Source: Acinetobacter sp. ANC 4862 (lineage in GTDB: Bacteria > Pseudomonadota > Gammaproteobacteria > Pseudomonadales > Moraxellaceae). Taken from it: 64,000 nt of DNA. The notes below the pieces were generated by a model. It had not been told where the DNA came from. It saw only the letters and a list, made by a program, of their open reading frames with translations, and made no database searches. Every line of letters begins with the position of its first letter. Within the stretch, counting starts at the first letter, position 1. The stretch spans positions 1 through 64,000 of the forward strand of contig NZ_SJXH01000006.1 of the NCBI RefSeq assembly GCF_004336635.1, written 5' to 3'. Made by a program: the position numbers and the translations under genes. Below, one piece after another: positions 1-64,000 of this stretch.

Positions 1-189
1 GACAGCGGAAAAGAATTGAAACTTTAATTGGCTTATTGAAAGAAAAATACCATTTAGTAAGCAGTAAACATCGGGCTATTTCCGGTTTCCTAGCAGGCAT
101 ATTTTCTTCTCTATGTGCCTATCAACTCTGTCAGAAGAATAAGCCAAAAATTCATGTCGTTAGAAATTTAGCTTATCCGTAACTAGGGT
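1..189 (+). mobile_element. Right end of an insertion sequence, cut by the window edge
   Basis: This is the last part of an IS whose transposase reading frame enters from the left edge. The frame stops at 182, and a few bases later the sequence reads AACTAGGGT. Its reverse complement starts with ACC, which fits the usual terminus of IS982-family elements. The other end and any target duplication lie outside the window, so the exact boundary at 189 is an inference. Confidence 0.4.
3..182 (+). CDS. Transposase C-terminal fragment (IS982-like)
   Basis: An open frame without a start in the window encodes about 59 residues. It contains RKRIETLIGLLKEKYHL and then HRAISGFLAGIFSSLCAYQL, the pattern seen at the C-terminal end of DDE transposases: the glutamate-bearing helix followed by a hydrophobic GF..I...AY segment. 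The IS982 assignment rests on this pattern and on the ACC-type terminus just after the stop, and it could be a related family. Whether the rest of the gene is intact cannot be seen. It points tail to tail at the esterase gene on the minus strand. Confidence 0.5.
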   Translation, partial: QRKRIETLIGLLKEKYHLVSSKHRAISGFLAGIFSSLCAYQLCQKNKPKIHVVRNLAYP

Positions 190-316
190 TATATAAAAAG
201 AAATCACATAAAATACGAGAACTAAAAGGCTTGGACCAACTTGAGTAAAACCTTCAGATTTACCCCCCAAAAATATGTATTCAATCTTTCAAATGTAAAA
301 TGACACCAAGCACTTT

Positions 317-1321
317 TTAAAAAAATGCAGGACTATATTTTTGAATAAATTGAATGGTTTGTTCAAATGTTTGCTGACTTGCCTTTTTACTCATCATGAA
401 TTGATATTCATGTACCAAAAACTCTTTGGAGTCTGGATAAAATACGTCGGTTACGGGTATTTTCTGGTTCATCAAGGCTTGTACAAAAGGAACCGATTGG
501 GTTTTGGTTAAGAAGTCTTTATTTCCACCACTAATAAATACCGGCGGATAATTTGCTGTTAAATATTGAATCGGAGAAATACTTTTTAAAAATTCCGCAT
601 CGTCTTTTTTATTGCCTGTATAGGCTTGAACCAAGTTAAATACGCCCCATTCAATTAATTTCAGTTCATTGGGTGCAGTATTGATAAAAGCATTCATATC
701 ATAAATACCGCAATGTAAAATCAAGCCTTTAATCTGGTCGCGTTGAATCAATGGCGTAATATTAGACTGCCGCGCAAAATCAGGATTACTGATTAACGCT
801 GCATAATGACTGGCTAAATTCGCACCTGCAGAATCACCCGCCAAATAAATTTGATTAGCATTAATATGATATTCCTGCGCATGCTCGGTTATAAATTTTA
901 AAGCCTGATTAATTTGTAGCAGCTGATTTGGATAAATCACTTTGGGTGCAAATTGATATTGCACTGAAACCACGTTATAACCTTGATCAGCCAAAAGTTT
1001 AAAGTAACCTCGCGCGTGCTCTTTAGAACCTGAAACCCATCCACCGCCATGAATCCAGACTACGGTTGGACGCGGCTCAAGCTGCATCACATTTTTGGGC
1101 TGATACACATCCAAAGTTAATGATGCTTCCTGCATATACATTATATTTTTCTGTACCAAAATCTCTTGTGGTGCATATTTATCGATCATCTTTTTTTGCA
1201 CATTGGTGGAAGCATTAAAAACACTCGCAATCACCTTGGTATTACTTTGTGTATTCTGACAACCACTACTGTGTAGAACAGCAATTAGACACAGACTTAA
1301 ACTTAAAAATTTTGAATACAC
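317..1321 (-). CDS. Alpha/beta hydrolase lipoprotein (carboxylesterase, BD-FAE/HSL-like)
   Basis: Predicted 334-residue esterase with a lipoprotein signal peptide: a short charged start, a hydrophobic stretch and the lipobox LHSSGC, so the mature protein would be anchored through Cys21. The body carries the oxyanion motif HGGGW and the nucleophile elbow GDSAGA. A late Asp (NKDF) and His (VHEY) complete a plausible triad. Family members hydrolyse short acyl esters; the substrate here is unknown. The start codon is GTG, supported by AGGGA five bases upstream. The gene is divergent from the uspA pair across about 270 bases and appears to be a single-gene unit. Confidence 0.85.
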   Translation of the reverse strand: MYSKFLSLSLCLIAVLHSSGCQNTQSNTKVIASVFNASTNVQKKMIDKYAPQEILVQKNIMYMQEASLTLDVYQPKNVMQLEPRPTVVWIHGGGWVSGSKEHARGYFKLLADQGYNVVSVQYQFAPKVIYPNQLLQINQALKFITEHAQEYHINANQIYLAGDSAGANLASHYAALISNPDFARQSNITPLIQRDQIKGLILHCGIYDMNAFINTAPNELKLIEWGVFNLVQAYTGNKKDDAEFLKSISPIQYLTANYPPVFISGGNKDFLTKTQSVPFVQALMNQKIPVTDVFYPDSKEFLVHEYQFMMSKKASQQTFEQTIQFIQKYSPAFF

Positions 1322-1545
1322 AGGCTTCCCTTATTGAACTTATTTCGCCTGCAATTTGCTGGAGACGGTCACATTTTTGGGCATTTTAATCCCTGTTTAA
1401 ACATTTAGAAATACTTATGCGAATGTTGAGCTTTTCACTCAGATTTAAATGCAAAACAGAACACACTTATATCCATGATATTTATATAATTTAATGAATT
1501 TTAAATCATTTTTCACAGACTAAATTGATCATTTAAAGACAATGT

Positions 1546-1564
1546 GCTATCTATAATTGATAGC
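1546..1564 (+). promoter_or_regulatory. Inverted repeat around a TATAAT box ahead of the first uspA
   Basis: GCTATC and GATAGC form a perfect 6-bp inverted repeat that brackets TATAAT at 1552-1557, about 37 bases before the uspA start. The hexamer matches the sigma-70 minus-10 consensus. No good minus-35 lies at 17 bases; TTGATC at 1525 is 21 bases away. The symmetry may be a repressor site or may form a hairpin at the 5' end of the transcript. Confidence 0.4.
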
Positions 1565-1593
1565 TACATAATAAACACCAAGGAACAAGTCTT

Positions 1594-2037
1594 ATGTCTT
1601 ATCAAAATATTTTAGTTCCAGTTGACGGTTCTGACATTTCATTATCTGCAGTTAAAAATGCGGCTCAGATTGCCCAAGCTTTTGGTGGCCAATTAACATT
1701 AATCAGTTTAGTCACTGAAGACCCGTTTTCTGATGCAGACTTTTACTATCCGTCTCCCATTATGAAAGAATATTTCGTTCAGGCATATGCCAATGCTGAA
1801 AAAGCATTGAAACAGGCTCAAGCCATTGCCAGCGAAAATGGTATTTCTGCCAACACTCAAATCGTGAAAGGGAATGTTTCTGAAGAGAGCATTATTGAAA
1901 CCGCAGAAAAATTGAAAATTGATCTGATTGTTATGGGTTCGCATGGTCGCAAAGGTTTTCAAAAGTTCTTGTTGGGCAGCTTTGCTCAAGATGTGTTAAA
2001 AGGCACAAAACTTCCGGTTTTAATTGTTAAAGAATAA
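1594..2037 (+). CDS. Universal stress protein UspA family (first copy)
   Basis: 147-residue single-domain Usp. The N-terminus ILVPVDGSDIS gives the first strand and Asp-containing loop. Near the end, GSHGRKGFQKFLLGS fits the ATP-binding pattern G-x2-G-x9-G-S, so this is probably an ATP-binding type. Such proteins are cytoplasmic and support survival under starvation or respiratory stress. AAGGA lies eight bases before the ATG. A second paralogue follows 132 bases downstream, but a hairpin between them suggests separate transcripts or partial readthrough. Confidence 0.92.
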   Translation: MSYQNILVPVDGSDISLSAVKNAAQIAQAFGGQLTLISLVTEDPFSDADFYYPSPIMKEYFVQAYANAEKALKQAQAIASENGISANTQIVKGNVSEESIIETAEKLKIDLIVMGSHGRKGFQKFLLGSFAQDVLKGTKLPVLIVKE

Positions 2038-2049
2038 GTATTGATCAAT

Positions 2050-2077
2050 AAACCCTACAATTGATGTGGGGTTTATT
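2050..2077 (+). terminator. Probable weak terminator after the first uspA
   Basis: AAACCCTACA and TGTGGGGTTT form a stem with one mismatch and a five-base loop, followed by a broken T tract (TATTT). It starts about twelve bases after the stop codon. Confidence 0.5.
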
Positions 2078-2169
2078 TGGGTCGTTTAATGATCCTCTCA
2101 TTTGTCATAATGACTGACTGTCACAATTAAAAATCTTTCCAATTCAGCTATATTCATAAGGATAATTTC

Positions 2170-2613
2170 ATGACTTATAAACATATTTTAGTTCCAGTAG
2201 ATGAATCTCCTATTTCTTATGCAGCTGTTGAACAGGCATTATCCTTAGCCAATGCACTTCATTGTCAAGTCACCATTACAAGTGTGATTGCGATAGATCC
2301 ATTTGTGGGTGTGGACTTTTATAAAGTCGCACCTGGAATTACAGATTACTTTATACAAGCTGAAAAGAATGCGCAGTTGCGCTTGGCTGAGATCAAGCAA
2401 TCATTCATTCGAGATAGCATTGATGTGGATACCAAAATTATTCGAGGTGTATCGCCTGCTGAAGGAATCATTCATGTGGCTGATGAAGTCGGTGCTGATT
2501 TAATTATTATGGGCTCGCATGGCCGTACAGGATTCAAAAAATTAATGTTAGGTAGTGTGGCACAAGCCGTACTCACCCAATCACCAATACCGGTATTAAT
2601 TGTAAAAGTTTAA
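2170..2613 (+). CDS. Universal stress protein UspA family (second copy)
   Basis: 147 residues, the same length and layout as the preceding gene and clearly its paralogue: HILVPVDESPIS at the start and GSHGRTGFKKLMLGS at the end, again the ATP-binding G-x2-G-x9-G-S pattern. The middle of the two proteins has diverged, so the duplication is old. An AAGGATAA ribosome site precedes the ATG. A strong terminator follows the stop. Role as for other Usp proteins; the specific stress is not evident from the sequence. Confidence 0.92.
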   Translation: MTYKHILVPVDESPISYAAVEQALSLANALHCQVTITSVIAIDPFVGVDFYKVAPGITDYFIQAEKNAQLRLAEIKQSFIRDSIDVDTKIIRGVSPAEGIIHVADEVGADLIIMGSHGRTGFKKLMLGSVAQAVLTQSPIPVLIVKV

Positions 2614-2618
2614 CCATC

Positions 2619-2650
2619 AAAAAAGTCCCTAAATTTAGGGACTTTTTATT
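2619..2650 (+). terminator. Rho-independent terminator of the second uspA
   Basis: A stem AAAGTCCCTAAA/TTTAGGGACTTT runs into TTTTATTT, and the A-run on the left makes it usable from both strands. It therefore also closes off the small lipoprotein gene on the minus strand. Confidence 0.85.
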
Positions 2651-2691
2651 TGATCAGTAATAAAAGAGTCTATCTTTTAAATTCCATAAAT

Positions 2692-2823
2692 CTAACTGTC
2701 TTTATCCAAGGCATGGGGAGCAACTTTTTTATCTGGATCATGATCACCATCACTCTTTTGACATGCTGATAAACTCATTAACATGCTTAAGCTGATGGTT
2801 AACCTAAATATTGTTTTAATCAT
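2692..2823 (-). CDS. Small lipoprotein, 43 residues, unknown function
   Basis: A short frame reads MIKTIFRLTISLSMLMSLSA, then Cys21 and a hydrophilic tail rich in Asp, His and Lys. This is a textbook lipoprotein signal: positive N-terminus, hydrophobic core and lipobox LSAC. The mature peptide would be only 23 residues and anchored by lipid. GAGGG lies six bases before the chosen ATG; a second ATG two codons earlier sits directly on the ribosome site and is less likely. It resembles entericidin-like or other tiny lipoproteins only in architecture, so no function is assigned. Confidence 0.6.
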   Translation of the reverse strand: MIKTIFRLTISLSMLMSLSACQKSDGDHDPDKKVAPHALDKDS

Positions 2824-2991
2824 AGTCATCCCTCATACATTTTCTAGTACCAGTCTAACTATAAAATAATCAATTCACCCATAATGATCAGTAAGCCTTT
2901 TATTTAGATTTGTATCACCTAAACTTATTCTAACTAAAGAATAATTTTCTCAATCAGTTTAAGTTGCAACCTTAATGACAATGCACAGGAT

Positions 2992-3204
2992 TTATTTGGA
3001 AATGTACTGATGCAAAGTTTGTAGATAAGTTTCTGCTTCAATTTTGTTGTCAAAAGTTTTTTGGTACGTTCCCATCGCCTGAATATTATTCGGCGTATAT
3101 TCAATCACTACAATAAAATGTCCATCACTGGTACTTTTTGAAACTCGAATAGCAATAATATGTTGAGAGTTTAAATAAAAACCATCTTCAATTTTAACTA
3201 ACAA
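2992..3204 (-). CDS. Small conserved-looking protein, 70 residues, TTG start
   Basis: The protein has no signal peptide and no recognised domain. Alternating hydrophobic residues such as HIIAIRV and FIVVIEY suggest a small beta-rich fold, followed by a C-terminal helix (KIEAETYLQTLHQYI). The first possible TTG at 3210 directly abuts GGAGG, while the next TTG at 3204 has the ideal six-base spacing, so 3204 is chosen. The good ribosome site supports a real gene. It stands alone between the small lipoprotein and pepN. Function unknown. Confidence 0.5.
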   Translation of the reverse strand: MLVKIEDGFYLNSQHIIAIRVSKSTSDGHFIVVIEYTPNNIQAMGTYQKTFDNKIEAETYLQTLHQYISK

Positions 3205-3443
3205 AACCAACCTCCAGTCTACTTAATAAAACGACAGGCTTAATCCAATGAAAGTCTGCTAAATAAACAAAAGCCCATCTTAATATGAGCTTTAATATTA
3301 TAATTTTACACCATAAATGTGATTTAATCGACACTTTTAAAATGATCATTCAATAGAAAATATGTCTTATGATTTTATTTTTTAATTTAGTTATTCTAAA
3401 TATCAAATCATTTATTCTTTCATTAAACTGCACTCTAAAAATA

Positions 3444-3482
3444 AAAAGCCTTTTCTCGGTTTTAATCAAGAAAAGGCTTTTT
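3444..3482 (-). terminator. Rho-independent terminator of pepN
   Basis: AAAAGCCTTTTCT pairs with AGAAAAGGCTTTT around a 12-base loop, with T-runs on both flanks. It begins about 22 bases downstream of the pepN stop on the minus strand. Confidence 0.8.
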
Positions 3483-3503
3483 AGTCATTTAATGAATGTT
3501 AAG

Positions 3504-6110
3504 TTAGATACTCAACATACTATTTAAAGTTTCTGAAACGTTTTTAGATTTCACTTGTGGTTTTAAAGCTTCCAGTGCAGTTTTGACTTCTGTACGTTGT
3601 GGCTCTGCCAAGGTGTACCAGCGAGAAAGCACTTGCAGTAAACGCGAACCGACAATCGGGTTTTTCTCATCCAGATATTTAGCCAGATCAATAAAATGCT
3701 GAACACCAAAGCTCCATGTATTGACTGGATTAGCATTTAAACCACCGCTCACTGAACGAATACGGTTTGGTGTACCCAAATCATAATCAGGATGCGAGGT
3801 TAAGTATTTGATGGTTTCTGCATTTGCTTTCGGATGTGCTGCCTGAACCATAAACCATTGATCTAAAGACAAAGCTTCATCTTCAAAGCGGCTATAGAAG
3901 TCTGCCAAAGCTTCTTTGGCTTGTGGTGCATCATTCCAAACCAAGACTTTAAGCGCACCCAAACGTTCAGACATGTTGCCTGTGTGATACTGCTCATAAG
4001 CCAGATCAAAAGCAAAGGCATCCCCCTGACGTGCAATCATACTGAGCATGATATTTCTGAGTGCACGAACACCCATCGCTTGAGAGAATTCACTTTGCAT
4101 ATCTGGATCTAATTCCAGGTAAGTCTCTTTGCAGAAGGCACCCAATTCACGTGCCAATGTGTCTAGCAAAGCATTACGCTGTTCTTGAACCACTTCAGGA
4201 CGATACTCACTGTCGATCCGGCTACCCAAATAGCCTTCTGTAGGGACATCAAACAAGCGTGATGCCAGCAGTGGATCTTTTTGAATGACTTCCGGCAAAG
4301 TATTTTTCATGGCTTGAATATAAATATCAGCATCATGACCATTTAATAAAATACGTTCCAGCAAAGTTTGAGTGGCTTGCCATTGGTTGAAACCGTTGGT
4401 TTCATATTGCATCAAGAAAGCCAGTTCTTCATCGGAATAGTTAAAGTCCAGATTGACCGGTGCAGAGAAATTACGCAGTAATGACACCACAGGTTTTGCG
4501 GTTACGCCGGTAAATTCAATGGTTGCCTCATTTTGATCAAATAAATACACACCATCCTTAACCCCATTTTCAAATAGTGCTTCAAATTGCAGGGTATATT
4601 GCTCACCTGTTTCTGCATTAAAGAGTGCCAAAGCTACCGGGATGGGTACAGCTTTTAGGTTTGGATATTTTGCATTGGCTTTTAAACTTTGTTTAAAGCT
4701 TAAACGGTAGGTTTGAGTTGCAGCATCGTACTCGCCTTTGGCTTCCAGTTTTGGTGTGCCGGGTTGATTGTACCAAATCAGGAAGGCAGATAAATCAACA
4801 CCAGAACCCACAGTCAATGCTGAAACCCAGTCTTCAACCGTCACTGCCTGACCGTCATGACGGCGGAAGTATTCGTCGGTGCCTTGACGGAATTTTTCTT
4901 TACCAAGCAAGGTTGCCATCATGCGGTTAATTTCCGCACCTTTTTCATACACAGTTGCGGTATAGAAGTTATTAATTTCGACAAAGTGATCTGGACGTGG
5001 CGGATGCGATAACGGACCTGAATCTTCAGGGAATTGATGTGCTTTCAACACGGCAACATCATCAATACGCTGTACCGCTGCCGATTGTAAATCTTCCGAG
5101 AATGACTGATCACGGAATACCGTCAAGCCTTCTTTTAAGCACAGCTGGAACCAGTCCCGGCAAGTAATCCGGTTACCGGTCCAGTTATGGAAGTATTCAT
5201 GTGCAATTACAGACTGTACCCGCATAATTGCGGCATCAGTGGTGAATTCTTCATCGGCAAGCACACAAGACGTATTAAAGATATTTAAACCTTTATTTTC
5301 CATGGCACCCATATTGAATGCGCTGGTTGCCACAATCATATAGTTGTCAAGATCATACGGACGACCATAATGTTCTTCATCCCATTGCATAGAATGTTTC
5401 AGCGCTTCCATGGCAATGTGACATTTTGGAATATCTTTTTCTACCGCATAAATTTCTAAAGAAACATTGCGACCTTCCGAAGTCACATAAGAATCTTTCA
5501 ATACAGCCAAATCACCAATCACGCAGGCAAACAAATAGCTTGGTTTCTTGGTCGGATCTTCCCAAATGGTATAGTGACGACCTTCGCCTGCCTCACCCGC
5601 TTCCATCAAGTTACCATTAGCCAAAAGTACCGGGAATTTTTTATCGGCTTCTACGCGTGTGGTAAAGACAGACAGGACATCCGGACGGTCTGGATAAAAG
5701 GTAATTTTACGGAAACCTTCAGGTTCGTTTTGAGTAACAAATAAATCGTCGCCAGCTTGGTACAAACCTTCAAGTTGCGTGTTGCTTTCAGGATGAATCA
5801 CCACTGCAGTTTCAAGAATGACTTCATTTGGTGCATTGGCAATCACCAGCTGTTCAGCATCCAGTGTGTAGTCTGCTTCGGTTAATCGCTTACCGTTTAA
5901 AGTAATGGATTTTAATTCCAGGTCACGACCCAACAGGACCAAATCCCCTGCAGTCTGGCGCTTCATCACCAATGTTGCGTTTACATCGGTATGATCTGTA
6001 TGAACCTGAATATCCAAGTTGATTGAATCAACCAAAAAAGAGGGTTTTTGATAGTCTTTTAAATAAACAGTTTGGTCTGCTTCAACCACTGGGTTTGCCG
6101 CGATATTCAT
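3504..6110 (-). CDS. pepN: Aminopeptidase N (M1 family)
   Basis: Cytosolic zinc aminopeptidase that removes N-terminal residues from peptides in the last step of protein turnover. The substrate-binding motif GAMEN and the zinc site HEYFHNWTGNR, with the third ligand Glu in LKEGLTVF, are all present and correctly spaced. The C-terminal half matches the bacterial PepN DUF3458 and helical domains. Starting at the ATG at 6110, preceded by TTAGGA, gives 868 residues, close to the 870 of E. coli PepN. An upstream in-frame start at 6179 has no ribosome site and would add 23 unusual residues. The gene stands alone and ends at a strong terminator. Confidence 0.96.
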   Translation of the reverse strand: MNIAANPVVEADQTVYLKDYQKPSFLVDSINLDIQVHTDHTDVNATLVMKRQTAGDLVLLGRDLELKSITLNGKRLTEADYTLDAEQLVIANAPNEVILETAVVIHPESNTQLEGLYQAGDDLFVTQNEPEGFRKITFYPDRPDVLSVFTTRVEADKKFPVLLANGNLMEAGEAGEGRHYTIWEDPTKKPSYLFACVIGDLAVLKDSYVTSEGRNVSLEIYAVEKDIPKCHIAMEALKHSMQWDEEHYGRPYDLDNYMIVATSAFNMGAMENKGLNIFNTSCVLADEEFTTDAAIMRVQSVIAHEYFHNWTGNRITCRDWFQLCLKEGLTVFRDQSFSEDLQSAAVQRIDDVAVLKAHQFPEDSGPLSHPPRPDHFVEINNFYTATVYEKGAEINRMMATLLGKEKFRQGTDEYFRRHDGQAVTVEDWVSALTVGSGVDLSAFLIWYNQPGTPKLEAKGEYDAATQTYRLSFKQSLKANAKYPNLKAVPIPVALALFNAETGEQYTLQFEALFENGVKDGVYLFDQNEATIEFTGVTAKPVVSLLRNFSAPVNLDFNYSDEELAFLMQYETNGFNQWQATQTLLERILLNGHDADIYIQAMKNTLPEVIQKDPLLASRLFDVPTEGYLGSRIDSEYRPEVVQEQRNALLDTLARELGAFCKETYLELDPDMQSEFSQAMGVRALRNIMLSMIARQGDAFAFDLAYEQYHTGNMSERLGALKVLVWNDAPQAKEALADFYSRFEDEALSLDQWFMVQAAHPKANAETIKYLTSHPDYDLGTPNRIRSVSGGLNANPVNTWSFGVQHFIDLAKYLDEKNPIVGSRLLQVLSRWYTLAEPQRTEVKTALEALKPQVKSKNVSETLNSMLSI

Positions 6111-6531
6111 ATAATGTCCTAATCCTGTAGTTCTTGAGCCAAGACTTTGTTTTGTGTGAATGCTTCGATCATACGACAACTTTCACAATCTGTCTGTGCG
6201 ATTGATTTGAGTTATATATGGGCGCATTGCTCACAATTTTCAATTCGTTGTCTGAACATCGGTACAATTAATATTTCAGTTGCTTACTTATCATACGTAC
6301 AGTTAAAAATCATGCGCCATAACTCCAACGTCTTTCAGAAATGTAAGTAGAAAATCTCTGTATTTTGATATCTGTTTATATTATTTGAGCAAGATTTAGC
6401 TGGCTTATAAACTGGCATAACTCAAAGTGACAGATATTTTCAAGATGAATACATTTTGAGCACGTTTCTTGCTTGTATATATTTGTGTAAAGCGCACTAT
6501 AAAATCAGATCAAAATTAGAAGAGGTGTTCC
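6111..6531. other. Intergenic region between pepN and the 87-residue gene
   Basis: A 421-base divergent spacer with no convincing frame or RNA gene. It must hold the pepN promoter. For the rightward gene there is a weak candidate, TTGTAT at 6473 and TATAAA at 6498 with a 19-base spacer. Nothing else stands out. Confidence 0.4.
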
Positions 6532-6795
6532 ATGTATTTAAAAGACCATATTGTCCGTGTGGAAAATATCAAGACCATGCAAACTCTCGACGCTGCCGGA
6601 ATCGACCATAAAGTGATTGCCATGTTTATGAGCTGTGAAGGTATTCCAATGCAATCGCCCGATATTTGCGCAATTTTGAACAATTACGATTCATTAGGCA
6701 GCAAAAAAATTCCATCTAAAAAGGTTCAGGCGTTAATCAATGCAAAGCAACTAGGCGAGGAGGATGAGTCATTACCTTGCCCTGCTTCATATTAA
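6532..6795 (+). CDS. Hypothetical protein, 87 residues
   Basis: A compact soluble protein with a predicted N-terminal helical part (TMQTLDAAGIDHKVIAMFMS), a turn, and a lysine-rich middle (KKIPSKKVQALINAK). There is no membrane segment, no signal peptide and no motif I can name. AGAGG upstream of the ATG supports translation. It is followed by a long perfect hairpin rather than an obvious terminator, then by the zinc-ribbon gene. No function is proposed. Confidence 0.6.
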   Translation: MYLKDHIVRVENIKTMQTLDAAGIDHKVIAMFMSCEGIPMQSPDICAILNNYDSLGSKKIPSKKVQALINAKQLGEEDESLPCPASY

Positions 6796-6830
6796 TTAAA
6801 GAATTCCCCCCCTCAGACAGTCCCTGCTTT

Positions 6831-6865
6831 TGTGGAGATGGAAGACCGGCCGCTTCATCTCCACA
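6831..6865. repeat. Long perfect inverted repeat (hairpin)
   Basis: TGTGGAGATG at 6831 is perfectly complementary to CATCTCCACA at 6856-6865, and the inner AAG/CTT and CCGGCCG allow further pairing with one bulged G. There is no T-run on either side, so it is not a standard terminator. It might be a REP-like element, an mRNA stabiliser or a protein-binding site. Confidence 0.55.
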
Positions 6866-6981
6866 TCAAGGAACAATAAATACTTAGGCTATTTTTCTAG
6901 CGCAAAGTTCGCTTATATTTTCCTGCTTGCATTTATTGTTCATTCAGCGCTATTCAATCACGTTACAATAAAAGAGATGTG

Positions 6982-6987
6982 TATAAT
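6982..6987 (+). promoter_or_regulatory. Candidate minus-10 box for the zinc-ribbon gene
   Basis: A perfect TATAAT lies 40 bases before the chosen ATG of the zinc-ribbon gene. No clear minus-35 is visible at the standard distance, so the promoter call rests on the hexamer alone. Confidence 0.35.
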
Positions 6988-7026
6988 CGTTTGAATGATT
7001 AACCAGACTTGTGATTGACTCTTTCC

Positions 7027-8190
7027 ATGCTCCTTCAGATTCTGCAAAAACAGTTAGATGAAAGTACATCATGCCCTTTGTGTCAGGCATCCATGTTCTG
7101 GATTGAAGCAGAACAGTACGATCAAGCACTTAATTTTCATGAATGTAGTCACTGCCAGCATCGGGTCTTTCAGGATGGGCGCACCAACTGTCATTGTGAC
7201 AAATGCCTGGTCAATCGAAAAAAAATGCTCACCGAAACGCGTCTGCAAGAGCAGCGCAAAATCAAATCGAAAAATAAAGATAATGTCGAATATCAACTAG
7301 ACCAGATCAGCTTTCTTAATAAATTGTTTTTACTGAGTATTCTGGACAATCAGGTTCAGGAACATACCACGCATCATGAATATATTGATTGGGAAAGCAT
7401 TAAATACCATTCCATTACCCCGAATTATTTATTCCAAAATTATTTGGTCAAGCAACTGGTTAAAGAACAAATCCTGATTGCCAAAGATTTTGCCACTGAG
7501 GCACATCATTACTATGTCAATGTGCGTTTAGATGGTTATTCTGAACCAAGTCTGTTTAGCATCACCCAGCAACTTCGCAACTGGTTTTATGAAAATTTAA
7601 CCATGGGCGTGCCCTTTAAAAATGCCGATGAAGTTAAAAATGTACTTTATTTAGTGCTGTATCAGGAAATTATTCAGTTTGCCCAGTTTTATTGCCGAAC
7701 TTGGGGGATCCAAATTGCCGGCAACAACAGTTTTCAGACCTTTTGTTATCGCCTGATGGATTCATTGGCGGTGGGGCAAATTTATTATCTGGTGCAAACC
7801 GCTTTGGAATATTTGCATCAACAGAAAGCCCTGCAAGTACGGAATGAAAACTTTATTAATACCAACTTGCTAAAGAAAACCTTGCAGCAATATCGTGACC
7901 GTGCCATAACCGAAAAATGGGAAACATCCACCCTGCCGCGTCCTCACAATATTCCGTTTAGCAAGATGAGTGAAATCCTGTTTTTCCGCTTTCTAGGCTA
8001 TGATGAAAGTATATTTTTCCAGCCGATTTGGCGGATCTGGAAAAAGATTGAACCCCGCTTAAGCTTCTATTCACAAAAACGCTGTATGTATTGCGGTTCC
8101 AATGAGCTTACTGTGGATTATGATGCTGAAAATTATGTGACACTCTATTGTCGCACCTGTAAGCATCAAGACCACTATTTTACCCAATAA
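7027..8190 (+). CDS. Zinc-ribbon protein, 387 residues, unknown function
   Basis: Both ends look like metal-binding ribbons. The N-terminus has CPLC, then CSHC and the cluster CHCDKC within about 60 residues. The C-terminus has CMYCG and CRTC about 20 residues apart. Between them lies a mainly helical, aromatic-rich region of about 250 residues without membrane segments and with no recognised domain. The paired ribbons suggest nucleic-acid or protein binding. The ATG at 7027 is chosen over a TTG at 7015; neither has a strong ribosome site. It precedes thiM by about 70 bases, but nothing links their functions. Confidence 0.7.
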   Translation: MLLQILQKQLDESTSCPLCQASMFWIEAEQYDQALNFHECSHCQHRVFQDGRTNCHCDKCLVNRKKMLTETRLQEQRKIKSKNKDNVEYQLDQISFLNKLFLLSILDNQVQEHTTHHEYIDWESIKYHSITPNYLFQNYLVKQLVKEQILIAKDFATEAHHYYVNVRLDGYSEPSLFSITQQLRNWFYENLTMGVPFKNADEVKNVLYLVLYQEIIQFAQFYCRTWGIQIAGNNSFQTFCYRLMDSLAVGQIYYLVQTALEYLHQQKALQVRNENFINTNLLKKTLQQYRDRAITEKWETSTLPRPHNIPFSKMSEILFFRFLGYDESIFFQPIWRIWKKIEPRLSFYSQKRCMYCGSNELTVDYDAENYVTLYCRTCKHQDHYFTQ

Positions 8191-8262
8191 AATTTCACCC
8201 AATAGATGGTGAGCCATATGTCTAATCTCTCCAATCCCATGTATAACTTAAGGAATAATCCC

Positions 8263-9084
8263 ATGGATCAAACTTCAACATTGATCGAGCATATTGTTGA
8301 AGCATGGACACAGCTGCAAACGGAGCAGCCTTTGGTGCAATGTATTACCAATAGCGTTGCAGCCAATTATGCAGCCAATGTTTTGCTGGCTGCCGGCGCT
8401 TCACCTGCGATGATTGACAATCCATTCGAAGCCGAAAGTTTTACCAGTATTTCCGCTGCACTGAGCATTAATCTGGGTACGCCCACCAATGAACAAATGC
8501 AGGCGATGCAAATTTCTGCACAAACGGCGCAACGAACTGATACGCCTTGGGTACTCGATCCAGTCGGTTATGGTCCCGTTTTAAAATGGCGCTCGGATAT
8601 GGTGGATGAGTTACTGCAATACCATCCAACGGTTATTCGGGGTAATGCTTCAGAAATTAGCACCCTTGCAGGCAATCAGGTGCTCTCCAAAGGCGTGGAT
8701 AGCACACTGGATAGCGCAGATGTTTATAGCCAGGCCAAAGTACTGTTAGCACATGCTGAATGCATTGCCATTTCGGGTGAATCGGATTTTATTTTAAGCA
8801 AAGAACTTGATGCCGTGATTCAGGTCAATGGTGGCTCTTATTTACAGCCGAAAGTCACCGCAACAGGCTGTGCGCTCGGTGCTCTAATCGCGGCTTACTG
8901 TGCGGTAACTACACCGACTATTGCCACCGTTGCGGCACATACGCATTTTGCCATTGCAGGAAAATTGGCATTTGAAAAGGCGCAAACGATTGGTCAGTTT
9001 AATGTTGCATTCATGGATTACATCCACAGTTTAAATCCAGATCTAATTCAGCAATATGCCGATATCAAAATTCTTGAAATCTAA
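8263..9084 (+). CDS. thiM: Hydroxyethylthiazole kinase
   Basis: Phosphorylates the thiazole alcohol so that it can be reused for thiamine phosphate. Family features are visible: PLVQCITNSVAANYAANVLLAAGASPAM near the N-terminus, the loop DPVGYG, RGNASEI, and the phosphate-binding region KVTATGCALGALIAAY that contains the catalytic Cys-Ala-Leu-Gly. The ATG at 8263 follows TAAGGAA and gives 273 residues, near the family norm of about 265; the frame is open 19 codons further upstream. No thiE or thiD is adjacent and I see no TPP riboswitch in the short leader, so it appears to be an unlinked salvage gene. Confidence 0.92.
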   Translation: MDQTSTLIEHIVEAWTQLQTEQPLVQCITNSVAANYAANVLLAAGASPAMIDNPFEAESFTSISAALSINLGTPTNEQMQAMQISAQTAQRTDTPWVLDPVGYGPVLKWRSDMVDELLQYHPTVIRGNASEISTLAGNQVLSKGVDSTLDSADVYSQAKVLLAHAECIAISGESDFILSKELDAVIQVNGGSYLQPKVTATGCALGALIAAYCAVTTPTIATVAAHTHFAIAGKLAFEKAQTIGQFNVAFMDYIHSLNPDLIQQYADIKILEI

Positions 9085-9172
9085 AAAATTATCCATGTTG
9101 ATGACTCTGCATAGATCTTTATTTTAGTTTTTAAACAGCAGCGTAAAACCGTTTTTCAGCAGGACATACTCA

Positions 9173-10066
9173 ATGGAACTTAGACATTTACGTTACTTTG
9201 TGGCGCTGGCTGAAGAACTCAATTTTACCCGTGCTGCACAAAAACTCTGTACCGTACAACCTTCCCTCAGCCAGCAAATTAAAGATCTTGAAGAAGAAGT
9301 CGGTGTACAACTCATTGACCGCAGTGCACGAAAAATAGCCTTGACTGCAGAAGGTCAAGGCTTTCTAAAATATGCCCTGGAATCGATTAAATACGCAGAA
9401 CTTGCAGTCGCTCATGCACGTCAAATCGCCAATCAAGGTCAGCAACAGCTGTTTATTGGCGTATTGCACGTTGCGGAAATGACCATCATCCCTCAAGTCA
9501 TTCAACAGGTTCGTGCTCAATTTCCACAAGTCGATCTTAAAATCAGAAGTTTATCCTGTAGCGAACAGATCCAAGCATTGAAAAATTCCGAGCTGGATTT
9601 AATTTTTAGTCGCGTGTGTATGGATGATCCAGTTTACAGCAGCACGATGCTGTTTGAAGAAAAATTATTATGTGTTGCCCATCAAAATTATATTTCCAAA
9701 CGTAAGATTCAGGACTTAAGACAAATTCAAAATGATGACTTTATTGTCTGCGACCAGCTCTTTTCACCAGTGTTCTATCAACAAATTCAACAGTTCACTG
9801 AAAAAGAAAATTTGAAACTGCAATATAAATATCAAGTCACCAATGCCCTGCAACATATAAATCTCATCAATATGGGTTTGGGCTGGAGCTTTATACCTGA
9901 ATATGCACGGCAATTGCTGAATCCCAATGTACAGGCGATTGAACTGAAACAAGACTTGCCGACTTTACCGCTGTATGCCAGTTATCGAACAGATGCTGAA
10001 AATCCAGTTTTGCAATTTACCGCAAAAATCATTCAGCAATCTGTTCAACAACAAGTTTCAGAATAA
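9173..10066 (+). CDS. LysR-family transcriptional regulator
   Basis: 297 residues. The N-terminal winged helix-turn-helix is classical: MELRHLRYFVALAEELNFTR, then AAQKLCTVQPSLSQQIKDLE. It is followed by the linker helix and a periplasmic-binding-like effector domain. The sequence style resembles the BenM/CatM subgroup, which senses aromatic acids, but the ligand cannot be read from the sequence. It is convergent with the aromatic hydroxylase gene, 16 bases apart, so it need not regulate that gene even though the pairing is suggestive. AGGAC precedes the ATG. Confidence 0.9.
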   Translation: MELRHLRYFVALAEELNFTRAAQKLCTVQPSLSQQIKDLEEEVGVQLIDRSARKIALTAEGQGFLKYALESIKYAELAVAHARQIANQGQQQLFIGVLHVAEMTIIPQVIQQVRAQFPQVDLKIRSLSCSEQIQALKNSELDLIFSRVCMDDPVYSSTMLFEEKLLCVAHQNYISKRKIQDLRQIQNDDFIVCDQLFSPVFYQQIQQFTEKENLKLQYKYQVTNALQHINLINMGLGWSFIPEYARQLLNPNVQAIELKQDLPTLPLYASYRTDAENPVLQFTAKIIQQSVQQQVSE

Positions 10067-10082
10067 CTTTTAAAAATCTGAA

Positions 10083-11834
10083 TTAAGCGATTTGATACTG
10101 CATTTGTTGCAGTACATGACTGAGTTTCTGCAAGGCTTCGGCATCGTCATACAATGCTTCTTGATGGCGCCATGCTACATAGCCATCCGGACGAACCAGT
10201 AACATCCCTGCTTCAGCAATTTCACAGGTTTTTTGCCAGATGCCGTAAACATCTTTAACTTCTTGCCCAATGGTCACAACATCTAGATAAGCTAAATCTA
10301 ATTGTTCAGCTGCCTTTTTCCAGGCTGTACCGGATAAACCAGTCACTAAAGTAAGTTTTCCATTTCCGACGATATCCAGAGTGGAAACCTTTTGACCATT
10401 TTTCGCATCAATTAACCAGCAATGTGGAATTTTTGCCCCGGGACGTGAAGTTGCTTGTAAATACAATTGCGGATCAACTTGCCATTGCTCTTCATTTTCA
10501 TCCTCCAAAACCACGACAACGGATTGATAACGCTGATTCAGCTCCACCCCTTGCGCATTGAACTCAAAGTTTTTAATTTCCAAAGCATGATTCAGCTGAG
10601 TACGCAATTCAGCCGCGTCTGCTGTTGGTGCATTCAATCGATCCAACAATTGTTGGGTGGTTTCAATACCTTGATCAAAACCGAAAACATCTTTCAGGTG
10701 CTTGTAGTCCATGCGAGACTGGTTGGCACGTGCCACAATTTGCTGTCCCACTGGCACACGCTCATCACTATAAGAGGTTAATAAATCTGCTTTCGCCCAA
10801 TCTTTAATGACGAAAGCCAGTTTCCATGCCAAGTTAAATGCATCTTGAATACAGGTATTTGAACCTAAACCACTGGATGGTGGATGACGATGTACGGCAT
10901 CTCCACCGCAGAAAACCCGACCGACTGAATAATGCTTGGCAAACGCCTGATTCACATACCATGCCGATACATTTTGAACTTCAATATCGACATCGTCCGT
11001 ACCAATAAAAGTATGAATACGTTGGATGATTTGTTCTTGGGTATATTGCGGCTCACCTTGTGCAATATCGAAACCCCAACCGGCAATCCAGTCATTCCAC
11101 GGAGAAATAGCACGCAACAAGCCCATGCCAATTTCGCCAAAGCCCGCAGCAGGATTCACAATCCAATGCAAAATGCTTGGGCGATGTTGCACATACTTAG
11201 TCAAGTCGGCTTTGAAACGGACATAAGTCGTGCCCGCACGTGCCATATGACCTTCAATCGGAAGACCAATTTTTTCAACAATTTTAGAGCGTGCCCCATC
11301 CATACCCACCAGATACTTGGCACGTACCGAATATTTGCGATTTTCCAATAGGTCTAAAAACCAGACTGTAACGCCATCATCATCTTGTTCATGATCTAGA
11401 TATTCGGTGTTGTAAAATAGATTTGCACCGCGCGCAACCGCATGTTTAACCAGTAGTGCTTCCATTTCTGGTTGCACTAAATCGAATAAAGGTGAAGGAC
11501 TTCCCTTTACATAATCACCATGACGTAAATCACCGGTTCCCCACGCCTGGATACGGGCAATTTCTTCGCCAATCAAACTGGTAGTGATCATGCTTTCCCC
11601 CATGTGTTGCCATGGGGTCGCCATATTTTTGGCTTCTTCTTCCAACCCAAATTCACGCAATACTTCTACTGCACGTTGATTGGTAATGTGCGCTCGTGGC
11701 GAATTTGCCAAGCCATTAAACTGGGTATAAAAACGGACTGAAATACCGTAAGTGGCTAAGGCCAAAGCCGTCGTTGCACCTGCCGGGCCGGTCCCAATCA
11801 CCACAACATCCGTATCAAAAGACTGATTCAACAT
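10083..11834 (-). CDS. FAD-dependent aromatic hydroxylase (TfdB/PheA type)
   Basis: 583-residue flavoprotein monooxygenase. The N-terminal dinucleotide fold reads VVIGTGPAGATTALALATYG. The second FAD motif, GGDAVHRHPPSSGLGSNTCI, lies near residue 300. The C-terminal thioredoxin-like domain is complete. This is the phenol hydroxylase group (2,4-dichlorophenol 6-monooxygenase, phenol 2-monooxygenase), which uses NAD(P)H and O2 to hydroxylate a ring ortho to an existing hydroxyl. The actual substrate is unknown. AAGGAAACGGG precedes the ATG. No ring-cleavage gene is adjacent, so any pathway partners are elsewhere. Confidence 0.85.
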   Translation of the reverse strand: MLNQSFDTDVVVIGTGPAGATTALALATYGISVRFYTQFNGLANSPRAHITNQRAVEVLREFGLEEEAKNMATPWQHMGESMITTSLIGEEIARIQAWGTGDLRHGDYVKGSPSPLFDLVQPEMEALLVKHAVARGANLFYNTEYLDHEQDDDGVTVWFLDLLENRKYSVRAKYLVGMDGARSKIVEKIGLPIEGHMARAGTTYVRFKADLTKYVQHRPSILHWIVNPAAGFGEIGMGLLRAISPWNDWIAGWGFDIAQGEPQYTQEQIIQRIHTFIGTDDVDIEVQNVSAWYVNQAFAKHYSVGRVFCGGDAVHRHPPSSGLGSNTCIQDAFNLAWKLAFVIKDWAKADLLTSYSDERVPVGQQIVARANQSRMDYKHLKDVFGFDQGIETTQQLLDRLNAPTADAAELRTQLNHALEIKNFEFNAQGVELNQRYQSVVVVLEDENEEQWQVDPQLYLQATSRPGAKIPHCWLIDAKNGQKVSTLDIVGNGKLTLVTGLSGTAWKKAAEQLDLAYLDVVTIGQEVKDVYGIWQKTCEIAEAGMLLVRPDGYVAWRHQEALYDDAEALQKLSHVLQQMQYQIA

Positions 11835-12084
11835 CCCGTTTCCTTATTTAAATCACTTCAATCTACTCATCCAAATGCTTGGATTTGCTTTTATTCAACT
11901 ATAAGGAAAATGTCGAGATTATTTAAAAACTATCAAAACTAACTATAGCGATATGCATCTGAGCTATAGAAACTCAAAGCATTTTAATATTTTTAAACGT
12001 GATGAGCATTTTTTGCCTATGCTTTATTTATACAATCCGAGAAATTTAAAGTAGATAATTCAGCCCATCTCTAGAGAATAAAAT

Positions 12085-12825
12085 TTAATACACTTTCCGA
12101 TCTAAAAATAAATTCAATATGGTTTCAAAAATCGTTTTTAAATCCAATTTACAGATACACAGCAAGCCCATACCATCAAAATAGTCAGGCACATGCTGCA
12201 TAAAAAAATTGATATGTGGCGTTGCCCTAGTTCTTAAACGTTGAATGTGTTCGGATGTAGTTTGCGGCATTACATAAGGATAGACAAAAATATCGTCTCG
12301 GCGCTTGCATATATCATGCTTACGCTGCTGCATCATCTCCAGAACTTTTAAATACTCTTGAGGAGTTTCTTTACCTGTACGTGGGAAGAAATTTTGTGAA
12401 CGAGATGCAAAATAGGTATAAATTTTAGGCTGTATGACTGTAGGTACAAACCATAAGGGAATAGTGGGATTCCGAATCCGGTGATTAATCGCAACCCGGA
12501 TTGCAGTTTTAAGTGTTCTGTTGCCTTTACGATAAACCGGTAAAATACTCGCCCGGGAGCTCACCACAAAGACAGGATGACCCTCTAGAGAAAGCTTAAG
12601 CACAGGAATAATATTTTGTCCAACTAGCGTATCTTTATGATAATAATGAACCACCAGAACTGAAACAGCGTCCTGATCATAGACAAAATCATAAATTTCA
12701 TTTGCGGTCGAATTTGGAAAAATTTGCTGATCAAATTCACATATCATTTCAAAAAAACGATGTTTTTGTTCAGATGCAAGTTTTGTAAAATCTACAATCC
12801 TTTCTGTAATACGCATTAGACCCAT
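12085..12825 (-). CDS. Hypothetical protein, possible GNAT-like acyltransferase
   Basis: 246 residues without signal or membrane segments. The middle part (VVSSRASILPVYRKGNRT, then a helix, then a strand with PLWFVPT) looks like the acyl-CoA binding region of GNAT-fold proteins, where a Y-R-x-x-N/G turn follows beta 4. This is a structural guess without a clear family match. The last 60 residues are rich in aromatic and basic residues. AAGGG precedes the ATG. The region is more AT-rich than its neighbours and the gene is flanked by about 250-base spacers, which fits an accessory gene. Confidence 0.5.
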   Translation of the reverse strand: MGLMRITERIVDFTKLASEQKHRFFEMICEFDQQIFPNSTANEIYDFVYDQDAVSVLVVHYYHKDTLVGQNIIPVLKLSLEGHPVFVVSSRASILPVYRKGNRTLKTAIRVAINHRIRNPTIPLWFVPTVIQPKIYTYFASRSQNFFPRTGKETPQEYLKVLEMMQQRKHDICKRRDDIFVYPYVMPQTTSEHIQRLRTRATPHINFFMQHVPDYFDGMGLLCICKLDLKTIFETILNLFLDRKVY

Positions 12826-12989
12826 TTAACCCTTGTTTTTATACTTTTATTATTCATCACTTTATTAATATTCAATATCCCTAGAAATAGCTATTTTAGG
12901 ACGGATTAACCTGTTTGCTCTCTCCATTTTAAAGCAGCAGGTCAAAATTCATCTATTTTCTAATCATTTCAAGATAAATCAAAATGATA

Positions 12990-13023
12990 AAAAACCCAAT
13001 AGCACCTGTCTATTGGGTTTTTA
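12990..13023 (-). terminator. Rho-independent terminator after the TerC/CBS gene
   Basis: AAAACCCAATAG and CTATTGGGTTTT form a strong stem followed by T-rich sequence on either side. It lies about 65 bases beyond the stop of the TerC-like gene and could also act for the opposite strand. Confidence 0.8.
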
Positions 13024-13088
13024 AAGCGATTGAAAAGGAAACTAATTTGAGATATTCATTATCTTTTTATAGTGTCCCCAATTACCTT

Positions 13089-14615
13089 TTAGCGGTGCAT
13101 AATTAAAACCGATTTAATTCGATTATCATCCAGTTCCGTCACCTCAAAGTGAACACCGTGATACTCCAAATGAGTACCTAAGGTCACTTCTCCGTGCGTT
13201 TTTTCTAAAATTAGACCTGCAACACTGATATAACCGGCATCTTCTTCGACCAGATCCATCATACCAAGCTCTAATTCAAGCTGGTACACATCCAGCATGC
13301 CCGATGCTTTCCAGGTGTGATCATCAATTTTCACTAAATCCAGCTGTTCATCCGCATCAGGAAATTCTCCGGCAATGGCTTCAAACACATCTAGTGGAGA
13401 AATTAAACCTTGTACATTTCCAAACTCATCACTCACCAGAACCAATGAACCTTTCGAGGTACGCAAAGTATTAATGGCATCAATCACTTTCATTTTCGCG
13501 AAAATATAGATCGGACGATGGCGTTTGATTAAAGCTTTCAGTTGTTCCTCATCATCAATCACATCAAGCAACTCTTTAGCACGAACAACACTGATCACCT
13601 TATCCAGACTTCCACGACACACCGGAAACAAGCTATGCGGCACAGATAACACCTGTTCACGAATCTGTTCAGGACTATCTTCAATATCTACCCAAGAAAT
13701 CTGGCTACGCGGTGTCATGATCGAGGCAACAGATCTTTCTGCCAGGGTTAATACCCCGCCAATCATATAACGTTCTTCATCGGCAAACGCTTCTTGAGCT
13801 TCGAAGTGTTGCGCGCTATTCGCCACCGTCTCCATTTTGCCACCCATCAATTTCAAGATGGAATCTGCTGTACGGTGACGCAGTGGAATTTTAGATTCAT
13901 GTTTGGCTATATTGCGCTGACCAAATTGGTTAAATGCCTCAATTGCAATCGCAACCCCAATACCTGAATAGATATAGCCTTTCGGAATATGAAAACCAAA
14001 ACCTTCTGCAATCAAGCTAATCCCAATTAACAATAAGAAGCTTAGACACAAAATCACAACGGTCGGATGTCGGTTTACAAAAGCAGTTAATGATTTGGAG
14101 GCCAGTAACATTACAGCCATGGCAACTATCATTGCCGTCATCATCACATAGATGTTGTCGACCATGCCAACTGCGGTAATCACCGAATCTAAAGAGAATA
14201 CGGCATCTAACACCACAATTTGTGCAACAACAGCAGCAAAACTTGCATACACAATATTGGTAGTCACGTTAACTTCAGGTTTGCCTTCAATCTTTTCATG
14301 CAGTTCGGTCACAGCTTTATAGACCAAGAATAAACCGCCAAATAAAAGAATCAAATCTCGACCTGAGAAGGTCCAATCAAAGACCGTAATAAGCGGTTTG
14401 GTCAAAGTGACTAACCAAGAGATAGCAAACAATAAGCCCAAGCGCATAAACAAAGCGAGGGAAAGACCCACTACACGCGCTTTATCACGCTGTTCTGGAG
14501 GGAGTTTTTCTGCCAAAATGGCAATAAAAACCAGGTTATCAATACCTAAGACAATTTCTAAAACAATAAGGGTAAGTAAACCAATCCAAATTCCCGGATC
14601 TAATAAAAACTCCAT
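13089..14615 (-). CDS. TerC-family membrane protein with CBS pair and CorC/HlyC domain (YoaE/YegH-like)
   Basis: 508 residues in three parts. Residues 1-230 form a TerC-type membrane domain with seven or so hydrophobic segments and the acidic motifs [12 protein letters not shown] and [15 protein letters not shown], which coordinate metal in this superfamily. Residues about 290-420 contain paired CBS motifs ([11 protein letters not shown], then [21 protein letters not shown]). The last 80 residues match the CorC/HlyC transporter-associated domain. This layout is that of E. coli YoaE and YegH, thought to be metal or ion exporters. The sequence does not show which ion is moved. The gene is monocistronic. 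Confidence 0.88.
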
Positions 14616-15135
14616 TAGTTTAAATCTCCGATTTTATGAATTTGGTTAAAATTAAATGTAGACCTGCACGGCGACGGATCCATAGAGGTGACCTGTTCAA
14701 CAATAGATAAATTAATTATGCACAAACTATAAAGTTTGTAATTAGATTTTTTTCATTTTCAATCACAAAAATGCCAACCTGTATAAAATACATACTCATT
14801 TTTGTGACTTATTTCATCTATTCGTCTGATTTTTTGCTTTGGAAATATAATGGATCTAACAGTTACAACCACTAAAAAATTTAAAAAAACCAAAAGATGA
14901 TAATACAAGTTATTGTTTTTATGAATTTTATTACAATACTTACTTGACAAATACAGCAATTTATTAGGCATACGATCCAAATATCAGAAATTTTTTGTTA
15001 AAAAGATCAGTTCCCAAAGCTGTTTTTTTCACTAGAATAAAATACAGTCAAGATTTTTTAACTCAATAATCGATAGCTAAACTTAGATGCGCAAGTCTCT
15101 AATCCAATCAAAAAAATTTACAGGGATTATTTACT
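14616..15135. other. 520-base AT-rich spacer between divergent genes
   Basis: It separates the leftward TerC/CBS gene from a rightward unknown gene and must carry both promoters. A 73-codon frame on the minus strand (14759-14980) has poor composition and no ribosome site and is not called. I looked for a yybP-ykoY manganese riboswitch in the leader of the TerC-type gene and did not recognise one. Confidence 0.4.
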
Positions 15136-15453
15136 ATGACAAATGAAAAAGCATTAACCTTCAATAAAACGTCGAAAACGATTGCTAATACTCGCTATGA
15201 AGGTGCATATCTTAATTTAGATTCATCATTTGATCAGCATCAAGTTAAGGTAATGGTCACACATAATAACCAAAAGTTTGAAATGCTTATGTCGGTCATT
15301 TTACAACACGGTACTCCTACGGCAACGTTAGCTTCAGAGCCTTATCAATATTCTGAAGTCCAAGAAGAAGTGTTGAAGTTTGCCCAGAGTATTGTCGGAT
15401 TTCATCAAGATAAAGACAGTTACACTCTGTCTCTTCTAAACGAGCACGCTTAA
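15136..15453 (+). CDS. Hypothetical protein, 105 residues
   Basis: Soluble small protein with no recognised domain. It begins with a polar, Thr/Lys-rich stretch, contains a repeated strand-like pattern (VKVMVTHNN, FEMLMSVIL) and ends in an acidic helix (QEEVLKFAQSIVGFHQD). AGGGA lies upstream of the ATG. It sits directly before the tandem MarR genes, in the same direction and separated by about 180 bases that include an imperfect hairpin, so cotranscription is doubtful. No function can be assigned. Confidence 0.55.
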   Translation: MTNEKALTFNKTSKTIANTRYEGAYLNLDSSFDQHQVKVMVTHNNQKFEMLMSVILQHGTPTATLASEPYQYSEVQEEVLKFAQSIVGFHQDKDSYTLSLLNEHA

Positions 15454-15465
15454 TTTTGATTCGTA

Positions 15466-15495
15466 TAAGGAAGCTTATAAAGATAAGTTGCCTTA
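15466..15495 (+). terminator. Imperfect hairpin after the 105-residue gene
   Basis: TAAGGAAGCTTAT pairs with ATAAGTTGCCTTA (two mismatches) around a four-base loop, twelve bases after the stop. The T tract is poor, so termination is plausible but weak. Confidence 0.35.
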
Positions 15496-15511
15496 TTGCA
15501 TTATAAAAAAC

Positions 15512-15525
15512 TTAATATATATTAA
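15512..15525. promoter_or_regulatory. AT-only palindrome upstream of the first MarR gene
   Basis: TTAATATATATTAA is a perfect 14-bp palindrome about 110 bases before the first marR-like start, and it lies inside a larger inverted repeat TTATTGC/GCAATAA (15493-15499 and 15529-15535). MarR proteins bind palindromes of this size and often repress themselves, so this is a candidate operator. Confidence 0.35.
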
Positions 15526-15633
15526 TAAGCAATAAAAATAATTTAATATGTATTGCGAAGCAAAATAGCTTTAGATTAGAATGCTTTCGATGAAAAATTA
15601 CAATTACAACAATGAATTAGGTGGTTGCCTACC

Positions 15634-16098
15634 ATGACTAAAAAATACAGTAAATTTTTACCTTCTCCGGAAAGTTTTAGCTTAGAAAATTTTCCATATT
15701 ATTGGGTTACCCAAGTCCATGCTCAATACGTTCAGAATGTCGATCACGTATTAAAAAAATATGGTTTAGATAATTCTCGTCGCCGGATTTTACTCGCGTT
15801 AAAATCAAAACCGAATGCAAGTGTGTCTGATCTTTCCGAAATGGTGGTATCCAAGATGTCAACGACCACTAAAATTGTTTATCGTTTAAAAGATGAAGGA
15901 TTAGTTGATACTTACTCATGTGAAGATGATGCCCGAATTACCCGTGTAGTCTTAACGGAAAAAGGACAACAAATGACTCAGAAGATTAATGACCTCACCA
16001 ATGTGGTTCTGGAACAATCTTTTGAAGGATTAACCCCCTTACAAATTGAAAAAATGATGGAAAGCCTTAAACATATTTTCAAAAATCTAGCGCACTAA
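15634..16098 (+). CDS. MarR-family regulator, tandem copy 1
   Basis: 154-residue winged-helix regulator. The core NSRRRILLALKS, then VSDLSEMVVSKMSTTTKIVYRL, is the MarR recognition helix region, and the wing follows in CEDDARITRVVLTEKG. The N-terminal and C-terminal helices that form the dimer are present. AGGTGG precedes the ATG at 15634; a TTG three codons earlier lacks spacing for that site. The next gene encodes a protein of identical length that differs at about 17 residues. Their target is unknown; no transporter or oxidoreductase of the usual MarR type adjoins them. Confidence 0.9.
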   Translation: MTKKYSKFLPSPESFSLENFPYYWVTQVHAQYVQNVDHVLKKYGLDNSRRRILLALKSKPNASVSDLSEMVVSKMSTTTKIVYRLKDEGLVDTYSCEDDARITRVVLTEKGQQMTQKINDLTNVVLEQSFEGLTPLQIEKMMESLKHIFKNLAH

Positions 16099-16246
16099 TT
16101 TAAGTTTAATTTAAAAAATTTAATCAGGAGTTACTTTTTTGCTTTAGCTACAAGATATGTTATTCAATAAGTTTTATTCAATTTTTCACAAAATCGTTAC
16201 AATAATAAAATACAATTACAACAATTAAAAAATAGGAGAAAAATCC

Positions 16247-16711
16247 ATGACAAAAAAATATAGTAAATTTTTACCTTGTGTTGACGATTTTAGTTTAGAT
16301 AATTTTCCATTTTATTGGGTTACCCAAGTACACGCTCAACATGTACAAAACGTAGATCATGCGTTGAAAAAATATGGTTTAGATAATTCTCGTCGCCGTA
16401 TTTTACTTGCATTGAAAGCGAAATCGCACGCAAGCGTTTCAGACTTATCTGAAATGATTATTTCTAAAATGTCGACAACCACCAAAATTGTCTATCGCCT
16501 AAAAGATGAAGGATTAGTTGATACTTACTCATGTGAAGATGATGCCCGAATTACCCGTGTTTTTTTAACAGAGAAAGGACAACAAATGACCCAAAAGATT
16601 AATGACCTCACCAATGTGGTTTTGGAACAATCTTTTGATGGCTTGACCCCATTACAAATAGACAAAATGATGGAAAGCCTGAAGCATATTTTCAAAAATT
16701 TAGCACGTTAA
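16247..16711 (+). CDS. MarR-family regulator, tandem copy 2
   Basis: 154 residues, the same length as copy 1 and about 89 percent identical by eye. Most differences lie in residues 11-18 and 57-79, while the C-terminal 75 residues are almost unchanged. The recognition helix SEMIISKMSTTTKIVYRL is conserved, so both proteins probably read the same operator and could form heterodimers. AGGAG lies eight bases before the ATG. Upstream is the 15-mer TACAATTACAACAAT, which is also present ahead of copy 1, so the duplication included the leader. The gene ends eight bases from the convergent SRAP gene. Confidence 0.9.
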   Translation: MTKKYSKFLPCVDDFSLDNFPFYWVTQVHAQHVQNVDHALKKYGLDNSRRRILLALKAKSHASVSDLSEMIISKMSTTTKIVYRLKDEGLVDTYSCEDDARITRVFLTEKGQQMTQKINDLTNVVLEQSFDGLTPLQIDKMMESLKHIFKNLAR

Positions 16712-16718
16712 GCCAAGC

Positions 16719-17378
16719 TTAATCGAAAAAATTCAGTTGAGGCGTTATTTTTTTGATTTTTGCTTTAGGTACATGTGAGCACTCAAATTCATCTTCAGGA
16801 AACCCTTCTACAAATGATCGGATATCCGGAGATTTCCAACTTAGCCATTCATTTAAACGCTCGTGAGGAATAACGATCACTGAGCGTTTAACATTTCCAG
16901 GCTCATGAAATTCTTTCATCATGGGATGATCTATTGCATCCATCGTGATCATGGTGGCTGAACGAACCACTTCATCCCCGATCTTACAGATTTCATAAAG
17001 TGCTGCAATAAAAATAGCTTGACCATCTTTCCGACGTACACCCCAACGTTGTGGCTTATGATCAAAATATTTGGACTCGTAAAACTCAGCCACCGGAATG
17101 ACACCAAATTTATATTTCATCACAGCATTATTAAAAGTAGGTTTCTGAATCAAGGTCTCACTGCGGGCGTTATAAGTTTTAGATGCAATTGTTTTATCTT
17201 CTGCCCATTTCGGCACGAGACCAAACATCACTTTACGCCACTCAAGACCTTGTTGTGATTTAAACAATAAAGGCAAGTCATAACCCGGATAGACTTCTTC
17301 CGGATACTCAAAAGGAATATCCGGTAGCTTTAAATCCTGCAATTGTTTGAGAGTCAATGGTTTGAAGTTTGCGCACAT
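16719..17378 (-). CDS. SOS response-associated peptidase family protein (SRAP, YedK/HMCES-like)
   Basis: 219 residues starting MCANF, so Met removal exposes Cys2, the residue that forms a covalent thiazolidine link with abasic sites in single-stranded DNA. Other SRAP signatures are present: NARSET, the glutamate in AEFYES, and the histidine in EFHEP ahead of the conserved strand SVIVIP. The protein therefore has the full active-site set and should protect abasic sites at forks. It is convergent with the second MarR gene and nearly touches it. No LexA-like box was recognised upstream. Confidence 0.92.
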   Translation of the reverse strand: MCANFKPLTLKQLQDLKLPDIPFEYPEEVYPGYDLPLLFKSQQGLEWRKVMFGLVPKWAEDKTIASKTYNARSETLIQKPTFNNAVMKYKFGVIPVAEFYESKYFDHKPQRWGVRRKDGQAIFIAALYEICKIGDEVVRSATMITMDAIDHPMMKEFHEPGNVKRSVIVIPHERLNEWLSWKSPDIRSFVEGFPEDEFECSHVPKAKIKKITPQLNFFD

Positions 17379-17631
17379 AGCATAGGTATTAAATTAAACT
17401 TATTCGATTATATCCTTAACTGTATTAATGTGACTGTGTTAGGTCGTTAGGAATCGTCAGCCAATGTATAAATCGAAACTTCTAGAATCCATGACCCATT
17501 AAAAACATTCTAAACTGGAGTTTTTCTTATCACTTCACTAAATGAAGCATTAGCTTGATCTGCCAATGTAATCAAGAAGAAGAACTGGGAGCGATATCCC
17601 GAAGCGGGATTTTATGATTTGCTGATCAAAA

Positions 17632-18102
17632 TCAACTGTTCACTTTTTTGATGGCAACATATATGCGCCAGTAAATTAAAAATGAAGTTACTATGTCCAC
17701 CACAGCACTTTTAATTGCATCGATATGCTCAAGTTGAACTTCATCAAACTGACCTTTAAAAACGTTAAAAATCAGTTCAAAACAGATCATTCCCACAATG
17801 GAAAAAATAGTAATTTTGATGGTAATCGGTAAATACAGTGCAATGAAGCGATTTAAAAATGCATGACCTTTTTCTCCACCATTGGCTTTAACAGCAGCAT
17901 TGATCCAACTGATCAATAAACCTAAATTAATGACAAATCCAGCCAAACTGATTTTAAGTTCCTCAACCCCAGTCTGACTTAAAGCAAAAAAGCTCAATAA
18001 AAGCAAAATACCGCTGACGAGATAATAATTTTTAAAATCGGCTTGGGCGATGCTATTTTGTTTTAAATCATCAATCAGTTGATCGGTGCGCCAAAAATAC
18101 AT
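17632..18102 (-). CDS. Four-helix inner-membrane protein, unknown function
   Basis: 156 residues with about four hydrophobic segments (YYLVSGILLLLSFFAL, SLAGFVINLGLLISWI, then IKITIFSIVGMICFELI, and a last one near DIVTSFLIYWRIYVA). The N-terminus is amphipathic and cytoplasmic in style (RTDQLIDDLKQNS). It has no signal peptide and no catalytic motif. GGAG precedes the ATG. It is downstream of glcB on the same strand, but a strong terminator lies between them, so it needs its own promoter. No function is known to me. Confidence 0.6.
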   Translation of the reverse strand: MYFWRTDQLIDDLKQNSIAQADFKNYYLVSGILLLLSFFALSQTGVEELKISLAGFVINLGLLISWINAAVKANGGEKGHAFLNRFIALYLPITIKITIFSIVGMICFELIFNVFKGQFDEVQLEHIDAIKSAVVDIVTSFLIYWRIYVAIKKVNS

Positions 18103-18136
18103 GATTTATACTCCATTATTATCTGCCGATCCTATA

Positions 18137-18167
18137 CAAAAAAAGCCTCACAAGGAGGCTTTTTTAT
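18137..18167 (-). terminator. Rho-independent terminator of glcB
   Basis: AAAAAGCCTC and GAGGCTTTTT form a tight stem with a short loop and T-runs, about 14 bases after the glcB stop. Confidence 0.88.
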
Positions 18168-18180
18168 TCAGTTCACAGGA

Positions 18181-20346
18181 TTAATCACCTGTATAACCTT
18201 TTAATTTCAAACGTGCTGCATGCAATAGAGGCTCTGTATAACCCGATGGTTGTTCACCACCTTTAAAGATCAAGTCAGAAGCTGCCTGGAAAGCAATGTT
18301 GTTTTCAAAGTCAGTAGACATTGGCGTATAAAGTGGATCATTAGCATTTTGCTCATCCACAATTTTCGCCATACGCTGCATCACTTCTTCAACTTGCGCA
18401 CGCGTTACGATACCGTGACGTAACCAGTTCGCAACATGTTGAGAAGAAATACGTAAAGTAGCACGGTCTTCCATCAAACCAACGTTGTTGATATCAAGAA
18501 CTTTAGAACAACCTACACCCAAATCAACCCAACGAACCACATAACCGAGGATACCCTGACAGTTATTTTCAAGTTCTTTGGTTTTTTCTTCCTCAGACCA
18601 GTTGGTGTCTTTAGCCAATGGTGGAGTCAACAAATCATCAAGTGATAATGCTTCAGTACCCAATAATTCTTGCTGACGGTTTGCTACATTGATTTGATGG
18701 TAGTGAATCGCGTGAATCACCGCACCTGTTGGTGATGGCACCCATGCACAGCTTGCACCCGCTTCTGGATGTTCAGTTTTGGTCTTGTACATGTCGAGCA
18801 ACATATCTGGTTTTGGCCACATGCCTTTACCAATTTGTGCCTTACCACGTAAACCAGCCTGAAGGCCGATCATCACGTTACGGTTCTCATAAGCTGGGAA
18901 CCAGATTTGAGATTTCACTTCACCTTTACGAACGAAAGGACCAGCTTCCATGAAGGTGTGAATTTCATCACCAGTACGATCCATGAAACCCGTATTAATG
19001 AAGATAGTACGGTCTTTCGCTTGAGCAATACAGTTTTTCAAGTTTACAGATGTACGACGTTCTTCATCCATGATACCGATTTTAAGCGTTTTAGCCGGTA
19101 AACCTAATGCTTGCTCAGCACGCTCAAACAATTCAACGGCAAAAGCAACTTCTTCAGGACCATGCATTTTTGGTTTAACGATATACATCGAACCTTTACG
19201 CGAGTTCTTGATTTCATTTTCACCCTTGATGTCCGCGAAAGTCAACAATGGTGTAACCAAAGCATCCATGATGCCTTCATAAATTTCTGCACCATCTACA
19301 AGGATGGCTGGATTGGTCATCAAGTGTCCAACATTACGAAGTAACATAAGTGAGCGACCGTGAATAGATGTCACGCCACCAATCAGGTTTTTATGAGTGC
19401 GATCTTTGTTCAATGCACGAGTAACAGTTTTACCATTTTTCTCGATTGATTCTTCCAAAGTACCGCGCATTAAGCCTAGCCAGTTACGGTAGCCTTCAAC
19501 TTTTTCTTCTGCATCAACCGCAGCAATCGAATCTTCTAAATCCTGGATGGTCGTTACAGCAGCTTCAAGTACTAAATCTTTAACGCCAGCTGCATCTGTT
19601 TGACCAATCGTGCTGCTTGCATCAATTTCAACAATTACATGCAATCCATTATTTTTAAATACGATTTCAGTCGGTGCAGCAGCTTCGCCGTTATAACCAA
19701 CGAATTGTGCTTGATGCACTAAAGTAGTGGTAGAACCATCTTTTAAAGTCACAACCAGTGCATTGTGCTCTACTGTGTATTTTGTTGCATCTGCATGCGA
19801 ACCATTCACCAACGGGAAAGTTTCATTTAAGAATTTTTTCGCGAATGCAATGACTTTTTCGCCACGGACTGGGTTATAGCCCTTACCTTTTTCCGCGCCA
19901 CCTTCTTCAGGGATCACGTCGAAACCGTAAAGTGCATCGTATAAAGAACCCCAACGCGCATTTGCCGCGTTCAAGCAATAACGTGCATTACGTACAGGTA
20001 CTACAAGTTGTGGACCAGCCAAAAGTGCGATTTCTTCGTCGACATTTTCTGTGCTGATTTTGAAATCTTCTACTTCTGGTAATAAGTAGCCAATTTCTGT
20101 AAGGAAAGCTTTGTAAGCTTCTAATTCAAATTTGTTGTTGCGGTGCCATTCATCAATTTTAGCCTGAAGATCATCACGCTTAGCTAAAAGCGCCTTATTC
20201 TTAGGACTAAGATCAACAACGACTTGCTCGAAGTTTTTCCAGTATGTTTCGCTGTCTAAACCAGAACCTGGTAATGCTTCATTTTCGATGAAATCGTAAA
20301 GTTCTTTAGCAATCGCTAACTTGCCTTTTTGAATACGTGCAGTCAT
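18181..20346 (-). CDS. glcB: Malate synthase G
   Basis: 721 residues, matching the usual 720-725 of the G isoform rather than the 530 of AceB. It condenses glyoxylate with acetyl-CoA to give malate, completing the glyoxylate shunt needed for growth on acetate and fatty acids. Conserved stretches include [34 protein letters not shown] and [18 protein letters not shown], and the region around [16 protein letters not shown] is intact. AGGAAAG precedes the ATG. It is monocistronic, ending at a strong terminator. The 360-base region upstream must hold its control sites. Confidence 0.96.
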
Positions 20347-20676
20347 TGTCTTTCCTGATATTGCTACTTTTTATAACAAGAGATTCTAGTATACCGATTT
20401 AAATCTAGCTGAATAGTACTATCACAATGCTAAATAGTGATCATTTTTTATAAAATAAATATGCACATTATTAAATAAAATACTGCTCACCAATGCGATG
20501 TCATCATCAACTTGAATACCTTTTTACAGTTTATAAAGTTTTTGAAATGTCGAAATTAGACTTAAGTTCAGATTTATAGATAAAACAGCACTTAAACCCG
20601 ACATTGGTATAGTTATAGAGCAAAGATTAAACAATAACCAGCCTTAAATGTCGATTAAATACACATTTTCTAGCAA
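20347..20676. other. Spacer upstream of glcB
   Basis: About 330 AT-rich bases between the glcB start and the zapE terminator. It should carry the glcB promoter on the minus strand. I see no frame with a ribosome site, no RNA gene and no clear operator. Confidence 0.4.
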
Positions 20677-20706
20677 TAAAAAAAGCGCCATTTCTGGCGC
20701 TTGATT
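20677..20706 (-). terminator. Rho-independent terminator of zapE
   Basis: AGCGCCA and TGGCGCT pair around a GAAA loop (read on the minus strand), followed by seven T residues, immediately after the zapE stop. Confidence 0.9.
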
Positions 20707-21855
20707 TTAATTCGCTTGGGATTCTGTTTTCTGGATTTGTTTATGCTCTGCATTCAGATACTCATCGGACTGCATTTCCAGTAAACGTGAACGCGTGCGT
20801 TCAATTTCAAAGGCTAGTTTTTCACCTTGATAGATATCAATAATTGAATCTTCAGAGGTCAACAACAATTTTACCCCACGATCATAAAATTCATCGACCA
20901 GATAAATAAAACGACGTGCACCTTCCGACAAATAGTCGGTTAAATGCGGAACATTACTCACCAGCACGGTATTGTAAATATTGGCGATCTCAATAAAATC
21001 TGCTGGACTACGCGGCTTAAAGCACAAATCTGAAAATTCACACCATAAAACATCTTCAGTATGCCCAACTGTTTCCACAATACGGTTATTGATAATAATC
21101 GGCTCTTGGGAAATTTTTTGAGTTTGGGTCAAAGCAGTAAAACGCTGTGCGATCCAGTTTCTATGATCATGAGTCAATGGTGATTTAAACAATTGCGCTT
21201 GTTTGAGCACACGCAGACGATAATCCACGCCTGCATCCACATTCAGCACGACACAGTTCTTTTTCACCATCTCAATCGTTGGGATAAAACGGTCACGGTG
21301 AATGCCATTTTTATACAGACCATCTGGGGCAATATTCGATGTTGCAACCAGTGTAATCCCACGTTCAAATAATTTTTGGAACAGTTCGCTTAAAATCATC
21401 GCATCTGTAACATTCGATACAAAGAATTCATCAAAACAGATGACCACGGCTTGTTGGTAAATCTGGTCAGCAACCAACTCAAGTGGATTACGCTGTCCCG
21501 ATAATTTGTTCAATTCACGATGCACATGCTGCATAAAATGATGGAAATGCATACGCATTTTTCGGCGAAAAGGAATCGAATCAAAAAATTGATCCATCAG
21601 CCAGGTTTTTCCGCGCCCTACACCGCCCCACATATACACGCCTTTAGGAGATGTTTGACGACGGAAACGACGAAAGGCTTTTTTTGATGCCTTAAAACGC
21701 AGCAGCAGTTCTTGCCAAACACGATCCAATTCATGGACAGCTTGCGCCTGTGCATCATCCGGCATGAACTGACCAGAAGAGATCGCTTGCGCATAACGTT
21801 CTGCAGGTGACAAAGGAATAAAGGCGGTGCTGTGCTTAGAATTTAAGTCTGACAT
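20707..21855 (-). CDS. zapE: Cell division ATPase ZapE (AFG1-like)
   Basis: 382-residue AAA-type ATPase. Walker A reads GGVGRGKTWLMDQFF and Walker B VICFDEFFV. The FHHFMQHVHREL segment and the sensor region TLVATSNIAPDGLYKNGIHR are hallmarks of the AFG1/ZapE family. In E. coli ZapE interacts with FtsZ under low oxygen and destabilises rings. The length agrees with E. coli ZapE (375). The last 20 residues are polar and variable. It is monocistronic, between glcB and the araC-like gene, with its own terminator. The ribosome site is weak. Confidence 0.93.
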   Translation of the reverse strand: MSDLNSKHSTAFIPLSPAERYAQAISSGQFMPDDAQAQAVHELDRVWQELLLRFKASKKAFRRFRRQTSPKGVYMWGGVGRGKTWLMDQFFDSIPFRRKMRMHFHHFMQHVHRELNKLSGQRNPLELVADQIYQQAVVICFDEFFVSNVTDAMILSELFQKLFERGITLVATSNIAPDGLYKNGIHRDRFIPTIEMVKKNCVVLNVDAGVDYRLRVLKQAQLFKSPLTHDHRNWIAQRFTALTQTQKISQEPIIINNRIVETVGHTEDVLWCEFSDLCFKPRSPADFIEIANIYNTVLVSNVPHLTDYLSEGARRFIYLVDEFYDRGVKLLLTSEDSIIDIYQGEKLAFEIERTRSRLLEMQSDEYLNAEHKQIQKTESQAN

Positions 21856-21944
21856 ATGATTGAATACTATTTTAGGCTATTGAAAGTATAGCGAAGTTGG
21901 GGATGGAATATATATAACACTTTGGCATTAATAAAAGACTTAGG

Positions 21945-22952
21945 CTATTTAAAGTACTGGCGTGGACTGTACCCAAACCATCGTTTAAAGGCATGATTAA
22001 AAGCCGCCGGCTCTGAATAGCCCAGTAACTCTGCAATCATTTCAATAGAATACTCTTTATATTCTATTAGCCTTAATGCTTTATCTTTAATCAGTTTTTC
22101 ACGTATTTGTTTATAACTGCTTTGGAGTTGCTGCAATTGATGGCGCAAGGTTCGCTCTGGAATTTGCAAAGCTTGTGCCGTTTCCGCCATCGTTGGCATT
22201 ACCCCTTGCTGTAACTCTAAATAATTTTGCACGCGTTGCACCAAAGATGGCACTTGCTCATCTATTCTTAAGCGCTCTAATTCAGCAATACATTTACTTT
22301 CATAGATCTTAAAACTCATTTTATCTGCAGAAGGAATCTGAACATTCAGTACTGTATTATCAAACCAAAATTCTGCACACTTTGAACCAAACTGTAACTC
22401 TGAACCATAGTAATCATGATAGGTTGTTAAAAAATCTTGGTTTTCTGGTTGCGCAAATGGTAATTCAATCCGAATTTGAGGCATGTGCAAGCCCATCATT
22501 TTATAAATATCTTGAATAAACTTATAGGTTCCTGAAATTTCACATTGAGCGCGCAACAACCCGAGATCACTGTTTAAATCTTGTGGCTCATAGCATAAAG
22601 CAACTTTTCGCTCGGTATATTTCAGGCTTAAAGCCCCAATTAGATGGGTTAAAGACTGATACTGAATGCCTTGTTCCCAAGCTGTACGCACATTTTCACT
22701 GCTGACCAACAACATGAGTAAAGGGCCATAACCAGCAAGCGCATAATGTTGCCCAATAAATAATCCTTTTTCAGGCGAAACATCTTGCCCAATAACTTTT
22801 AGAATATCCCATTCCAGACTGGGATGAATAGTTGAACTTGGATCCAATGCCTCAGCACGCAGCCCAATACTTTGAAGTTTTTGATCAACTGCAATCCCAG
22901 CTTTACGCATGCCTTGAATTAAATACATCAAGCCAAGAATTGATCGTTTCAT
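21945..22952 (-). CDS. AraC-family regulator with arabinose-binding-like N domain
   Basis: 335 residues. The first 230 form the domain seen in OruR/ArgR-like AraC members (RSILGLMYLIQGMRKAGI at the start). The last 100 contain two helix-turn-helix units: MAETAQALQIPERTLRHQLQ and YSIEMIAELLGYSEPAAFNHAFKRWFGYSPRQY. Regulators of this subgroup commonly control catabolic monooxygenase or alcohol and ketone operons. Here the divergent neighbour is only the tail of a flavin monooxygenase gene, so its original target may have been lost. Confidence 0.88.
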   Translation of the reverse strand: MKRSILGLMYLIQGMRKAGIAVDQKLQSIGLRAEALDPSSTIHPSLEWDILKVIGQDVSPEKGLFIGQHYALAGYGPLLMLLVSSENVRTAWEQGIQYQSLTHLIGALSLKYTERKVALCYEPQDLNSDLGLLRAQCEISGTYKFIQDIYKMMGLHMPQIRIELPFAQPENQDFLTTYHDYYGSELQFGSKCAEFWFDNTVLNVQIPSADKMSFKIYESKCIAELERLRIDEQVPSLVQRVQNYLELQQGVMPTMAETAQALQIPERTLRHQLQQLQSSYKQIREKLIKDKALRLIEYKEYSIEMIAELLGYSEPAAFNHAFKRWFGYSPRQYFK

Positions 22953-23223
22953 AGCATTTTCTAATTAAAAGAATATGACCATTTTTTACTATAAAATTTC
23001 ACTCTTGCAAATTGCCGAATCTATCAATTTTTTTTGTATCATTTAAATGTACCGGAGAAAATGGTCTTGATTTACGAAAGGTCTGACATGATGGTGCAGA
23101 AAGTTTTTAGAAATTTGCACCAAACATTTTCCAAATTTATTCCAATGATTAGGACCCAATACCGTTTTGGCGCACAACTCGGTTATCTTTATGATTGAGT
23201 CACAAACCCATTACATCTTATAA

Positions 23224-23478
23224 TTGATTCAGCGGGTTAAACACACCCATAGCCATACAATTGTGGTGAAAGTCCAAGTTCAATTCAATGCAGAGATGCA
23301 AGACCTTCTTAAGGGAACTGTTTGGCAATTTGGATGTGTGAACTGGTATCAGCAAGATCAGGGCAAAAACTTTACACTTTGGCCTACTTATACATGGAAA
23401 TATGGGTTAAAAACCAAAAAACTTAATCCCGCAGATGACTGCTTGCTAAATAAAACATCTGGAAGTCGTGCAGCCTAA
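23224..23478 (+). pseudogene. C-terminal remnant of a flavin-containing (Baeyer-Villiger type) monooxygenase
   Basis: The frame opens with a TTG and lacks any FAD or NADPH motif, yet the sequence FNAEMQDLLKGTVWQFGCVN and the following WYQQDQGKNFTLWPTYTWKY closely follow the conserved C-terminal block of EthA/BVMO-type enzymes (W..GC..WY...G.N.TLWP..TW). About 400 upstream residues expected for such an enzyme are missing. There is no ribosome site for the TTG. It is best read as the 3' end of a gene whose front was deleted. It lies between the araC-like regulator and the exporter gene. Confidence 0.65.
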
Positions 23479-23529
23479 ATACTTAATGATCATAATAAGC
23501 AAGTGTCTTTTCACCTGCCGACTTTTTGT

Positions 23530-24438
23530 ATGCAATCGCTCTGGTTGATCATCCAGCTTCTTCTCTGTTTATTCCTTGGATTTGTTCTTGCACGTAAACT
23601 TCCTCGCTGGTTAGAAAATCTAGCCTTTAAAGTTTTACCCTATTTTACTTACATACTGCTAATTGCCATCGCGATTGAATTTTCTCAAACACTCCACAGC
23701 ATAAACAGTCCGCTGCAAATTTTATCCAATGCACTAACACTCTCTATTGCAACATCACTGGGTGCTTTTCTCTGCTGCTATATCCTGTTTAAAAGTATTG
23801 GCTACCAACCGACGCAAGGTAAAGTATCCGCAGAGTTATTGGTTAAATCGCTACTTAATATTAGTTATGCTTTTATTGCACTCGCATTAGGATATGGACT
23901 TGCTGAAATGTTTAATCATTTTGATTACAGTTTGCATGTGAGCACATGGAATCTACTGCTCATCTTCATGTTCTTGATTGGCTTAGATTTAGCGTATTCC
24001 CCACTCGACCGCTCATGGCTGAACTGGAAAATTATGCTGGTACCGATCGGTTGTATTGTCGGTTCATTAGCGGGTGCTTTTTTTAGCGCAGCAATTGTGA
24101 AAGATATTAGCCTCAAAGACCTGATTATGCTGTCGCAAGGTTATGGTTTTTATTCCATGACAGGCATTGTGGTGACTGAACTAAAAAATGCCGAGCTTGG
24201 CAGCATTGCACTGATGAATGATTTATTTAGAGAAATTATTGCGATTCTTTTGATGTATAGCATTGGTTGGCGTTATCCACGCTCAGCCATTTCATCCGCT
24301 GCAGCAACCGCCATGGATGTCACCTTACCTATGGTTAAACAAGCCTGTGGCAATGCATTTATTCCGCATGCCATGGTCAGTGGTTTTATTCTTTCTGTGC
24401 TTGCACCGATTGCAGTGAGTGTATTAGCAGCTTTATAA
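23530..24438 (+). CDS. LysO-family exporter (DUF340, YbjE-like)
   Basis: 302-residue membrane protein with about eight hydrophobic segments, starting with LWLIIQLLLCLFLGFVLARKLP. The second half has the family signatures YSMTGIVVTELKNAELGSIALMNDLFREI and AATAMDVTLPMVKQACG. E. coli LysO (YbjE) exports lysine and its toxic analogue thialysine. The substrate here is an inference from the family. The start is uncertain: a GTG at 23503 is also possible, and neither start has a good ribosome site. I chose the ATG next to the first membrane segment. A strong hairpin follows. Confidence 0.82.
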   Translation: MQSLWLIIQLLLCLFLGFVLARKLPRWLENLAFKVLPYFTYILLIAIAIEFSQTLHSINSPLQILSNALTLSIATSLGAFLCCYILFKSIGYQPTQGKVSAELLVKSLLNISYAFIALALGYGLAEMFNHFDYSLHVSTWNLLLIFMFLIGLDLAYSPLDRSWLNWKIMLVPIGCIVGSLAGAFFSAAIVKDISLKDLIMLSQGYGFYSMTGIVVTELKNAELGSIALMNDLFREIIAILLMYSIGWRYPRSAISSAAATAMDVTLPMVKQACGNAFIPHAMVSGFILSVLAPIAVSVLAAL

Positions 24439-24477
24439 ATAATCTGACTCGATTATTCACTTCCATTTAGGGATTAT

Positions 24478-24500
24478 ATCCTCCTTTTTCAAAGGAGGAT
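24478..24500. other. Perfect 10-bp hairpin downstream of the LysO-like gene
   Basis: ATCCTCCTTT and AAAGGAGGAT pair around a TTC loop. There is no T tract, so it is at best a factor-dependent terminator or a 3'-end stabiliser. The right arm equals a perfect Shine-Dalgarno sequence, which would be hidden in the stem. Confidence 0.5.
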
Positions 24501-24528
24501 TAGGCTGGATTTAAAAGTATTAAAACAA

Positions 24529-24555
24529 AAAAGCCGACATTAAGTCGGCTTTTAA
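24529..24555 (-). terminator. Rho-independent terminator of pyrF
   Basis: AAAGCCGACATTAAGTCGGCTTT is a near-perfect stem with T-runs at both ends, 17 bases beyond the pyrF stop. It may also serve the plus-strand exporter gene. Confidence 0.88.
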
Positions 24556-24571
24556 ATACATCAAATTCAGA

Positions 24572-25252
24572 TTAAATTGTCGCTAAAATATCACGCAAGG
24601 TTTGACTTGGGTTTTCTGATTGAGTAATCGGACGACCAATCACCAAATGCGTTGAACCATCAAGCATCGCTTGCTTTGGTGTCACAATCCGTTTTTGATC
24701 ATCTGCATTAGAACCCGCCGGGCGAATACCTGGAGTAACTAGAGCAAAATCCTGACCTAATGTTTCACGGAGCATTTTGGCTTCTTGAGCAGAACAGACC
24801 ACACCATCCAGACCACTGTCTTGAGTAAGCTTAGCAAGGCGTTCTACTTGTTCAAATGGTTCAATATCCAAACCGATATCTTTTAAGTCCTCACGACCCA
24901 TTGAAGTCAACACAGTCACAGCAATCAGTTGAGTGGTATAGTTGCCTGCTTTTAAGCGCTCCACACAGGTTTCCATCATCTTACGACCACCTGATGCGTG
25001 TACATTCACCATCCATACACCAAGATCAGCCGCCGCACATACTGCTTGAGCCGTTGTATTTGGAATATCATGGAATTTTAAATCCAGGAAAACCTCAAAG
25101 CCTTTGTCATGCAATGCTTTAACTACACTTGGACCTTCATGGGTAAATAACTCTTTACCAACTTTTACTCGACATAATGCAGGATCTAATTGCTCTGCAA
25201 TGGTTAACGCGTCATATTGGCTTTTAGCATCCAGTGCAACAATGATACTCAA
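24572..25252 (-). CDS. pyrF: Orotidine 5'-phosphate decarboxylase
   Basis: 226 residues. Converts OMP to UMP, the last step of pyrimidine synthesis. The catalytic loop [12 protein letters not shown] holds the Lys and Asp residues of the active site. [10 protein letters not shown] starts the barrel and [21 protein letters not shown] forms the phosphate-binding end. Length is typical (E. coli 245). The start is TTG at 25252, with AAGGT eight bases upstream; no ATG fits. It follows lapA after 36 bases, but a hairpin lies between the two, so expression may depend on partial readthrough. Confidence 0.95.
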
Positions 25253-25278
25253 GAGAATTTACCTTCAGTCAGACAAAA

Positions 25279-25304
25279 AGAAAGCCCATTATAATGGGCT
25301 TTTA
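25279..25304 (-). terminator. Hairpin overlapping the lapA stop codon
   Basis: AAAGCCCATTATAATGGGCTTT is a perfect 22-bp palindrome followed on the minus strand by TCTTTTTG. The last lapA codons and its TAA stop lie inside the stem. It may act as a terminator or attenuator between lapA and pyrF. Confidence 0.6.
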
Positions 25305-25648
25305 TTTTCGTTGGTAATATCTAATACAGTTTTTTCATGCCTAGTATGGGCTGCAGCTTCAGCAGCCGCCAATTGGGCAGTTTGAATTTGCTCTTTCCGG
25401 AGATATTCAATGTCTTTACGCAGTCGTTTAATTTCCCAATTATTTTGAAATACTCGGAAAATTTGCACACCCAGCAATAAACCCAACACCACACCCAAAG
25501 CTAAAGTTAGCAATAACAACAAGCCTAAACGCATAGCAGGAACTTGAGTAAATAGCAGATCTACGCTTAACTCAGTACCATTTTGTAAAACCAAAGCCAA
25601 TGAATAGCCAAACAGCACAACGAGCAAAGCGACCAGTACGTAACGCAT
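25289..25648 (-). CDS. lapA: LapA-domain inner-membrane protein (DUF1049)
   Basis: 119 residues with two membrane helices: MRYVLVALLVVLFGYSLALVL and LLLLLTLALGVVLGLLLGVQI. A cytoplasmic coiled tail follows (WEIKRLRKDIEYLRKEQ). This is the LapA/YciS pattern. In E. coli LapA works with LapB to tune LPS synthesis through LpxC turnover, although there lapAB are adjacent and here no lapB follows. It sits after ihfB, as in many gammaproteobacteria, with a 24-base gap, so ihfB-lapA is likely a unit. The symbol is by domain and synteny. Confidence 0.8.
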   Translation of the reverse strand: MRYVLVALLVVLFGYSLALVLQNGTELSVDLLFTQVPAMRLGLLLLLTLALGVVLGLLLGVQIFRVFQNNWEIKRLRKDIEYLRKEQIQTAQLAAAEAAAHTRHEKTVLDITNENKSPL

Positions 25649-25672
25649 AAATACCCCTTTTGGAATTCTTTA

Positions 25673-25975
25673 TTACTGTGCAGATTCGTTTACTGCATCA
25701 CGTAACGCCTTACCAGGTTTAAAGTGTGGAACTGCTTTTGCAGCCACTTCAACAGACTTTCCTGTTTTAGGATTACGCCCCACACGTGGATCACGGTGAT
25801 GCAAAGCAAAACTGCCAAAACCACGAATTTCAATACGATTATCAGATGATAAAGCGGCTATCATTTGATCAATCATAATTTTAACAGCTTCTTCAACTAA
25901 AGGCTCTGCTAAGTGTGGATTTTTAAGGGAAATTCGCTCTATTAAGTCAGACTTATTAAGTGCTTCCGTAGTCAT
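25673..25975 (-). CDS. ihfB: Integration host factor subunit beta
   Basis: 100 residues of the HU/IHF fold. [18 protein letters not shown] forms the N-terminal helices, [17 protein letters not shown] the beta arm base, and [20 protein letters not shown] the DNA-bending arm with the proline that intercalates. The beta-type sequence and its position after rpsA and before lapA match ihfB in other gammaproteobacteria. It bends DNA with IhfA for recombination, transcription and replication initiation. The rpsA terminator upstream implies its own promoter. Confidence 0.95.
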
Positions 25976-26038
25976 CTGCGACCTCTTTAATTATCAAGCT
26001 ACTTTGTAGATGATCCGATAATAACGTGTTTAAATACA

Positions 26039-26076
26039 AAACGGTAGCGCAATAAGTTAATACTACGCTACCGTTT
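26039..26076 (-). terminator. Terminator of rpsA
   Basis: AAACGGTAGCG and CGCTACCGTTT give an 11-bp perfect stem with a 16-base loop, followed on the minus strand by TTTTGTATTT. It lies 60 bases after the rpsA stop and separates rpsA from ihfB. Confidence 0.82.
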
Positions 26077-26135
26077 ACAGTATTTCTGTAAAAAGTATTA
26101 GTTAATTTACATTAACAATACATTTTAACGCCTAC

Positions 26136-27812
26136 TTAGTTGCCCATTTGAGCTTTGATCAAATCACCAATAGTCTTAGGACCATTTTCTGAAGTAGTTG
26201 TTGCTGTTTTCAAGTTAGCAACTGCTTCTTTCTCTTCAGCTTCGTCTTTCGCTTTGATAGACAAGTTGATAGAGCGTGATTTGCGATCTACGTTGATGAT
26301 TTTAGCTTCAACTTCTTGACCAACTTCAAGGAACTTAGTTGCATCTTCAACGCGATCGCGGTTGATTTCAGAAGCTTTAAGAGACGCTTCAACTTCGTCA
26401 GCTAACTTAATAGTTGCGCCTTTAGCATCAACAGCAGTCACAGTACCTTTAACCAAAGCACCGCGTTCGTTAGTCGCCAAGAAATCGTTGAACGGATCGT
26501 TGTTCATTTGTTTGATACCAAGGCTGATACGGTTGCCTTCAGCATCTACAGACAAGATAACCGCTTCAACAGTGTCACCTTTCTTGTAACGACGGATAGC
26601 TTCTTCGCCTTGTTCGTTCCAAGAAATATCAGACAAGTGAACTAGACCATCGATACCGCCTGGTAAACCGATGAAGATACCGAAGTCAGTGATAGATTTG
26701 ATAGTACCAGAAACTTTTTCGCCTTTGTCGTGGTCTTTAGCAAACTCTTCCCATGGGTTAGCACGAGTTTGTTTGATACCAAGAGAAATACGACGACGTT
26801 CTTCATCAACTTCAAGAACCATAACATCAACTTCGTCACCAATCTGAACAACTTTAGATGGGTGGATGTTTTTGTTAGTGTGATCCATTTCTGAAACGTG
26901 TACTAAACCTTCAACGCCTTCAGCAATTTCAGCGAAACAACCGTAATCAGTAAGGTTAGTTACGCGAGCTTTAACGATTGAACCTTTAGGGTAACGGTTC
27001 ATGATCGCTAACCATGGATCTTCGCCTAATTGTTTAAGGCCTAAAGATACGCGGTTACGTTCACGGTCAAATTTAAGTACTTTAACAGTAACTTCTTGAC
27101 CAACTTCAACAACTTCTGAAGGGTGCTTGATACGTTTCCAAGCCATGTCAGTTATGTGAAGAAGACCATCGATACCGCCAAGGTCAACGAATGCGCCGTA
27201 GTCAGTAAGGTTCTTGATTGTACCTGTAACTGTTTGACCTTCTTCAAGCTGAGCAAGAAGAGCTTCACGGTCAGCTGAAGATTCAGCTTCCATAACAGCA
27301 CGACGTGAAACAACAACGTTGTTACGTTTAGCGTCAAGTTTGATTACTTTGAATTCTAACTCTTTGCCTTCTAAGTGAGTAGTATCACGAATAGGACGAG
27401 TATCAACTAAAGAACCTGGAAGGAACGCACGAACTGGACCGATGTCAACAGTGAAACCGCCTTTAACCTTACCAGAGATAACACCAGTAACGATTTCGCC
27501 GTCTTCAAAGATTTTTTCAAGTTTAGTCCAAGTTTCAGCGCGTTTTGCTTTTTCGCGTGAAAGAACTGTTTGACCCATACCGTTGTCAAGAGCTTCAACA
27601 ACAACATCAACAGTATCACCAACTTGAACTTCAAGTTCACGTTGGTCGTTTAAGAATTCAGCGCGGTCAACAATACCTTCTGATTTAAGGCCAGTGTCAA
27701 CTGTTACCCAGTCAGAGTCGATGCTTACGACAACGCCTTGGATGACAGCACCCTTTTCAACGTTGAGGTTTAATTCGCTTTCTTCAAAGAGGGCTGCAAA
27801 AGATTCGGTCAT
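26136..27812 (-). CDS. rpsA: 30S ribosomal protein S1
   Basis: 558 residues with six S1 RNA-binding repeats. Typical cores are [20 protein letters not shown] and [21 protein letters not shown]1 brings mRNA to the 30S subunit. Starting at [13 protein letters not shown] (27812), with AGG upstream, gives nearly the 557 residues of E. coli S1; the frame is open 13 codons further but without a ribosome site. Codon use is strongly biased, as expected for a highly expressed gene. It follows cmk after 108 bases, the classic cmk-rpsA order. Confidence 0.97.
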
Positions 27813-27920
27813 GATATACCTGATAAAGTTCAGCGGTCTTGGATCAGACAAGGCCGGTTTAATAAAGCTTCCACATAGTCCGTAATAAACTGATCTAGCT
27901 ATGCTTTGGCTGAAAATTCG

Positions 27921-28604
27921 TTAATTTGCTAATTGCTTTTCGACAAAGTTGGTCATCAACTTGAATACTTCATCGATGCCCAATTCTGAACTATCAATGA
28001 TATATGCATCTGCTGCCGGCTTGAGTGGAGCTACTGTGCGCTCCATGTCTCGTTTGTCTCGAGCTTGTATATTAGCTAAAATGTCGTTTATTTTAACATC
28101 TAGCCCCATACCCTGCAACTGCTTTACACGTCGCGCCGCTCGGGATTCAGCCGAAGCAGTCAGGTAAATCTTGGCTTGAGCCTGAGGAAAAATAGAAGTG
28201 GCCATATCACGACCATCCGCAACCAAACCTGGTTCTTGCGCAAAAGCACGTTGACGCTCTAATAGTGCAGTTCTAAGTTCAGGAATTGCAGCAACTTTTG
28301 AAGCAAATTCACCCACACGTTCAGTACGAATGGTTTGAGTCACATCTTCACCATCAAGTTGAACCTGAGTTCCAGTTTCAGTTGTAACAAATTTTATGTC
28401 TAAATTTGTTGCAATTTTAATGCATTGATCAAGTTCTGAAGCCAGGCAATCCAGCAAGTCTTGTTGATGTAATGACAGCCCCAGCAAGCGATATAAAGCA
28501 CCAGAATCCAGCAAATGAAATTGATAGTGCGCTGCCAGTTTAGCCGCAAGTGTACCCTTTCCAGAACCACTTGGACCATCGATAGTAATAATTTGAACTG
28601 TCAT
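27921..28604 (-). CDS. cmk: Cytidylate kinase
   Basis: 227 residues. Phosphorylates CMP and dCMP. The P-loop [16 protein letters not shown] is at the N-terminus. The CMP-binding region has [10 protein letters not shown], and [23 protein letters not shown] is the conserved nucleotide-monophosphate segment followed by the LID arginines (RAARR). Length equals that of E. coli Cmk. It lies 17 bases after a SRPBCC gene and upstream of rpsA, so the three may share a transcript. Confidence 0.96.
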
Positions 28605-28621
28605 TAATTTTCCACTTTACG

Positions 28622-29053
28622 CTATACAGTTTTAGCTAATTTTGAAAAACCTAGTTTAATCGCAGATTTAAGCTGTGCAAGAATTAATTTACTTACAAAT
28701 GGTGCCCGTGCCTGCAATTCAATGGTGTAAGTCACTAAAGTTGTGTCAGCATCTTTTGCTTCAAACTCAATAACCCCTAAATGATGTTTCACCAAAGGAT
28801 TTTTAATAATTTGGTATTCAATGCGTTCATTAAGCTCCAGCAAGGTAATTTGTTCTTGCAGCGGCTTGACTGGACCAAACCCCATACGACGCACTGAACC
28901 CACTCCATCTGGACGTTCAGGCTCTACAGAGTCTTTAATTCGTTCTACCTGAATCGGTGCGAAGGCAACATTATAAGTTGAGTGTTTTGATAACAAATCA
29001 AAAACCTTCTCGAGGGGTGCATTAAATTCTTTTTTTACCTGAATGGAATTCAT
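28622..29053 (-). CDS. SRPBCC-family protein
   Basis: 143 residues, reading IQVKKEFNAPLEKVFDLLSKHS at the start, then a run of beta strands and a long C-terminal helix (PFVSKLILAQLKSAIKLGFSKL). This is the START-like hydrophobic-cavity fold of polyketide-cyclase and CoxG-like proteins. Such proteins bind lipids or other hydrophobic ligands; the ligand here is unknown. It begins a probable unit with cmk. No signal peptide, so it is cytoplasmic. Confidence 0.8.
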   Translation of the reverse strand: MNSIQVKKEFNAPLEKVFDLLSKHSTYNVAFAPIQVERIKDSVEPERPDGVGSVRRMGFGPVKPLQEQITLLELNERIEYQIIKNPLVKHHLGVIEFEAKDADTTLVTYTIELQARAPFVSKLILAQLKSAIKLGFSKLAKTV

Positions 29054-29093
29054 GATTTATCCTACATTTTAATTGACAATACTTATTGTCATT

Positions 29094-29633
29094 CTATTTT
29101 ACATAGTTTGAATTATGATTCTGATCATTTAAGGATTTTTCTTGTAATCTCTGCAGTCGTTTTTGCTCACGACGCATCTTAAAAAAATCACTGAGTTGTT
29201 TGGAACATTGTTCATTCAAACATCCAGCCTCAACATCAAACTGATGATTATAATACCCTGTTTCAAATAACTTTCTCGCGCTGATCAAGGACCCTGCCTT
29301 GGGCTCGGTTGCCCCAAAAACCACTTTGGAGATTCGTGCATGAATCAAAGCCCCGACACACATGGTGCAAGGCTCTAAAGTCACATAAAGAACTGAATCT
29401 TCCGGAAGTCGGTAATTATTAAGATTTGTACAGGCTTGACGCAGTGCTTGAACTTCTGCATGTGCAGTCGGATCATTCAAAGAAATTGGCGCATTATACC
29501 CTGCGCCAATAATTTGATTTTGACTGACAATAATTGCACCGACAGGAATTTCCTGTTTCGATGCTGCAATCGCAGCTTGCTCATAAGCAAACTGCATCCA
29601 GTATTCATCTGTCAATTGTGTTGCATCAGTCAT
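29094..29633 (-). CDS. tadA: tRNA-specific adenosine deaminase
   Basis: 179 residues. Deaminates adenosine 34 of tRNA-Arg(ACG) to inosine. The zinc and proton-shuttle motif HAEVQALRQA and the paired cysteines PCTMCVGA are present with normal spacing, and VVFGATEPKAGS follows as in TadA. About 20 extra basic residues at the C-terminus (KMRREQKRLQRLQEK) extend beyond the E. coli enzyme (167) and may contact tRNA. The gene starts two bases after the end of the hydratase-family gene, so it is translationally linked to it. Confidence 0.94.
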   Translation of the reverse strand: MTDATQLTDEYWMQFAYEQAAIAASKQEIPVGAIIVSQNQIIGAGYNAPISLNDPTAHAEVQALRQACTNLNNYRLPEDSVLYVTLEPCTMCVGALIHARISKVVFGATEPKAGSLISARKLFETGYYNHQFDVEAGCLNEQCSKQLSDFFKMRREQKRLQRLQEKSLNDQNHNSNYVK

Positions 29634-29635
29634 TC

Positions 29636-30760
29636 TTAACCGATCACACCATAGTGTTTCAACAGATTATTCCAGCTTTCAATTGTGGTGACCGGAGGAT
29701 TCTCAGAGAGAATCCCTTTTAAGCTCATAGCTGTACCCTTTTTCCACTCAGGAGAGAGGTCTTTGTCGACCAGACGCGCTCGCACACCTTCAACAAAGTC
29801 ATGATGGCGGATTTTCCAGTCTGAAATTTGAATTTCCAGTTCAAAAATCTCATTCCAGGAATGTATCTGCTTACCCCACTGCCACAATAACCAGGTTAAA
29901 GCAGCGGTTGTAGGTGAACCTTTTTGCAAATTTTCACTTGCCTGACGTAACCAGTCACTACGTGCATCACTTAAACCAATAATCGATTCATAGTCATGCT
30001 CAAAGTTCACACCACGGCAAACACTGTGAATTACATCTAACGAGTTTTGCAACGGACCTGGACCCACTGGACGGTGCATACCATTTAGAGTGTCATCAAT
30101 GGCACGAAAATCGCCGGCTGGGTAATGTCCCCAATCAATATTGATGACTTTTTCCAACACATTATCACGCTGCGCATCACAAATATGCGTCGCCCAGCCA
30201 ATACCATAGGCACCGGCTGCAGTCATGATCGAACCGGTTAAGCCCGTAAATAAGCCTATAGCACCACGATCCGCCAAGAAACGGGTCGCGCCGACATCCG
30301 GATATAAACCGATATTAATTTCAGGCATCGCCAAACGTGAATAAGGCGTGACTAAACGGAATGGTGCAGCCATGAATAGCCCTAGACCACCACCCATTAC
30401 ATAACCTTCACCCCAAATCAGCACGGGCTTAGCATAGTTATGCAACAGTAAATCTAAAGCATATTCTTGTTCAAAGAATTTATTTGCTGTTTCTACTTCA
30501 TTATTAATGACCAATTGACGAAGTTTACGAACATCACCACCTGCACAGAATGCTTTGGGTGTAGTTGAATCCAACCAAATGGCTTTAACAGCATCATCAT
30601 GCTGAAAATCTTGGAACACTTCTAAAAGTGCAGTAACGATGGATTCATCCAGAGCATGCAGAGATTTCGGACGGTTCAGACGAACAATGCGCCAGCCGTT
30701 TTTTGCTTCTTCTACAATAAGATCGGGATGATAATTTTTTAATTCAGGAGATTGTGTCAT
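29636..30760 (-). CDS. Enoyl-CoA hydratase/isomerase family protein, 3-hydroxyisobutyryl-CoA hydrolase-like
   Basis: 374 residues. The crotonase core is seen in [11 protein letters not shown] and [20 protein letters not shown]. The motif [19 protein letters not shown] marks the HIBYL-CoA hydrolase branch, which acts in valine breakdown, rather than simple hydratases. The C-terminal HIBCH domain gives the extra length. No valine catabolic genes adjoin, so the substrate is an inference. The ATG at 30760 overlaps the ung stop as ATGA; an upstream frame extension inside ung is not used. Confidence 0.82.
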
Positions 30761-31470
30761 GCGTCCAGCTGCCAATTTATCGGCTCAATGCCATTTTGTT
30801 TCAGATAATTATTTGCTTTTGAAAATACTTTACAGCCAAAAAAACCACCACGGTTTGCTGCCAATGGCGAAGGATGTGCAGCTTTTAAAATCAGGTGTTT
30901 ATTCGGATCAATCCGTTGACCTTTACGTTGCGCATAGGCGCCCCATAGGATAAAAACAATATGCTCACACTGCTCATTTAACACATCAATAATATGATCG
31001 GTAAAATCCTCCCAACCCTGTTTTTGATGCGAAGTGGGCTGACCCGCTTCAACAGTTAAAACTGCATTCAGCAATAACACACCTTGTTCAGCCCAACGGG
31101 TTAAATCACCGTGTTTCGGAATAGGAATACCCAGATCGGCATTCAACTCATGGAAGATATTACGTAAAGATGGCGGTAATGCAAGTCCCTTTTGCACTGA
31201 AAAACTTAATCCATGTGCTTGGTTGGGGCCATGATAAGGATCTTGCCCCAAAATAACGACTTTTACCTGATTTAATGGGGTTTTATTTAACGCATTAAAA
31301 ATCAGTGAACTTGGGGGATAGATCACTTTATCTGCTTGTTTTTCAGCAATCAGAAACTGCCTTAAGTCATCCATTCTTGGGCTGAGCAAAAAATCGCTCA
31401 AGACACCTTTCCAACTCGCATCTAACTGAATTTTATCTAGTTGAGCTTGCTGTTGTTCCGTTAAAGACAT
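30757..31470 (-). CDS. ung: Uracil-DNA glycosylase
   Basis: 237 residues. Removes uracil from DNA. The water-activating loop [18 protein letters not shown], the uracil pocket and the leucine-loop motif [14 protein letters not shown] are intact, and [17 protein letters not shown] matches family I enzymes. Its stop overlaps the start of the hydratase-family gene by four bases (ATGA), which points to coupled translation, and tadA follows that gene closely. AGGAAG precedes the ATG. Confidence 0.96.
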
Positions 31471-31519
31471 AACTGCTTCCTAATCCTTTTTGAAAACCTA
31501 CCACGTGATTCAATGATCT

Positions 31520-32116
31520 TTAGATGTGTACCTGTAGATCAACACTCGGGTTTTGGAATTTAATTCCTTGTTGTAATTTTTCATACATAGCGAGGTCAGT
31601 CCATTCAGCTTGAACTTGTTCAGAGAACACAATTTGTTCAAGACTTAGTACACCCATTTGCTCATTTTCGATATCTTCGATAAAGCTTTGTGCATAACCG
31701 GTATCTGTTTCATGCACAATCACCGAGTAAACCTCTACATCACCTTCCCCATTTTGGGTTTCGGTTGAGGCAAGTACTTGTTGTGCTAAGTAAAAGAAAA
31801 TACGTGAAAATTGTTCCGCTGAAGGAGAAACCGGTAAAGATACCCAACGTGCACTAAATTTTTTGCAGGCTTCAATATATTCAGCATCATCATGCTGCCA
31901 AAAACAAATGGCATGATCAAAACTGTCAAAAATGTCCTTGATTACGCCCTTCAACAATCCAAAGTCATACACCATTTGACCATGATCTAGCTTCGAAGCT
32001 TTAAGCAATAATTCAACTTTATAACTATGGCCATGAATCGAACGCTTACAGCGATCCGATGTGCAATTCCGCACAATATGGGCATTTTCAAACTTAAATA
32101 ACTTACGAATTAACAT
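31520..32116 (-). CDS. 6-pyruvoyl-tetrahydropterin synthase / QueD-like protein
   Basis: 198 residues. The zinc site is recognisable: one His in FKFENAHIV and two in CKRSIHGHSYKVE, the latter preceded by the Cys that acts in QueD-type enzymes. VYDFGLLKGVIKDIFDSFDH gives the conserved acidic-His block. It is longer than the usual 120-140 residues because of a C-terminal addition of about 60 residues (DIENEQMGVLSLEQIVFSEQ). A role in queuosine precursor synthesis is likely but not certain. The first ATG at 32116 is chosen; its ribosome site is weak. Confidence 0.75.
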   Translation of the reverse strand: MLIRKLFKFENAHIVRNCTSDRCKRSIHGHSYKVELLLKASKLDHGQMVYDFGLLKGVIKDIFDSFDHAICFWQHDDAEYIEACKKFSARWVSLPVSPSAEQFSRIFFYLAQQVLASTETQNGEGDVEVYSVIVHETDTGYAQSFIEDIENEQMGVLSLEQIVFSEQVQAEWTDLAMYEKLQQGIKFQNPSVDLQVHI

Positions 32117-32274
32117 GTGCCGTGATGCAATCAAAAATATGTGAATTGAATCTGATTATAAAGCAAAAGTGAAAGTCTGGGCATTAATTTTACTGTTCAA
32201 AGCAATTGGTAAAACATATGCAAGTTAAACAAGATAGTGAGATGGATTATATTTCAGCTTATTGGTTTATATGA

Positions 32275-33222
32275 TTAAAATGGCGCCATACTGCGATATG
32301 CCACATACACCATATTATCTTTACGCACCAAATCACTACTAAACTGACGTTTACGCTCACTTAACAACACTTCAATCTTGGCTTTGAAATAATTAGATTG
32401 CACACCCAGCAAATCATTCACTTCATTACGGACATCCGTATTGACTTGAGTAAAAGGCTCAATAGTCCAAAGATCATTAATATTTGAAAAATACTCTAAC
32501 TTTGCCTGACGTTGCTGCAACGCTTGTTGAACTGCATTGATATCCAACTGGGGATCAAGACTTGCAAGCAGCATTGCTGGCGCTGTATTGATATTAACTT
32601 TGCTGTCTGATGTAGGCGCAGCACTGACATAATCTGCAATTTGCAGATATTTTTGACCTTCAAAGCCACGTACTAATTTAAGTTCATCAACGCTATGAAA
32701 TTTACTGTTTGGCGCTAAATAACCTTGTGGCAAGCCTTGATAGTAGCTAGCCTCTGCTCCCATCGCACCAATGGTTTCATCATCAGCATCTTGCCAATCA
32801 ATCACCGCCTCGCTCAACTTTTCAGGCAAACCGACACGTACTAAAAGTTTTTCAAACCAGACTTTTGCTTGAGGATTTGGCGTGCCGTCATTATTAACTA
32901 AACTATTTAAATTAAATTTACCGGATTCATCCTGCAACGTTCCCGATACAAAGCCATCTTCTACCGGAAATGCCGGCATCGGTTTCGCCCAATTTTCTTG
33001 CAGATGATCGACATCACCTGCATTTTCAGCATCATCCACCAAAAGCTCTGAAAAAAAGGCTTCTGCGCTTTTTGCATATAGCAAGGATTGATTTTGACGC
33101 ATCAGATATGCGGTATTTTCAGCAGTATTGGCCTGACGTTTGGCAATCGTCGCAGCAAGAATCGTTGCTAATGCGACCATCACCAAGATCGTAATTAAGG
33201 CAATACCCTGTTGCTGCTTCAT
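32275..33222 (-). CDS. gspK: Type II secretion minor pseudopilin GspK
   Basis: 315 residues. The short leader MKQQQG precedes IALITILVMVALATILAATI, a type III signal helix. Residue +5 after the cleavage site is Thr, not Glu, as is usual for GspK, which sits at the tip and needs no partner below. The large globular part contains GKFNLNSLV and VNINTAPAMLLASLD, typical of GspK. ATG 33222 is chosen; an upstream TTG is less likely. Last gene of the gspHIJK group, 21 bases after gspJ. Confidence 0.92.
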   Translation of the reverse strand: MKQQQGIALITILVMVALATILAATIAKRQANTAENTAYLMRQNQSLLYAKSAEAFFSELLVDDAENAGDVDHLQENWAKPMPAFPVEDGFVSGTLQDESGKFNLNSLVNNDGTPNPQAKVWFEKLLVRVGLPEKLSEAVIDWQDADDETIGAMGAEASYYQGLPQGYLAPNSKFHSVDELKLVRGFEGQKYLQIADYVSAAPTSDSKVNINTAPAMLLASLDPQLDINAVQQALQQRQAKLEYFSNINDLWTIEPFTQVNTDVRNEVNDLLGVQSNYFKAKIEVLLSERKRQFSSDLVRKDNMVYVAYRSMAPF

Positions 33223-33243
33223 GCTCAATCTCTTTAGAATTGT

Positions 33244-33933
33244 TTATGGTAGATTATTTGAATTGTTATTTTGATTATTGTTCTGCTGTTTTAAGTAGTC
33301 CGTGTTTAATAGACTAAAAATCCATTCATAAGCAACATCTTTCACGGTTAATTTAATTTTAATCCCTTTGGGCAAGATTTGTTTTTGCGTGGCATCATTT
33401 AAATCTACTTGCCCATCCGGCCACGAAGTTGACTCACTCGGATTCAGCACCACAACTTCAAACTGATCAACATCATTTAACAACACACTGGATTCGGGTT
33501 GATCACGTCCGCTGCTGTTTAAATTACGATATTTCAAACGATAGAGTTTTTTTTCATCTGCACGATATTGGTATTCAACACGTTCATCCGGGGAAATACC
33601 CTGCTGCAAAGGATCCGTTACGCCAGTTTTACTAAAATTAAAGCGACCATTTTGTAGAACCAAAGCAGGCTGAATATCGTTATTGATATTCGCATTGAGT
33701 GGCACAGCCTGAACGGTATCACGCAAAATTTGTTGATAGGCTTCTTGTAATTGCCCCAAATTCACTTCATGTTCAGTATTACGCTCTTTGACTTTGATCA
33801 GATAATCAAAAACTTTCCAGCCCAATGCCGAAAGTACCGCAAATATGGCAATCGCCACCAATAATTCAACTAAGGTAAATCCTGAGCGATGCTGTGAATG
33901 TAGAGTTTGATTTTGTTTATTTTTCATTTGCAT
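33244..33933 (-). CDS. gspJ: Type II secretion minor pseudopilin GspJ
   Basis: 229 residues. A prepilin motif SGFTLVELLVAIAIFAVLSA follows a leader of about 17 residues, with the processing site before Phe and Glu at +5. The body matches GspJ (VFDYLIKVKERNTEHEVNLG, then a long beta-rich part). The C-terminus is a low-complexity Asn/Gln tail. The start ATG overlaps the last base of the gspI stop (TGATG), so translation is coupled. It is expected to join GspH, GspI and GspK in the tip of the pseudopilus. Confidence 0.92.
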   Translation of the reverse strand: MQMKNKQNQTLHSQHRSGFTLVELLVAIAIFAVLSALGWKVFDYLIKVKERNTEHEVNLGQLQEAYQQILRDTVQAVPLNANINNDIQPALVLQNGRFNFSKTGVTDPLQQGISPDERVEYQYRADEKKLYRLKYRNLNSSGRDQPESSVLLNDVDQFEVVVLNPSESTSWPDGQVDLNDATQKQILPKGIKIKLTVKDVAYEWIFSLLNTDYLKQQNNNQNNNSNNLP

Positions 33934-34373
33934 CAAACTTTGGCCTTATAGTTAAAGAAAACCAAATTCGTAATGCCCGACTCAACCTTACCTGATTCAG
34001 CATTAAACAAACTAACCTGCACTTCAATACGCTGTACATTTGGACTAATCGTCGATTGTGCAGATTTATCAATTTGCCAAGTTTCACCTTGCTGGCTAAT
34101 CTGTTTCGATTGAGTACCTTGCAACCACTCTTGGTTAATTTCCATCACCGCAACTTCGTTTAAAGCCACAAATTGTGCTTTGGTACGTAAAATTGCATTC
34201 GATGTCGCTTGGGTATATTGCATCGCCACTTTGGTGAAAGCGATTGCAGCCGTGGCAAAAATTGCTAAAGCAACCATCACTTCTAGTAGGGTAAAACCTG
34301 AGCAGCGATGAGTGAAACGCTGTTTCACCGCTGCGCAAGACCAAGACCTATGCTTGGAGGATCTAGCTTTCAT
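33933..34373 (-). CDS. gspI: Type II secretion minor pseudopilin GspI
   Basis: 146 residues from the ATG at 34373, which lies inside the last codons of gspH. The prepilin motif SGFTLLEVMVALAIFATAAI is present with Glu at +5. The leader is unusually long, about 26 basic residues, compared with 5-8 in most GspI proteins, so a later start may be used in vivo. The rest (NAILRTKAQFVALNEVAVMEI) matches GspI. The frame is open 30 codons further upstream, but that part lies within gspH. Confidence 0.88.
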   Translation of the reverse strand: MKARSSKHRSWSCAAVKQRFTHRCSGFTLLEVMVALAIFATAAIAFTKVAMQYTQATSNAILRTKAQFVALNEVAVMEINQEWLQGTQSKQISQQGETWQIDKSAQSTISPNVQRIEVQVSLFNAESGKVESGITNLVFFNYKAKV

Positions 34374-34923
34374 TGATTTTACCCAAATGATCAATCTCGA
34401 TTTCTTCCCCAATCGGACGTTGCTCGAAATAAAATTGAATCCGCACAGGTTTCGCTTCGCCATTGCCTAACCACAGTAATTTCGGTGCATTTGCACTCAG
34501 CAAATCACCATTATTGGCATTTTCATATGCATAATCGAGTGATTGCACATTGAAGGAAACATGCTCGGGTAAAGCGCGCTTGGTAAATTCTGAATAGTCT
34601 TGCCATTTTTTATTTTCATTAAGTACTGAATTTTGTGTAGCTTGCAGGGATGGAACCAAATATTCAACAACACCATAACGAAATGGCGATACATCTGTGG
34701 CAGTTTGAACATCAAGGGCAAAAATGCGTGCCTGATCATTCGCTTCACGATTCATCCTGCGTAAATCCATAATAAACACTTCACGTGCCTGCATGGCTTT
34801 ACGCTGATCAACACCATTGATATTGGTTAAAATTAAAGAGGCCATGATCGCCATAATCACAATCACCACCATCAATTCTATAAGAGTAAAACCACGAATT
34901 GATGATGATGCTGTGTGCTTCAT
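34363..34923 (-). CDS. gspH: Type II secretion minor pseudopilin GspH
   Basis: 186 residues. The leader MKHTASSSIR is followed by GFTLIELMVVIVIMAIMASL with Glu at +5, the typical prepilin helix. The body is short and beta-rich (GHxxL-type ending DHLGKI). AAAGG precedes the ATG. It is the first of four overlapping or close minor pseudopilin genes and starts ten bases after a TetR gene. The secretin, ATPase and platform genes are not in this window, so the secretion system is split over several loci. Confidence 0.9.
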   Translation of the reverse strand: MKHTASSSIRGFTLIELMVVIVIMAIMASLILTNINGVDQRKAMQAREVFIMDLRRMNREANDQARIFALDVQTATDVSPFRYGVVEYLVPSLQATQNSVLNENKKWQDYSEFTKRALPEHVSFNVQSLDYAYENANNGDLLSANAPKLLWLGNGEAKPVRIQFYFEQRPIGEEIEIDHLGKINES

Positions 34924-34932
34924 GGCATACCT

Positions 34933-35547
34933 TTAGGCAAATTGTTCCGTAGAACGGGTTTGTTTCGGCATCGCCAAGGCTTGGTCAATATAAGCCACAC
35001 GCAATGTATCTCGTGAACCTAAATAACGCTGATAAAAACTGGAATTCAGGATTGCCGCTGCACCGTGGGTTAGCGCCCAGATTGAAGCCAAATAATCCCG
35101 TACCGACATGCTACTTTGAATGCTTTCTAAATAGCTTTCAGTCATACGAAAAATAATCCGTAAGCGCTGTTTTCTCACCTGATACAGTTCACTAAACAGA
35201 TGATGAATGCCTACACCCGTGGTTGAAAGACGTTCTTCAATTTGATGAAATAGCACGGTACGTTCCGGATGATGTAAATGATGCAACATAAAGAAAGCCA
35301 AATGTTCTGGAAAGGCTTTCTCTGCATCCTTAATCATCTCCAGCAACATCTTCTCATTACGAATAATGAGAAGCATGTAGAGTTCATCTTTACTTTGGAA
35401 ATGTTTATATAGAGTCCCTTTCGCTAGATCGAGTTCTGCGGCCAACGCATCAAGCGTCATCCCTGATTCGCCATTTTCTAATAACAGTTGCTCTGCAACC
35501 TGAAAAATTAACGCTTCTCTTGCTCGAAACTGAGCCTGACGATCCAT
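34933..35547 (-). CDS. TetR-family transcriptional regulator
   Basis: 204 residues. The N-terminal helix-turn-helix is clear: MTLDALAAELDLAKGTLYKHFQSKDELY. The C-terminal ligand and dimer part has no family name I can give. The ATG at 35547 has AGGG five bases upstream; an in-frame GTG two codons earlier sits on top of that site. It lies only ten bases before gspH on the same strand, so it is probably cotranscribed with the pseudopilin genes and may regulate them or simply precede them. Confidence 0.88.
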   Translation of the reverse strand: MDRQAQFRAREALIFQVAEQLLLENGESGMTLDALAAELDLAKGTLYKHFQSKDELYMLLIIRNEKMLLEMIKDAEKAFPEHLAFFMLHHLHHPERTVLFHQIEERLSTTGVGIHHLFSELYQVRKQRLRIIFRMTESYLESIQSSMSVRDYLASIWALTHGAAAILNSSFYQRYLGSRDTLRVAYIDQALAMPKQTRSTEQFA

Positions 35548-35592
35548 CTTCACCCTGTAACTCTCTTATGCGCTTGTATCAATTCGAATTAT

Positions 35593-36366
35593 TTACTTTA
35601 AATTGAGGAGGTTTTCAAAGTTTTGCATGGTAATGAAAGCGATTTCCTCAACGGACTTATCATATACATCACTTAAGGCTTTGGCTACATAAGGAACGTA
35701 TTTTGGTTCATTAGACTTTCCTCTATAGGGCATCGGTGCCAGATAAGGACTATCCGTCTCAATCAGTACGCGATCAAGTGGAACCTGCTTCGCCACATCA
35801 CGCAAGTCTTGCGCATTTTTAAAAGACACAATTCCGGAAAATGAAACGTAATAACCACAATCCAGCACTGCCTTGGCGGTTTCCCAGTCTTCAGTAAAGC
35901 AATGCAAAATACCATGGGTCGACTTTTCAGCACGAATGATATCCACTGTATCGTGCTTGGCTGAGCGGGTATGCACCACTACAGGTTTTTTCACCGCCTG
36001 CGAGGCATGAATATGACGGGCAAAACATTGTTTTTGTTCAGTAATAAAATCAGTGCTATGAAAATAATCCAAGCCTGTTTCACCAATCGCCCAAACCTGT
36101 TCAGGCTGCGCCAGTTCAATTAAATAATCCGTGGTTGCGCGCGCCATGGTCGCAGAATCTTCACAGGGATGAACCCCAACACTGTATCCAACATCCACAT
36201 GACGTGCTGCAATTTTAGCCAGCTCGATATGGTCATCCAGATCAACCGAGATACTCATGAATTTGGATACACCCGCTTCACGCGCCTGTGCTAATGCTAA
36301 ATCTAAGTTGCCATCATAAGGCGTTAAATCCAGCATGGTTAAATGGCAGTGAGTATCTACAAACAC
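35593..36366 (-). CDS. TatD-family deoxyribonuclease (YcfH-like)
   Basis: 257 residues. Metal-dependent hydrolase with the TIM-barrel signatures FVDTHCHL, VGVHPCE, AIGETGLDYF, VVHTRSA, HCFTED and ETDSPYLAP, which supply the His, Glu and Asp ligands. The placement after holB and pilZ matches ycfH/tatD genes in gammaproteobacteria. The start is GTG at 36366 with AGGA seven bases upstream. The family acts on DNA 3' ends; this member's precise role is not known. Confidence 0.92.
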   Translation of the reverse strand: MFVDTHCHLTMLDLTPYDGNLDLALAQAREAGVSKFMSISVDLDDHIELAKIAARHVDVGYSVGVHPCEDSATMARATTDYLIELAQPEQVWAIGETGLDYFHSTDFITEQKQCFARHIHASQAVKKPVVVHTRSAKHDTVDIIRAEKSTHGILHCFTEDWETAKAVLDCGYYVSFSGIVSFKNAQDLRDVAKQVPLDRVLIETDSPYLAPMPYRGKSNEPKYVPYVAKALSDVYDKSVEEIAFITMQNFENLLNLK

Positions 36367-36392
36367 GGTGAGATCCTAAATCGGTTAAACAG

Positions 36393-36737
36393 TTACATAG
36401 TGTAACTAGTTCGCCCCTCAGACTTAATACCTACAAGCAACTTTTCGGCTTCTGATTTGTAATAAACGCCTTTTTCCCCCGTCAACTGCATACCAAAGCC
36501 TTGTAATTTGATGCCATTTTGTTTTTGAGAAATCCAGACCACTTTACCGGTCAAAGGAATTTTTTGTGATTGATCAGGCAAAGTGGCCAATACAAAGACC
36601 TCTTCACCAATTTTTACCGGTTGCTTGGTCGGAACAAATAATCCACCGCCGACAACATAAGGCATGTAGCTGGCATACAAAGTGTCTTTATCCGGGATAT
36701 TCGCCTGAATAATACCGCCCATACGTGGTTGCATCAT
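36393..36737 (-). CDS. pilZ: Type IV pilus protein PilZ
   Basis: 114 residues. A single PilZ domain like the one that names the family in Pseudomonas. Here the canonical c-di-GMP motifs (RxxxR and D/NxSxxG) are absent; the corresponding turn reads YVVGGGLFVPT. That fits the PilZ orthologue, which does not bind the nucleotide but contacts PilB and FimX-type partners in pilus assembly. It is next to holB, as in Pseudomonas. GGGG precedes two adjacent ATGs (36737 and 36734), and either could be used. Confidence 0.9.
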   Translation of the reverse strand: MMQPRMGGIIQANIPDKDTLYASYMPYVVGGGLFVPTKQPVKIGEEVFVLATLPDQSQKIPLTGKVVWISQKQNGIKLQGFGMQLTGEKGVYYKSEAEKLLVGIKSEGRTSYTM

Positions 36738-36754
36738 CTTCCCCTTTTAAATAT

Positions 36755-37738
36755 TCAAATGTTCATAAGTTTTATACACAATTGATCAAGCACCAAATTA
36801 CTTTGTACATTCTGCTCGATAAACTGTTTAGATTGTTGCAAGTCGGAATAAATCGTAAATAAAAATTCCAATGAATATTGTTTTGATAATTCACTTAAAT
36901 CCAAATCCGGATTTTTAACTTGCTGATTGAGCTTGACACAAATTAAATCGGACAACAAGTATTCAAACATGTGCGAAAAGTCACTAAAACCTAAGGCTTT
37001 GTTCCACTTGGTCGCAATTGCCATCGGCATATTTTTTTGAGTGACTAATTTCAGCCAATCCCCCAAAAATTCTTGGCGTTTATTTAGCCATTCAGCTTGT
37101 GCCAATTGCATGGCTTGTAAAGGCATTTGATTGGACAAGTTCAGCAACAATTGTTTTTGTGTTTGATCTAAATCAGGTAAATGTTGAGATAAATATTCAC
37201 CTGCTTGAGCTTCAGAGATCCGATCCAAAGCAAAATGTTGCAAACGACTGCGAATCGTCGCAGGAAGTTTTAGATAATGATCAGCCAATAAAATAATAAC
37301 AACACGATCACCGGGTTCTTCAAGTGTTTTGAGTAACGCATTCGCAGAAGCAATATTTAACGCTTCTGCCGGCTCAATCACAATCACCCGCCAACCATCT
37401 ACCGTTTGTTGCACAAAGGGTAATAAATCACGAATTTTTTCGATTTTAATTTTAGCGTTTTGCTTTTTATTTTCTTCATCTGTGCTGATATGCACATAGT
37501 TCGGATGCGTATCCGATTTCAACCATAAACAACTGCCACATTCCCCACAAGGTGCATTATTGGCATGACGATTGACACATAAGACCCAAGCCAAAAAATA
37601 TTGCGCAAAGGCTTCTTTGCCACAGCCTTTTTTGCCATAAAAAAGCAAGCCATGCCCAAGTTTGGGGAAACGCCCTGTTAGCGTATCCCAAACGGTTTGT
37701 TGCCATGGATAAACGTGTGCGACCACATCATTTTGCAT
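36755..37738 (-). CDS. holB: DNA polymerase III subunit delta'
   Basis: 327 residues. Clamp-loader subunit. The P-loop region reads FYGKKGCGKEAFAQYF. The zinc module CGECGSCLWLKSDTHPNYVH follows, and the SRC-like motif is replaced by SRLQHFAL after a conserved ANALLKTLEEPG segment. Such delta' subunits do not hydrolyse ATP themselves. The start is taken at the ATG 37738 because the TTG at 37753 abuts the upstream purine run. It lies between kdsB and pilZ in a same-strand cluster with short gaps. Confidence 0.93.
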   Translation of the reverse strand: MQNDVVAHVYPWQQTVWDTLTGRFPKLGHGLLFYGKKGCGKEAFAQYFLAWVLCVNRHANNAPCGECGSCLWLKSDTHPNYVHISTDEENKKQNAKIKIEKIRDLLPFVQQTVDGWRVIVIEPAEALNIASANALLKTLEEPGDRVVIILLADHYLKLPATIRSRLQHFALDRISEAQAGEYLSQHLPDLDQTQKQLLLNLSNQMPLQAMQLAQAEWLNKRQEFLGDWLKLVTQKNMPMAIATKWNKALGFSDFSHMFEYLLSDLICVKLNQQVKNPDLDLSELSKQYSLEFLFTIYSDLQQSKQFIEQNVQSNLVLDQLCIKLMNI

Positions 37739-37767
37739 TGAATTAAAGCCCAACCTTATCCCAAATT

Positions 37768-38529
37768 TTACTCAAAGCAGGAAACATCCATTTCATTGAG
37801 ACGATCTAAATCTGCTTGCGTATCTACACCCGGGGGTAAATTCGCTTCTGCAACAGCAATCGCAATACGATGTCCATTTTCAAGTACACGTAATTGTTCC
37901 AAGCTTTCCAGTTGTTCCAATACACCCATATCCCAAGACACATATTCTTGAAGTAAATTCACACGATAGGCATATAAACCCAAGTGACGATAAGCCTGCG
38001 AATGTAATTTTTGTACCTCTTGTTTCGCACCATCACGATCATAAGGAATGGTCGCACGACTAAAATACAAAGCCTGGTTGTATTTAGACATCACCACTTT
38101 CACAATACTGTCGCGTTGGAATTCGTCCAGACTGTGAATCGGCTCACACAAGGTCGACATTGAAGATTCAGGTTGTGATTCTAATAGTTGTGCAACCTGT
38201 AGTACCAATTGAGCAGGAAGCAAAGGTTCATCGCCTTGTACATTGACAATAATATCTTCACTGGCCCAACCTTTAATCCGGGCAACTTCACTTAAACGAT
38301 CCGTTCCTGATGGATGATCTGCACTTGTGATGACAACATCCACACCTTCTGCACGGCAAACTTCAGCAATACGCTCATCATCGGTTGCAACACATAAATC
38401 ATCAAAACCCGCGACTTTTTTCGCCTGATCAACCACCCGTAAAATCATGGGACGACCATGAATTTCCAATAATGGTTTGCCAGGTAAACGTGAGCTTGCA
38501 AAACGTGCGGGGATAACAATATGTTTCAT
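37768..38529 (-). CDS. kdsB: CMP-KDO synthetase (3-deoxy-manno-octulosonate cytidylyltransferase)
   Basis: 253 residues. Activates KDO with CTP for lipopolysaccharide core assembly. [19 protein letters not shown] is the nucleotide-binding start, followed by [11 protein letters not shown], the [11 protein letters not shown] motif with the metal-binding Asp, and [10 protein letters not shown]. Length is typical (E. coli 248). It starts 12 bases after lpxK in the order msbA-lpxK-kdsB, shared with enteric bacteria. The ATG at 38529 is chosen over a TTG at 38535. Confidence 0.96.
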
Positions 38530-38541
38530 AAACAATGAACC

Positions 38542-39546
38542 TTAAGAAATTTGAATACCGAATTGCTGTAATTGCTGATGTAAGACTTCATAACAGGCTG
38601 GTGAAAGTACAGCCTCAACCGGAACCACCCAAATTTCCCGATTGAAATCTGGATTTTGCTTTAATAATGGCAAAAGTTTCACTGCATCTTTTTCGGTGGT
38701 GATAATTGGATTTCCATCTTCAAATTGAAGATCGGTGATTTCATAATCATAATGATCAGGAAATTCATGACATTGAAATTGATCAATCCCGATTGAATCT
38801 AAAGTTTGATAAAATCGCTGCGGAAAACCAATGCCCACAACTGCATAAAAATTATCAGCTGGATTGAATGGTTTTTCTTCTACAGCATTGAGCAAATACG
38901 GAGTAGCCACTTCTAAATGCATATTTAAAACAGATGCAGGTTCTGCGGCATGCTCAATGACTGTGCCTGTGTTTAACCGACTTGGAGGCTCTCGCAAATA
39001 TCCTTCAGGCAATAACTTTTGATTACCTAAGCCACGATTCCGATCCAGTACAATCCACTCAATTTGACGTTCTAAAGCCCAATGCTGCAAACCATCATCA
39101 CTAATAATTAAATCTAGATCGTGTTTGGATAATAAATACTCAATACTATGCTGTCGATTTGAACCCACGACCATGGGAACCCCAGTGGACTGAACAATCA
39201 AACAGGGTTCATCACCGACAATTTCCGGCACAGATTCCAAATCGACATAGGCTGGAAAAGGGCCTTTCCCACCATAACCACGGCTAATCACGCCCACCCG
39301 AACATTTTGACTGTGTAGATAATTCACCAGTTGGATTAAGAGTGGTGTTTTTCCACTGCCACCCACTGTGATATTACCAATCACCATCACCGGGACGGGT
39401 GCTTGATAGCTTGATTTAATACCGATTTGGTAAAGTTTTTTATTTAATAAAAAACCACCACGATAAATCCATGTCAAAGGTCGAAGCACAATTAACCACT
39501 TGGCCTGTTTGTTCCAAGCATCCTGAATAAATTGTGCAATTGACAT
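38542..39546 (-). CDS. lpxK: Tetraacyldisaccharide 4'-kinase
   Basis: 334 residues. Adds the 4'-phosphate to the lipid A precursor at the inner membrane. A hydrophobic, membrane-associating N-terminus precedes the P-loop VIGNITVGGSGKTPL. The SRGYGG motif and the DDGLQHWALER motif, which carries the conserved Asp and His, are present. ITTEKDAVKLLP near the end is another family block. It starts three bases after msbA ends, consistent with strict cotranscription. Confidence 0.95.
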   Translation of the reverse strand: MSIAQFIQDAWNKQAKWLIVLRPLTWIYRGGFLLNKKLYQIGIKSSYQAPVPVMVIGNITVGGSGKTPLLIQLVNYLHSQNVRVGVISRGYGGKGPFPAYVDLESVPEIVGDEPCLIVQSTGVPMVVGSNRQHSIEYLLSKHDLDLIISDDGLQHWALERQIEWIVLDRNRGLGNQKLLPEGYLREPPSRLNTGTVIEHAAEPASVLNMHLEVATPYLLNAVEEKPFNPADNFYAVVGIGFPQRFYQTLDSIGIDQFQCHEFPDHYDYEITDLQFEDGNPIITTEKDAVKLLPLLKQNPDFNREIWVVPVEAVLSPACYEVLHQQLQQFGIQIS

Positions 39547-39549
39547 AAA

Positions 39550-41277
39550 TCAATTTTCCTCGAAATTACGCTGATGCAATTGGTAATAAGCCCCATGCTT
39601 GGCAATCAATTCCACATGTGTACCTTGTTCAACAATTGTACCTTTATCCATCACCACAATACGATCTGCATTTTCAATGGTCGATAAACGATGCGCAATC
39701 ACAATGGTTGTACGATCTTGCATTGCTGTATCAAAGGCCTGTTGAATAAAGTATTCCGACTCGTTATCGAGTGCACTGGTCGCCTCATCAAGAATCAAGA
39801 TGGGTGCATTTTTCAAAATTGCACGTGCAATGGCAATACGCTGACGCTGACCACCTGATAAGTTCAAACCCTGTGCACCTAATGGCGTATTGTAACCTTG
39901 CGGTAAAGCCATAATAAAGTCGTGCGCATAAGCAGCTTTTGCGGCAGCAATAATTTCTGCATCAGTTGCACCTTCAAGCTGCCCATAGGCAATATTTTCG
40001 CGCACAGTACGATTAAATAGCACCACTTGCTGATTCACCATTGCAATCTGAGTTCGTAAGGTATTCATATCCAGATCTCGAATATCGTGCTGATCCAAAT
40101 AAATATGACCTGAACTCGCTTCTTGAAAACGCACCAGCAGATTCACTAAAGATGTTTTGCCTGCGCCCGAACGCCCAACCAGTGCAACGGTTTCACCTGC
40201 TTTAACATTCAAGTTAAAATCGTGAATCGCTTGATGACCATCTGAATAAATTAGATTCACATTTTGGAATTGAATATTACCTTTAAGTACCGGAGTTAAA
40301 GTTCCTATATTTTGCTCTTCAGGTAAATCGAGCAATTCAAAAACTGAATGTGCTGCCGCCATACCGCGTTGTAATTTTTCATTTACATCGGTTAAGGCTT
40401 TGATTGGTTTGCTTAACATACCTGCGGCTGTAATGTATGCAACAAACTCACCTGCACTGGTATCACGTAAAATTTCTGGTCGTAACGCAATCCAGATAAT
40501 AATCCCCATTGCAATCGACATAATGAATTGTACAACAGGGCTATTGAGCTGCTGCACCACCACCATTTTCAAACCACGTTTTAAATTTCTAAGCGAGTGA
40601 TCTTTAAAACGGGTTTGCTCATACTCTTGCCCACCAAAACCCTTGACCACTAAATTGCCATTTACCGTTTCTTGCACCACATGATTCACATCGCCCATGG
40701 TGTCCTGAACTTGCAAAGATAATTTACGCATACGTTTTGATGCTTGACGAACCAGAAAGCCCATCAGCGGCGCAAAAATCAGAATAATCAGGGTTAGTCG
40801 CCAATTGCTATATAACAAGTAGCCGAGCAATCCAAGGGTAATCAGACCTTGTTGCACAATGGTTTTGAGGGATTCTGATGAAGCAGCAGTTAACTGCTCC
40901 ACATTGTACATAATTTTAGCGGTGATATGACCGCTGGTATTATCCAAATAATACTGAGATGGAAGCTTTAATAGTTTTGAAAAAACTTCCTGACGAATAT
41001 TAAAGACTAGATTCCGAGAGATTACTGCCGTGAAATACCCCCCAATAAAGGAACCTACTCCACGGAAAAACATCAGCAAAATAACCAGGAAAGGAAATAT
41101 CGAAGTAAAGCCTTGGTCTCTATGCTGGATTGCGGTAATGATTTTTTCTAACAGCTTTGCAATAGATACTTCTGTGGCAGCACTAATTGCAAAACCGATA
41201 AAAACCAATATCGCCACACCCCAAAAAGGCTTCAAATAGCCCAAAAGACGGAGATAGACTTTAAAATCTTGCTTCAC
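39550..41277 (-). CDS. msbA: Lipid A flippase MsbA
   Basis: 575-residue ABC half-transporter with six membrane helices in residues 1-310, then the ATPase domain: GRSGAGKTS (Walker A), LSGGQRQRIAIARAIL (signature) and ILILDEATSALD (Walker B). Position next to lpxK identifies it as MsbA, which flips lipid A-core across the inner membrane. The start is a GTG whose first base is the last base of the exbD stop (TAGTG), so it depends on coupling to exbD. E. coli MsbA has 582 residues. Confidence 0.95.
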   Translation of the reverse strand: MKQDFKVYLRLLGYLKPFWGVAILVFIGFAISAATEVSIAKLLEKIITAIQHRDQGFTSIFPFLVILLMFFRGVGSFIGGYFTAVISRNLVFNIRQEVFSKLLKLPSQYYLDNTSGHITAKIMYNVEQLTAASSESLKTIVQQGLITLGLLGYLLYSNWRLTLIILIFAPLMGFLVRQASKRMRKLSLQVQDTMGDVNHVVQETVNGNLVVKGFGGQEYEQTRFKDHSLRNLKRGLKMVVVQQLNSPVVQFIMSIAMGIIIWIALRPEILRDTSAGEFVAYITAAGMLSKPIKALTDVNEKLQRGMAAAHSVFELLDLPEEQNIGTLTPVLKGNIQFQNVNLIYSDGHQAIHDFNLNVKAGETVALVGRSGAGKTSLVNLLVRFQEASSGHIYLDQHDIRDLDMNTLRTQIAMVNQQVVLFNRTVRENIAYGQLEGATDAEIIAAAKAAYAHDFIMALPQGYNTPLGAQGLNLSGGQRQRIAIARAILKNAPILILDEATSALDNESEYFIQQAFDTAMQDRTTIVIAHRLSTIENADRIVVMDKGTIVEQGTHVELIAKHGAYYQLHQRNFEEN

Positions 41278-41699
41278 TAATAACCTCTAGACGGAACTTT
41301 AGTACTAATATTGATATTAACAAAACCCAGTTGACCTGCAACATCCATCACCCGAATAACATCCTGATGAGTAGATTTGGCATCCGCGGCAATCACAAAC
41401 ATTAAATCACGGCGATCATTAGAAATCTGTTTAATTGCAGTATTTAAATCTGCAACTTCTTTACTTGCAAGTGATTGCCCGTTAATTGAATAATGCCCTG
41501 AAGCATCAACAACCACTTCAATTTTATGATCATATTGTTTAGGCGGGACACCTTGCGCGTCAGGCAAGGTCAAATTCATACGACTAAACTGGTTAAATGT
41601 GGTGGATAACAATAAGAAAACCAGGATAAACAATAAGCAGTCGATCATGGGTGTCAAATTAATATGAATATCTTCAACTTGTGTGCGTTTGAATTTCAT
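41277..41699 (-). CDS. ExbD/TolR-family biopolymer transport protein
   Basis: 140 residues. One membrane helix near the N-terminus, NLTPMIDCLLFILVFLLLST, with the proton-path Asp, then a periplasmic domain. Together with the following upstream gene it forms a proton-driven motor pair. Such ExbB/ExbD pairs next to msbA and lpxK occur in several gammaproteobacteria and are distinct from the TonB and Tol systems; what they power is not established from this sequence. It begins eight bases after the ExbB-like gene. Confidence 0.9.
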   Translation of the reverse strand: MKFKRTQVEDIHINLTPMIDCLLFILVFLLLSTTFNQFSRMNLTLPDAQGVPPKQYDHKIEVVVDASGHYSINGQSLASKEVADLNTAIKQISNDRRDLMFVIAADAKSTHQDVIRVMDVAGQLGFVNINISTKVPSRGY

Positions 41700-41707
41700 T
41701 TTCCACC

Positions 41708-42346
41708 CTAACCTGCTTTTCTAATATCTTGTTCTTCATCTGTAGAATTTTGATAGAAAAGTGCTGCATGGAATAAGGTCGATTGTTGCTCAAGTTCAGC
41801 AACATACTCTTGCACCAAACGCTGAAAATAACGGTAGGCAAACAATGCAGGAATAGCAATAAACATACCCGCTGCAGTCGTAATCAACGCTTTTGAGATC
41901 CCCGGAATCATCAATGTTGGATTACTGTTGGTTCCTAAATCAATCACCAAAAATGACTCAATAATCCCCAGAACTGTACCCAGCAAACCCAAAAGCGGGG
42001 CTACCGCACTTAATGTACCCAAGAAATTAATATTTTTTTCTAAATAACCAATTTCTTGAGATGCAGTGGTTTCCATTTGTGCGCGAGCATACTGTTCATT
42101 TTTATTTTTACTTTGATATCCGGCAGCAAAGATGCGACCCAAGGTACTACTTTGCAACGCTTTATCTTGTTGCAATTGTTGCATGACAACATCGGCATTT
42201 TGAGTTTGATTTATTAACAATGCTTTAGGCAAAATCATTGTTTTTTTTAATCGAATAAAACGCTCAATGGTTATTGCTACTGTAAAAATCGAACATAAAA
42301 CAAGGGGAAGCATCAGCCACCCACCTGCTTTGACTAATTCCCACAT
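41708..42346 (-). CDS. MotA/TolQ/ExbB-family proton channel protein
   Basis: 212 residues with three membrane helices: one near the N-terminus (GGWLMLPLVLCSIFTVAI) and two in the second half (FLGTLSAVAPLLGLLGTVLGI and ALITTAAGMFIAIPALFAYR). The Thr-Pro/Gly-rich LLGLLGTV stretch is the family hallmark. It works with the ExbD-like protein encoded next. It starts 30 bases after parB, so the chromosome-partition genes and the envelope genes may share a transcript. Confidence 0.9.
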   Translation of the reverse strand: MWELVKAGGWLMLPLVLCSIFTVAITIERFIRLKKTMILPKALLINQTQNADVVMQQLQQDKALQSSTLGRIFAAGYQSKNKNEQYARAQMETTASQEIGYLEKNINFLGTLSAVAPLLGLLGTVLGIIESFLVIDLGTNSNPTLMIPGISKALITTAAGMFIAIPALFAYRYFQRLVQEYVAELEQQSTLFHAALFYQNSTDEEQDIRKAG

Positions 42347-42376
42347 CTGTTTTTCCCCAATAAAACCAACAAAAAA

Positions 42377-43264
42377 TTATTCTGCGAAACAAATATTCAA
42401 AATACCATCCAATTCATCCAGTGAATGATATTGAATGACAAGTTTCCCTTTACCTTGCTTATTATGATCAATTTTTACATCTGCACTAAAACGCTCGGCT
42501 AAACGCTGCGTCAACTGTTGGATATCTGGTGCAACATCCACTTTGGCTTTTTCTTGTTTAGGCGTGTTTAAATCACGCACCAGTTGCTCGGTTTGACGTA
42601 CCGACAAACTCTTTTCAATCACATGCTCTGCAACTTTAAGCTGATCTTTGGCTTTTAAAGTTAAGATGGCGCGTGCATGCCCCATATCAAGCAGACCTTG
42701 CTGCATGAAGTCCTTGACTGAATCAGCCAAAGTCAAAAGACGCAATAAATTACTTATAGTCGTACGTGCCTTACCGACGGTGTCCGCAATTTCCTGGTGA
42801 CTTAAACCAAATTCTTCATGAAAACGCTGTAATGCCATCGCTTGATCAATTGGATTCAAATCTTGACGTTGAATGTTTTCAATTAAGGCTAATGCAATCG
42901 CAACCTGATCGGTCAAATCACGCACAATTGCCGGGATTTCAGTTAAGCCCGCGAGTTGTGCAGCACGCCAACGACGTTCACCGGCAATAATTTCATAGGG
43001 AAATTTTTCATCATCGATTGGACGAATGACGATGGGCTGCATCACACCATGTTTTTCAATAGAAGCCGCGAGTTCTTGAAGATCGGGTTCATGAATAAAA
43101 CGACGCGGTTGATATTCACCACGTTTAAGCAAGTGAACATCGATCTGTTTCAACTGCCCATGATCTAAACCTTGAGCTTCCATCTGTAATTTTTCTTTTT
43201 GGATTGAACCAAGCAAGGCATCCAAACCACGACCTTTAGCTAATCCGCGTTTTTTTGTGGTCAT
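42377..43264 (-). CDS. parB: Chromosome-partitioning protein ParB
   Basis: 295 residues. The N-terminal CTPase/clamp part contains RRFIHEPDLQELAASIEKHG, IIAGERRWRAAQLAGL and ENIQRQDLNPIDQAMALQR. The helix-turn-helix LSHQEIADTVGKARTTISNLLRLL reads parS. A C-terminal dimer domain ends the protein. It overlaps parA by four bases. No parS-like palindrome was seen in or near the operon. It loads onto DNA at parS and cooperates with ParA in origin segregation. Confidence 0.96.
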   Translation of the reverse strand: MTTKKRGLAKGRGLDALLGSIQKEKLQMEAQGLDHGQLKQIDVHLLKRGEYQPRRFIHEPDLQELAASIEKHGVMQPIVIRPIDDEKFPYEIIAGERRWRAAQLAGLTEIPAIVRDLTDQVAIALALIENIQRQDLNPIDQAMALQRFHEEFGLSHQEIADTVGKARTTISNLLRLLTLADSVKDFMQQGLLDMGHARAILTLKAKDQLKVAEHVIEKSLSVRQTEQLVRDLNTPKQEKAKVDVAPDIQQLTQRLAERFSADVKIDHNKQGKGKLVIQYHSLDELDGILNICFAE

Positions 43265-44043
43265 GCTTTAATTCCTTTTTTCACTTTACTTTTCTTTAAT
43301 ACTTCAGCTGCTAAATTTAAGTAAGCAACTGCACCTTTTGAATTTTTCTCAAAATAGATAATCGGCAAACCATGTGCAGGCGCTTCAGCCAGGCGCACAT
43401 TACGCGGAATTACAGTGTCATACAGCTTCTTGCCAAAGTATTGTTCAAGTTCTTCCGAAACATCACGTGTCAATGCATTCCGTGCATCATACATAGTGCG
43501 CAAGACACCTACAATTTGCAAATCCGGATTGAGTGCCTGTTGAATACGGTCAATGGTTTGAGTTAAATCCGCCAAGCCTTCCAGTGCATAATATTCACAT
43601 TGCATCGGAATCAGCACACTATCGACCGCCGCCAAGGCATTGACCGTAATCAAGCTTAAACTTGGTGCACAGTCCACAATAATATAATCAAAAGAATCTT
43701 CAATTTCTTTTAATGCTTCACGTAAAATAAACTCACGACCATCCTGTTCTGCAATCGCAAGCTCTACACCCGCCAAATCACGGTTAGCCCCTAAAACTTT
43801 ATAACCGACTTCCGCTTTGCTAATTGCTGTTTCAATGGGAACTTCACCCAACAAAACATCAGTGACCGAATACAAAAGATCATTTTTTTGGATACCAGAC
43901 CCCATCGTGGCATTCCCCTGCGAATCCATATCCACAAGTAAAACGCGCTTCTTTAACACAGCTAACGATGCTGCCAAATTTACTGCGGTTGTGGTTTTGC
44001 CTACACCACCTTTTTGGTTCGCAATCGCAATAATTTGTGCCAT
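43261..44043 (-). CDS. parA: Chromosome-partitioning ATPase ParA (Soj)
   Basis: 260 residues. The deviant Walker A KGGVGKTTTAVNLAASL marks the MinD/ParA family, and the lack of an N-terminal DNA-binding extension marks the chromosomal type. DSQGNATMGSG and DYIIVDCAPSLSLITVNAL are also present. It lies 25 bases after rsmG and overlaps parB, the ancestral rsmG-parA-parB order found near oriC in many bacteria. The neighbours mnmG and atp are not in this window downstream of parB, where exbB-like genes occur instead. Confidence 0.96.
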   Translation of the reverse strand: MAQIIAIANQKGGVGKTTTAVNLAASLAVLKKRVLLVDMDSQGNATMGSGIQKNDLLYSVTDVLLGEVPIETAISKAEVGYKVLGANRDLAGVELAIAEQDGREFILREALKEIEDSFDYIIVDCAPSLSLITVNALAAVDSVLIPMQCEYYALEGLADLTQTIDRIQQALNPDLQIVGVLRTMYDARNALTRDVSEELEQYFGKKLYDTVIPRNVRLAEAPAHGLPIIYFEKNSKGAVAYLNLAAEVLKKSKVKKGIKA

Positions 44044-44068
44044 GGTAACCCCAATCCTTCGAAAATAA

Positions 44069-44701
44069 TTAAATACGTTTTAACAAAAGCAGATGACGTT
44101 GTTCATCCAATCGCGGAACCTTTAACGCAATGATGTCACAGCTAAATTCTTGCTTAATGGCGGCTACTTCTTCTTCAGGAATTAAGCCTTTCATTGACGC
44201 AATAATACTATTTTCATGCATATAAGGTTTCGACGCAGCAACAAAGTCGGTTAATGATGCAAAGGCACGACTGGTAATGACATCGAATTGCCCCAAGTCA
44301 TTAATGCTGTCTTCATTTTCGACACGCGTTTGTACTGCAATCACATTTTTTAGTTTTAAATCCGCAATAAATTGCTTCAAGAAACGAATTTTTTTGCCGT
44401 TTGAATCCAACAAAACACATTCACGTTCTGGCTGACACAATGCAATGATCATGCCCGGCATACCTCCACCGGTACCAATATCCAGCAGACGTCCTTGCGG
44501 CAAATCTTTTAAAATACTTAAGCTATCCAGCAAATGCTTAACTAGCATTTCCTTTGGATCACGAATTGCAGTCAAATTATATGCTTTGTTCCACAATACC
44601 AAAGCATCTTGGTATTTGAGTAATAAATTTAAAGCCTCATCGCTGAGCTCTAAACCCAAAGCCTGACTACCCTGCTTGAGTTCTTGAAAAAACGTATGCA
44701 T
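44069..44701 (-). CDS. rsmG: 16S rRNA (guanine-527-N7)-methyltransferase
   Basis: 210 residues. SAM-dependent enzyme: the binding loop LLDIGTGGGMPGMIIALCQP is clear, preceded by AYNLTAIRDPKEMLVKHLLDSL, which carries the substrate-side residues, and followed by DVITSRAFASL. Loss of RsmG is known to give low-level streptomycin resistance in other bacteria. First gene of rsmG-parA-parB. The ATG at 44701 is used; a TTG two codons upstream is possible but less likely. The ribosome site is weak. Confidence 0.95.
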   Translation of the reverse strand: MHTFFQELKQGSQALGLELSDEALNLLLKYQDALVLWNKAYNLTAIRDPKEMLVKHLLDSLSILKDLPQGRLLDIGTGGGMPGMIIALCQPERECVLLDSNGKKIRFLKQFIADLKLKNVIAVQTRVENEDSINDLGQFDVITSRAFASLTDFVAASKPYMHENSIIASMKGLIPEEEVAAIKQEFSCDIIALKVPRLDEQRHLLLLKRI

Positions 44702-44786
44702 ATACAATTAACGTCTCGAAAAAGTTAGGTGAAGTATACCGATTTATACATGAAGTCACAGTAGCGAGTGCTTAGTGAATACGCAC

Positions 44787-45476
44787 TTAAGCGTACAAGC
44801 CTTGCTTAATTTGTTGATCCAGTACATTTAATCGTTCCGGAGTGCCAACATCTACCCAAATCGCATGCATCTTCGAAGCAGATATTTTCTGCTCAAGCAT
44901 GCCTTGTTTCAGCAAGGGTGCCAACGGGCGTTTACCGCCTTCCAGACCATCAAACATTTTAGGATGAATCACCGCCACACCGCTATAAGTGAGCGATTCA
45001 CCCTGCTGTTGTTGTTCAAAGGTATAGGCACGACCATTCGACAAGGTAAAATCACCCTTCGGATGCTGTTCTGGATTGGTTACAAATACCAGATGTGCTA
45101 AATCTTCTGCAAGCTGCACATTCAATAAAGAACTAAAATCCATGGTGGTCCAGACATCGCCATTGACCAAAATAAACGGCTCTGTACCCAACAACGCCAA
45201 GGCATTGATAATACCGCCCGCTGTTTCCAGGCCTTCGCCTTCATGCGACCACAGAATTTTTACGCCAAACTCTGAACCATCACCTAAAGCTGTAGCCAGT
45301 TTTTCACCCAACCACGCGGTATTAATGACAATTTCAGTCACACCGATTTCTTGTAATTTTTCAATATGCCAAACAATAAGTGGCTTACCACCCACTTCAA
45401 GCAAAGGCTTTGGTTTATGTAGCGTCAGTGGACGCATACGGTTTCCCATTCCCGCAGCAAGAATCATCGCTTTCAT
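44787..45476 (-). CDS. murU: N-acetylmuramate alpha-1-phosphate uridylyltransferase
   Basis: 229 residues. Nucleotidyltransferase signature KAMILAAGMGNRMRPLTLHK with KPKPLLEVGGKPLI right after, then NGDVWTTMDF holding the metal Asp. In Pseudomonas, MurU turns MurNAc-1-phosphate to UDP-MurNAc, bypassing de novo synthesis and giving some fosfomycin tolerance. The partner kinase AmgK is encoded immediately upstream; the stop of amgK overlaps the start of murU by one base. The assignment rests on family and on this pairing. Confidence 0.92.
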   Translation of the reverse strand: MKAMILAAGMGNRMRPLTLHKPKPLLEVGGKPLIVWHIEKLQEIGVTEIVINTAWLGEKLATALGDGSEFGVKILWSHEGEGLETAGGIINALALLGTEPFILVNGDVWTTMDFSSLLNVQLAEDLAHLVFVTNPEQHPKGDFTLSNGRAYTFEQQQQGESLTYSGVAVIHPKMFDGLEGGKRPLAPLLKQGMLEQKISASKMHAIWVDVGTPERLNVLDQQIKQGLYA

Positions 45477-46489
45477 TATGCAGCAACCTCATATGTGCCA
45501 TATTTGACTTCAAATTTCGGCATCACTTTCGCTTGGATAAACTGCATAAAGGGTTGCAGCTCTGCATAATCTTTACTTTCTTCAAGTAAATACCACATCA
45601 CACGTGGCAAATCTTTCAAGTAACCTGTTTTTCCATCACGTTCAAATAAACGCACAAAGATACCCAAAATTTTAATATGACGTTGAATCGCCATCATGTC
45701 GGCATCTTTTTTAAACTGTTCAAAATCGCGATCTTGTTTTGCCGCTTCAGGCAACAAATCATAGAAAACTTTAAACCATTCATAAACACGTTCTGCATTC
45801 CACTGCACATAAGCATCACGCGTGATTGAAATCAGGTCGTAAGTATCCGCACCAATCACGGCATCCTGAAAATCAATCACCCCAAGATCAGTCTCACCTT
45901 CAATTTTCATCAAGTTACGACTATGAAAATCACGATGTACAATCACTTGCGGTTGCGCCAGTGCTGCATTGGCCAAAATCGCAAAAGTACGTTTAATTAA
46001 GGCTTGCTCATCTTGAGTAGGTTGAATCTGTAATGAAGGCAGCATCCAGTCGGTAAGCAATTCCATTTCAGAAATGAGTTTTTCATAGGAATAAGCCGGA
46101 AATTTTTGTGTCCCATCAATTGCCTGCAATTCAATTAACTGCTTAAAACTTTGCGCATAATAGCCATCAACCGTGTCATCGTTAAGCAAAGTTGAGAGCA
46201 AAACATCACCAAAATCTTCCAACAACAAAAAGCCTTGCTGCAAATCTTGAGCAACGATATGGGGTACTCGAACACCATGTGTATCGAAAAACTGGTCAAT
46301 CGTCACAAAAGGCACACAATCTTCTTTTTCTGGTGGTGCATCCATGAGCATAAATGTTTTATTATTCAGCTTGATTCGTGCATAACGACGGAAGCTTGCA
46401 TCGCCTGGCAAAAAATTAATTTCAAATTGATCTGAATCAAGTACAGATTTAATCCATATATGTATGATTTGTTCACGTTGTGTTTTCAT
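45476..46489 (-). CDS. amgK: Anomeric MurNAc/GlcNAc kinase AmgK
   Basis: 337 residues of the aminoglycoside-phosphotransferase kinase fold. VIVHRDFHSRNLM gives the catalytic Asp, and GVIDFQDAVIGADTYDL the metal-binding loop. It phosphorylates recycled MurNAc at the anomeric position for MurU, which follows with a one-base overlap. It is divergent from lptD across about 120 bases, the same layout as in Pseudomonas. That short region has to hold promoters for both directions. Confidence 0.93.
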   Translation of the reverse strand: MKTQREQIIHIWIKSVLDSDQFEINFLPGDASFRRYARIKLNNKTFMLMDAPPEKEDCVPFVTIDQFFDTHGVRVPHIVAQDLQQGFLLLEDFGDVLLSTLLNDDTVDGYYAQSFKQLIELQAIDGTQKFPAYSYEKLISEMELLTDWMLPSLQIQPTQDEQALIKRTFAILANAALAQPQVIVHRDFHSRNLMKIEGETDLGVIDFQDAVIGADTYDLISITRDAYVQWNAERVYEWFKVFYDLLPEAAKQDRDFEQFKKDADMMAIQRHIKILGIFVRLFERDGKTGYLKDLPRVMWYLLEESKDYAELQPFMQFIQAKVMPKFEVKYGTYEVAA

Positions 46490-46609
46490 TTGCGATAAAT
46501 TCTAAAACAGGCTGAGTTTTTAAAGTACTAAGTGTAGCCACTTATCAACTTTTTCTCTATGATGCGAGAATAATTAATTGCGATTAAGCATACTTGGTTA
46601 ATGATACAA

Positions 46610-49069
46610 ATGAAGCATCAGTTCAAATTTAATCCTTTAGCGACTGCTATCTTGACCCTTTTATGTGGCAGCTCGATTTCAAGCTATGCTGAGTCCACAC
46701 TTCCAGCTTCGACTGTCGACAACCAAAAAATGAAGGACAGCCTTCAGGAAGCTTATCCTGGACAACAATTTTTTGAACAATATTACGTTGATAAATCATC
46801 GCCTGAAGCGCAACAACGTAAAGGACAATATTTAAGTTCTGCCTATTGTCAAGGCGCCTGGGTTACCCCGATTAGCCCAGAAACCAAAGCCGTAGAAGCA
46901 GCTAAAGCCACGTCTATCGTCACTGCCGATTATGGTCATTACGATCCTAATGGTGATTCAGTTCTTCAAGGCAACGTCTTGATTGATCAACAAGGCCGTC
47001 AAATTCGTGCCGATAAAATTACCATTGACCAGACCCAAACTTTTGCCAATGCAGAAGGTCGTGTGCAAATGGCGCAAGCCGGATTACTCGCACAAAGTGA
47101 CCAAATCAATTACAACTTAAAAACCCAGCAAGGCGATTTAAACAACAGTTTCTATATTTCAGAAGAACAGCATGCACATGGGCATGCAGAAAAAATTGCC
47201 CGCACCTCTGAAAATGTTGTGGTGATGAACAATGCAACTTACAGCACCTGCCCGCCGGATGAAACGCCAACCTGGAAAATCCAAGCCAATAAAATCACTT
47301 TAAATCAGGAAACAGGTCGCGGCGAAACTCGCGGAACCAAGCTGTATGTTAAAGATGTTCCAGTTTTAGCGGTTCCTTACTTTAACTTCCCGATTGATGA
47401 CCGCCGCACCACCGGTATTTTGACACCAAGTTTCGGCTTTACCAATGATGGTGGTATGGAACTTGCTGTTCCAGTTTATTTAAATCTGGCACCGAATTAC
47501 GATGCCACGGTTACTCCGCGATATATTGCTGATCGCGGATCAATGCTTGAAAGCGAATTCCGTTATTTAACAGAAAATTTCGGCTCAGGTATGATTTGGG
47601 GCGGTTATTTAGCTTCGGATGACCAATATGAGGGCCAAGACCGTAAGGGTTTGCAATTATTACATAATTGGCAAATTAACAATCAGTTTTCCACCAATAT
47701 TGAATATAATTATGTATCAGATAAAGATTATTTTGCCGATTTAAATAATAACCCAAGCTCAAAAACTACATTAAACTTGCGCCGTGCTTGGCAACTCAAT
47801 TACACCAATGGAATTCCTGGATTATCAGCACAGATCAAGGTTGAAGATTTCCAAACATTGGATCAGTCTGTTTCTGATGAAGACCGCCCCTATGCCCGTT
47901 TACCCCAGTTCCTGTTAAATTATAAGATGGGTAACCCACTGGGTTTACAATACGAATTCAATAACGATACTGCCTACTTTAAAAAAGACATCAGTATTCC
48001 AGATTCAACAAATATGGGTTCATTTGAGCCAAGCGGTACACGTATTTACAATGACTTTGCTGTTCGTTACAACTACCGTAATCCGTGGTCATTTGTCATT
48101 CCAGAAGTGTCGATTCGTAACATTAATACATTCTACGATCAAGACACCATTAATGCCAACCAGAACACTAATTCTTCTAATGAAAATCAATCGGTAACTG
48201 TCCCGCAATTCACTTTAGATACCGGCCTGACCTTTGAAAAAGAAGGTAAATACCTCCAAACCCTGACTCCACGTGCATTTTATGCCTATGCACCGTATAA
48301 AAACCAGGATGGCTATCCAAACTTTGACTCAGCAACGGCATCAATCAACTATGATCAATTGTTCAGCCCACGTCGCTTTTATGGTCATGACCGTTTAGAA
48401 GACAACAATTTCTTATCTTTAGGTCTAAGTTATAGCTTATTTGATGAAATTGGTCTGGAACGTTTAAAAACCAGTGTTGGACAAAGCTTTTACTTCGAAG
48501 ATCGCCGTGTAAAACTAGATAATGAACCTGATGAGTTTGATACTGAACGTCATACGGGTCCTGTTCTCAGTGTATCGAGCCAGCTTTCCCAAAATTTCAC
48601 CATTGGTGCAAACTCGGCATGGATGTCGAACGGCGACAATGCTCAACGTGACTTGCAGCTCTATTACACCGGTGATCAAGGTAATCTCTATAATCTAGGT
48701 TACTTCTACCGTAAAGACATTCCCAACCGTCAAGACCAGTATGACCAAGTCGTTGCATCCTTCATTCAGCCCGTATCTAACAACTGGCGCATTATGGGAC
48801 ATGCTCAATACGACATAGACAACAACGTCGCGCGTGAATATCTATTGGGTGTAAATTATGAAGCGTGTTGCTGGGGCATTTCGGTGTATGGACGCTCTTA
48901 TTATAATGACCTAGACGATGTAAATGCGGAAGGCGTAAATGCAAAACGCGCCATTATGGCTGAAGTCAGCCTGAAAGGTTTAGGCGGTTTCAACAAAAAG
49001 CTTTCATCATTACTAGAAAATCGTATTCTAGGTTTTAATAAAATTAATCAATCTTGGACAGAACGTTAA
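46610..49069 (+). CDS. lptD: LPS-assembly protein LptD
   Basis: 819 residues. Outer-membrane translocon that places LPS on the cell surface with LptE. A signal peptide (MKHQFKFNPLATAILTLLCG, cleaved near SSYA) is followed by an OstA-type jellyroll domain (about residues 110-240) and a long beta-barrel. Cysteines are conserved as in other LptD: one near residue 80, one in STCPPDE, and the adjacent pair in EACCWG that form the trans-domain disulfides. ATG 46610 is preferred; an ATG three codons earlier is also possible. Its stop overlaps the surA start. Confidence 0.96.
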   Translation: MKHQFKFNPLATAILTLLCGSSISSYAESTLPASTVDNQKMKDSLQEAYPGQQFFEQYYVDKSSPEAQQRKGQYLSSAYCQGAWVTPISPETKAVEAAKATSIVTADYGHYDPNGDSVLQGNVLIDQQGRQIRADKITIDQTQTFANAEGRVQMAQAGLLAQSDQINYNLKTQQGDLNNSFYISEEQHAHGHAEKIARTSENVVVMNNATYSTCPPDETPTWKIQANKITLNQETGRGETRGTKLYVKDVPVLAVPYFNFPIDDRRTTGILTPSFGFTNDGGMELAVPVYLNLAPNYDATVTPRYIADRGSMLESEFRYLTENFGSGMIWGGYLASDDQYEGQDRKGLQLLHNWQINNQFSTNIEYNYVSDKDYFADLNNNPSSKTTLNLRRAWQLNYTNGIPGLSAQIKVEDFQTLDQSVSDEDRPYARLPQFLLNYKMGNPLGLQYEFNNDTAYFKKDISIPDSTNMGSFEPSGTRIYNDFAVRYNYRNPWSFVIPEVSIRNINTFYDQDTINANQNTNSSNENQSVTVPQFTLDTGLTFEKEGKYLQTLTPRAFYAYAPYKNQDGYPNFDSATASINYDQLFSPRRFYGHDRLEDNNFLSLGLSYSLFDEIGLERLKTSVGQSFYFEDRRVKLDNEPDEFDTERHTGPVLSVSSQLSQNFTIGANSAWMSNGDNAQRDLQLYYTGDQGNLYNLGYFYRKDIPNRQDQYDQVVASFIQPVSNNWRIMGHAQYDIDNNVAREYLLGVNYEACCWGISVYGRSYYNDLDDVNAEGVNAKRAIMAEVSLKGLGGFNKKLSSLLENRILGFNKINQSWTER

Positions 49070-50373
49070 TGAAGACAATACAGTTAAAACATTTTTTTAA
49101 AGCGACTGCTCTTGCTTTAGCCCTTTCTTCATCAATGGCTACATTCGCACAACCAACAGACGAAGTGGTTGCTTTGGTAGACAACAGTGTTATTTTAAAA
49201 AGTGATTTAGATCAAAGTATTGCAGAAATAAAACATCAACTTGAAGCTCAAAAAAAAACCATTCCCCCAGCGCAATATTTGCAACAACAAGCACTTGACC
49301 AGCTAATTATTCGCCAAGCACAGCTTGAGCAAGTCAAACGCTATAACATTAAACCAAATGAAAAAGAGCTTAATGAAGCTGTGCTTAAAGTTGCTGCGCA
49401 GTCTGGCAGCAAAAGCTTAGAAGCGTTTCAGCAAAAACTGGATGGGATTGCGCCCGGAACTTATGAATCGTTGCGTAACCGTATTGCAGAAGATTTAGCG
49501 ATCAATCGTCTACGTCAACAAGTGGTGATGTCACGTATTAAAATTAGTGATCAAGATGTGGGAAATTTTCTAAAAACCCCGCAAGGTCAAGCAGCATTAG
49601 GCCAGCAAGTTCATGTCCTGCATGTTCGTATTTCGGGTGATAAAAATATTGAAAAAGTTGCAGAACAAGTAAAGGCTGCGCTAAAAGACAGTAATGATAT
49701 TAGTGCAATTGATAAAAAATTCACCGCCAATGGTGTAAAAGTAGAAAGTGCAGATACGGGCTTTCGTAATCTATCTAACCTTCCAGGCGAACTTGCAGCA
49801 CGTGTAAGCCCTCTACAAGCAGGACAAACAACTGACCTCATACCTGCACAAGATGGAATACATGTTTTAAAACTATTAGACCGTAAAGGTGCAGAGCAAA
49901 AAGCCATTGTTTCTCAATATAAAACACGCCATATCTTGATTCAACCTTCTGAAGTGGTGAGTCCTGAAAATGCAAAACAGCAAATTGACAGTATTTATAA
50001 TCGCTTAAAAGCTGGTGAGGATTTTGCAGTACTGGCTGCAACTTTCTCTAATGATCCAGGTTCTGCTCGCGATGGCGGTAGCTTGGGCTGGGTTAGCCCG
50101 GGTGTTATGGTTCCTGAGTTTGAAAAACAGATGAAAAGCACACCTGTAGGTCAAACCAGTGCCCCCTTCCAGACACAATTTGGTTGGCACATTCTTCAAG
50201 TAATGGATACTCGCCAACAAGACATGACGCGTGAATATCAAGAACGCATGGCGCGTCAAATTCTAGGTGAACGCCAATTTGATGCGGAGTTAGATAGCTG
50301 GTTACGTGAAATTCGTAGCAATGCTTTTGTGGAGATTAAGGATCCGAGTCTGGATCGTAAAAAAAATAAATAA
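49069..50373 (+). CDS. surA: Periplasmic chaperone / peptidyl-prolyl isomerase SurA
   Basis: 434 residues. Signal peptide (KTIQLKHFFKATALALALSS, ending near TFAQ), then the SurA N-terminal chaperone domain (EVVALVDNSVILKSDLDQSI). Two parvulin-type domains follow; the second is the better match, with TRHILIQPSE, ATFSNDPGSARDGGSLGWVS and FGWHILQV. SurA escorts outer-membrane proteins, including LptD, to the BAM complex, which explains the pairing with lptD: the start overlaps the lptD stop by one base (TAATG). Confidence 0.95.
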   Translation: MKTIQLKHFFKATALALALSSSMATFAQPTDEVVALVDNSVILKSDLDQSIAEIKHQLEAQKKTIPPAQYLQQQALDQLIIRQAQLEQVKRYNIKPNEKELNEAVLKVAAQSGSKSLEAFQQKLDGIAPGTYESLRNRIAEDLAINRLRQQVVMSRIKISDQDVGNFLKTPQGQAALGQQVHVLHVRISGDKNIEKVAEQVKAALKDSNDISAIDKKFTANGVKVESADTGFRNLSNLPGELAARVSPLQAGQTTDLIPAQDGIHVLKLLDRKGAEQKAIVSQYKTRHILIQPSEVVSPENAKQQIDSIYNRLKAGEDFAVLAATFSNDPGSARDGGSLGWVSPGVMVPEFEKQMKSTPVGQTSAPFQTQFGWHILQVMDTRQQDMTREYQERMARQILGERQFDAELDSWLREIRSNAFVEIKDPSLDRKKNK

Positions 50374-50393
50374 ACTTGGTTTATTTAATTCTT

Positions 50394-50429
50394 AAAAAAC
50401 CGGTTGTGATGAGCAACTGGTTTTTTTAT
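50394..50429 (+). terminator. Rho-independent terminator of surA
   Basis: AAACCGGTTG and CAACTGGTTT (one G-T pair) form a stem with a six-base loop, followed by seven T residues, about 20 bases after the stop. Confidence 0.85.
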
Positions 50430-50501
50430 TTCATCAAAATATAGCACAGCTCTACATAAGAATTTCGCAGCCTCATTCATTTTAAAACTATAAATTTTGA
50501 A

Positions 50502-50535
50502 ATAAAAAAACCTCTCACAAGGAGAGGTTTTTAAG
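50502..50535 (-). terminator. Rho-independent terminator of hfq
   Basis: AAAACCTCTC and GAGAGGTTTT pair around a five-base loop, with T-runs on both flanks, eleven bases beyond the hfq stop. Confidence 0.88.
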
Positions 50536-50544
50536 CATCAACAA

Positions 50545-51051
50545 TTAACGATTATTTTCGTCGTCTTGAGAATCTTCAAATTTTGTTTCGCCTTCAAAAC
50601 CAGGGGTTGATTGACCACCGAAGCCGCCTTGACCACCGAAGCCACCTTGTTGACCACCGAAGCCACCTTGACCACCGAAGCCACCAGTTTGACCGCCGAA
50701 GCCACCTTGACCGCCGAAGCCACCTTGACCGCCGAAGCCGCCTTGACCACCGAAGCCGCCAGTTTGACCGCCGAATCCGCCTTGACCGCCTTGAGCACCA
50801 AAGCCACCAGGAGCGCCTTGAGCACCAGCAGGAGCACCAGCAGGACGTGGGTTACGTGCAGGAACTACTGTAGAAATCGCATGTTTGTAAACCATTTGGC
50901 TTACAGTATTTTTTAATAAAACGACATATTGGTCAAAAGATTCAATATGACCTTGTAATTTAATACCGTTAACAAGGAAGATAGAAACAGGGATGCGTTC
51001 CTTACGGAGAGAATTCAAGAACGGATCTTGTAAAGTTTGACCTTTAGACAT
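50545..51051 (-). CDS. hfq: RNA chaperone Hfq with long Gly-rich C-terminal extension
   Basis: 168 residues. Residues 1-66 are a full Sm core ([20 protein letters not shown], then [10 protein letters not shown]), so hexamer formation and RNA binding should be normal. Residues about 78-148 are repeats of GGFGGQ and close variants, and the last 17 residues are acidic ([14 protein letters not shown]). E. coli Hfq has 102 residues. A long glycine-rich tail is known for Acinetobacter Hfq, where the tail is thought to be flexible; the acidic tip may mimic RNA as in E. coli. Last gene of the tsaE-mutL-miaA-hfq series. Confidence 0.96.
50601..50820 (-). repeat. Short tandem repeats encoding GGFGGQ units in hfq
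   Basis: Units of about 18 bases, each encoding a version of GGFGGQ, recur roughly nine times with small differences in the third codon positions. A TGG insert (threonine) splits the array twice. Such repeats can change number by slippage, so the tail length may vary between strains. Confidence 0.8.
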
Positions 51052-51142
51052 GTTATAACTCCAAAAAATTTAAAAATCAGCGCAAAAAACTATCTTTATT
51101 ATTCAAATAAAAATTATAAAAAGATAGTTACTAAATTTTGCT

Positions 51143-52087
51143 TTATCCGTAACAGTTTCGCAAGTCTTCTTGAGCCTGCGTTATCGTCAAATATGTTTTA
51201 AAATTATGCGATTCTTGCAAAGATCTTAACCAGGTATATTGACGTTTTGCCAGTTGTCGTGTTGCAAACAAAGACTTATCCTCCATTTCTTGCCGTTTTT
51301 CGTTACTTTGATCACTTTTTTGCAAGAATTCTAAAGTTTGACGATAACCGACAGAGCGCATTGAGGGTAAATTATCATTTAAATCGTATTTTTCAATCAG
51401 ACCTTTCACTTCATGTAAAAATCCGATATCCCACATAGTTTTAAGCCGCTGTTCAATACGTTTATGTAATTCTACACGATCGGGCAATAAAGCATGATTA
51501 TGAAAAGTGTAACGATAGGGTACATTTTTAGGTTGTTCAGCTTGTAGTTTTGTAATCGGCTGCCCTGTAAGCTTAAATACTTCCAATGCACGGATGATTC
51601 GTTGCTTATCACTGATCTTGAATTTCTGCCCCGCTAAAGCATCAACACGACACAATTCTGCATACACCGCCTCCCAGCCTTGCTGCTCGGCTTGCGCTTC
51701 GATTTCAGCCCGAATAGCATGATCTGCACCGGGTAAATTACTGGATAAGCCTTCCAGCAAAGCCTTGAAATAAAGCATGGTTCCCCCCACCAAAATCGGT
51801 GTTTTACCGCGTGCATGAATATCATCAATCAATACACAGGCATCTTCGACAAAATTGGCTGCCGAATACACTTCTAGGGGAGTAATAATATCAATCAAAT
51901 GATGCGGATAGCGCGCCTGCTCTTCTTTTGTCGGTTTGGCTGTACCAATATCCATATCCTTATAAACCAGCGCAGAATCGACAGAGATCAGCTCAAAACG
52001 GCCTTGCTCATAAAGTTCACATGCCAAAGCGGTTTTACCACTTGCAGTTGGTCCCATTAAATTGATGACCGGCAGTTGATTTGACAT
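51143..52087 (-). CDS. miaA: tRNA dimethylallyltransferase
   Basis: 314 residues. Adds the isopentenyl group to A37 of tRNAs that read codons starting with U. P-loop [14 protein letters not shown], then the [16 protein letters not shown] substrate segment, [15 protein letters not shown], and the C-terminal [12 protein letters not shown]. The start is ATG 52087 with GGAGAG upstream; the mutL stop lies inside this ribosome site. Same order as in enteric bacteria, where hfq follows miaA. Confidence 0.96.
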
Positions 52088-52093
52088 GTACAA

Positions 52094-54052
52094 CTACTCT
52101 CCTCGAGCAAAAAGTTTATCTAATTGTGAAAGTGGAAATGCACGCCAGGTTGGACGTCCATGATTACACTGACTGGCAAATTCAGTTTGTTCCATTTGAC
52201 GGAGCAACGCATTCATTTCAGAAAGACTGAGAATACGATGCGCACGAACTGCGCCATGACACGCCATTCCCGCCAAAATTTGGTCACGCTTTTGCAGCAA
52301 CCCTTGCGCTTCATCACCTGGGTCTAAATCATTCAGTAATTCTGGCACCAAAGCTTCAAAATCGGCCTTATGTAAAATGGCAGGCACGCCACGTACAATT
52401 ACTTGTTCATCCCCATATTGGTCAATTTCAAGACCTAAACGCGCCAGCTGATCTTTCAGCTCGTCTACCCGCATGGCTTGCATACGACTAATACTGATGA
52501 CTTTAGGAATAAGCAGCTGTTGTGATGTCCAGAATTCAGGTTTATCCCACGCAGCTTTCATCTGTTGCAATACAATCCGCTCATGCGCCGCATGCATATC
52601 GACAATAATCAGACCTTCAGTGTTCTGAGCCAGAATATAAATGCCATGCAATTGTGCAATTGCAATACCGAGTGGATGTTCATCAACATGAACGGCTGCA
52701 CTTTGTTCAAATTGATTCAACGCTGCATCTGCCATCGGTGAGGTTGATTCACGTAATGGCGCTAAATAGCTTTGTAACGCATTATTCAACTGCTGTGAAC
52801 CCGTATAACGACTTTGTGAAGGCTGTGACGAATATTGAACGGTTTGTGGACTACTAGCATTAAAATCAGTTAATAATTCAGGAGATGACTCAACTGACAT
52901 TACCGGCTGCGCAGTTTCAACAGCACGATGGAGTTGAAACTGCTCCTGATAACGCGGATGTTGCATTTGAGGTTGATGAACAGTTTCCTCTTGCGTTTTC
53001 ATGACCTGAGCCAAGTCAGCACTTGCCGTTTGGAACTGAGATAAGGTTTCTTTGGCAAAATGACGCACAAATTCATGTACTTCACGTTGATTTAAAAAAC
53101 GAATTTCATGTTTGGTTGGGTGCACGTTGACATCAATATTTTCAGGATCAACTTCTAAAAACAGTAAATACGCCGCATGTTGATGACCATGCAAAATCCC
53201 ATCGTAAGCCATACGCAAGGCATGTGAAATGGTTTTATCTTTCACAATCCGCCCATTCACGTAGACATACTGCAAATCCGCTTGTGAACGCGCATCGGAT
53301 GGATGTCCGAGCCAGCCAGATAAACGCATGCTGATACTATCAGCATCGATCCAATAAGCATTTTCAGTAAATTGGCGCCCCAATAATTGTTGAACACGTT
53401 GGAAACGGAGCTCGCCACTATCAGCCACTGGCAGATTCAAACGAATATTATTGTTATGTTCTAAAACAAAACGGATATCAAAATGGGTGAGTGCCAGACG
53501 ACGGACAATTTCTTCAATATGACCAAATTCAGTGCCCTGCTTTTTTAAGAACTTGCGACGAGCCGGCACATTAAAAAACAGATCCTGTATCCGGATATGG
53601 GTGCCTTTTTGAGTCGCGACCGCTTGAATTTCCTGATGATCAAAAGCGGTTCCGTTTACTTCAACCTGATAACCTATTCCTTCATCATTTTGACTACTGA
53701 TCAGGGTTAAACGTGAAACCGCAGCAATAGAGGCCAAGGCTTCACCACGAAACCCCAAACTGACAATGGCCTGTAAATCATCCGCAGTTTGAATTTTACT
53801 GGTGGCATGACGCATCACTGCCAAAGCCAAATCATCCGGATGAACACCATGACCATTGTCTATGATTTCAATTAAGGTGCTGCCACCCTGTTCAACGCGA
53901 ATAATAAGTTCAGTCGCACCTGCATCAATTGAATTTTCTAATAATTCTTTCACCACCGATGCTGGACGCTCAATCACCTCACCGGCAGCAATTTGGTTCG
54001 CCAGTGCAGGATTAAGGGTATGAATACGACGTAGACTTAAATCATCACGCAT
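52094..54052 (-). CDS. mutL: DNA mismatch repair protein MutL
   Basis: 652 residues. N-terminal GHKL ATPase: IAAGEVIERPASVVKELLEN, then DNGHGV and SLGFRGEAL. After a Gln/Ser-rich linker, the dimer domain contains DMHAAHERIVLQQ, CHGAVRAHR and CNHGRPTW. Compared with the endonuclease motif DQHA-x2-E-x4-E of MutL from organisms without Dam methylation, the second Glu appears as Gln. It overlaps tsaE by eight bases, indicating coupled expression. Confidence 0.95.
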   Translation of the reverse strand: MRDDLSLRRIHTLNPALANQIAAGEVIERPASVVKELLENSIDAGATELIIRVEQGGSTLIEIIDNGHGVHPDDLALAVMRHATSKIQTADDLQAIVSLGFRGEALASIAAVSRLTLISSQNDEGIGYQVEVNGTAFDHQEIQAVATQKGTHIRIQDLFFNVPARRKFLKKQGTEFGHIEEIVRRLALTHFDIRFVLEHNNNIRLNLPVADSGELRFQRVQQLLGRQFTENAYWIDADSISMRLSGWLGHPSDARSQADLQYVYVNGRIVKDKTISHALRMAYDGILHGHQHAAYLLFLEVDPENIDVNVHPTKHEIRFLNQREVHEFVRHFAKETLSQFQTASADLAQVMKTQEETVHQPQMQHPRYQEQFQLHRAVETAQPVMSVESSPELLTDFNASSPQTVQYSSQPSQSRYTGSQQLNNALQSYLAPLRESTSPMADAALNQFEQSAAVHVDEHPLGIAIAQLHGIYILAQNTEGLIIVDMHAAHERIVLQQMKAAWDKPEFWTSQQLLIPKVISISRMQAMRVDELKDQLARLGLEIDQYGDEQVIVRGVPAILHKADFEALVPELLNDLDPGDEAQGLLQKRDQILAGMACHGAVRAHRILSLSEMNALLRQMEQTEFASQCNHGRPTWRAFPLSQLDKLFARGE

Positions 54053-54521
54053 TGTTCAATTGACTCTCTAATGCTTGTTTTAATGCTGCCGATGAGAAAC
54101 TTAAACTCGCAGTACGCGTCAGTTCATCTTCGGACTTTTCAATATTAATAATCAGGTCAGCTTGTGGAATTTCATCGCCACCTTTTGAAGGCCATTCAAA
54201 TAAAAATAGCGCATTCGGTGTTTCTAAATAATCGCGAATACCCATCAACTCGAGTTCATAAGGATCATTTAAACGGTATAAATCGAAATGAAAGATGTCT
54301 TTACCATTGATATTATAGGGTTCAACCAAAGTGTAAGTAGGGCTTTTTACCGCACCTTTGTGCCCTAAACTTTGCAAAAAATAGCGTGTCAGTGTGGTTT
54401 TTCCCGCACCTAAATCACCAATTAAATAAACCACGCCCGTGCTAAAATGCTGCGCCAAAACCTGTGCTAAATTTTGGGTATCGTCTTCATTGTTCAAGGC
54501 TAAATTAAATGAATACTGCAT
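54045..54521 (-). CDS. tsaE: tRNA threonylcarbamoyladenosine biosynthesis ATPase TsaE
   Basis: 158 residues. P-loop YLIGDLGAGKTTLTRYFLQ and the segment VKSPTYTLVEPY are diagnostic. FHFDLYRLNDPYELELMGI follows with the conserved Asp. It works with TsaB and TsaD to make t6A37. It is first in tsaE-mutL-miaA-hfq, the enteric order without amiB. The ATG at 54521 is preferred over a GTG three codons upstream; the ribosome site is weak in both cases. Confidence 0.95.
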   Translation of the reverse strand: MQYSFNLALNNEDDTQNLAQVLAQHFSTGVVYLIGDLGAGKTTLTRYFLQSLGHKGAVKSPTYTLVEPYNINGKDIFHFDLYRLNDPYELELMGIRDYLETPNALFLFEWPSKGGDEIPQADLIINIEKSEDELTRTASLSFSSAALKQALESQLNNA

Positions 54522-54672
54522 ATGACTCACGACATGATTCCAAAGACTAATTATGATAGCATCGCACCGCTTTATTGCCCATGCTCACACTTCCAAATGT
54601 GTAACTTTTCTTACATTTCATTGTAAATATCATTAATTTCTATGAACGACAGATTGATCCACGACAAACCAC

Positions 54673-55578
54673 ATGACCAGCTCTGAATTTATTCCGCCAA
54701 TGATTAATGGCGTAAGCGCAAGTAAAGTATTCCTTCCTAAAATAAAACCTGCACCAACAACTGTCTATCAGTATCTGTGTCAGCAGTTTCCGCATATTGC
54801 AGCCGATGAATGGCAGCAACGCTTTGCGGAGGGTTTAATTTATGATGCCTTGGGAAATATCTTAAGTTTTGATTCTAATTATATTGAAAATAGCCATGTC
54901 TTTTACTACCGTTTTCTAGCACATGAAATTCACGTTCCCTTTGAACATGAAATTTTATTTGAAAATGAATACTTGTTAGTCATCGATAAACCACACTTTT
55001 TAACCATCAGCCCAACCGGTCAGTACGTACAAGAAACACTACTGGTACGACTAAAAAAACAGACAGGAAATGAGTTTTTAACCCCGATTCATCGGCTCGA
55101 TCGTGAAACAGCAGGTGTGGTTTTATTCTCGAAACAGGTGTCTAGTCGAGCGATCTATCAAGAAATGTTTGCACAACGCCAGGTTAAAAAAATCTATCAT
55201 GCCATTGCACCTTTTCACGCAGATTTAACATTCCCCTGTTATACACGCTATCGAATGGAAAAAGGTGAACCCTTTTATACGATGCAAGTGATTGAAGGAA
55301 AAATAAATAGTGAAACGGAAATTCATTTAATTGAACATGACTCTGCCTGGGCAAAATATGAACTTAAACCGATCACCGGTAAGCAACATCAGTTGCGTGT
55401 TCACTTGAACAGTTTAGGCATTGCCATCAAAAACGATCCTTTTTATCCAGAAGTACAGCATAAAAGGGAAGATGATTTTTCAGCACCCCTGCAACTTTTA
55501 GCAAAGCATATTCGTTTCAATGATCCAGTCACTTTTCAAGAGATGGAATTTTCATCCAGGTTTGAATTGACATTGTAA
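54673..55578 (+). CDS. RluA-family pseudouridine synthase
   Basis: 301 residues. The catalytic block TPIHRLDRETAGVVLFSK contains the essential Asp. KIYHAIAP and TGKQHQLRVHLNSLGIAI are the other family motifs. There is an N-terminal S4-like stretch (TVYQYLCQQFPHI). The sequence resembles the branch with tRNA position 32 / 23S position 746 enzymes, but which uridine is modified cannot be decided. It is alone on the plus strand after the divergent tsaE. Confidence 0.88.
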   Translation: MTSSEFIPPMINGVSASKVFLPKIKPAPTTVYQYLCQQFPHIAADEWQQRFAEGLIYDALGNILSFDSNYIENSHVFYYRFLAHEIHVPFEHEILFENEYLLVIDKPHFLTISPTGQYVQETLLVRLKKQTGNEFLTPIHRLDRETAGVVLFSKQVSSRAIYQEMFAQRQVKKIYHAIAPFHADLTFPCYTRYRMEKGEPFYTMQVIEGKINSETEIHLIEHDSAWAKYELKPITGKQHQLRVHLNSLGIAIKNDPFYPEVQHKREDDFSAPLQLLAKHIRFNDPVTFQEMEFSSRFELTL

Positions 55579-55693
55579 TATGCTTGTCATTACAATTTAT
55601 TTTCGTAAATATAGTGTATGAATATTGAAATTACATTAGATTTGATTAAAATAAATGCTGAAAAGTTAAGTAATTAGATGTATTCAAAAAATC

Positions 55694-56029
55694 ATGAGAA
55701 AAACAGAAGTTTATCAAATAAGACTTGACTCCCAAGAAAAAAAACATGCTTTTGCGGTGTTTAAACAATTGGGGATTACGCCAGCACAAGCGGTTCGACT
55801 TTTTTTCAAACAAGTCGTTCTAACCAAATCAATCCCATTTTCAATTGAAAATCAAAGTATTAACCTTGAACAACTGTATAAAATCCGTAAATTAAAGCAA
55901 CAGCAAAGCACTTTAAATGGCGATGCAGAACAAGTGGTTGATGCTGACGAAGAATTTATTTTAGATGATGATCATTTAGATTTGTTTGAAGAGCTGAATG
56001 CTATTCTGGGCGAAAGTGACAAAACTTAA
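55694..56029 (+). CDS. RelB/DinJ-type antitoxin-like protein
   Basis: 111 residues. The first 50 match the ribbon-helix-helix of RelB/DinJ antitoxins: VYQIRLDSQEKKHAFAVFKQ, then LGITPAQAVRLFFKQVVL. The last 50 are acidic (VVDADEEFILDDDHLDLFEE) rather than a normal toxin-binding tail. No RelE, YafQ or HicA-type toxin follows; the next gene, 90 bases on, encodes a GNAT acetyltransferase. Hence it is either an orphan regulator or part of a non-standard pair. Ribosome site is weak. Confidence 0.75.
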   Translation: MRKTEVYQIRLDSQEKKHAFAVFKQLGITPAQAVRLFFKQVVLTKSIPFSIENQSINLEQLYKIRKLKQQQSTLNGDAEQVVDADEEFILDDDHLDLFEELNAILGESDKT

Positions 56030-56119
56030 CAGTGTTGCATTTACAAACAAATTTTAAAAAACTGAATATAAAAAATTAGTTATGCTTCATGCGAAGATAA
56101 AAAAAGCATGGAGTATAGA

Positions 56120-56563
56120 ATGATCGTAAGACGCGCAACTCTAGAAGATTTACATCCACTTGCAGTTTTATTCGATGAATATCGCCAATTTTATGGTGCT
56201 TCTTCCAACATAAATTTATCTTATCAATTCTTAAAAAAACGCTTTGAAAATCAGGAAAGTGTGATTTTTATTCATATCAAAGACGATGTCTTTACCGGTT
56301 TTATTTTACTTTATTTAGGTTTTTCTTCTGTAGCTTGCTCTATCTATTATATTTTAGATGATGTTTATGTCACCCCAACATTTCGACGTCAGGGTTCAGC
56401 AAAACAACTGATTGATACCGCCATTTTATTTGCACGCCATGAAAATGCACTACGCATTAGCCTGGAAACTCAAAAAAGCAATTACCAGTCACATAAACTC
56501 TATGAACAAATGGGTTTTGTGAAAGATGATGAATTTAAAATCTATCATTGTTTCCTTAAATAA
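56120..56563 (+). CDS. GNAT-family N-acetyltransferase
   Basis: 147 residues. Starts MIVRRATLEDLHPLAVLFDE. The acetyl-CoA site is FRRQGSAKQLID (R/Q-x-x-G-x-A), and LYEQMGFV closes the fold. The length and the general acid Tyr in LYEQMGF also fit TacT-like acetyltransferase toxins, but this is shared by many GNAT proteins. ATG 56120 is chosen: GGAG seven bases before it lies just after another in-frame ATG at 56108. Its end overlaps the convergent synthase gene by eight bases. Confidence 0.85.
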   Translation: MIVRRATLEDLHPLAVLFDEYRQFYGASSNINLSYQFLKKRFENQESVIFIHIKDDVFTGFILLYLGFSSVACSIYYILDDVYVTPTFRRQGSAKQLIDTAILFARHENALRISLETQKSNYQSHKLYEQMGFVKDDEFKIYHCFLK

Positions 56564-57266
56564 CCATGCGTGTCTTGGCAAGCTCTACTTGTTGTTCCGT
56601 TAAATAAATCCACTTCCCTTGCTCTAATTCAGGAAGTACTAAAGCACCAATTTGCCGACGATGTAATCGTTCAACTTTATTTCCCACAGCAGCCAACATC
56701 CGTTTCACCTGATGATAAACACCTTGATGAATGGTCAGCTGTAATTCATTTTCTGCAAGTTGAATCACATCTGTCGCTGCAAAAACACCTGATTCATTGC
56801 GTAATTCTACACCCTGCTGCAATTGCTGAATCTGTTGCTCTGTCACCGGATCGGCGGTTTGCATTTGATAGACTTTAGCCACGTGTTTTTTTGGATGGGT
56901 TAAGGCCTGCAGAAACTGACCATCATCTGTAAGCAATAAAAGCCCACTGGTGTCCTGATCTAAACGTCCTACACATTGCAAACCACGGTTCATCAACACA
57001 TCATCAAAAAGGTCAAACACACTAAAATGATGAGTGGCTTGATGGGAACATTCATAATCTTGCGGCTTGTTTAAAGCGATATAAACCTTTTCACGATAAG
57101 CAAAACTTTCGCCATACACGGAAAAACTTAAATTATTTAAATCCAGTTTATGTTTTGCATTGGTGATGACTTCACCTTGGATGGCAATCGCTCCATTTTT
57201 AATGAGCTGCTGGCAATGTTTACGCGAACCGAAACCTTGCGATTGCAACATCTTTTCCAAAAACAT
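56556..57266 (-). CDS. RsuA/RluB-family pseudouridine synthase
   Basis: 236 residues. S4 domain at the start (MLQSQGFGSRKHCQQLIKNG), then YIALNKPQDY and the catalytic GRLDQDTSGLLLLTDDGQFL with its Asp, then KVYQMQTADPVTEQQIQQLQ. This is closest to RsuA, which acts at 16S position 516. GAGG three bases before the ATG at 57266 is convincing; the frame is open 42 codons further upstream, but that part does not resemble the family. It is divergent from the DUF441 gene. Confidence 0.9.
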   Translation of the reverse strand: MFLEKMLQSQGFGSRKHCQQLIKNGAIAIQGEVITNAKHKLDLNNLSFSVYGESFAYREKVYIALNKPQDYECSHQATHHFSVFDLFDDVLMNRGLQCVGRLDQDTSGLLLLTDDGQFLQALTHPKKHVAKVYQMQTADPVTEQQIQQLQQGVELRNESGVFAATDVIQLAENELQLTIHQGVYHQVKRMLAAVGNKVERLHRRQIGALVLPELEQGKWIYLTEQQVELAKTRMVI

Positions 57267-57406
57267 AAACCTCACCCTATAACTATCACGAAAGGCGCAT
57301 TCTATACTGAAATGCAGGCTAATTTTATTGTTCATACCCTTTAAAGTAAATCTATACTCAAAACCCGATACAATAGGTGTTATTTTTCCCACTCTTCCTT
57401 AAAGTA

Positions 57407-57859
57407 ATGTCCAATTTAGATTTAAATCTGATCGTTCTGCTGGTTTTATTGGCTTGCGGTATCTTTAGTCATAATAGTGCAGTCACGATTGCCGCTGGTG
57501 TTTTAATTGTCTTTCGCATTACCCCGCTGAGTGAATTTTTCCCTTACTTGCAGCAACACGGTTTAAATATTGGCATCATCATTTTAACCATTGGTGTTTT
57601 AACCCCAATTGCCAGTGGAAAAATTCCGGGAGATGCAATTTTAAAATCCTTTATGAGCTGGAAATCCTTACTGGCCATTGCAATTGGGGTTTTAGTCGCC
57701 TGGCTGGGTGGACGTGGGGTTAAGCTGATGAGCAATCAACCGGATGTAGTTGCAGGCTTACTCATCGGAACAGTTGCAGGTGTTGCGGTATTGCGCGGTG
57801 TTCCTGTGGGTCCTTTGATCGCTGCCGGAATATTGACTTTGTTTATCGGTCATTCTTGA
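57407..57859 (+). CDS. DUF441 family membrane protein (YeaL-like)
   Basis: 150 residues, the usual length for the family. Four hydrophobic segments, e.g. [20 protein letters not shown] and [20 protein letters not shown], with [21 protein letters not shown] and [20 protein letters not shown] later. The Gly/Pro-rich [12 protein letters not shown] is characteristic. Function is unknown in all members. ATG 57407 is chosen; a GTG ten codons upstream would add a poor hydrophobic lead. Confidence 0.88.
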
Positions 57860-57905
57860 ATTTTTAATCTTAAGCCTGACACTTGGCAGGCTTATTCTGC
57901 ACGAT

Positions 57906-59081
57906 TTATGCAGCTTTTCGAAATAAAATTCTGGTTAAAAGCATACCAATCAGAGATAGGGTTGCCATTAAAATTCCCACCCAAATCCATCCACCTGTAG
58001 CCAGTACAATTGAAGCAATCAAAGGCGGCAACAGGAATTGTGAGGTGGCTGAAAATTGCAACACCAGCCCGATCGTGGTGCTAATGGCAATCGGCTTTGC
58101 AGAAAAATTTAACACTTGAGAAAACACGACCGCTGCCACCAGACCGCCAAATAATGAAAAGCTCAAAACCAATATAAATTGCAGACCAAAGGGCAAGAAT
58201 TCGCGTAATAGATAAAAACTCAGGGCACAGACCATTAAGGTAGCAAAACCGGTTTGGACTAAAGTTTGAGGCCGAAAACCACGCTGTAACAGTAAGCCAC
58301 AAGCAAAGGTGCCAATGGCATTGGCAATCGCCACAATAGCCGTTAAGCCCCCTGCCACCGCTAAAGAAATTTGATATTGTTGATAAATGCTGGGTAAAAA
58401 ACCGACCAGACTAAACCATTGTCCGGCGTATACGCCAAAAATAGCCGCCAGAATCCAGGCTGGAGGATGTTTTAAAGTCAGTTTAATTAAATCAAAAACT
58501 GCAACCGACTGGGTATGGGTTTGCGCTGTGGGAATAATCGTGTAAATCACACCTGCCAAGGCAAGTGATAATAACCCGAAGCAAATCCAAACCCCTTGCC
58601 AACTTATGCTATTGAGCAGGAATGGGGTACACAGCAAGCCTATTCCCATTCCGCCCCCCATATAGGCACTCCACAACCCCATCTTGGCTTGCAACTGCTC
58701 GACGGGAACCAGTTGGCGGATAAAAGCAGGACCACTTAAGGTAATCAGTAAAAATCCGAAACCTTCTACTACACGCAGTGCCAGCAACCCTGAGAACGTT
58801 TGGACAAAACCCCCAATAAAACTGGCGATTGCGAGTAAACTTAATCCGAATAATACACAGCGTTTCAAGCCAATTTTAGCGGTATAACTGCCCAATAATA
58901 ATGCCATGCACATACCTGCCACTTGCACTAAGGACAATAAAAAACCGGCTTGCACCAAACTGATGCCTAACTCGGCTTGCAGGACAGGAACCGCAGGTGG
59001 CAACTTCCCGACATGCATGGCAGCGACAAATCCTGCTGCAATAATCCATAAATCTTTGTTGAGCCAACGCGCGGAACTCAC
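57906..59081 (-). CDS. MFS transporter (CynX/NimT-like)
   Basis: 391 residues and twelve predicted helices. DLWIIAAGFVAAMHVGKLPP opens the first helix. GLKRCVLFGLSLLAIASF holds the loop 2-3 position, and VVEGFGFLLITLSGPAFIRQ is a conserved helix 5 region. The substrate is unknown; close relatives include cyanate and nitroimidazole-type permeases. GTG at 59081 is selected because AAGGAG lies six bases upstream; another GTG at 59108 has no ribosome site. It is adjacent to metR without obvious functional link. Confidence 0.85.
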   Translation of the reverse strand: MSSARWLNKDLWIIAAGFVAAMHVGKLPPAVPVLQAELGISLVQAGFLLSLVQVAGMCMALLLGSYTAKIGLKRCVLFGLSLLAIASFIGGFVQTFSGLLALRVVEGFGFLLITLSGPAFIRQLVPVEQLQAKMGLWSAYMGGGMGIGLLCTPFLLNSISWQGVWICFGLLSLALAGVIYTIIPTAQTHTQSVAVFDLIKLTLKHPPAWILAAIFGVYAGQWFSLVGFLPSIYQQYQISLAVAGGLTAIVAIANAIGTFACGLLLQRGFRPQTLVQTGFATLMVCALSFYLLREFLPFGLQFILVLSFSLFGGLVAAVVFSQVLNFSAKPIAISTTIGLVLQFSATSQFLLPPLIASIVLATGGWIWVGILMATLSLIGMLLTRILFRKAA

Positions 59082-59247
59082 AACCTTCTCCTTTAGCGAT
59101 TCCAGCACTAGACTAGCAAGAATAAAAATGGTTATTTATCGTTGATTTAGATAAAATAAGAGCTGAGAACAATCAATCTGTATTGACTCAGGCCATGAGA
59201 AAATTCCGTCTAAAGCTGTGAACTTGTGCAAAATTCAGCACGCTCTT

Positions 59248-60168
59248 TTAAGCAGAATAATACTGATTACGCTTTTGCGAGAATTTAGCTAATTGCTTTA
59301 AAAAGCCTTCAAAATAACTTTTCTCTTTCTCTTCGGTTCGATAGCCCGCATACAGAGTACGGCGCAAGCCTGTAGAAGAGACACAATCTAAACGGCGTGA
59401 AGTCACCCAGCCTTTTTGCTCATATTCATTCACCACCCAATCTGGAAGTGCCGCAATACCTCGACCACTCGCCACCAACTGAATCAGCATCTGAGTTAAA
59501 TCTGTGGTGCGTATGTGCTTCGGTTGGATATTTGCAGGAATAAACAGTTTCGCCATGATATCTAAACGGTGCTTATCGACCGGATAAGTAATCAGGGTTT
59601 CATCTGCCAACTTTTGAACGGTAATACGTTCGGCACGTACCAATGGATGGGTATTCGATAAAACCAGACGTGATTCATATTCAAAAATCGGGAAATATTC
59701 GATGCCTTTTAACGCAATCGGATCCGCGGTAATCAACAGGTCAAATTCCGCATTTTGCAAAAGTTCATGTGGATTGGATTCAAAACCTGAAGCAAAGTCC
59801 AGATCCACATCTGGATATAAATGACGATATTGGTTCAGCAAAGGCATCAACCAGTCAAAACAACTATGACATTCTGATGAGAAAATAATACGCCCGGTTT
59901 GACCATGTACAATGCGGGTAATATCGGTTTGGGTAATCTGAATTTGTGGCAAGACATCATCAGCCAATTTGAGTAAACGCTGTCCAACATTAGAAAAAGT
60001 CACCGGACGGCTACGGCGATTCACCACCTCTACCCCATACCAATGATCCAGTTCTTTCAGTTGATGAGAAATTGCTGAGGGCGTTAAACACAAATCGTTG
60101 GCTGCAGCCACCAATGAACCATGCTCACGCAAGGCAGTTAAGGTTTTTAAATGACGAATTTCTAACAT
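59248..60168 (-). CDS. metR: LysR-type regulator MetR
   Basis: 306 residues. N-terminal helix-turn-helix MLEIRHLKTLTALREHGSLV, then AAANDLCLTPSAISHQLKEL, and the effector domain with SSECHSCFDWLMPLLNQYR, typical of MetR. MetR senses homocysteine and activates methionine genes. It is divergent from metE, the usual arrangement, and a perfect MetR box lies between. In this genome, however, metE is cut short, so MetR may now act only elsewhere. The ATG at 60168 is used; no good ribosome site precedes it. Confidence 0.92.
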   Translation of the reverse strand: MLEIRHLKTLTALREHGSLVAAANDLCLTPSAISHQLKELDHWYGVEVVNRRSRPVTFSNVGQRLLKLADDVLPQIQITQTDITRIVHGQTGRIIFSSECHSCFDWLMPLLNQYRHLYPDVDLDFASGFESNPHELLQNAEFDLLITADPIALKGIEYFPIFEYESRLVLSNTHPLVRAERITVQKLADETLITYPVDKHRLDIMAKLFIPANIQPKHIRTTDLTQMLIQLVASGRGIAALPDWVVNEYEQKGWVTSRRLDCVSSTGLRRTLYAGYRTEEKEKSYFEGFLKQLAKFSQKRNQYYSA

Positions 60169-60187
60169 GTAAAGGAGGATCCGCAAA

Positions 60188-60253
60188 ATGAAACTTTGTC
60201 CGAGTGCAAGACATGCAGCAAAGCTACATGTGAGAGAATCTCATAAAAAATAA
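60188..60253 (+). CDS. Candidate 21-residue small ORF with perfect ribosome site
   Basis: AAAGGAGG ends nine bases before an ATG that opens 21 codons (MKLCPSARHAAKLHVRESHK and a final Lys) in the metR-metE spacer, in the direction of metE. The Shine-Dalgarno match is the best in this area. The peptide has no recognised motif. The minus-strand copy lies just upstream of the metR start. It could be a leader peptide or a chance match. Confidence 0.3.
   Translation: MKLCPSARHAAKLHVRESHKK
60231..60243. promoter_or_regulatory. Palindrome resembling a MetR site (second)
   Basis: TGAGAGAATCTCA is a perfect palindrome with the MetR spacing but with G and C at the inner consensus positions (TGAG/CTCA instead of TGAA/TTCA). 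It lies between metR and the perfect box, where a second MetR dimer often binds. Confidence 0.4.
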
Positions 60254-60300
60254 TTCTACTTAAAGACAAACACGCAGATAAATTTTCAAAAGAAAAATAA

Positions 60301-60313
60301 TGAATTAAATTCA
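60301..60313. promoter_or_regulatory. MetR-binding box
   Basis: TGAATTAAATTCA fits the MetR consensus TGAA-N5-TTCA exactly. It lies about 90 bases before the metE start, in the divergent metR-metE spacer, where activator sites are expected. Confidence 0.7.
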
Positions 60314-60402
60314 ATATACCATAAAATTAATTAGTTTATTTCATGTTTAATTTTATTCGATGATGTTTTCAACAAAAAGAATCTCCTTGCAGGAAAAACA
60401 TC

Positions 60403-60600
60403 ATGACGATTACTTCTCACATTCTTGGCTATCCACGTGTTGGGGCAAAGCGTGAACTTAAATTTGCTTGCGAGTCATATCGGAAAGGTGAATCTACCCA
60501 AGTCGAATTTTTGACTAAAGCCCAAACAGTTACAGTTGAAGCAAACAACTGGCAAGCACAGATTAAAGATAGCCCATTTTTAGGGGTTATTTTTATATGA
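60403..60600 (+). pseudogene. metE: metE truncated after about 60 codons
   Basis: TITSHILGYPRVGAKRELKF, then ACESYRKGESTQVEFLTKAQ and ANNWQAQIKDSPFL, follow the N-terminus of cobalamin-independent methionine synthase, normally about 750 residues. After codon 60 (near 60582) the match ends, and five foreign codons lead to a stop. The zinc site and the catalytic C-terminal domain are absent, so no activity is possible. AGGAAAAAC precedes the ATG. Methionine synthesis would have to use another enzyme, such as MetH. Confidence 0.85.
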
Positions 60601-60603
60601 GAT

Positions 60604-60632
60604 AAAAAATCACCTATTATGAAAAGTGATAA
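60604..60632 (-). terminator. Probable terminator of the YDY-repeat gene
   Basis: ATCAC and GTGAT form a short stem on the minus strand, followed by TTTTTT, overlapping the end of the gene. Confidence 0.45.
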
Positions 60633-60979
60633 TATTGCCCGGTACCAAAGTCATAAAAACTTAGGCTAGAACCTGAAATCGTAATCTCGAAATAACTCGA
60701 ATTTCCATAATGATAACCTTCGTATTTTTTTACACCTTTCTTCTTTAAACTGATAAATTCACTATGACCATAATCATATAAATTGAACTCTCGACCGGTA
60801 TGTCGCCCCTCAAACATGACTGATCGCTGATAATCATAAAGTTTGGCTTCATGTTGATTTACATCGCCGCTTATTTGAGGATATGTGCTTTCGTTATAAT
60901 CATAAATATTAGATTTAGTGTTTCCAAATTCCAGTTTGGCTACCACTAAAGCGAGTGCCGCTCTCTGATACTGTTTCAT
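60617..60979 (-). CDS. YDY-repeat protein, 120 residues, unknown function
   Basis: After a short N-terminus (MKQYQRAALALVVAKLEFGN), the protein is made of about five repeats of 18-25 residues with an aromatic signature: IYDYNES, LYDYQRS, LYDYGHS, YHYGNSS and FYDFGTG. The regular tyrosine-aspartate turns suggest a small all-beta repeat fold. There is no clear signal peptide or membrane helix. AGGGA sits seven bases upstream of the ATG. It lies directly at the metE breakpoint, opposite in strand, so it probably came with the rearrangement that cut metE. Confidence 0.6.
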   Translation of the reverse strand: MKQYQRAALALVVAKLEFGNTKSNIYDYNESTYPQISGDVNQHEAKLYDYQRSVMFEGRHTGREFNLYDYGHSEFISLKKKGVKKYEGYHYGNSSYFEITISGSSLSFYDFGTGQYYHFS

Positions 60980-61430
60980 AAATTTTCCCTTTTATTTTTT
61001 TAATTGTTTTGAGTGATAGAAAAGTCATCCTATTTTCTATTTTAAAACTTATTCAAATTGTTGTTATTCAAAAACAACATAACAAATTATTTTTTCAACT
61101 TAAAGTATTACTTTTATAATGCCTCAAATTTAACTTTAAATAATCTTTCCCACAATCCCCAACTGAGAAATCTAGACCTCTTTAGAACTTTGGTCTTAGC
61201 CTTGCAGGAATTAAAACCAAACTGACTAAGATCTTTCCAAAACCATCTATCTAAAACCCATCAAAAATAAAATAAACAAATATATTTCAATCCGCTAAAA
61301 ATAATAAACCTAACGACATCTGGTTAATATGAATGTTTTTACTATGGCTCGATCAAAGATAAATATTGTATTTACCAGTCCCTTTATATTTAAGCTCAAA
61401 TCATTCATAAATGCAGATTTGAGAGAAAAA
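60980..61430. other. AT-rich spacer before the dioxygenase gene
   Basis: About 450 bases with no supported frame. TATAAT occurs at 61115-61120 on the plus strand with a weak TTTTCA 17 bases upstream, a possible promoter for the dioxygenase with a leader of about 300 bases. No remainder of metE was seen in either direction. Confidence 0.4.
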
Positions 61431-62378
61431 ATGCCCATAAAACTCATATGTGTCTCGCACACGCCGTTACTGGATTTTGCATCTCCTCCTGCAGAGATTG
61501 AAGCCGCTGCACGCGCAACATTTCAAAAACTGGCGGAACAGGTTAAAGCCTATGATCCCACGCTGATTGTGGTCTTTGGTCCAGACCATTTTAATGGCTT
61601 CTTTTATGACCTGATGCCGAGTTTCTGTGTCGGTGTGCGTGCAACTGCTGCGGGTGACTGGAACTATGGACCTGCACCATTGGACGTTCCAGAAGATAAA
61701 GCACTCGGTTTAATTGAACACTGTTTAGATCACGATATTGATATTTCCTATTCCTATCGGATGCAGGCCGATCATGGTTTTACCCAACCACTTGATTTAC
61801 TTTGCGAAGGTCAGCTTAATCGTTATCCGGTGATTCCGGTGTTTATTAATGGCGCTGCTGCACCAATGCCCCGTACCAAACGTGTGATTGAACTAGGTAA
61901 AGTGATTGGTGCATATCTTAAAACCCTAGATGAACGCGTTTTAATTATTGGCTCCGGTGGTTTATCGCATGATCCACCGACACCGCAAATTAGCACAGCA
62001 GCACCCGAAGTTCAGGAATTCTTAATTGCTGGGCGTAACCCGACAGCAGAAGCACGTGAGAACCGTCAATCCAAAGTCATTGCCGTGGGTCAACGCCTTG
62101 CTAGTGGTGACTTATCAGCCGCACTACCATTGAACCCGGAATGGGATAAAGATTTATTACAGCGCTTTAAAAATGCGGATTTTGATTATTTAGCCAACAT
62201 GAGCAATGACGAAATTCGTCGCGATGGCGGACGTGGTGGTCAGGAAATCCGTGCCTGGATTGCAGCTTTCGCAGCACTTTCTGCAAGTGGCGAATATAAT
62301 TCAGAAGTACACTATTATGAACCGATTCAGGAATGGATTGCCGGCATGGGCATGATGACTGCGCAACCCAAAGCATAA
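61431..62378 (+). CDS. Class III extradiol dioxygenase (MhpB-like, 2,3-dihydroxyphenylpropionate 1,2-dioxygenase)
   Basis: 315 residues, the size of E. coli MhpB (314). IKLICVSHTPLLDFASPP, VVFGPDHFNGFFYDLMPSFC and YRMQADHGFTQPLDLL supply the iron ligands and acid-base residues of LigB-type enzymes. IIGSGGLSHDPPTP is also typical. The enzyme opens the ring of 2,3-dihydroxyphenylpropionate meta to the new hydroxyl. None of the usual mhp partners (mhpA, C, D, E, F) is in the window. GAGAG precedes the ATG at 61431; the frame is open 34 codons earlier, but that part is unlike the family. Confidence 0.88.
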   Translation: MPIKLICVSHTPLLDFASPPAEIEAAARATFQKLAEQVKAYDPTLIVVFGPDHFNGFFYDLMPSFCVGVRATAAGDWNYGPAPLDVPEDKALGLIEHCLDHDIDISYSYRMQADHGFTQPLDLLCEGQLNRYPVIPVFINGAAAPMPRTKRVIELGKVIGAYLKTLDERVLIIGSGGLSHDPPTPQISTAAPEVQEFLIAGRNPTAEARENRQSKVIAVGQRLASGDLSAALPLNPEWDKDLLQRFKNADFDYLANMSNDEIRRDGGRGGQEIRAWIAAFAALSASGEYNSEVHYYEPIQEWIAGMGMMTAQPKA

Positions 62379-62421
62379 ACATTTAAGTCATAAACATTCA
62401 TATAACAGCAAAAAATCAAAT

Positions 62422-62450
62422 AAAAAGGACATCAAATGATGTCCTTTTTT
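62422..62450. terminator. Bidirectional terminator
   Basis: AAAAGGACATCA pairs with TGATGTCCTTTT around a short loop, with A-run and T-run flanks. It lies between the convergent dioxygenase and helicase genes and serves both. Confidence 0.88.
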
Positions 62451-62467
62451 GATCGAAGTATTGAGGC

Positions 62468-64000
62468 TTATTCAACAAAAAGTAAAGCCAAACGCACCTG
62501 ATCATAACCCATACGAGGTGTAGTCGCTTCCACAATTGGACGCAGCTTAATGACACCATCTTCACTAAAATGTTCAGGACTTTGACGCTTCATTAAGCGT
62601 TTATAAATTTTCCGTACTTGCTCAACAACTTCTTCACCCGGATGTGCTACAGAAATATCCAGACCCTGCTCTTTATGCAATTTCGCCAAATGATTGATAA
62701 TCGTTGCAGGGGTTAATCCACGTTCAACCGCAATATCCTGAATTTCATAGCCTTCGACAAAAAGCTCACGCGTTTCATCAAGGGTTGCAGTGGCATAATT
62801 GGTTTTGCCGCCACTTTTCGCTATTTTCTTTTCATTGCGCTGAATTTCAGTTTCATTCAAGGTACCGCCACAATGACGAATAAAAGCTTTATGTTGCGGT
62901 GCTAAATCAATCGACTCAAAGTGATTTTCTGCTTCATCGGACAATTCCTGAAAACGTCGATCGGCTTTAATCGCCAAACTATCCAGTTCCAAAGCTTGTT
63001 CATTAATCCCGAGCAGCTTTAAGCCACTTAAGGCTTTTAGACGTGATATCGCAACATAACCCTGTCCTTTCTCAAAAGTGTGGGCGAGATTAATTTCAGC
63101 CGCTTCCAAGGTCATGCCTTGAGATTTATGTATGGTAATCGCCCAGGCCAGACGTAGTGGAATTTGCTGAAAACTGGCAATGGTTTTACCGGCATCGTTA
63201 TCCACCGACCAGGTTTCAGGTGCCACAACCAGCACTGTGCCATCGGTGAGCTTCACTTTAGGTAAAATGCCATGATCATCGTCTTCTTCAAAGCCAATGA
63301 CTTCACCTAAACTGCCGTTGATATAACCCATATCAAAGTTGTTCTTCACAAACATCACTTTGGCATTTTTCTTTAAGGTGAGATTTTCAGGCGCACGAAC
63401 CGAAGATTTTAAAGTTTCAATCAGTTTGTCATTACCATCACATACCGCTTCAAACTGTCGCTCATCTGCTTCAATGGCATTCAGATGCTTAAAGTTGATC
63501 GCATCCACATCCATATTGTGGGTATACAAACGGGTAAAGGTTTCTCCAATATCCTGCTTGCGGGTTTGTTCTAAAGCCTGTAAATGTTCAGCGGTAATAC
63601 TTTGACTACGAATGGCATTTAAAATGTCATTTAAATAATCGTTACCTTGACGATGTTGCTCAGTCAAATAACAGACCCGGAATTTCGCTTCGACCCATGC
63701 ATCGGACATAAAGCAGAATTTATCGCGATTGCGTTCGTCATTTTTACCGACTGGCGGTAACTGGAAGAAGTCACCTGCGACAATCACTTGAATGCCACCA
63801 AAGGCTTCGTCGCTTTCTTTAAAATATTTTAAAACCTGATTCACCAGATTCAGCTGCTTGGCATGTAACATTGAAATTTCATCAATAATCAGCACTTGGG
63901 CATTTTCTAAATGCTCTTTTAAGTATTTGCGCTCTTTCATATTTTTCAGGTCAGCATCGGATAAAAAATCCTTGATGCCAATTCCCGCCCAGGTATGAAT
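62468..64000 (-). CDS. PIF1/RecD-like helicase with C-terminal helix-turn-helix (5' end outside window)
   Basis: The visible part is about 510 residues and the frame continues past the right edge (HTWAGIGI..FLSDADLKN precedes the first Met at 63940), so the P-loop is outside. Seen here are motif II (LIIDEISML), motif III (VAGDFFQLPPVG), motif IV-like (CYLTEQHRQG) and the late motifs (LAWAITIHKSQGMTLE and YVAISRLKALSGL). At the C-terminus lies a helix-turn-helix of the HTH_40 type (IQDIAVERGLTPATIINHLA), as in bacterial PIF1-type helicases. It likely acts on DNA 5' to 3'. Confidence 0.88.
   Translation of the reverse strand: MHTWAGIGIKDFLSDADLKNMKERKYLKEHLENAQVLIIDEISMLHAKQLNLVNQVLKYFKESDEAFGGIQVIVAGDFFQLPPVGKNDERNRDKFCFMSDAWVEAKFRVCYLTEQHRQGNDYLNDILNAIRSQSITAEHLQALEQTRKQDIGETFTRLYTHNMDVDAINFKHLNAIEADERQFEAVCDGNDKLIETLKSSVRAPENLTLKKNAKVMFVKNNFDMGYINGSLGEVIGFEEDDDHGILPKVKLTDGTVLVVAPETWSVDNDAGKTIASFQQIPLRLAWAITIHKSQGMTLEAAEINLAHTFEKGQGYVAISRLKALSGLKLLGINEQALELDSLAIKADRRFQELSDEAENHFESIDLAPQHKAFIRHCGGTLNETEIQRNEKKIAKSGGKTNYATATLDETRELFVEGYEIQDIAVERGLTPATIINHLAKLHKEQGLDISVAHPGEEVVEQVRKIYKRLMKRQSPEHFSEDGVIKLRPIVEATTPRMGYDQVRLALLFVE

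Follow-up and report, generated by a model that had tools for sequence, protein, structure and literature searches.

MetR and a two-site operator outlive metE in Acinetobacter and have probably been turned to the mesX-mesD methionine synthase

In Acinetobacter sp. ANC 4862 metE is reduced to a dead stub, and it is very probable that MetR and the operator beside the stub persist since MetR controls the mesX-mesD-flavin reductase genes and probably its own gene as well. For the genus as a whole we consider it likely that MetR was rewired to switch on the MesD/MesX synthase, which needs oxygen but no folate, in response to homocysteine by way of a fixed two-site operator, freeing metE for repeated loss. 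The locus lies in a window of 64,000 nucleotides (contig NZ_SJXH01000006.1), the whole stretch of DNA analysed here; the draft assembly from which it comes has 72 contigs and totals 3,321,581 bases.

Results

The regulator gene is intact, as the preliminary description of the window had stated. metR occupies 59251-60168 on the minus strand, a frame of 306 aa that by homology encodes the LysR-type homocysteine-responsive regulator, with both the LysR helix-turn-helix (PF00126, HTH_1) and the LysR substrate-binding domain (PF03466, LysR_substrate) above the Pfam cutoffs. With E. coli MetR as query (42% identity) the window protein comes first in its own genome at 228 bits, the next LysR protein scoring 69 bits, and it is orthologous to E. 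coli MetR by the measure of the best match in the genome in a one-way search. MetR is also its top NCBIfam model, at 249 bits against 106 for the runner-up; this score is below the curated NCBI cutoff of 382, which is a threshold for naming and not a biological trait. The dN/dS of metR against the 25 closest of 41 relatives is 0.011-0.030, a range to be read in the knowledge that many of the synonymous distances exceed 1 and are unreliable; as judged from these alignments, it shows metR to be under strong purifying selection.

MetR is present in 175/175 Acinetobacter genomes, each match at E <= 5.3e-170. At the level of sequence homology this contradicts the statement that MetR orthologs are absent from Moraxellaceae, which was based on four genomes studied (Leyn et al. 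2014, PMC4239095). A search of plasmids gave one metR match only, on a replicon of A. cumulans that is designated a plasmid (NZ_CP035936.1, L229; 80% DNA identity) and carries many housekeeping genes and, in the stretch examined, no annotated metE; the same strain has a second metR on its chromosome.

Divergent from metR, across a spacer that holds an ATGAA-N5-TTCAT-like box (60300-60314), metE starts at 60403. Its initiation codon and ribosome site remain, as first described, and its promoter region is likewise still readable. What follows is a stub (60403-60600, plus strand), a 65-aa frame made of metE codons, a deletion scar and a stop at 60598-60600, in which Pfam Meth_synt_1 covers only residues 5-54. 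The deletion junction (60564-60622) was located by blastn and alignment against G106, which has an intact metE, and the close relative G160, and metE is missing from about codon 53 to past its stop. The DNA match with G106 stops at 60563 and resumes at 60623, beyond the metE stop, and that with G160 stops at 60556 and resumes at 60601. As the two matches end and resume there, we place the break at about 60564 with a short scar to about 60600, which is 18 bp earlier than the position of about 60582 given in the preliminary description and leaves about 52 metE codons where 60 had been counted.

A complete metE elsewhere was searched for genome-wide, and neither a second metE nor a further piece of metE was found in the strain's own genome, in which there is no full-length MetE with both Meth_synt domains. 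The draft state of the assembly, with its 72 contigs, could be held to favor an assembly error, a full metE being really present. As nearly all of metE is absent from G160 too, a separate genome whose stub resembles this one and occupies the same site, as the neighbors carry graded remnants of the gene, and as no other metE piece turned up, such an error can practically be discounted.

To the right of the stub, at 60617-60979 on the minus strand, lies a gene for a 120-aa protein of unknown family, without a Pfam or NCBIfam match, that is the right-hand neighbor of metE in G106, where an 83% identical copy stands about 70 bp beyond the intact gene. It is present in 9/18 relative loci (78-94% identical) and, going by its position in these loci, would mark the window site as the old metE locus. 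The protein has recurring YDY/YG motifs. A gene for a LigB-type extradiol dioxygenase (61329-62378, plus strand) also adjoins the old metE site; it occurs in some relatives and is partly deleted in G102, and the 8-kb locus of G106 yielded no copy.

In a survey of 175 Acinetobacter genomes full-length metE (743-788 aa) was found in 14; in one more (G131) the frame runs off a contig end, and eight have fragments. The other 152 genomes gave no metE match at E 0.001, and DNA comparison reveals remnants in some of these. A second set, made up of the 80 best MetR relatives identified by name (79 Acinetobacter and one 'Moraxellaceae bacterium'), has a full metE beside metR at six loci, a fragment at 12 (one at a contig end) and none at 62. 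When the window and 15 relatives were compared by DNA with the G106 gene, the window, G160, G161 and G089 proved to retain only the 5' end of metE, reaching to about codon 89 in G160. Elsewhere the remnants are scattered: codons 1-25, 596-668 and 722 on in G102, 1-40 and 650 on in G127, 1-52 and 97-185 in G011, and 1-23, 444-488 and 688-757 in G036. In G001 and G110 the comparison finds the promoter block and no metE codon. Because the remnants vary and the right-hand neighbor is the same 120-aa gene, metE most likely stood at the window site in an ancestor and would have eroded along different paths since. A quick single-gene metR tree of 42 rows (G157, with no metR in its locus, was dropped from 43) requires at least six changes of the intact-metE label, four of them forced by starred branches; with its open forks and long branches this tree does not separate gain from loss, so the direction, loss of metE, rests on the remnants.

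The preliminary description had allowed that the break might be recent, MetR and its box being leftovers still to decay, and the readable start codon, ribosome site and promoter region of metE fit such an account. We regard it as the weaker alternative and as very improbable: a similar stub is found in G160 and G161, MetR is kept in all 175 genomes against full-length metE in 14, the promoter block survives in G001 and G110 where DNA detects no metE codon, and metR is constrained at the dN/dS of 0.011-0.030, the neutral drift of metR in species without metE not being seen.

The first reading of the locus also held that the strain should depend on another methionine synthase, and a look for metH or a second metE elsewhere bore this out, revealing an intact metH and mesX-mesD in the same genome. 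metH on contig C22 is full length, its open frame encoding 1258 aa and scoring 2137 bits where the cutoff is 1497. The core synthase MesD (342 aa, C8:3632-4660) matches the PRK09121 methionine synthase model at 700 bits (cutoff 392), lacks the N-terminal folate domain and adjoins mesX (C8:4700-5692; PF08908, 541 bits), with a flavin reductase gene at C8:3056-3550 beside them. The sole Meth_synt_1 match in this genome is the metE stub and the sole Meth_synt_2 match is mesD. As metH is full length and mesD, mesX and the flavin reductase gene stand side by side, presumably transcribed as an operon, the strain is expected to make methionine via MetH with B12 and via MesD/MesX otherwise.

MesX was found in 170/175 Acinetobacter genomes. 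In eight species with genomes 99-100% complete (G003, G005, G009, G058, G070, G080, G144 and G148, with 9% contamination in G080) neither metE nor metH is matched, and mesX and MetR are retained in each, so that these species may have no methionine synthase other than MesD/MesX. There are counter-examples to a link between MetR and mesX. G050 (100% complete, one contig) keeps MetR and gives neither a metE nor a mesX match, and the same is true of G117 (91% complete), so mesX cannot explain the retention of MetR in every species.

The exact TGAA-N5-TTCA box reported for the metR-metE spacer is there (TGAATTAAATTCA, 60301-60313). It forms the core of a putative MetR site, ATGAATTAAATTCAA (60300-60314), with 9/10 fixed positions of ATGAA-N5-TTCAT, and is the first half of a paired element whose second putative site, ATTAGTTTATTTCAT (60330-60344), begins 30 bp from the first and is conserved in the alignment of relatives. 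Counting single exact boxes was rejected as evidence, the 13-bp box being too common: the window has six against 3.5 expected (18/100 shuffles reach six), and the genome has 244 against 97 for the backward pattern. In a count in which some loci were misplaced, the single box occurs in 23/71 mesX regions against 10/71 for the backward control, and on account of that control we do not rely on it.

The paired element (sites 30-31 bp apart) is rare. It has three matches in the 3.3 Mb genome, with none for the backward control: one before mesX, one in the metR-metE spacer and one inside a coding frame. The last (C43) was rejected as a regulatory site, as it sits within a frame on the opposite strand. 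As the pattern was drawn from the same loci that it recovers, the evidence is its rarity elsewhere and not its presence at the source loci.

The mesX promoter holds the box of the window together with the paired element, in keeping with the earlier suggestion that retention of MetR implies other targets, of which mesX is the predicted one. About 104 bp before the mesX start stands ATGAATTAAATTCAT, a perfect match to the ATGAA-N5-TTCAT consensus whose inner 13 bases equal the window box at 13/13 positions, and a second conserved site, ATCATTTTTATTCAT, stands 31 bp from it, its equivalent in the window lying at 30 bp. Full ATGAA-N5-TTCAT boxes number 16 in this genome, and 15 of them were examined against mechanically called frames of at least 90 aa. 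Ten lie well within frames, two (L205 and L206) overlap the first codons of a frame, one (L209) abuts a start codon, and the mesX box and L202 are intergenic. L202 (G000 C12:158358), 143 bp ahead of a 452-aa frame of unassigned function, is the sole other full box wholly intergenic besides mesX among the 15.

Across the genus the paired element has 221 matches in 136/175 genomes against 12 for the backward control (the control summed by eye), and 39/175 genomes are without an exact copy. Matches could at first be assigned only where metR or mesX coordinates were among the matches listed, which left 46 over; six of these proved to be mesX promoters and one a flavin reductase promoter. Among the 150 matches listed of the 221, 81+6 thus stand before mesX, 23 before metR and one before the flavin reductase gene, with 39 unassigned. 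The position relative to mesX was followed in 71 regions (our own strain, the 30 best-scoring loci and 40 picked by hand from its own clade, from species without metH, from species with metE and from others). The strict two-site pattern, in which 30-32 bp were allowed, occurs in 62/71, every time at exactly 31 bp between site starts, and a looser pattern in 63/71 against a shuffled mean of 0.005.

The flavin reductase match comes from G099, where a gene like the MesX partner lies apart from mesX (L218, C40:95500-99500) with a paired element of its own. To judge from its sequence this genome is a natural test, since an unlinked gene of the pathway appears to carry its own copy of the element.

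metH was rejected as a MetR target: in 21 metH regions (our own and 20 picked by hand) the paired element was found in 0/21, and one region, that of G042, has a single exact box.

Some further occurrences of these sites were seen. G131 has two mesX genes (L131 and L132), both with the paired element, and G131, G110 and G157 have an extra near-box about 46 bp before mesX. In G016 and G043 a paired match (L225, L226) lies between the same two genes in the two species; the product of one of these genes starts MAINLSKGGNINLSKTAP and is presumably TerD-like.

It is conceivable that the mesX element is bound by some other LysR regulator and resembles the metR spacer by coincidence, as LysR boxes are short and alike and E. 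coli MetR matches 17 proteins of the genome besides metR, 18 in all. The mesX site nonetheless fits the published MetR consensus (PMC4239095), mesX and the metR spacer share 13/13 bases, and in A. baumannii mutants of metR, mesD and mesX share a lung phenotype (PMC12604733), all of which makes another regulator quite improbable next to MetR itself.

Upstream of metR the sites persist also where metE is not full length. The 30 best loci and 20 picked by hand supplied the regions, less that of G157, which at 250 bp did not have the length required. Of the remainder, 42/49 have a site that matches 9/10 or more of the fixed positions against 3.3 in shuffles, as do 36/41 of those without a full-length metE; the exact paired element is found in 25/49 on either strand, with 0 in shuffles searched on one strand. 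In the set of 80 named relatives a site of at least 9/10 positions is present at 65/74 metR loci without a full metE and at 4/6 with it, and the exact paired element at 26/80. A. baylyi has a perfect box at metR and no metE beside it. An alignment of 18 species presents the same picture within one block of DNA: the two sites are conserved and the metE codons that follow them disintegrate.

Autoregulation of metR is known for E. coli, and the simplest reading of these alignments is that the box beside the dead metE is kept through autoregulation of metR. One may go further and suppose that the box is kept for this purpose alone, the main remaining target of MetR being something other than mesX-mesD: the box is part of the promoter of metR itself and stays conserved where metE is missing, G050 keeps MetR without mesX, and among the 15 full boxes examined L202 is intergenic while L205, L206 and L209 stand at the very start of a frame. 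We consider this unlikely in view of the paired element, which recurs before mesX at fixed spacing throughout the genus and also stands before the unlinked flavin reductase gene of G099.

Discussion

Based on these data we propose that MetR controls mesX-mesD and the flavin reductase gene in the following manner. When B12 is scarce MetH would stall and homocysteine would rise, and homocysteine-responsive MetR, occupying a pair of sites spaced 31 bp (about three helical turns), would activate mesX, upon which MesD and MesX would supply methionine independently of both folate and B12. Given B12, MetH would remove homocysteine and mesX would fall silent. With MesX and MesD covering the B12-independent role metE would be redundant, and its erosion along separate paths in Acinetobacter could then follow; the order of these events, like the binding of MetR and its response to homocysteine, we infer from the arrangement of genes and sites.

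Published data on A. baumannii AB5075 are in line with this proposal. In the lung the transposon mutants of metR, ABUW_3197 (labeled 'metE') and ABUW_3198 are depleted, with log2 changes of -2.24, -1.79 and -1.38, a phenotype that many amino-acid genes share in the same table, and the ABUW_3197 mutant has reduced values in the remaining tissues too (-0.80 to -1.18) (PMC12604733). With B12, ABUW_3198, the DUF1852 (MesX) protein, changes by -8.3 log2 and ABUW_3196, a flavin reductase, by -2.5 log2 (PMC12892962). As ABUW_3197 is numbered between these two, it is most likely mesD. That regulator and pathway mutants share a phenotype and that B12 shuts the pathway is as expected if MetR reads homocysteine. 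The whole word 'MetR' is absent from the B12 paper (PMC12892962) and appears once in the lung paper, in its mutant table (PMC12604733), and in the open-licence literature we found no paper linking MetR to MesX/DUF1852 in Acinetobacter, though such a paper may exist outside it.

Systems of this kind are known; new here are the lineage, an operator of two sites at fixed spacing, and metE having been lost repeatedly. The MetR regulon of gamma- and beta-proteobacteria, typified by the E. coli metR-metE divergon, has the same LysR-type regulator, the divergent metE and the ATGAA-N5-TTCAT box that Leyn et al. (2014, PMC4239095) give as the MetR consensus, whereas here the core target metE is a stub and the metH regions are without the paired element in 21/21 cases. 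The same work predicts PF08908-metE2, that is mesX-mesD, as a MetR target in several groups. It also describes Rhodobacterales regulons in which, as here, MetR is kept though metE is outside the regulon; the taxon-specific target is metF there and apparently mesX-mesD here (PMC4239095). The array of mesX, mesD and flavin reductase is that of the MesD/MesX synthase of Price et al. (2021, PMC7857596), as in A. baylyi ACIAD3524-3522. A. baylyi needs mesD and mesX in the absence of B12 and methionine, and the MesD/MesX of other bacteria requires oxygen and neither B12 nor methyl-folate (PMC7857596). We found no regulator named there, and as a whole word 'MetR' occurs 0 times in the main text of that article.

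Our analysis thus offers a candidate regulator of methionine synthesis by MesX/MesD in Acinetobacter, to which an important hospital pathogen belongs, and it presents the decay of metE at many stages next to a conserved operator. It also calls for caution with the label 'metE' in the A. baumannii table, as ABUW_3197 would most likely be mesD. Two published data sets are linked by it, namely the repression of mesX by B12 and the lung defects of metR, mesD and mesX mutants. If the proposed rewiring of MetR is true, it would account both for mesX falling silent with B12 and for the likeness, in the lung, of A. baumannii metR mutants to mutants of mesX and mesD.
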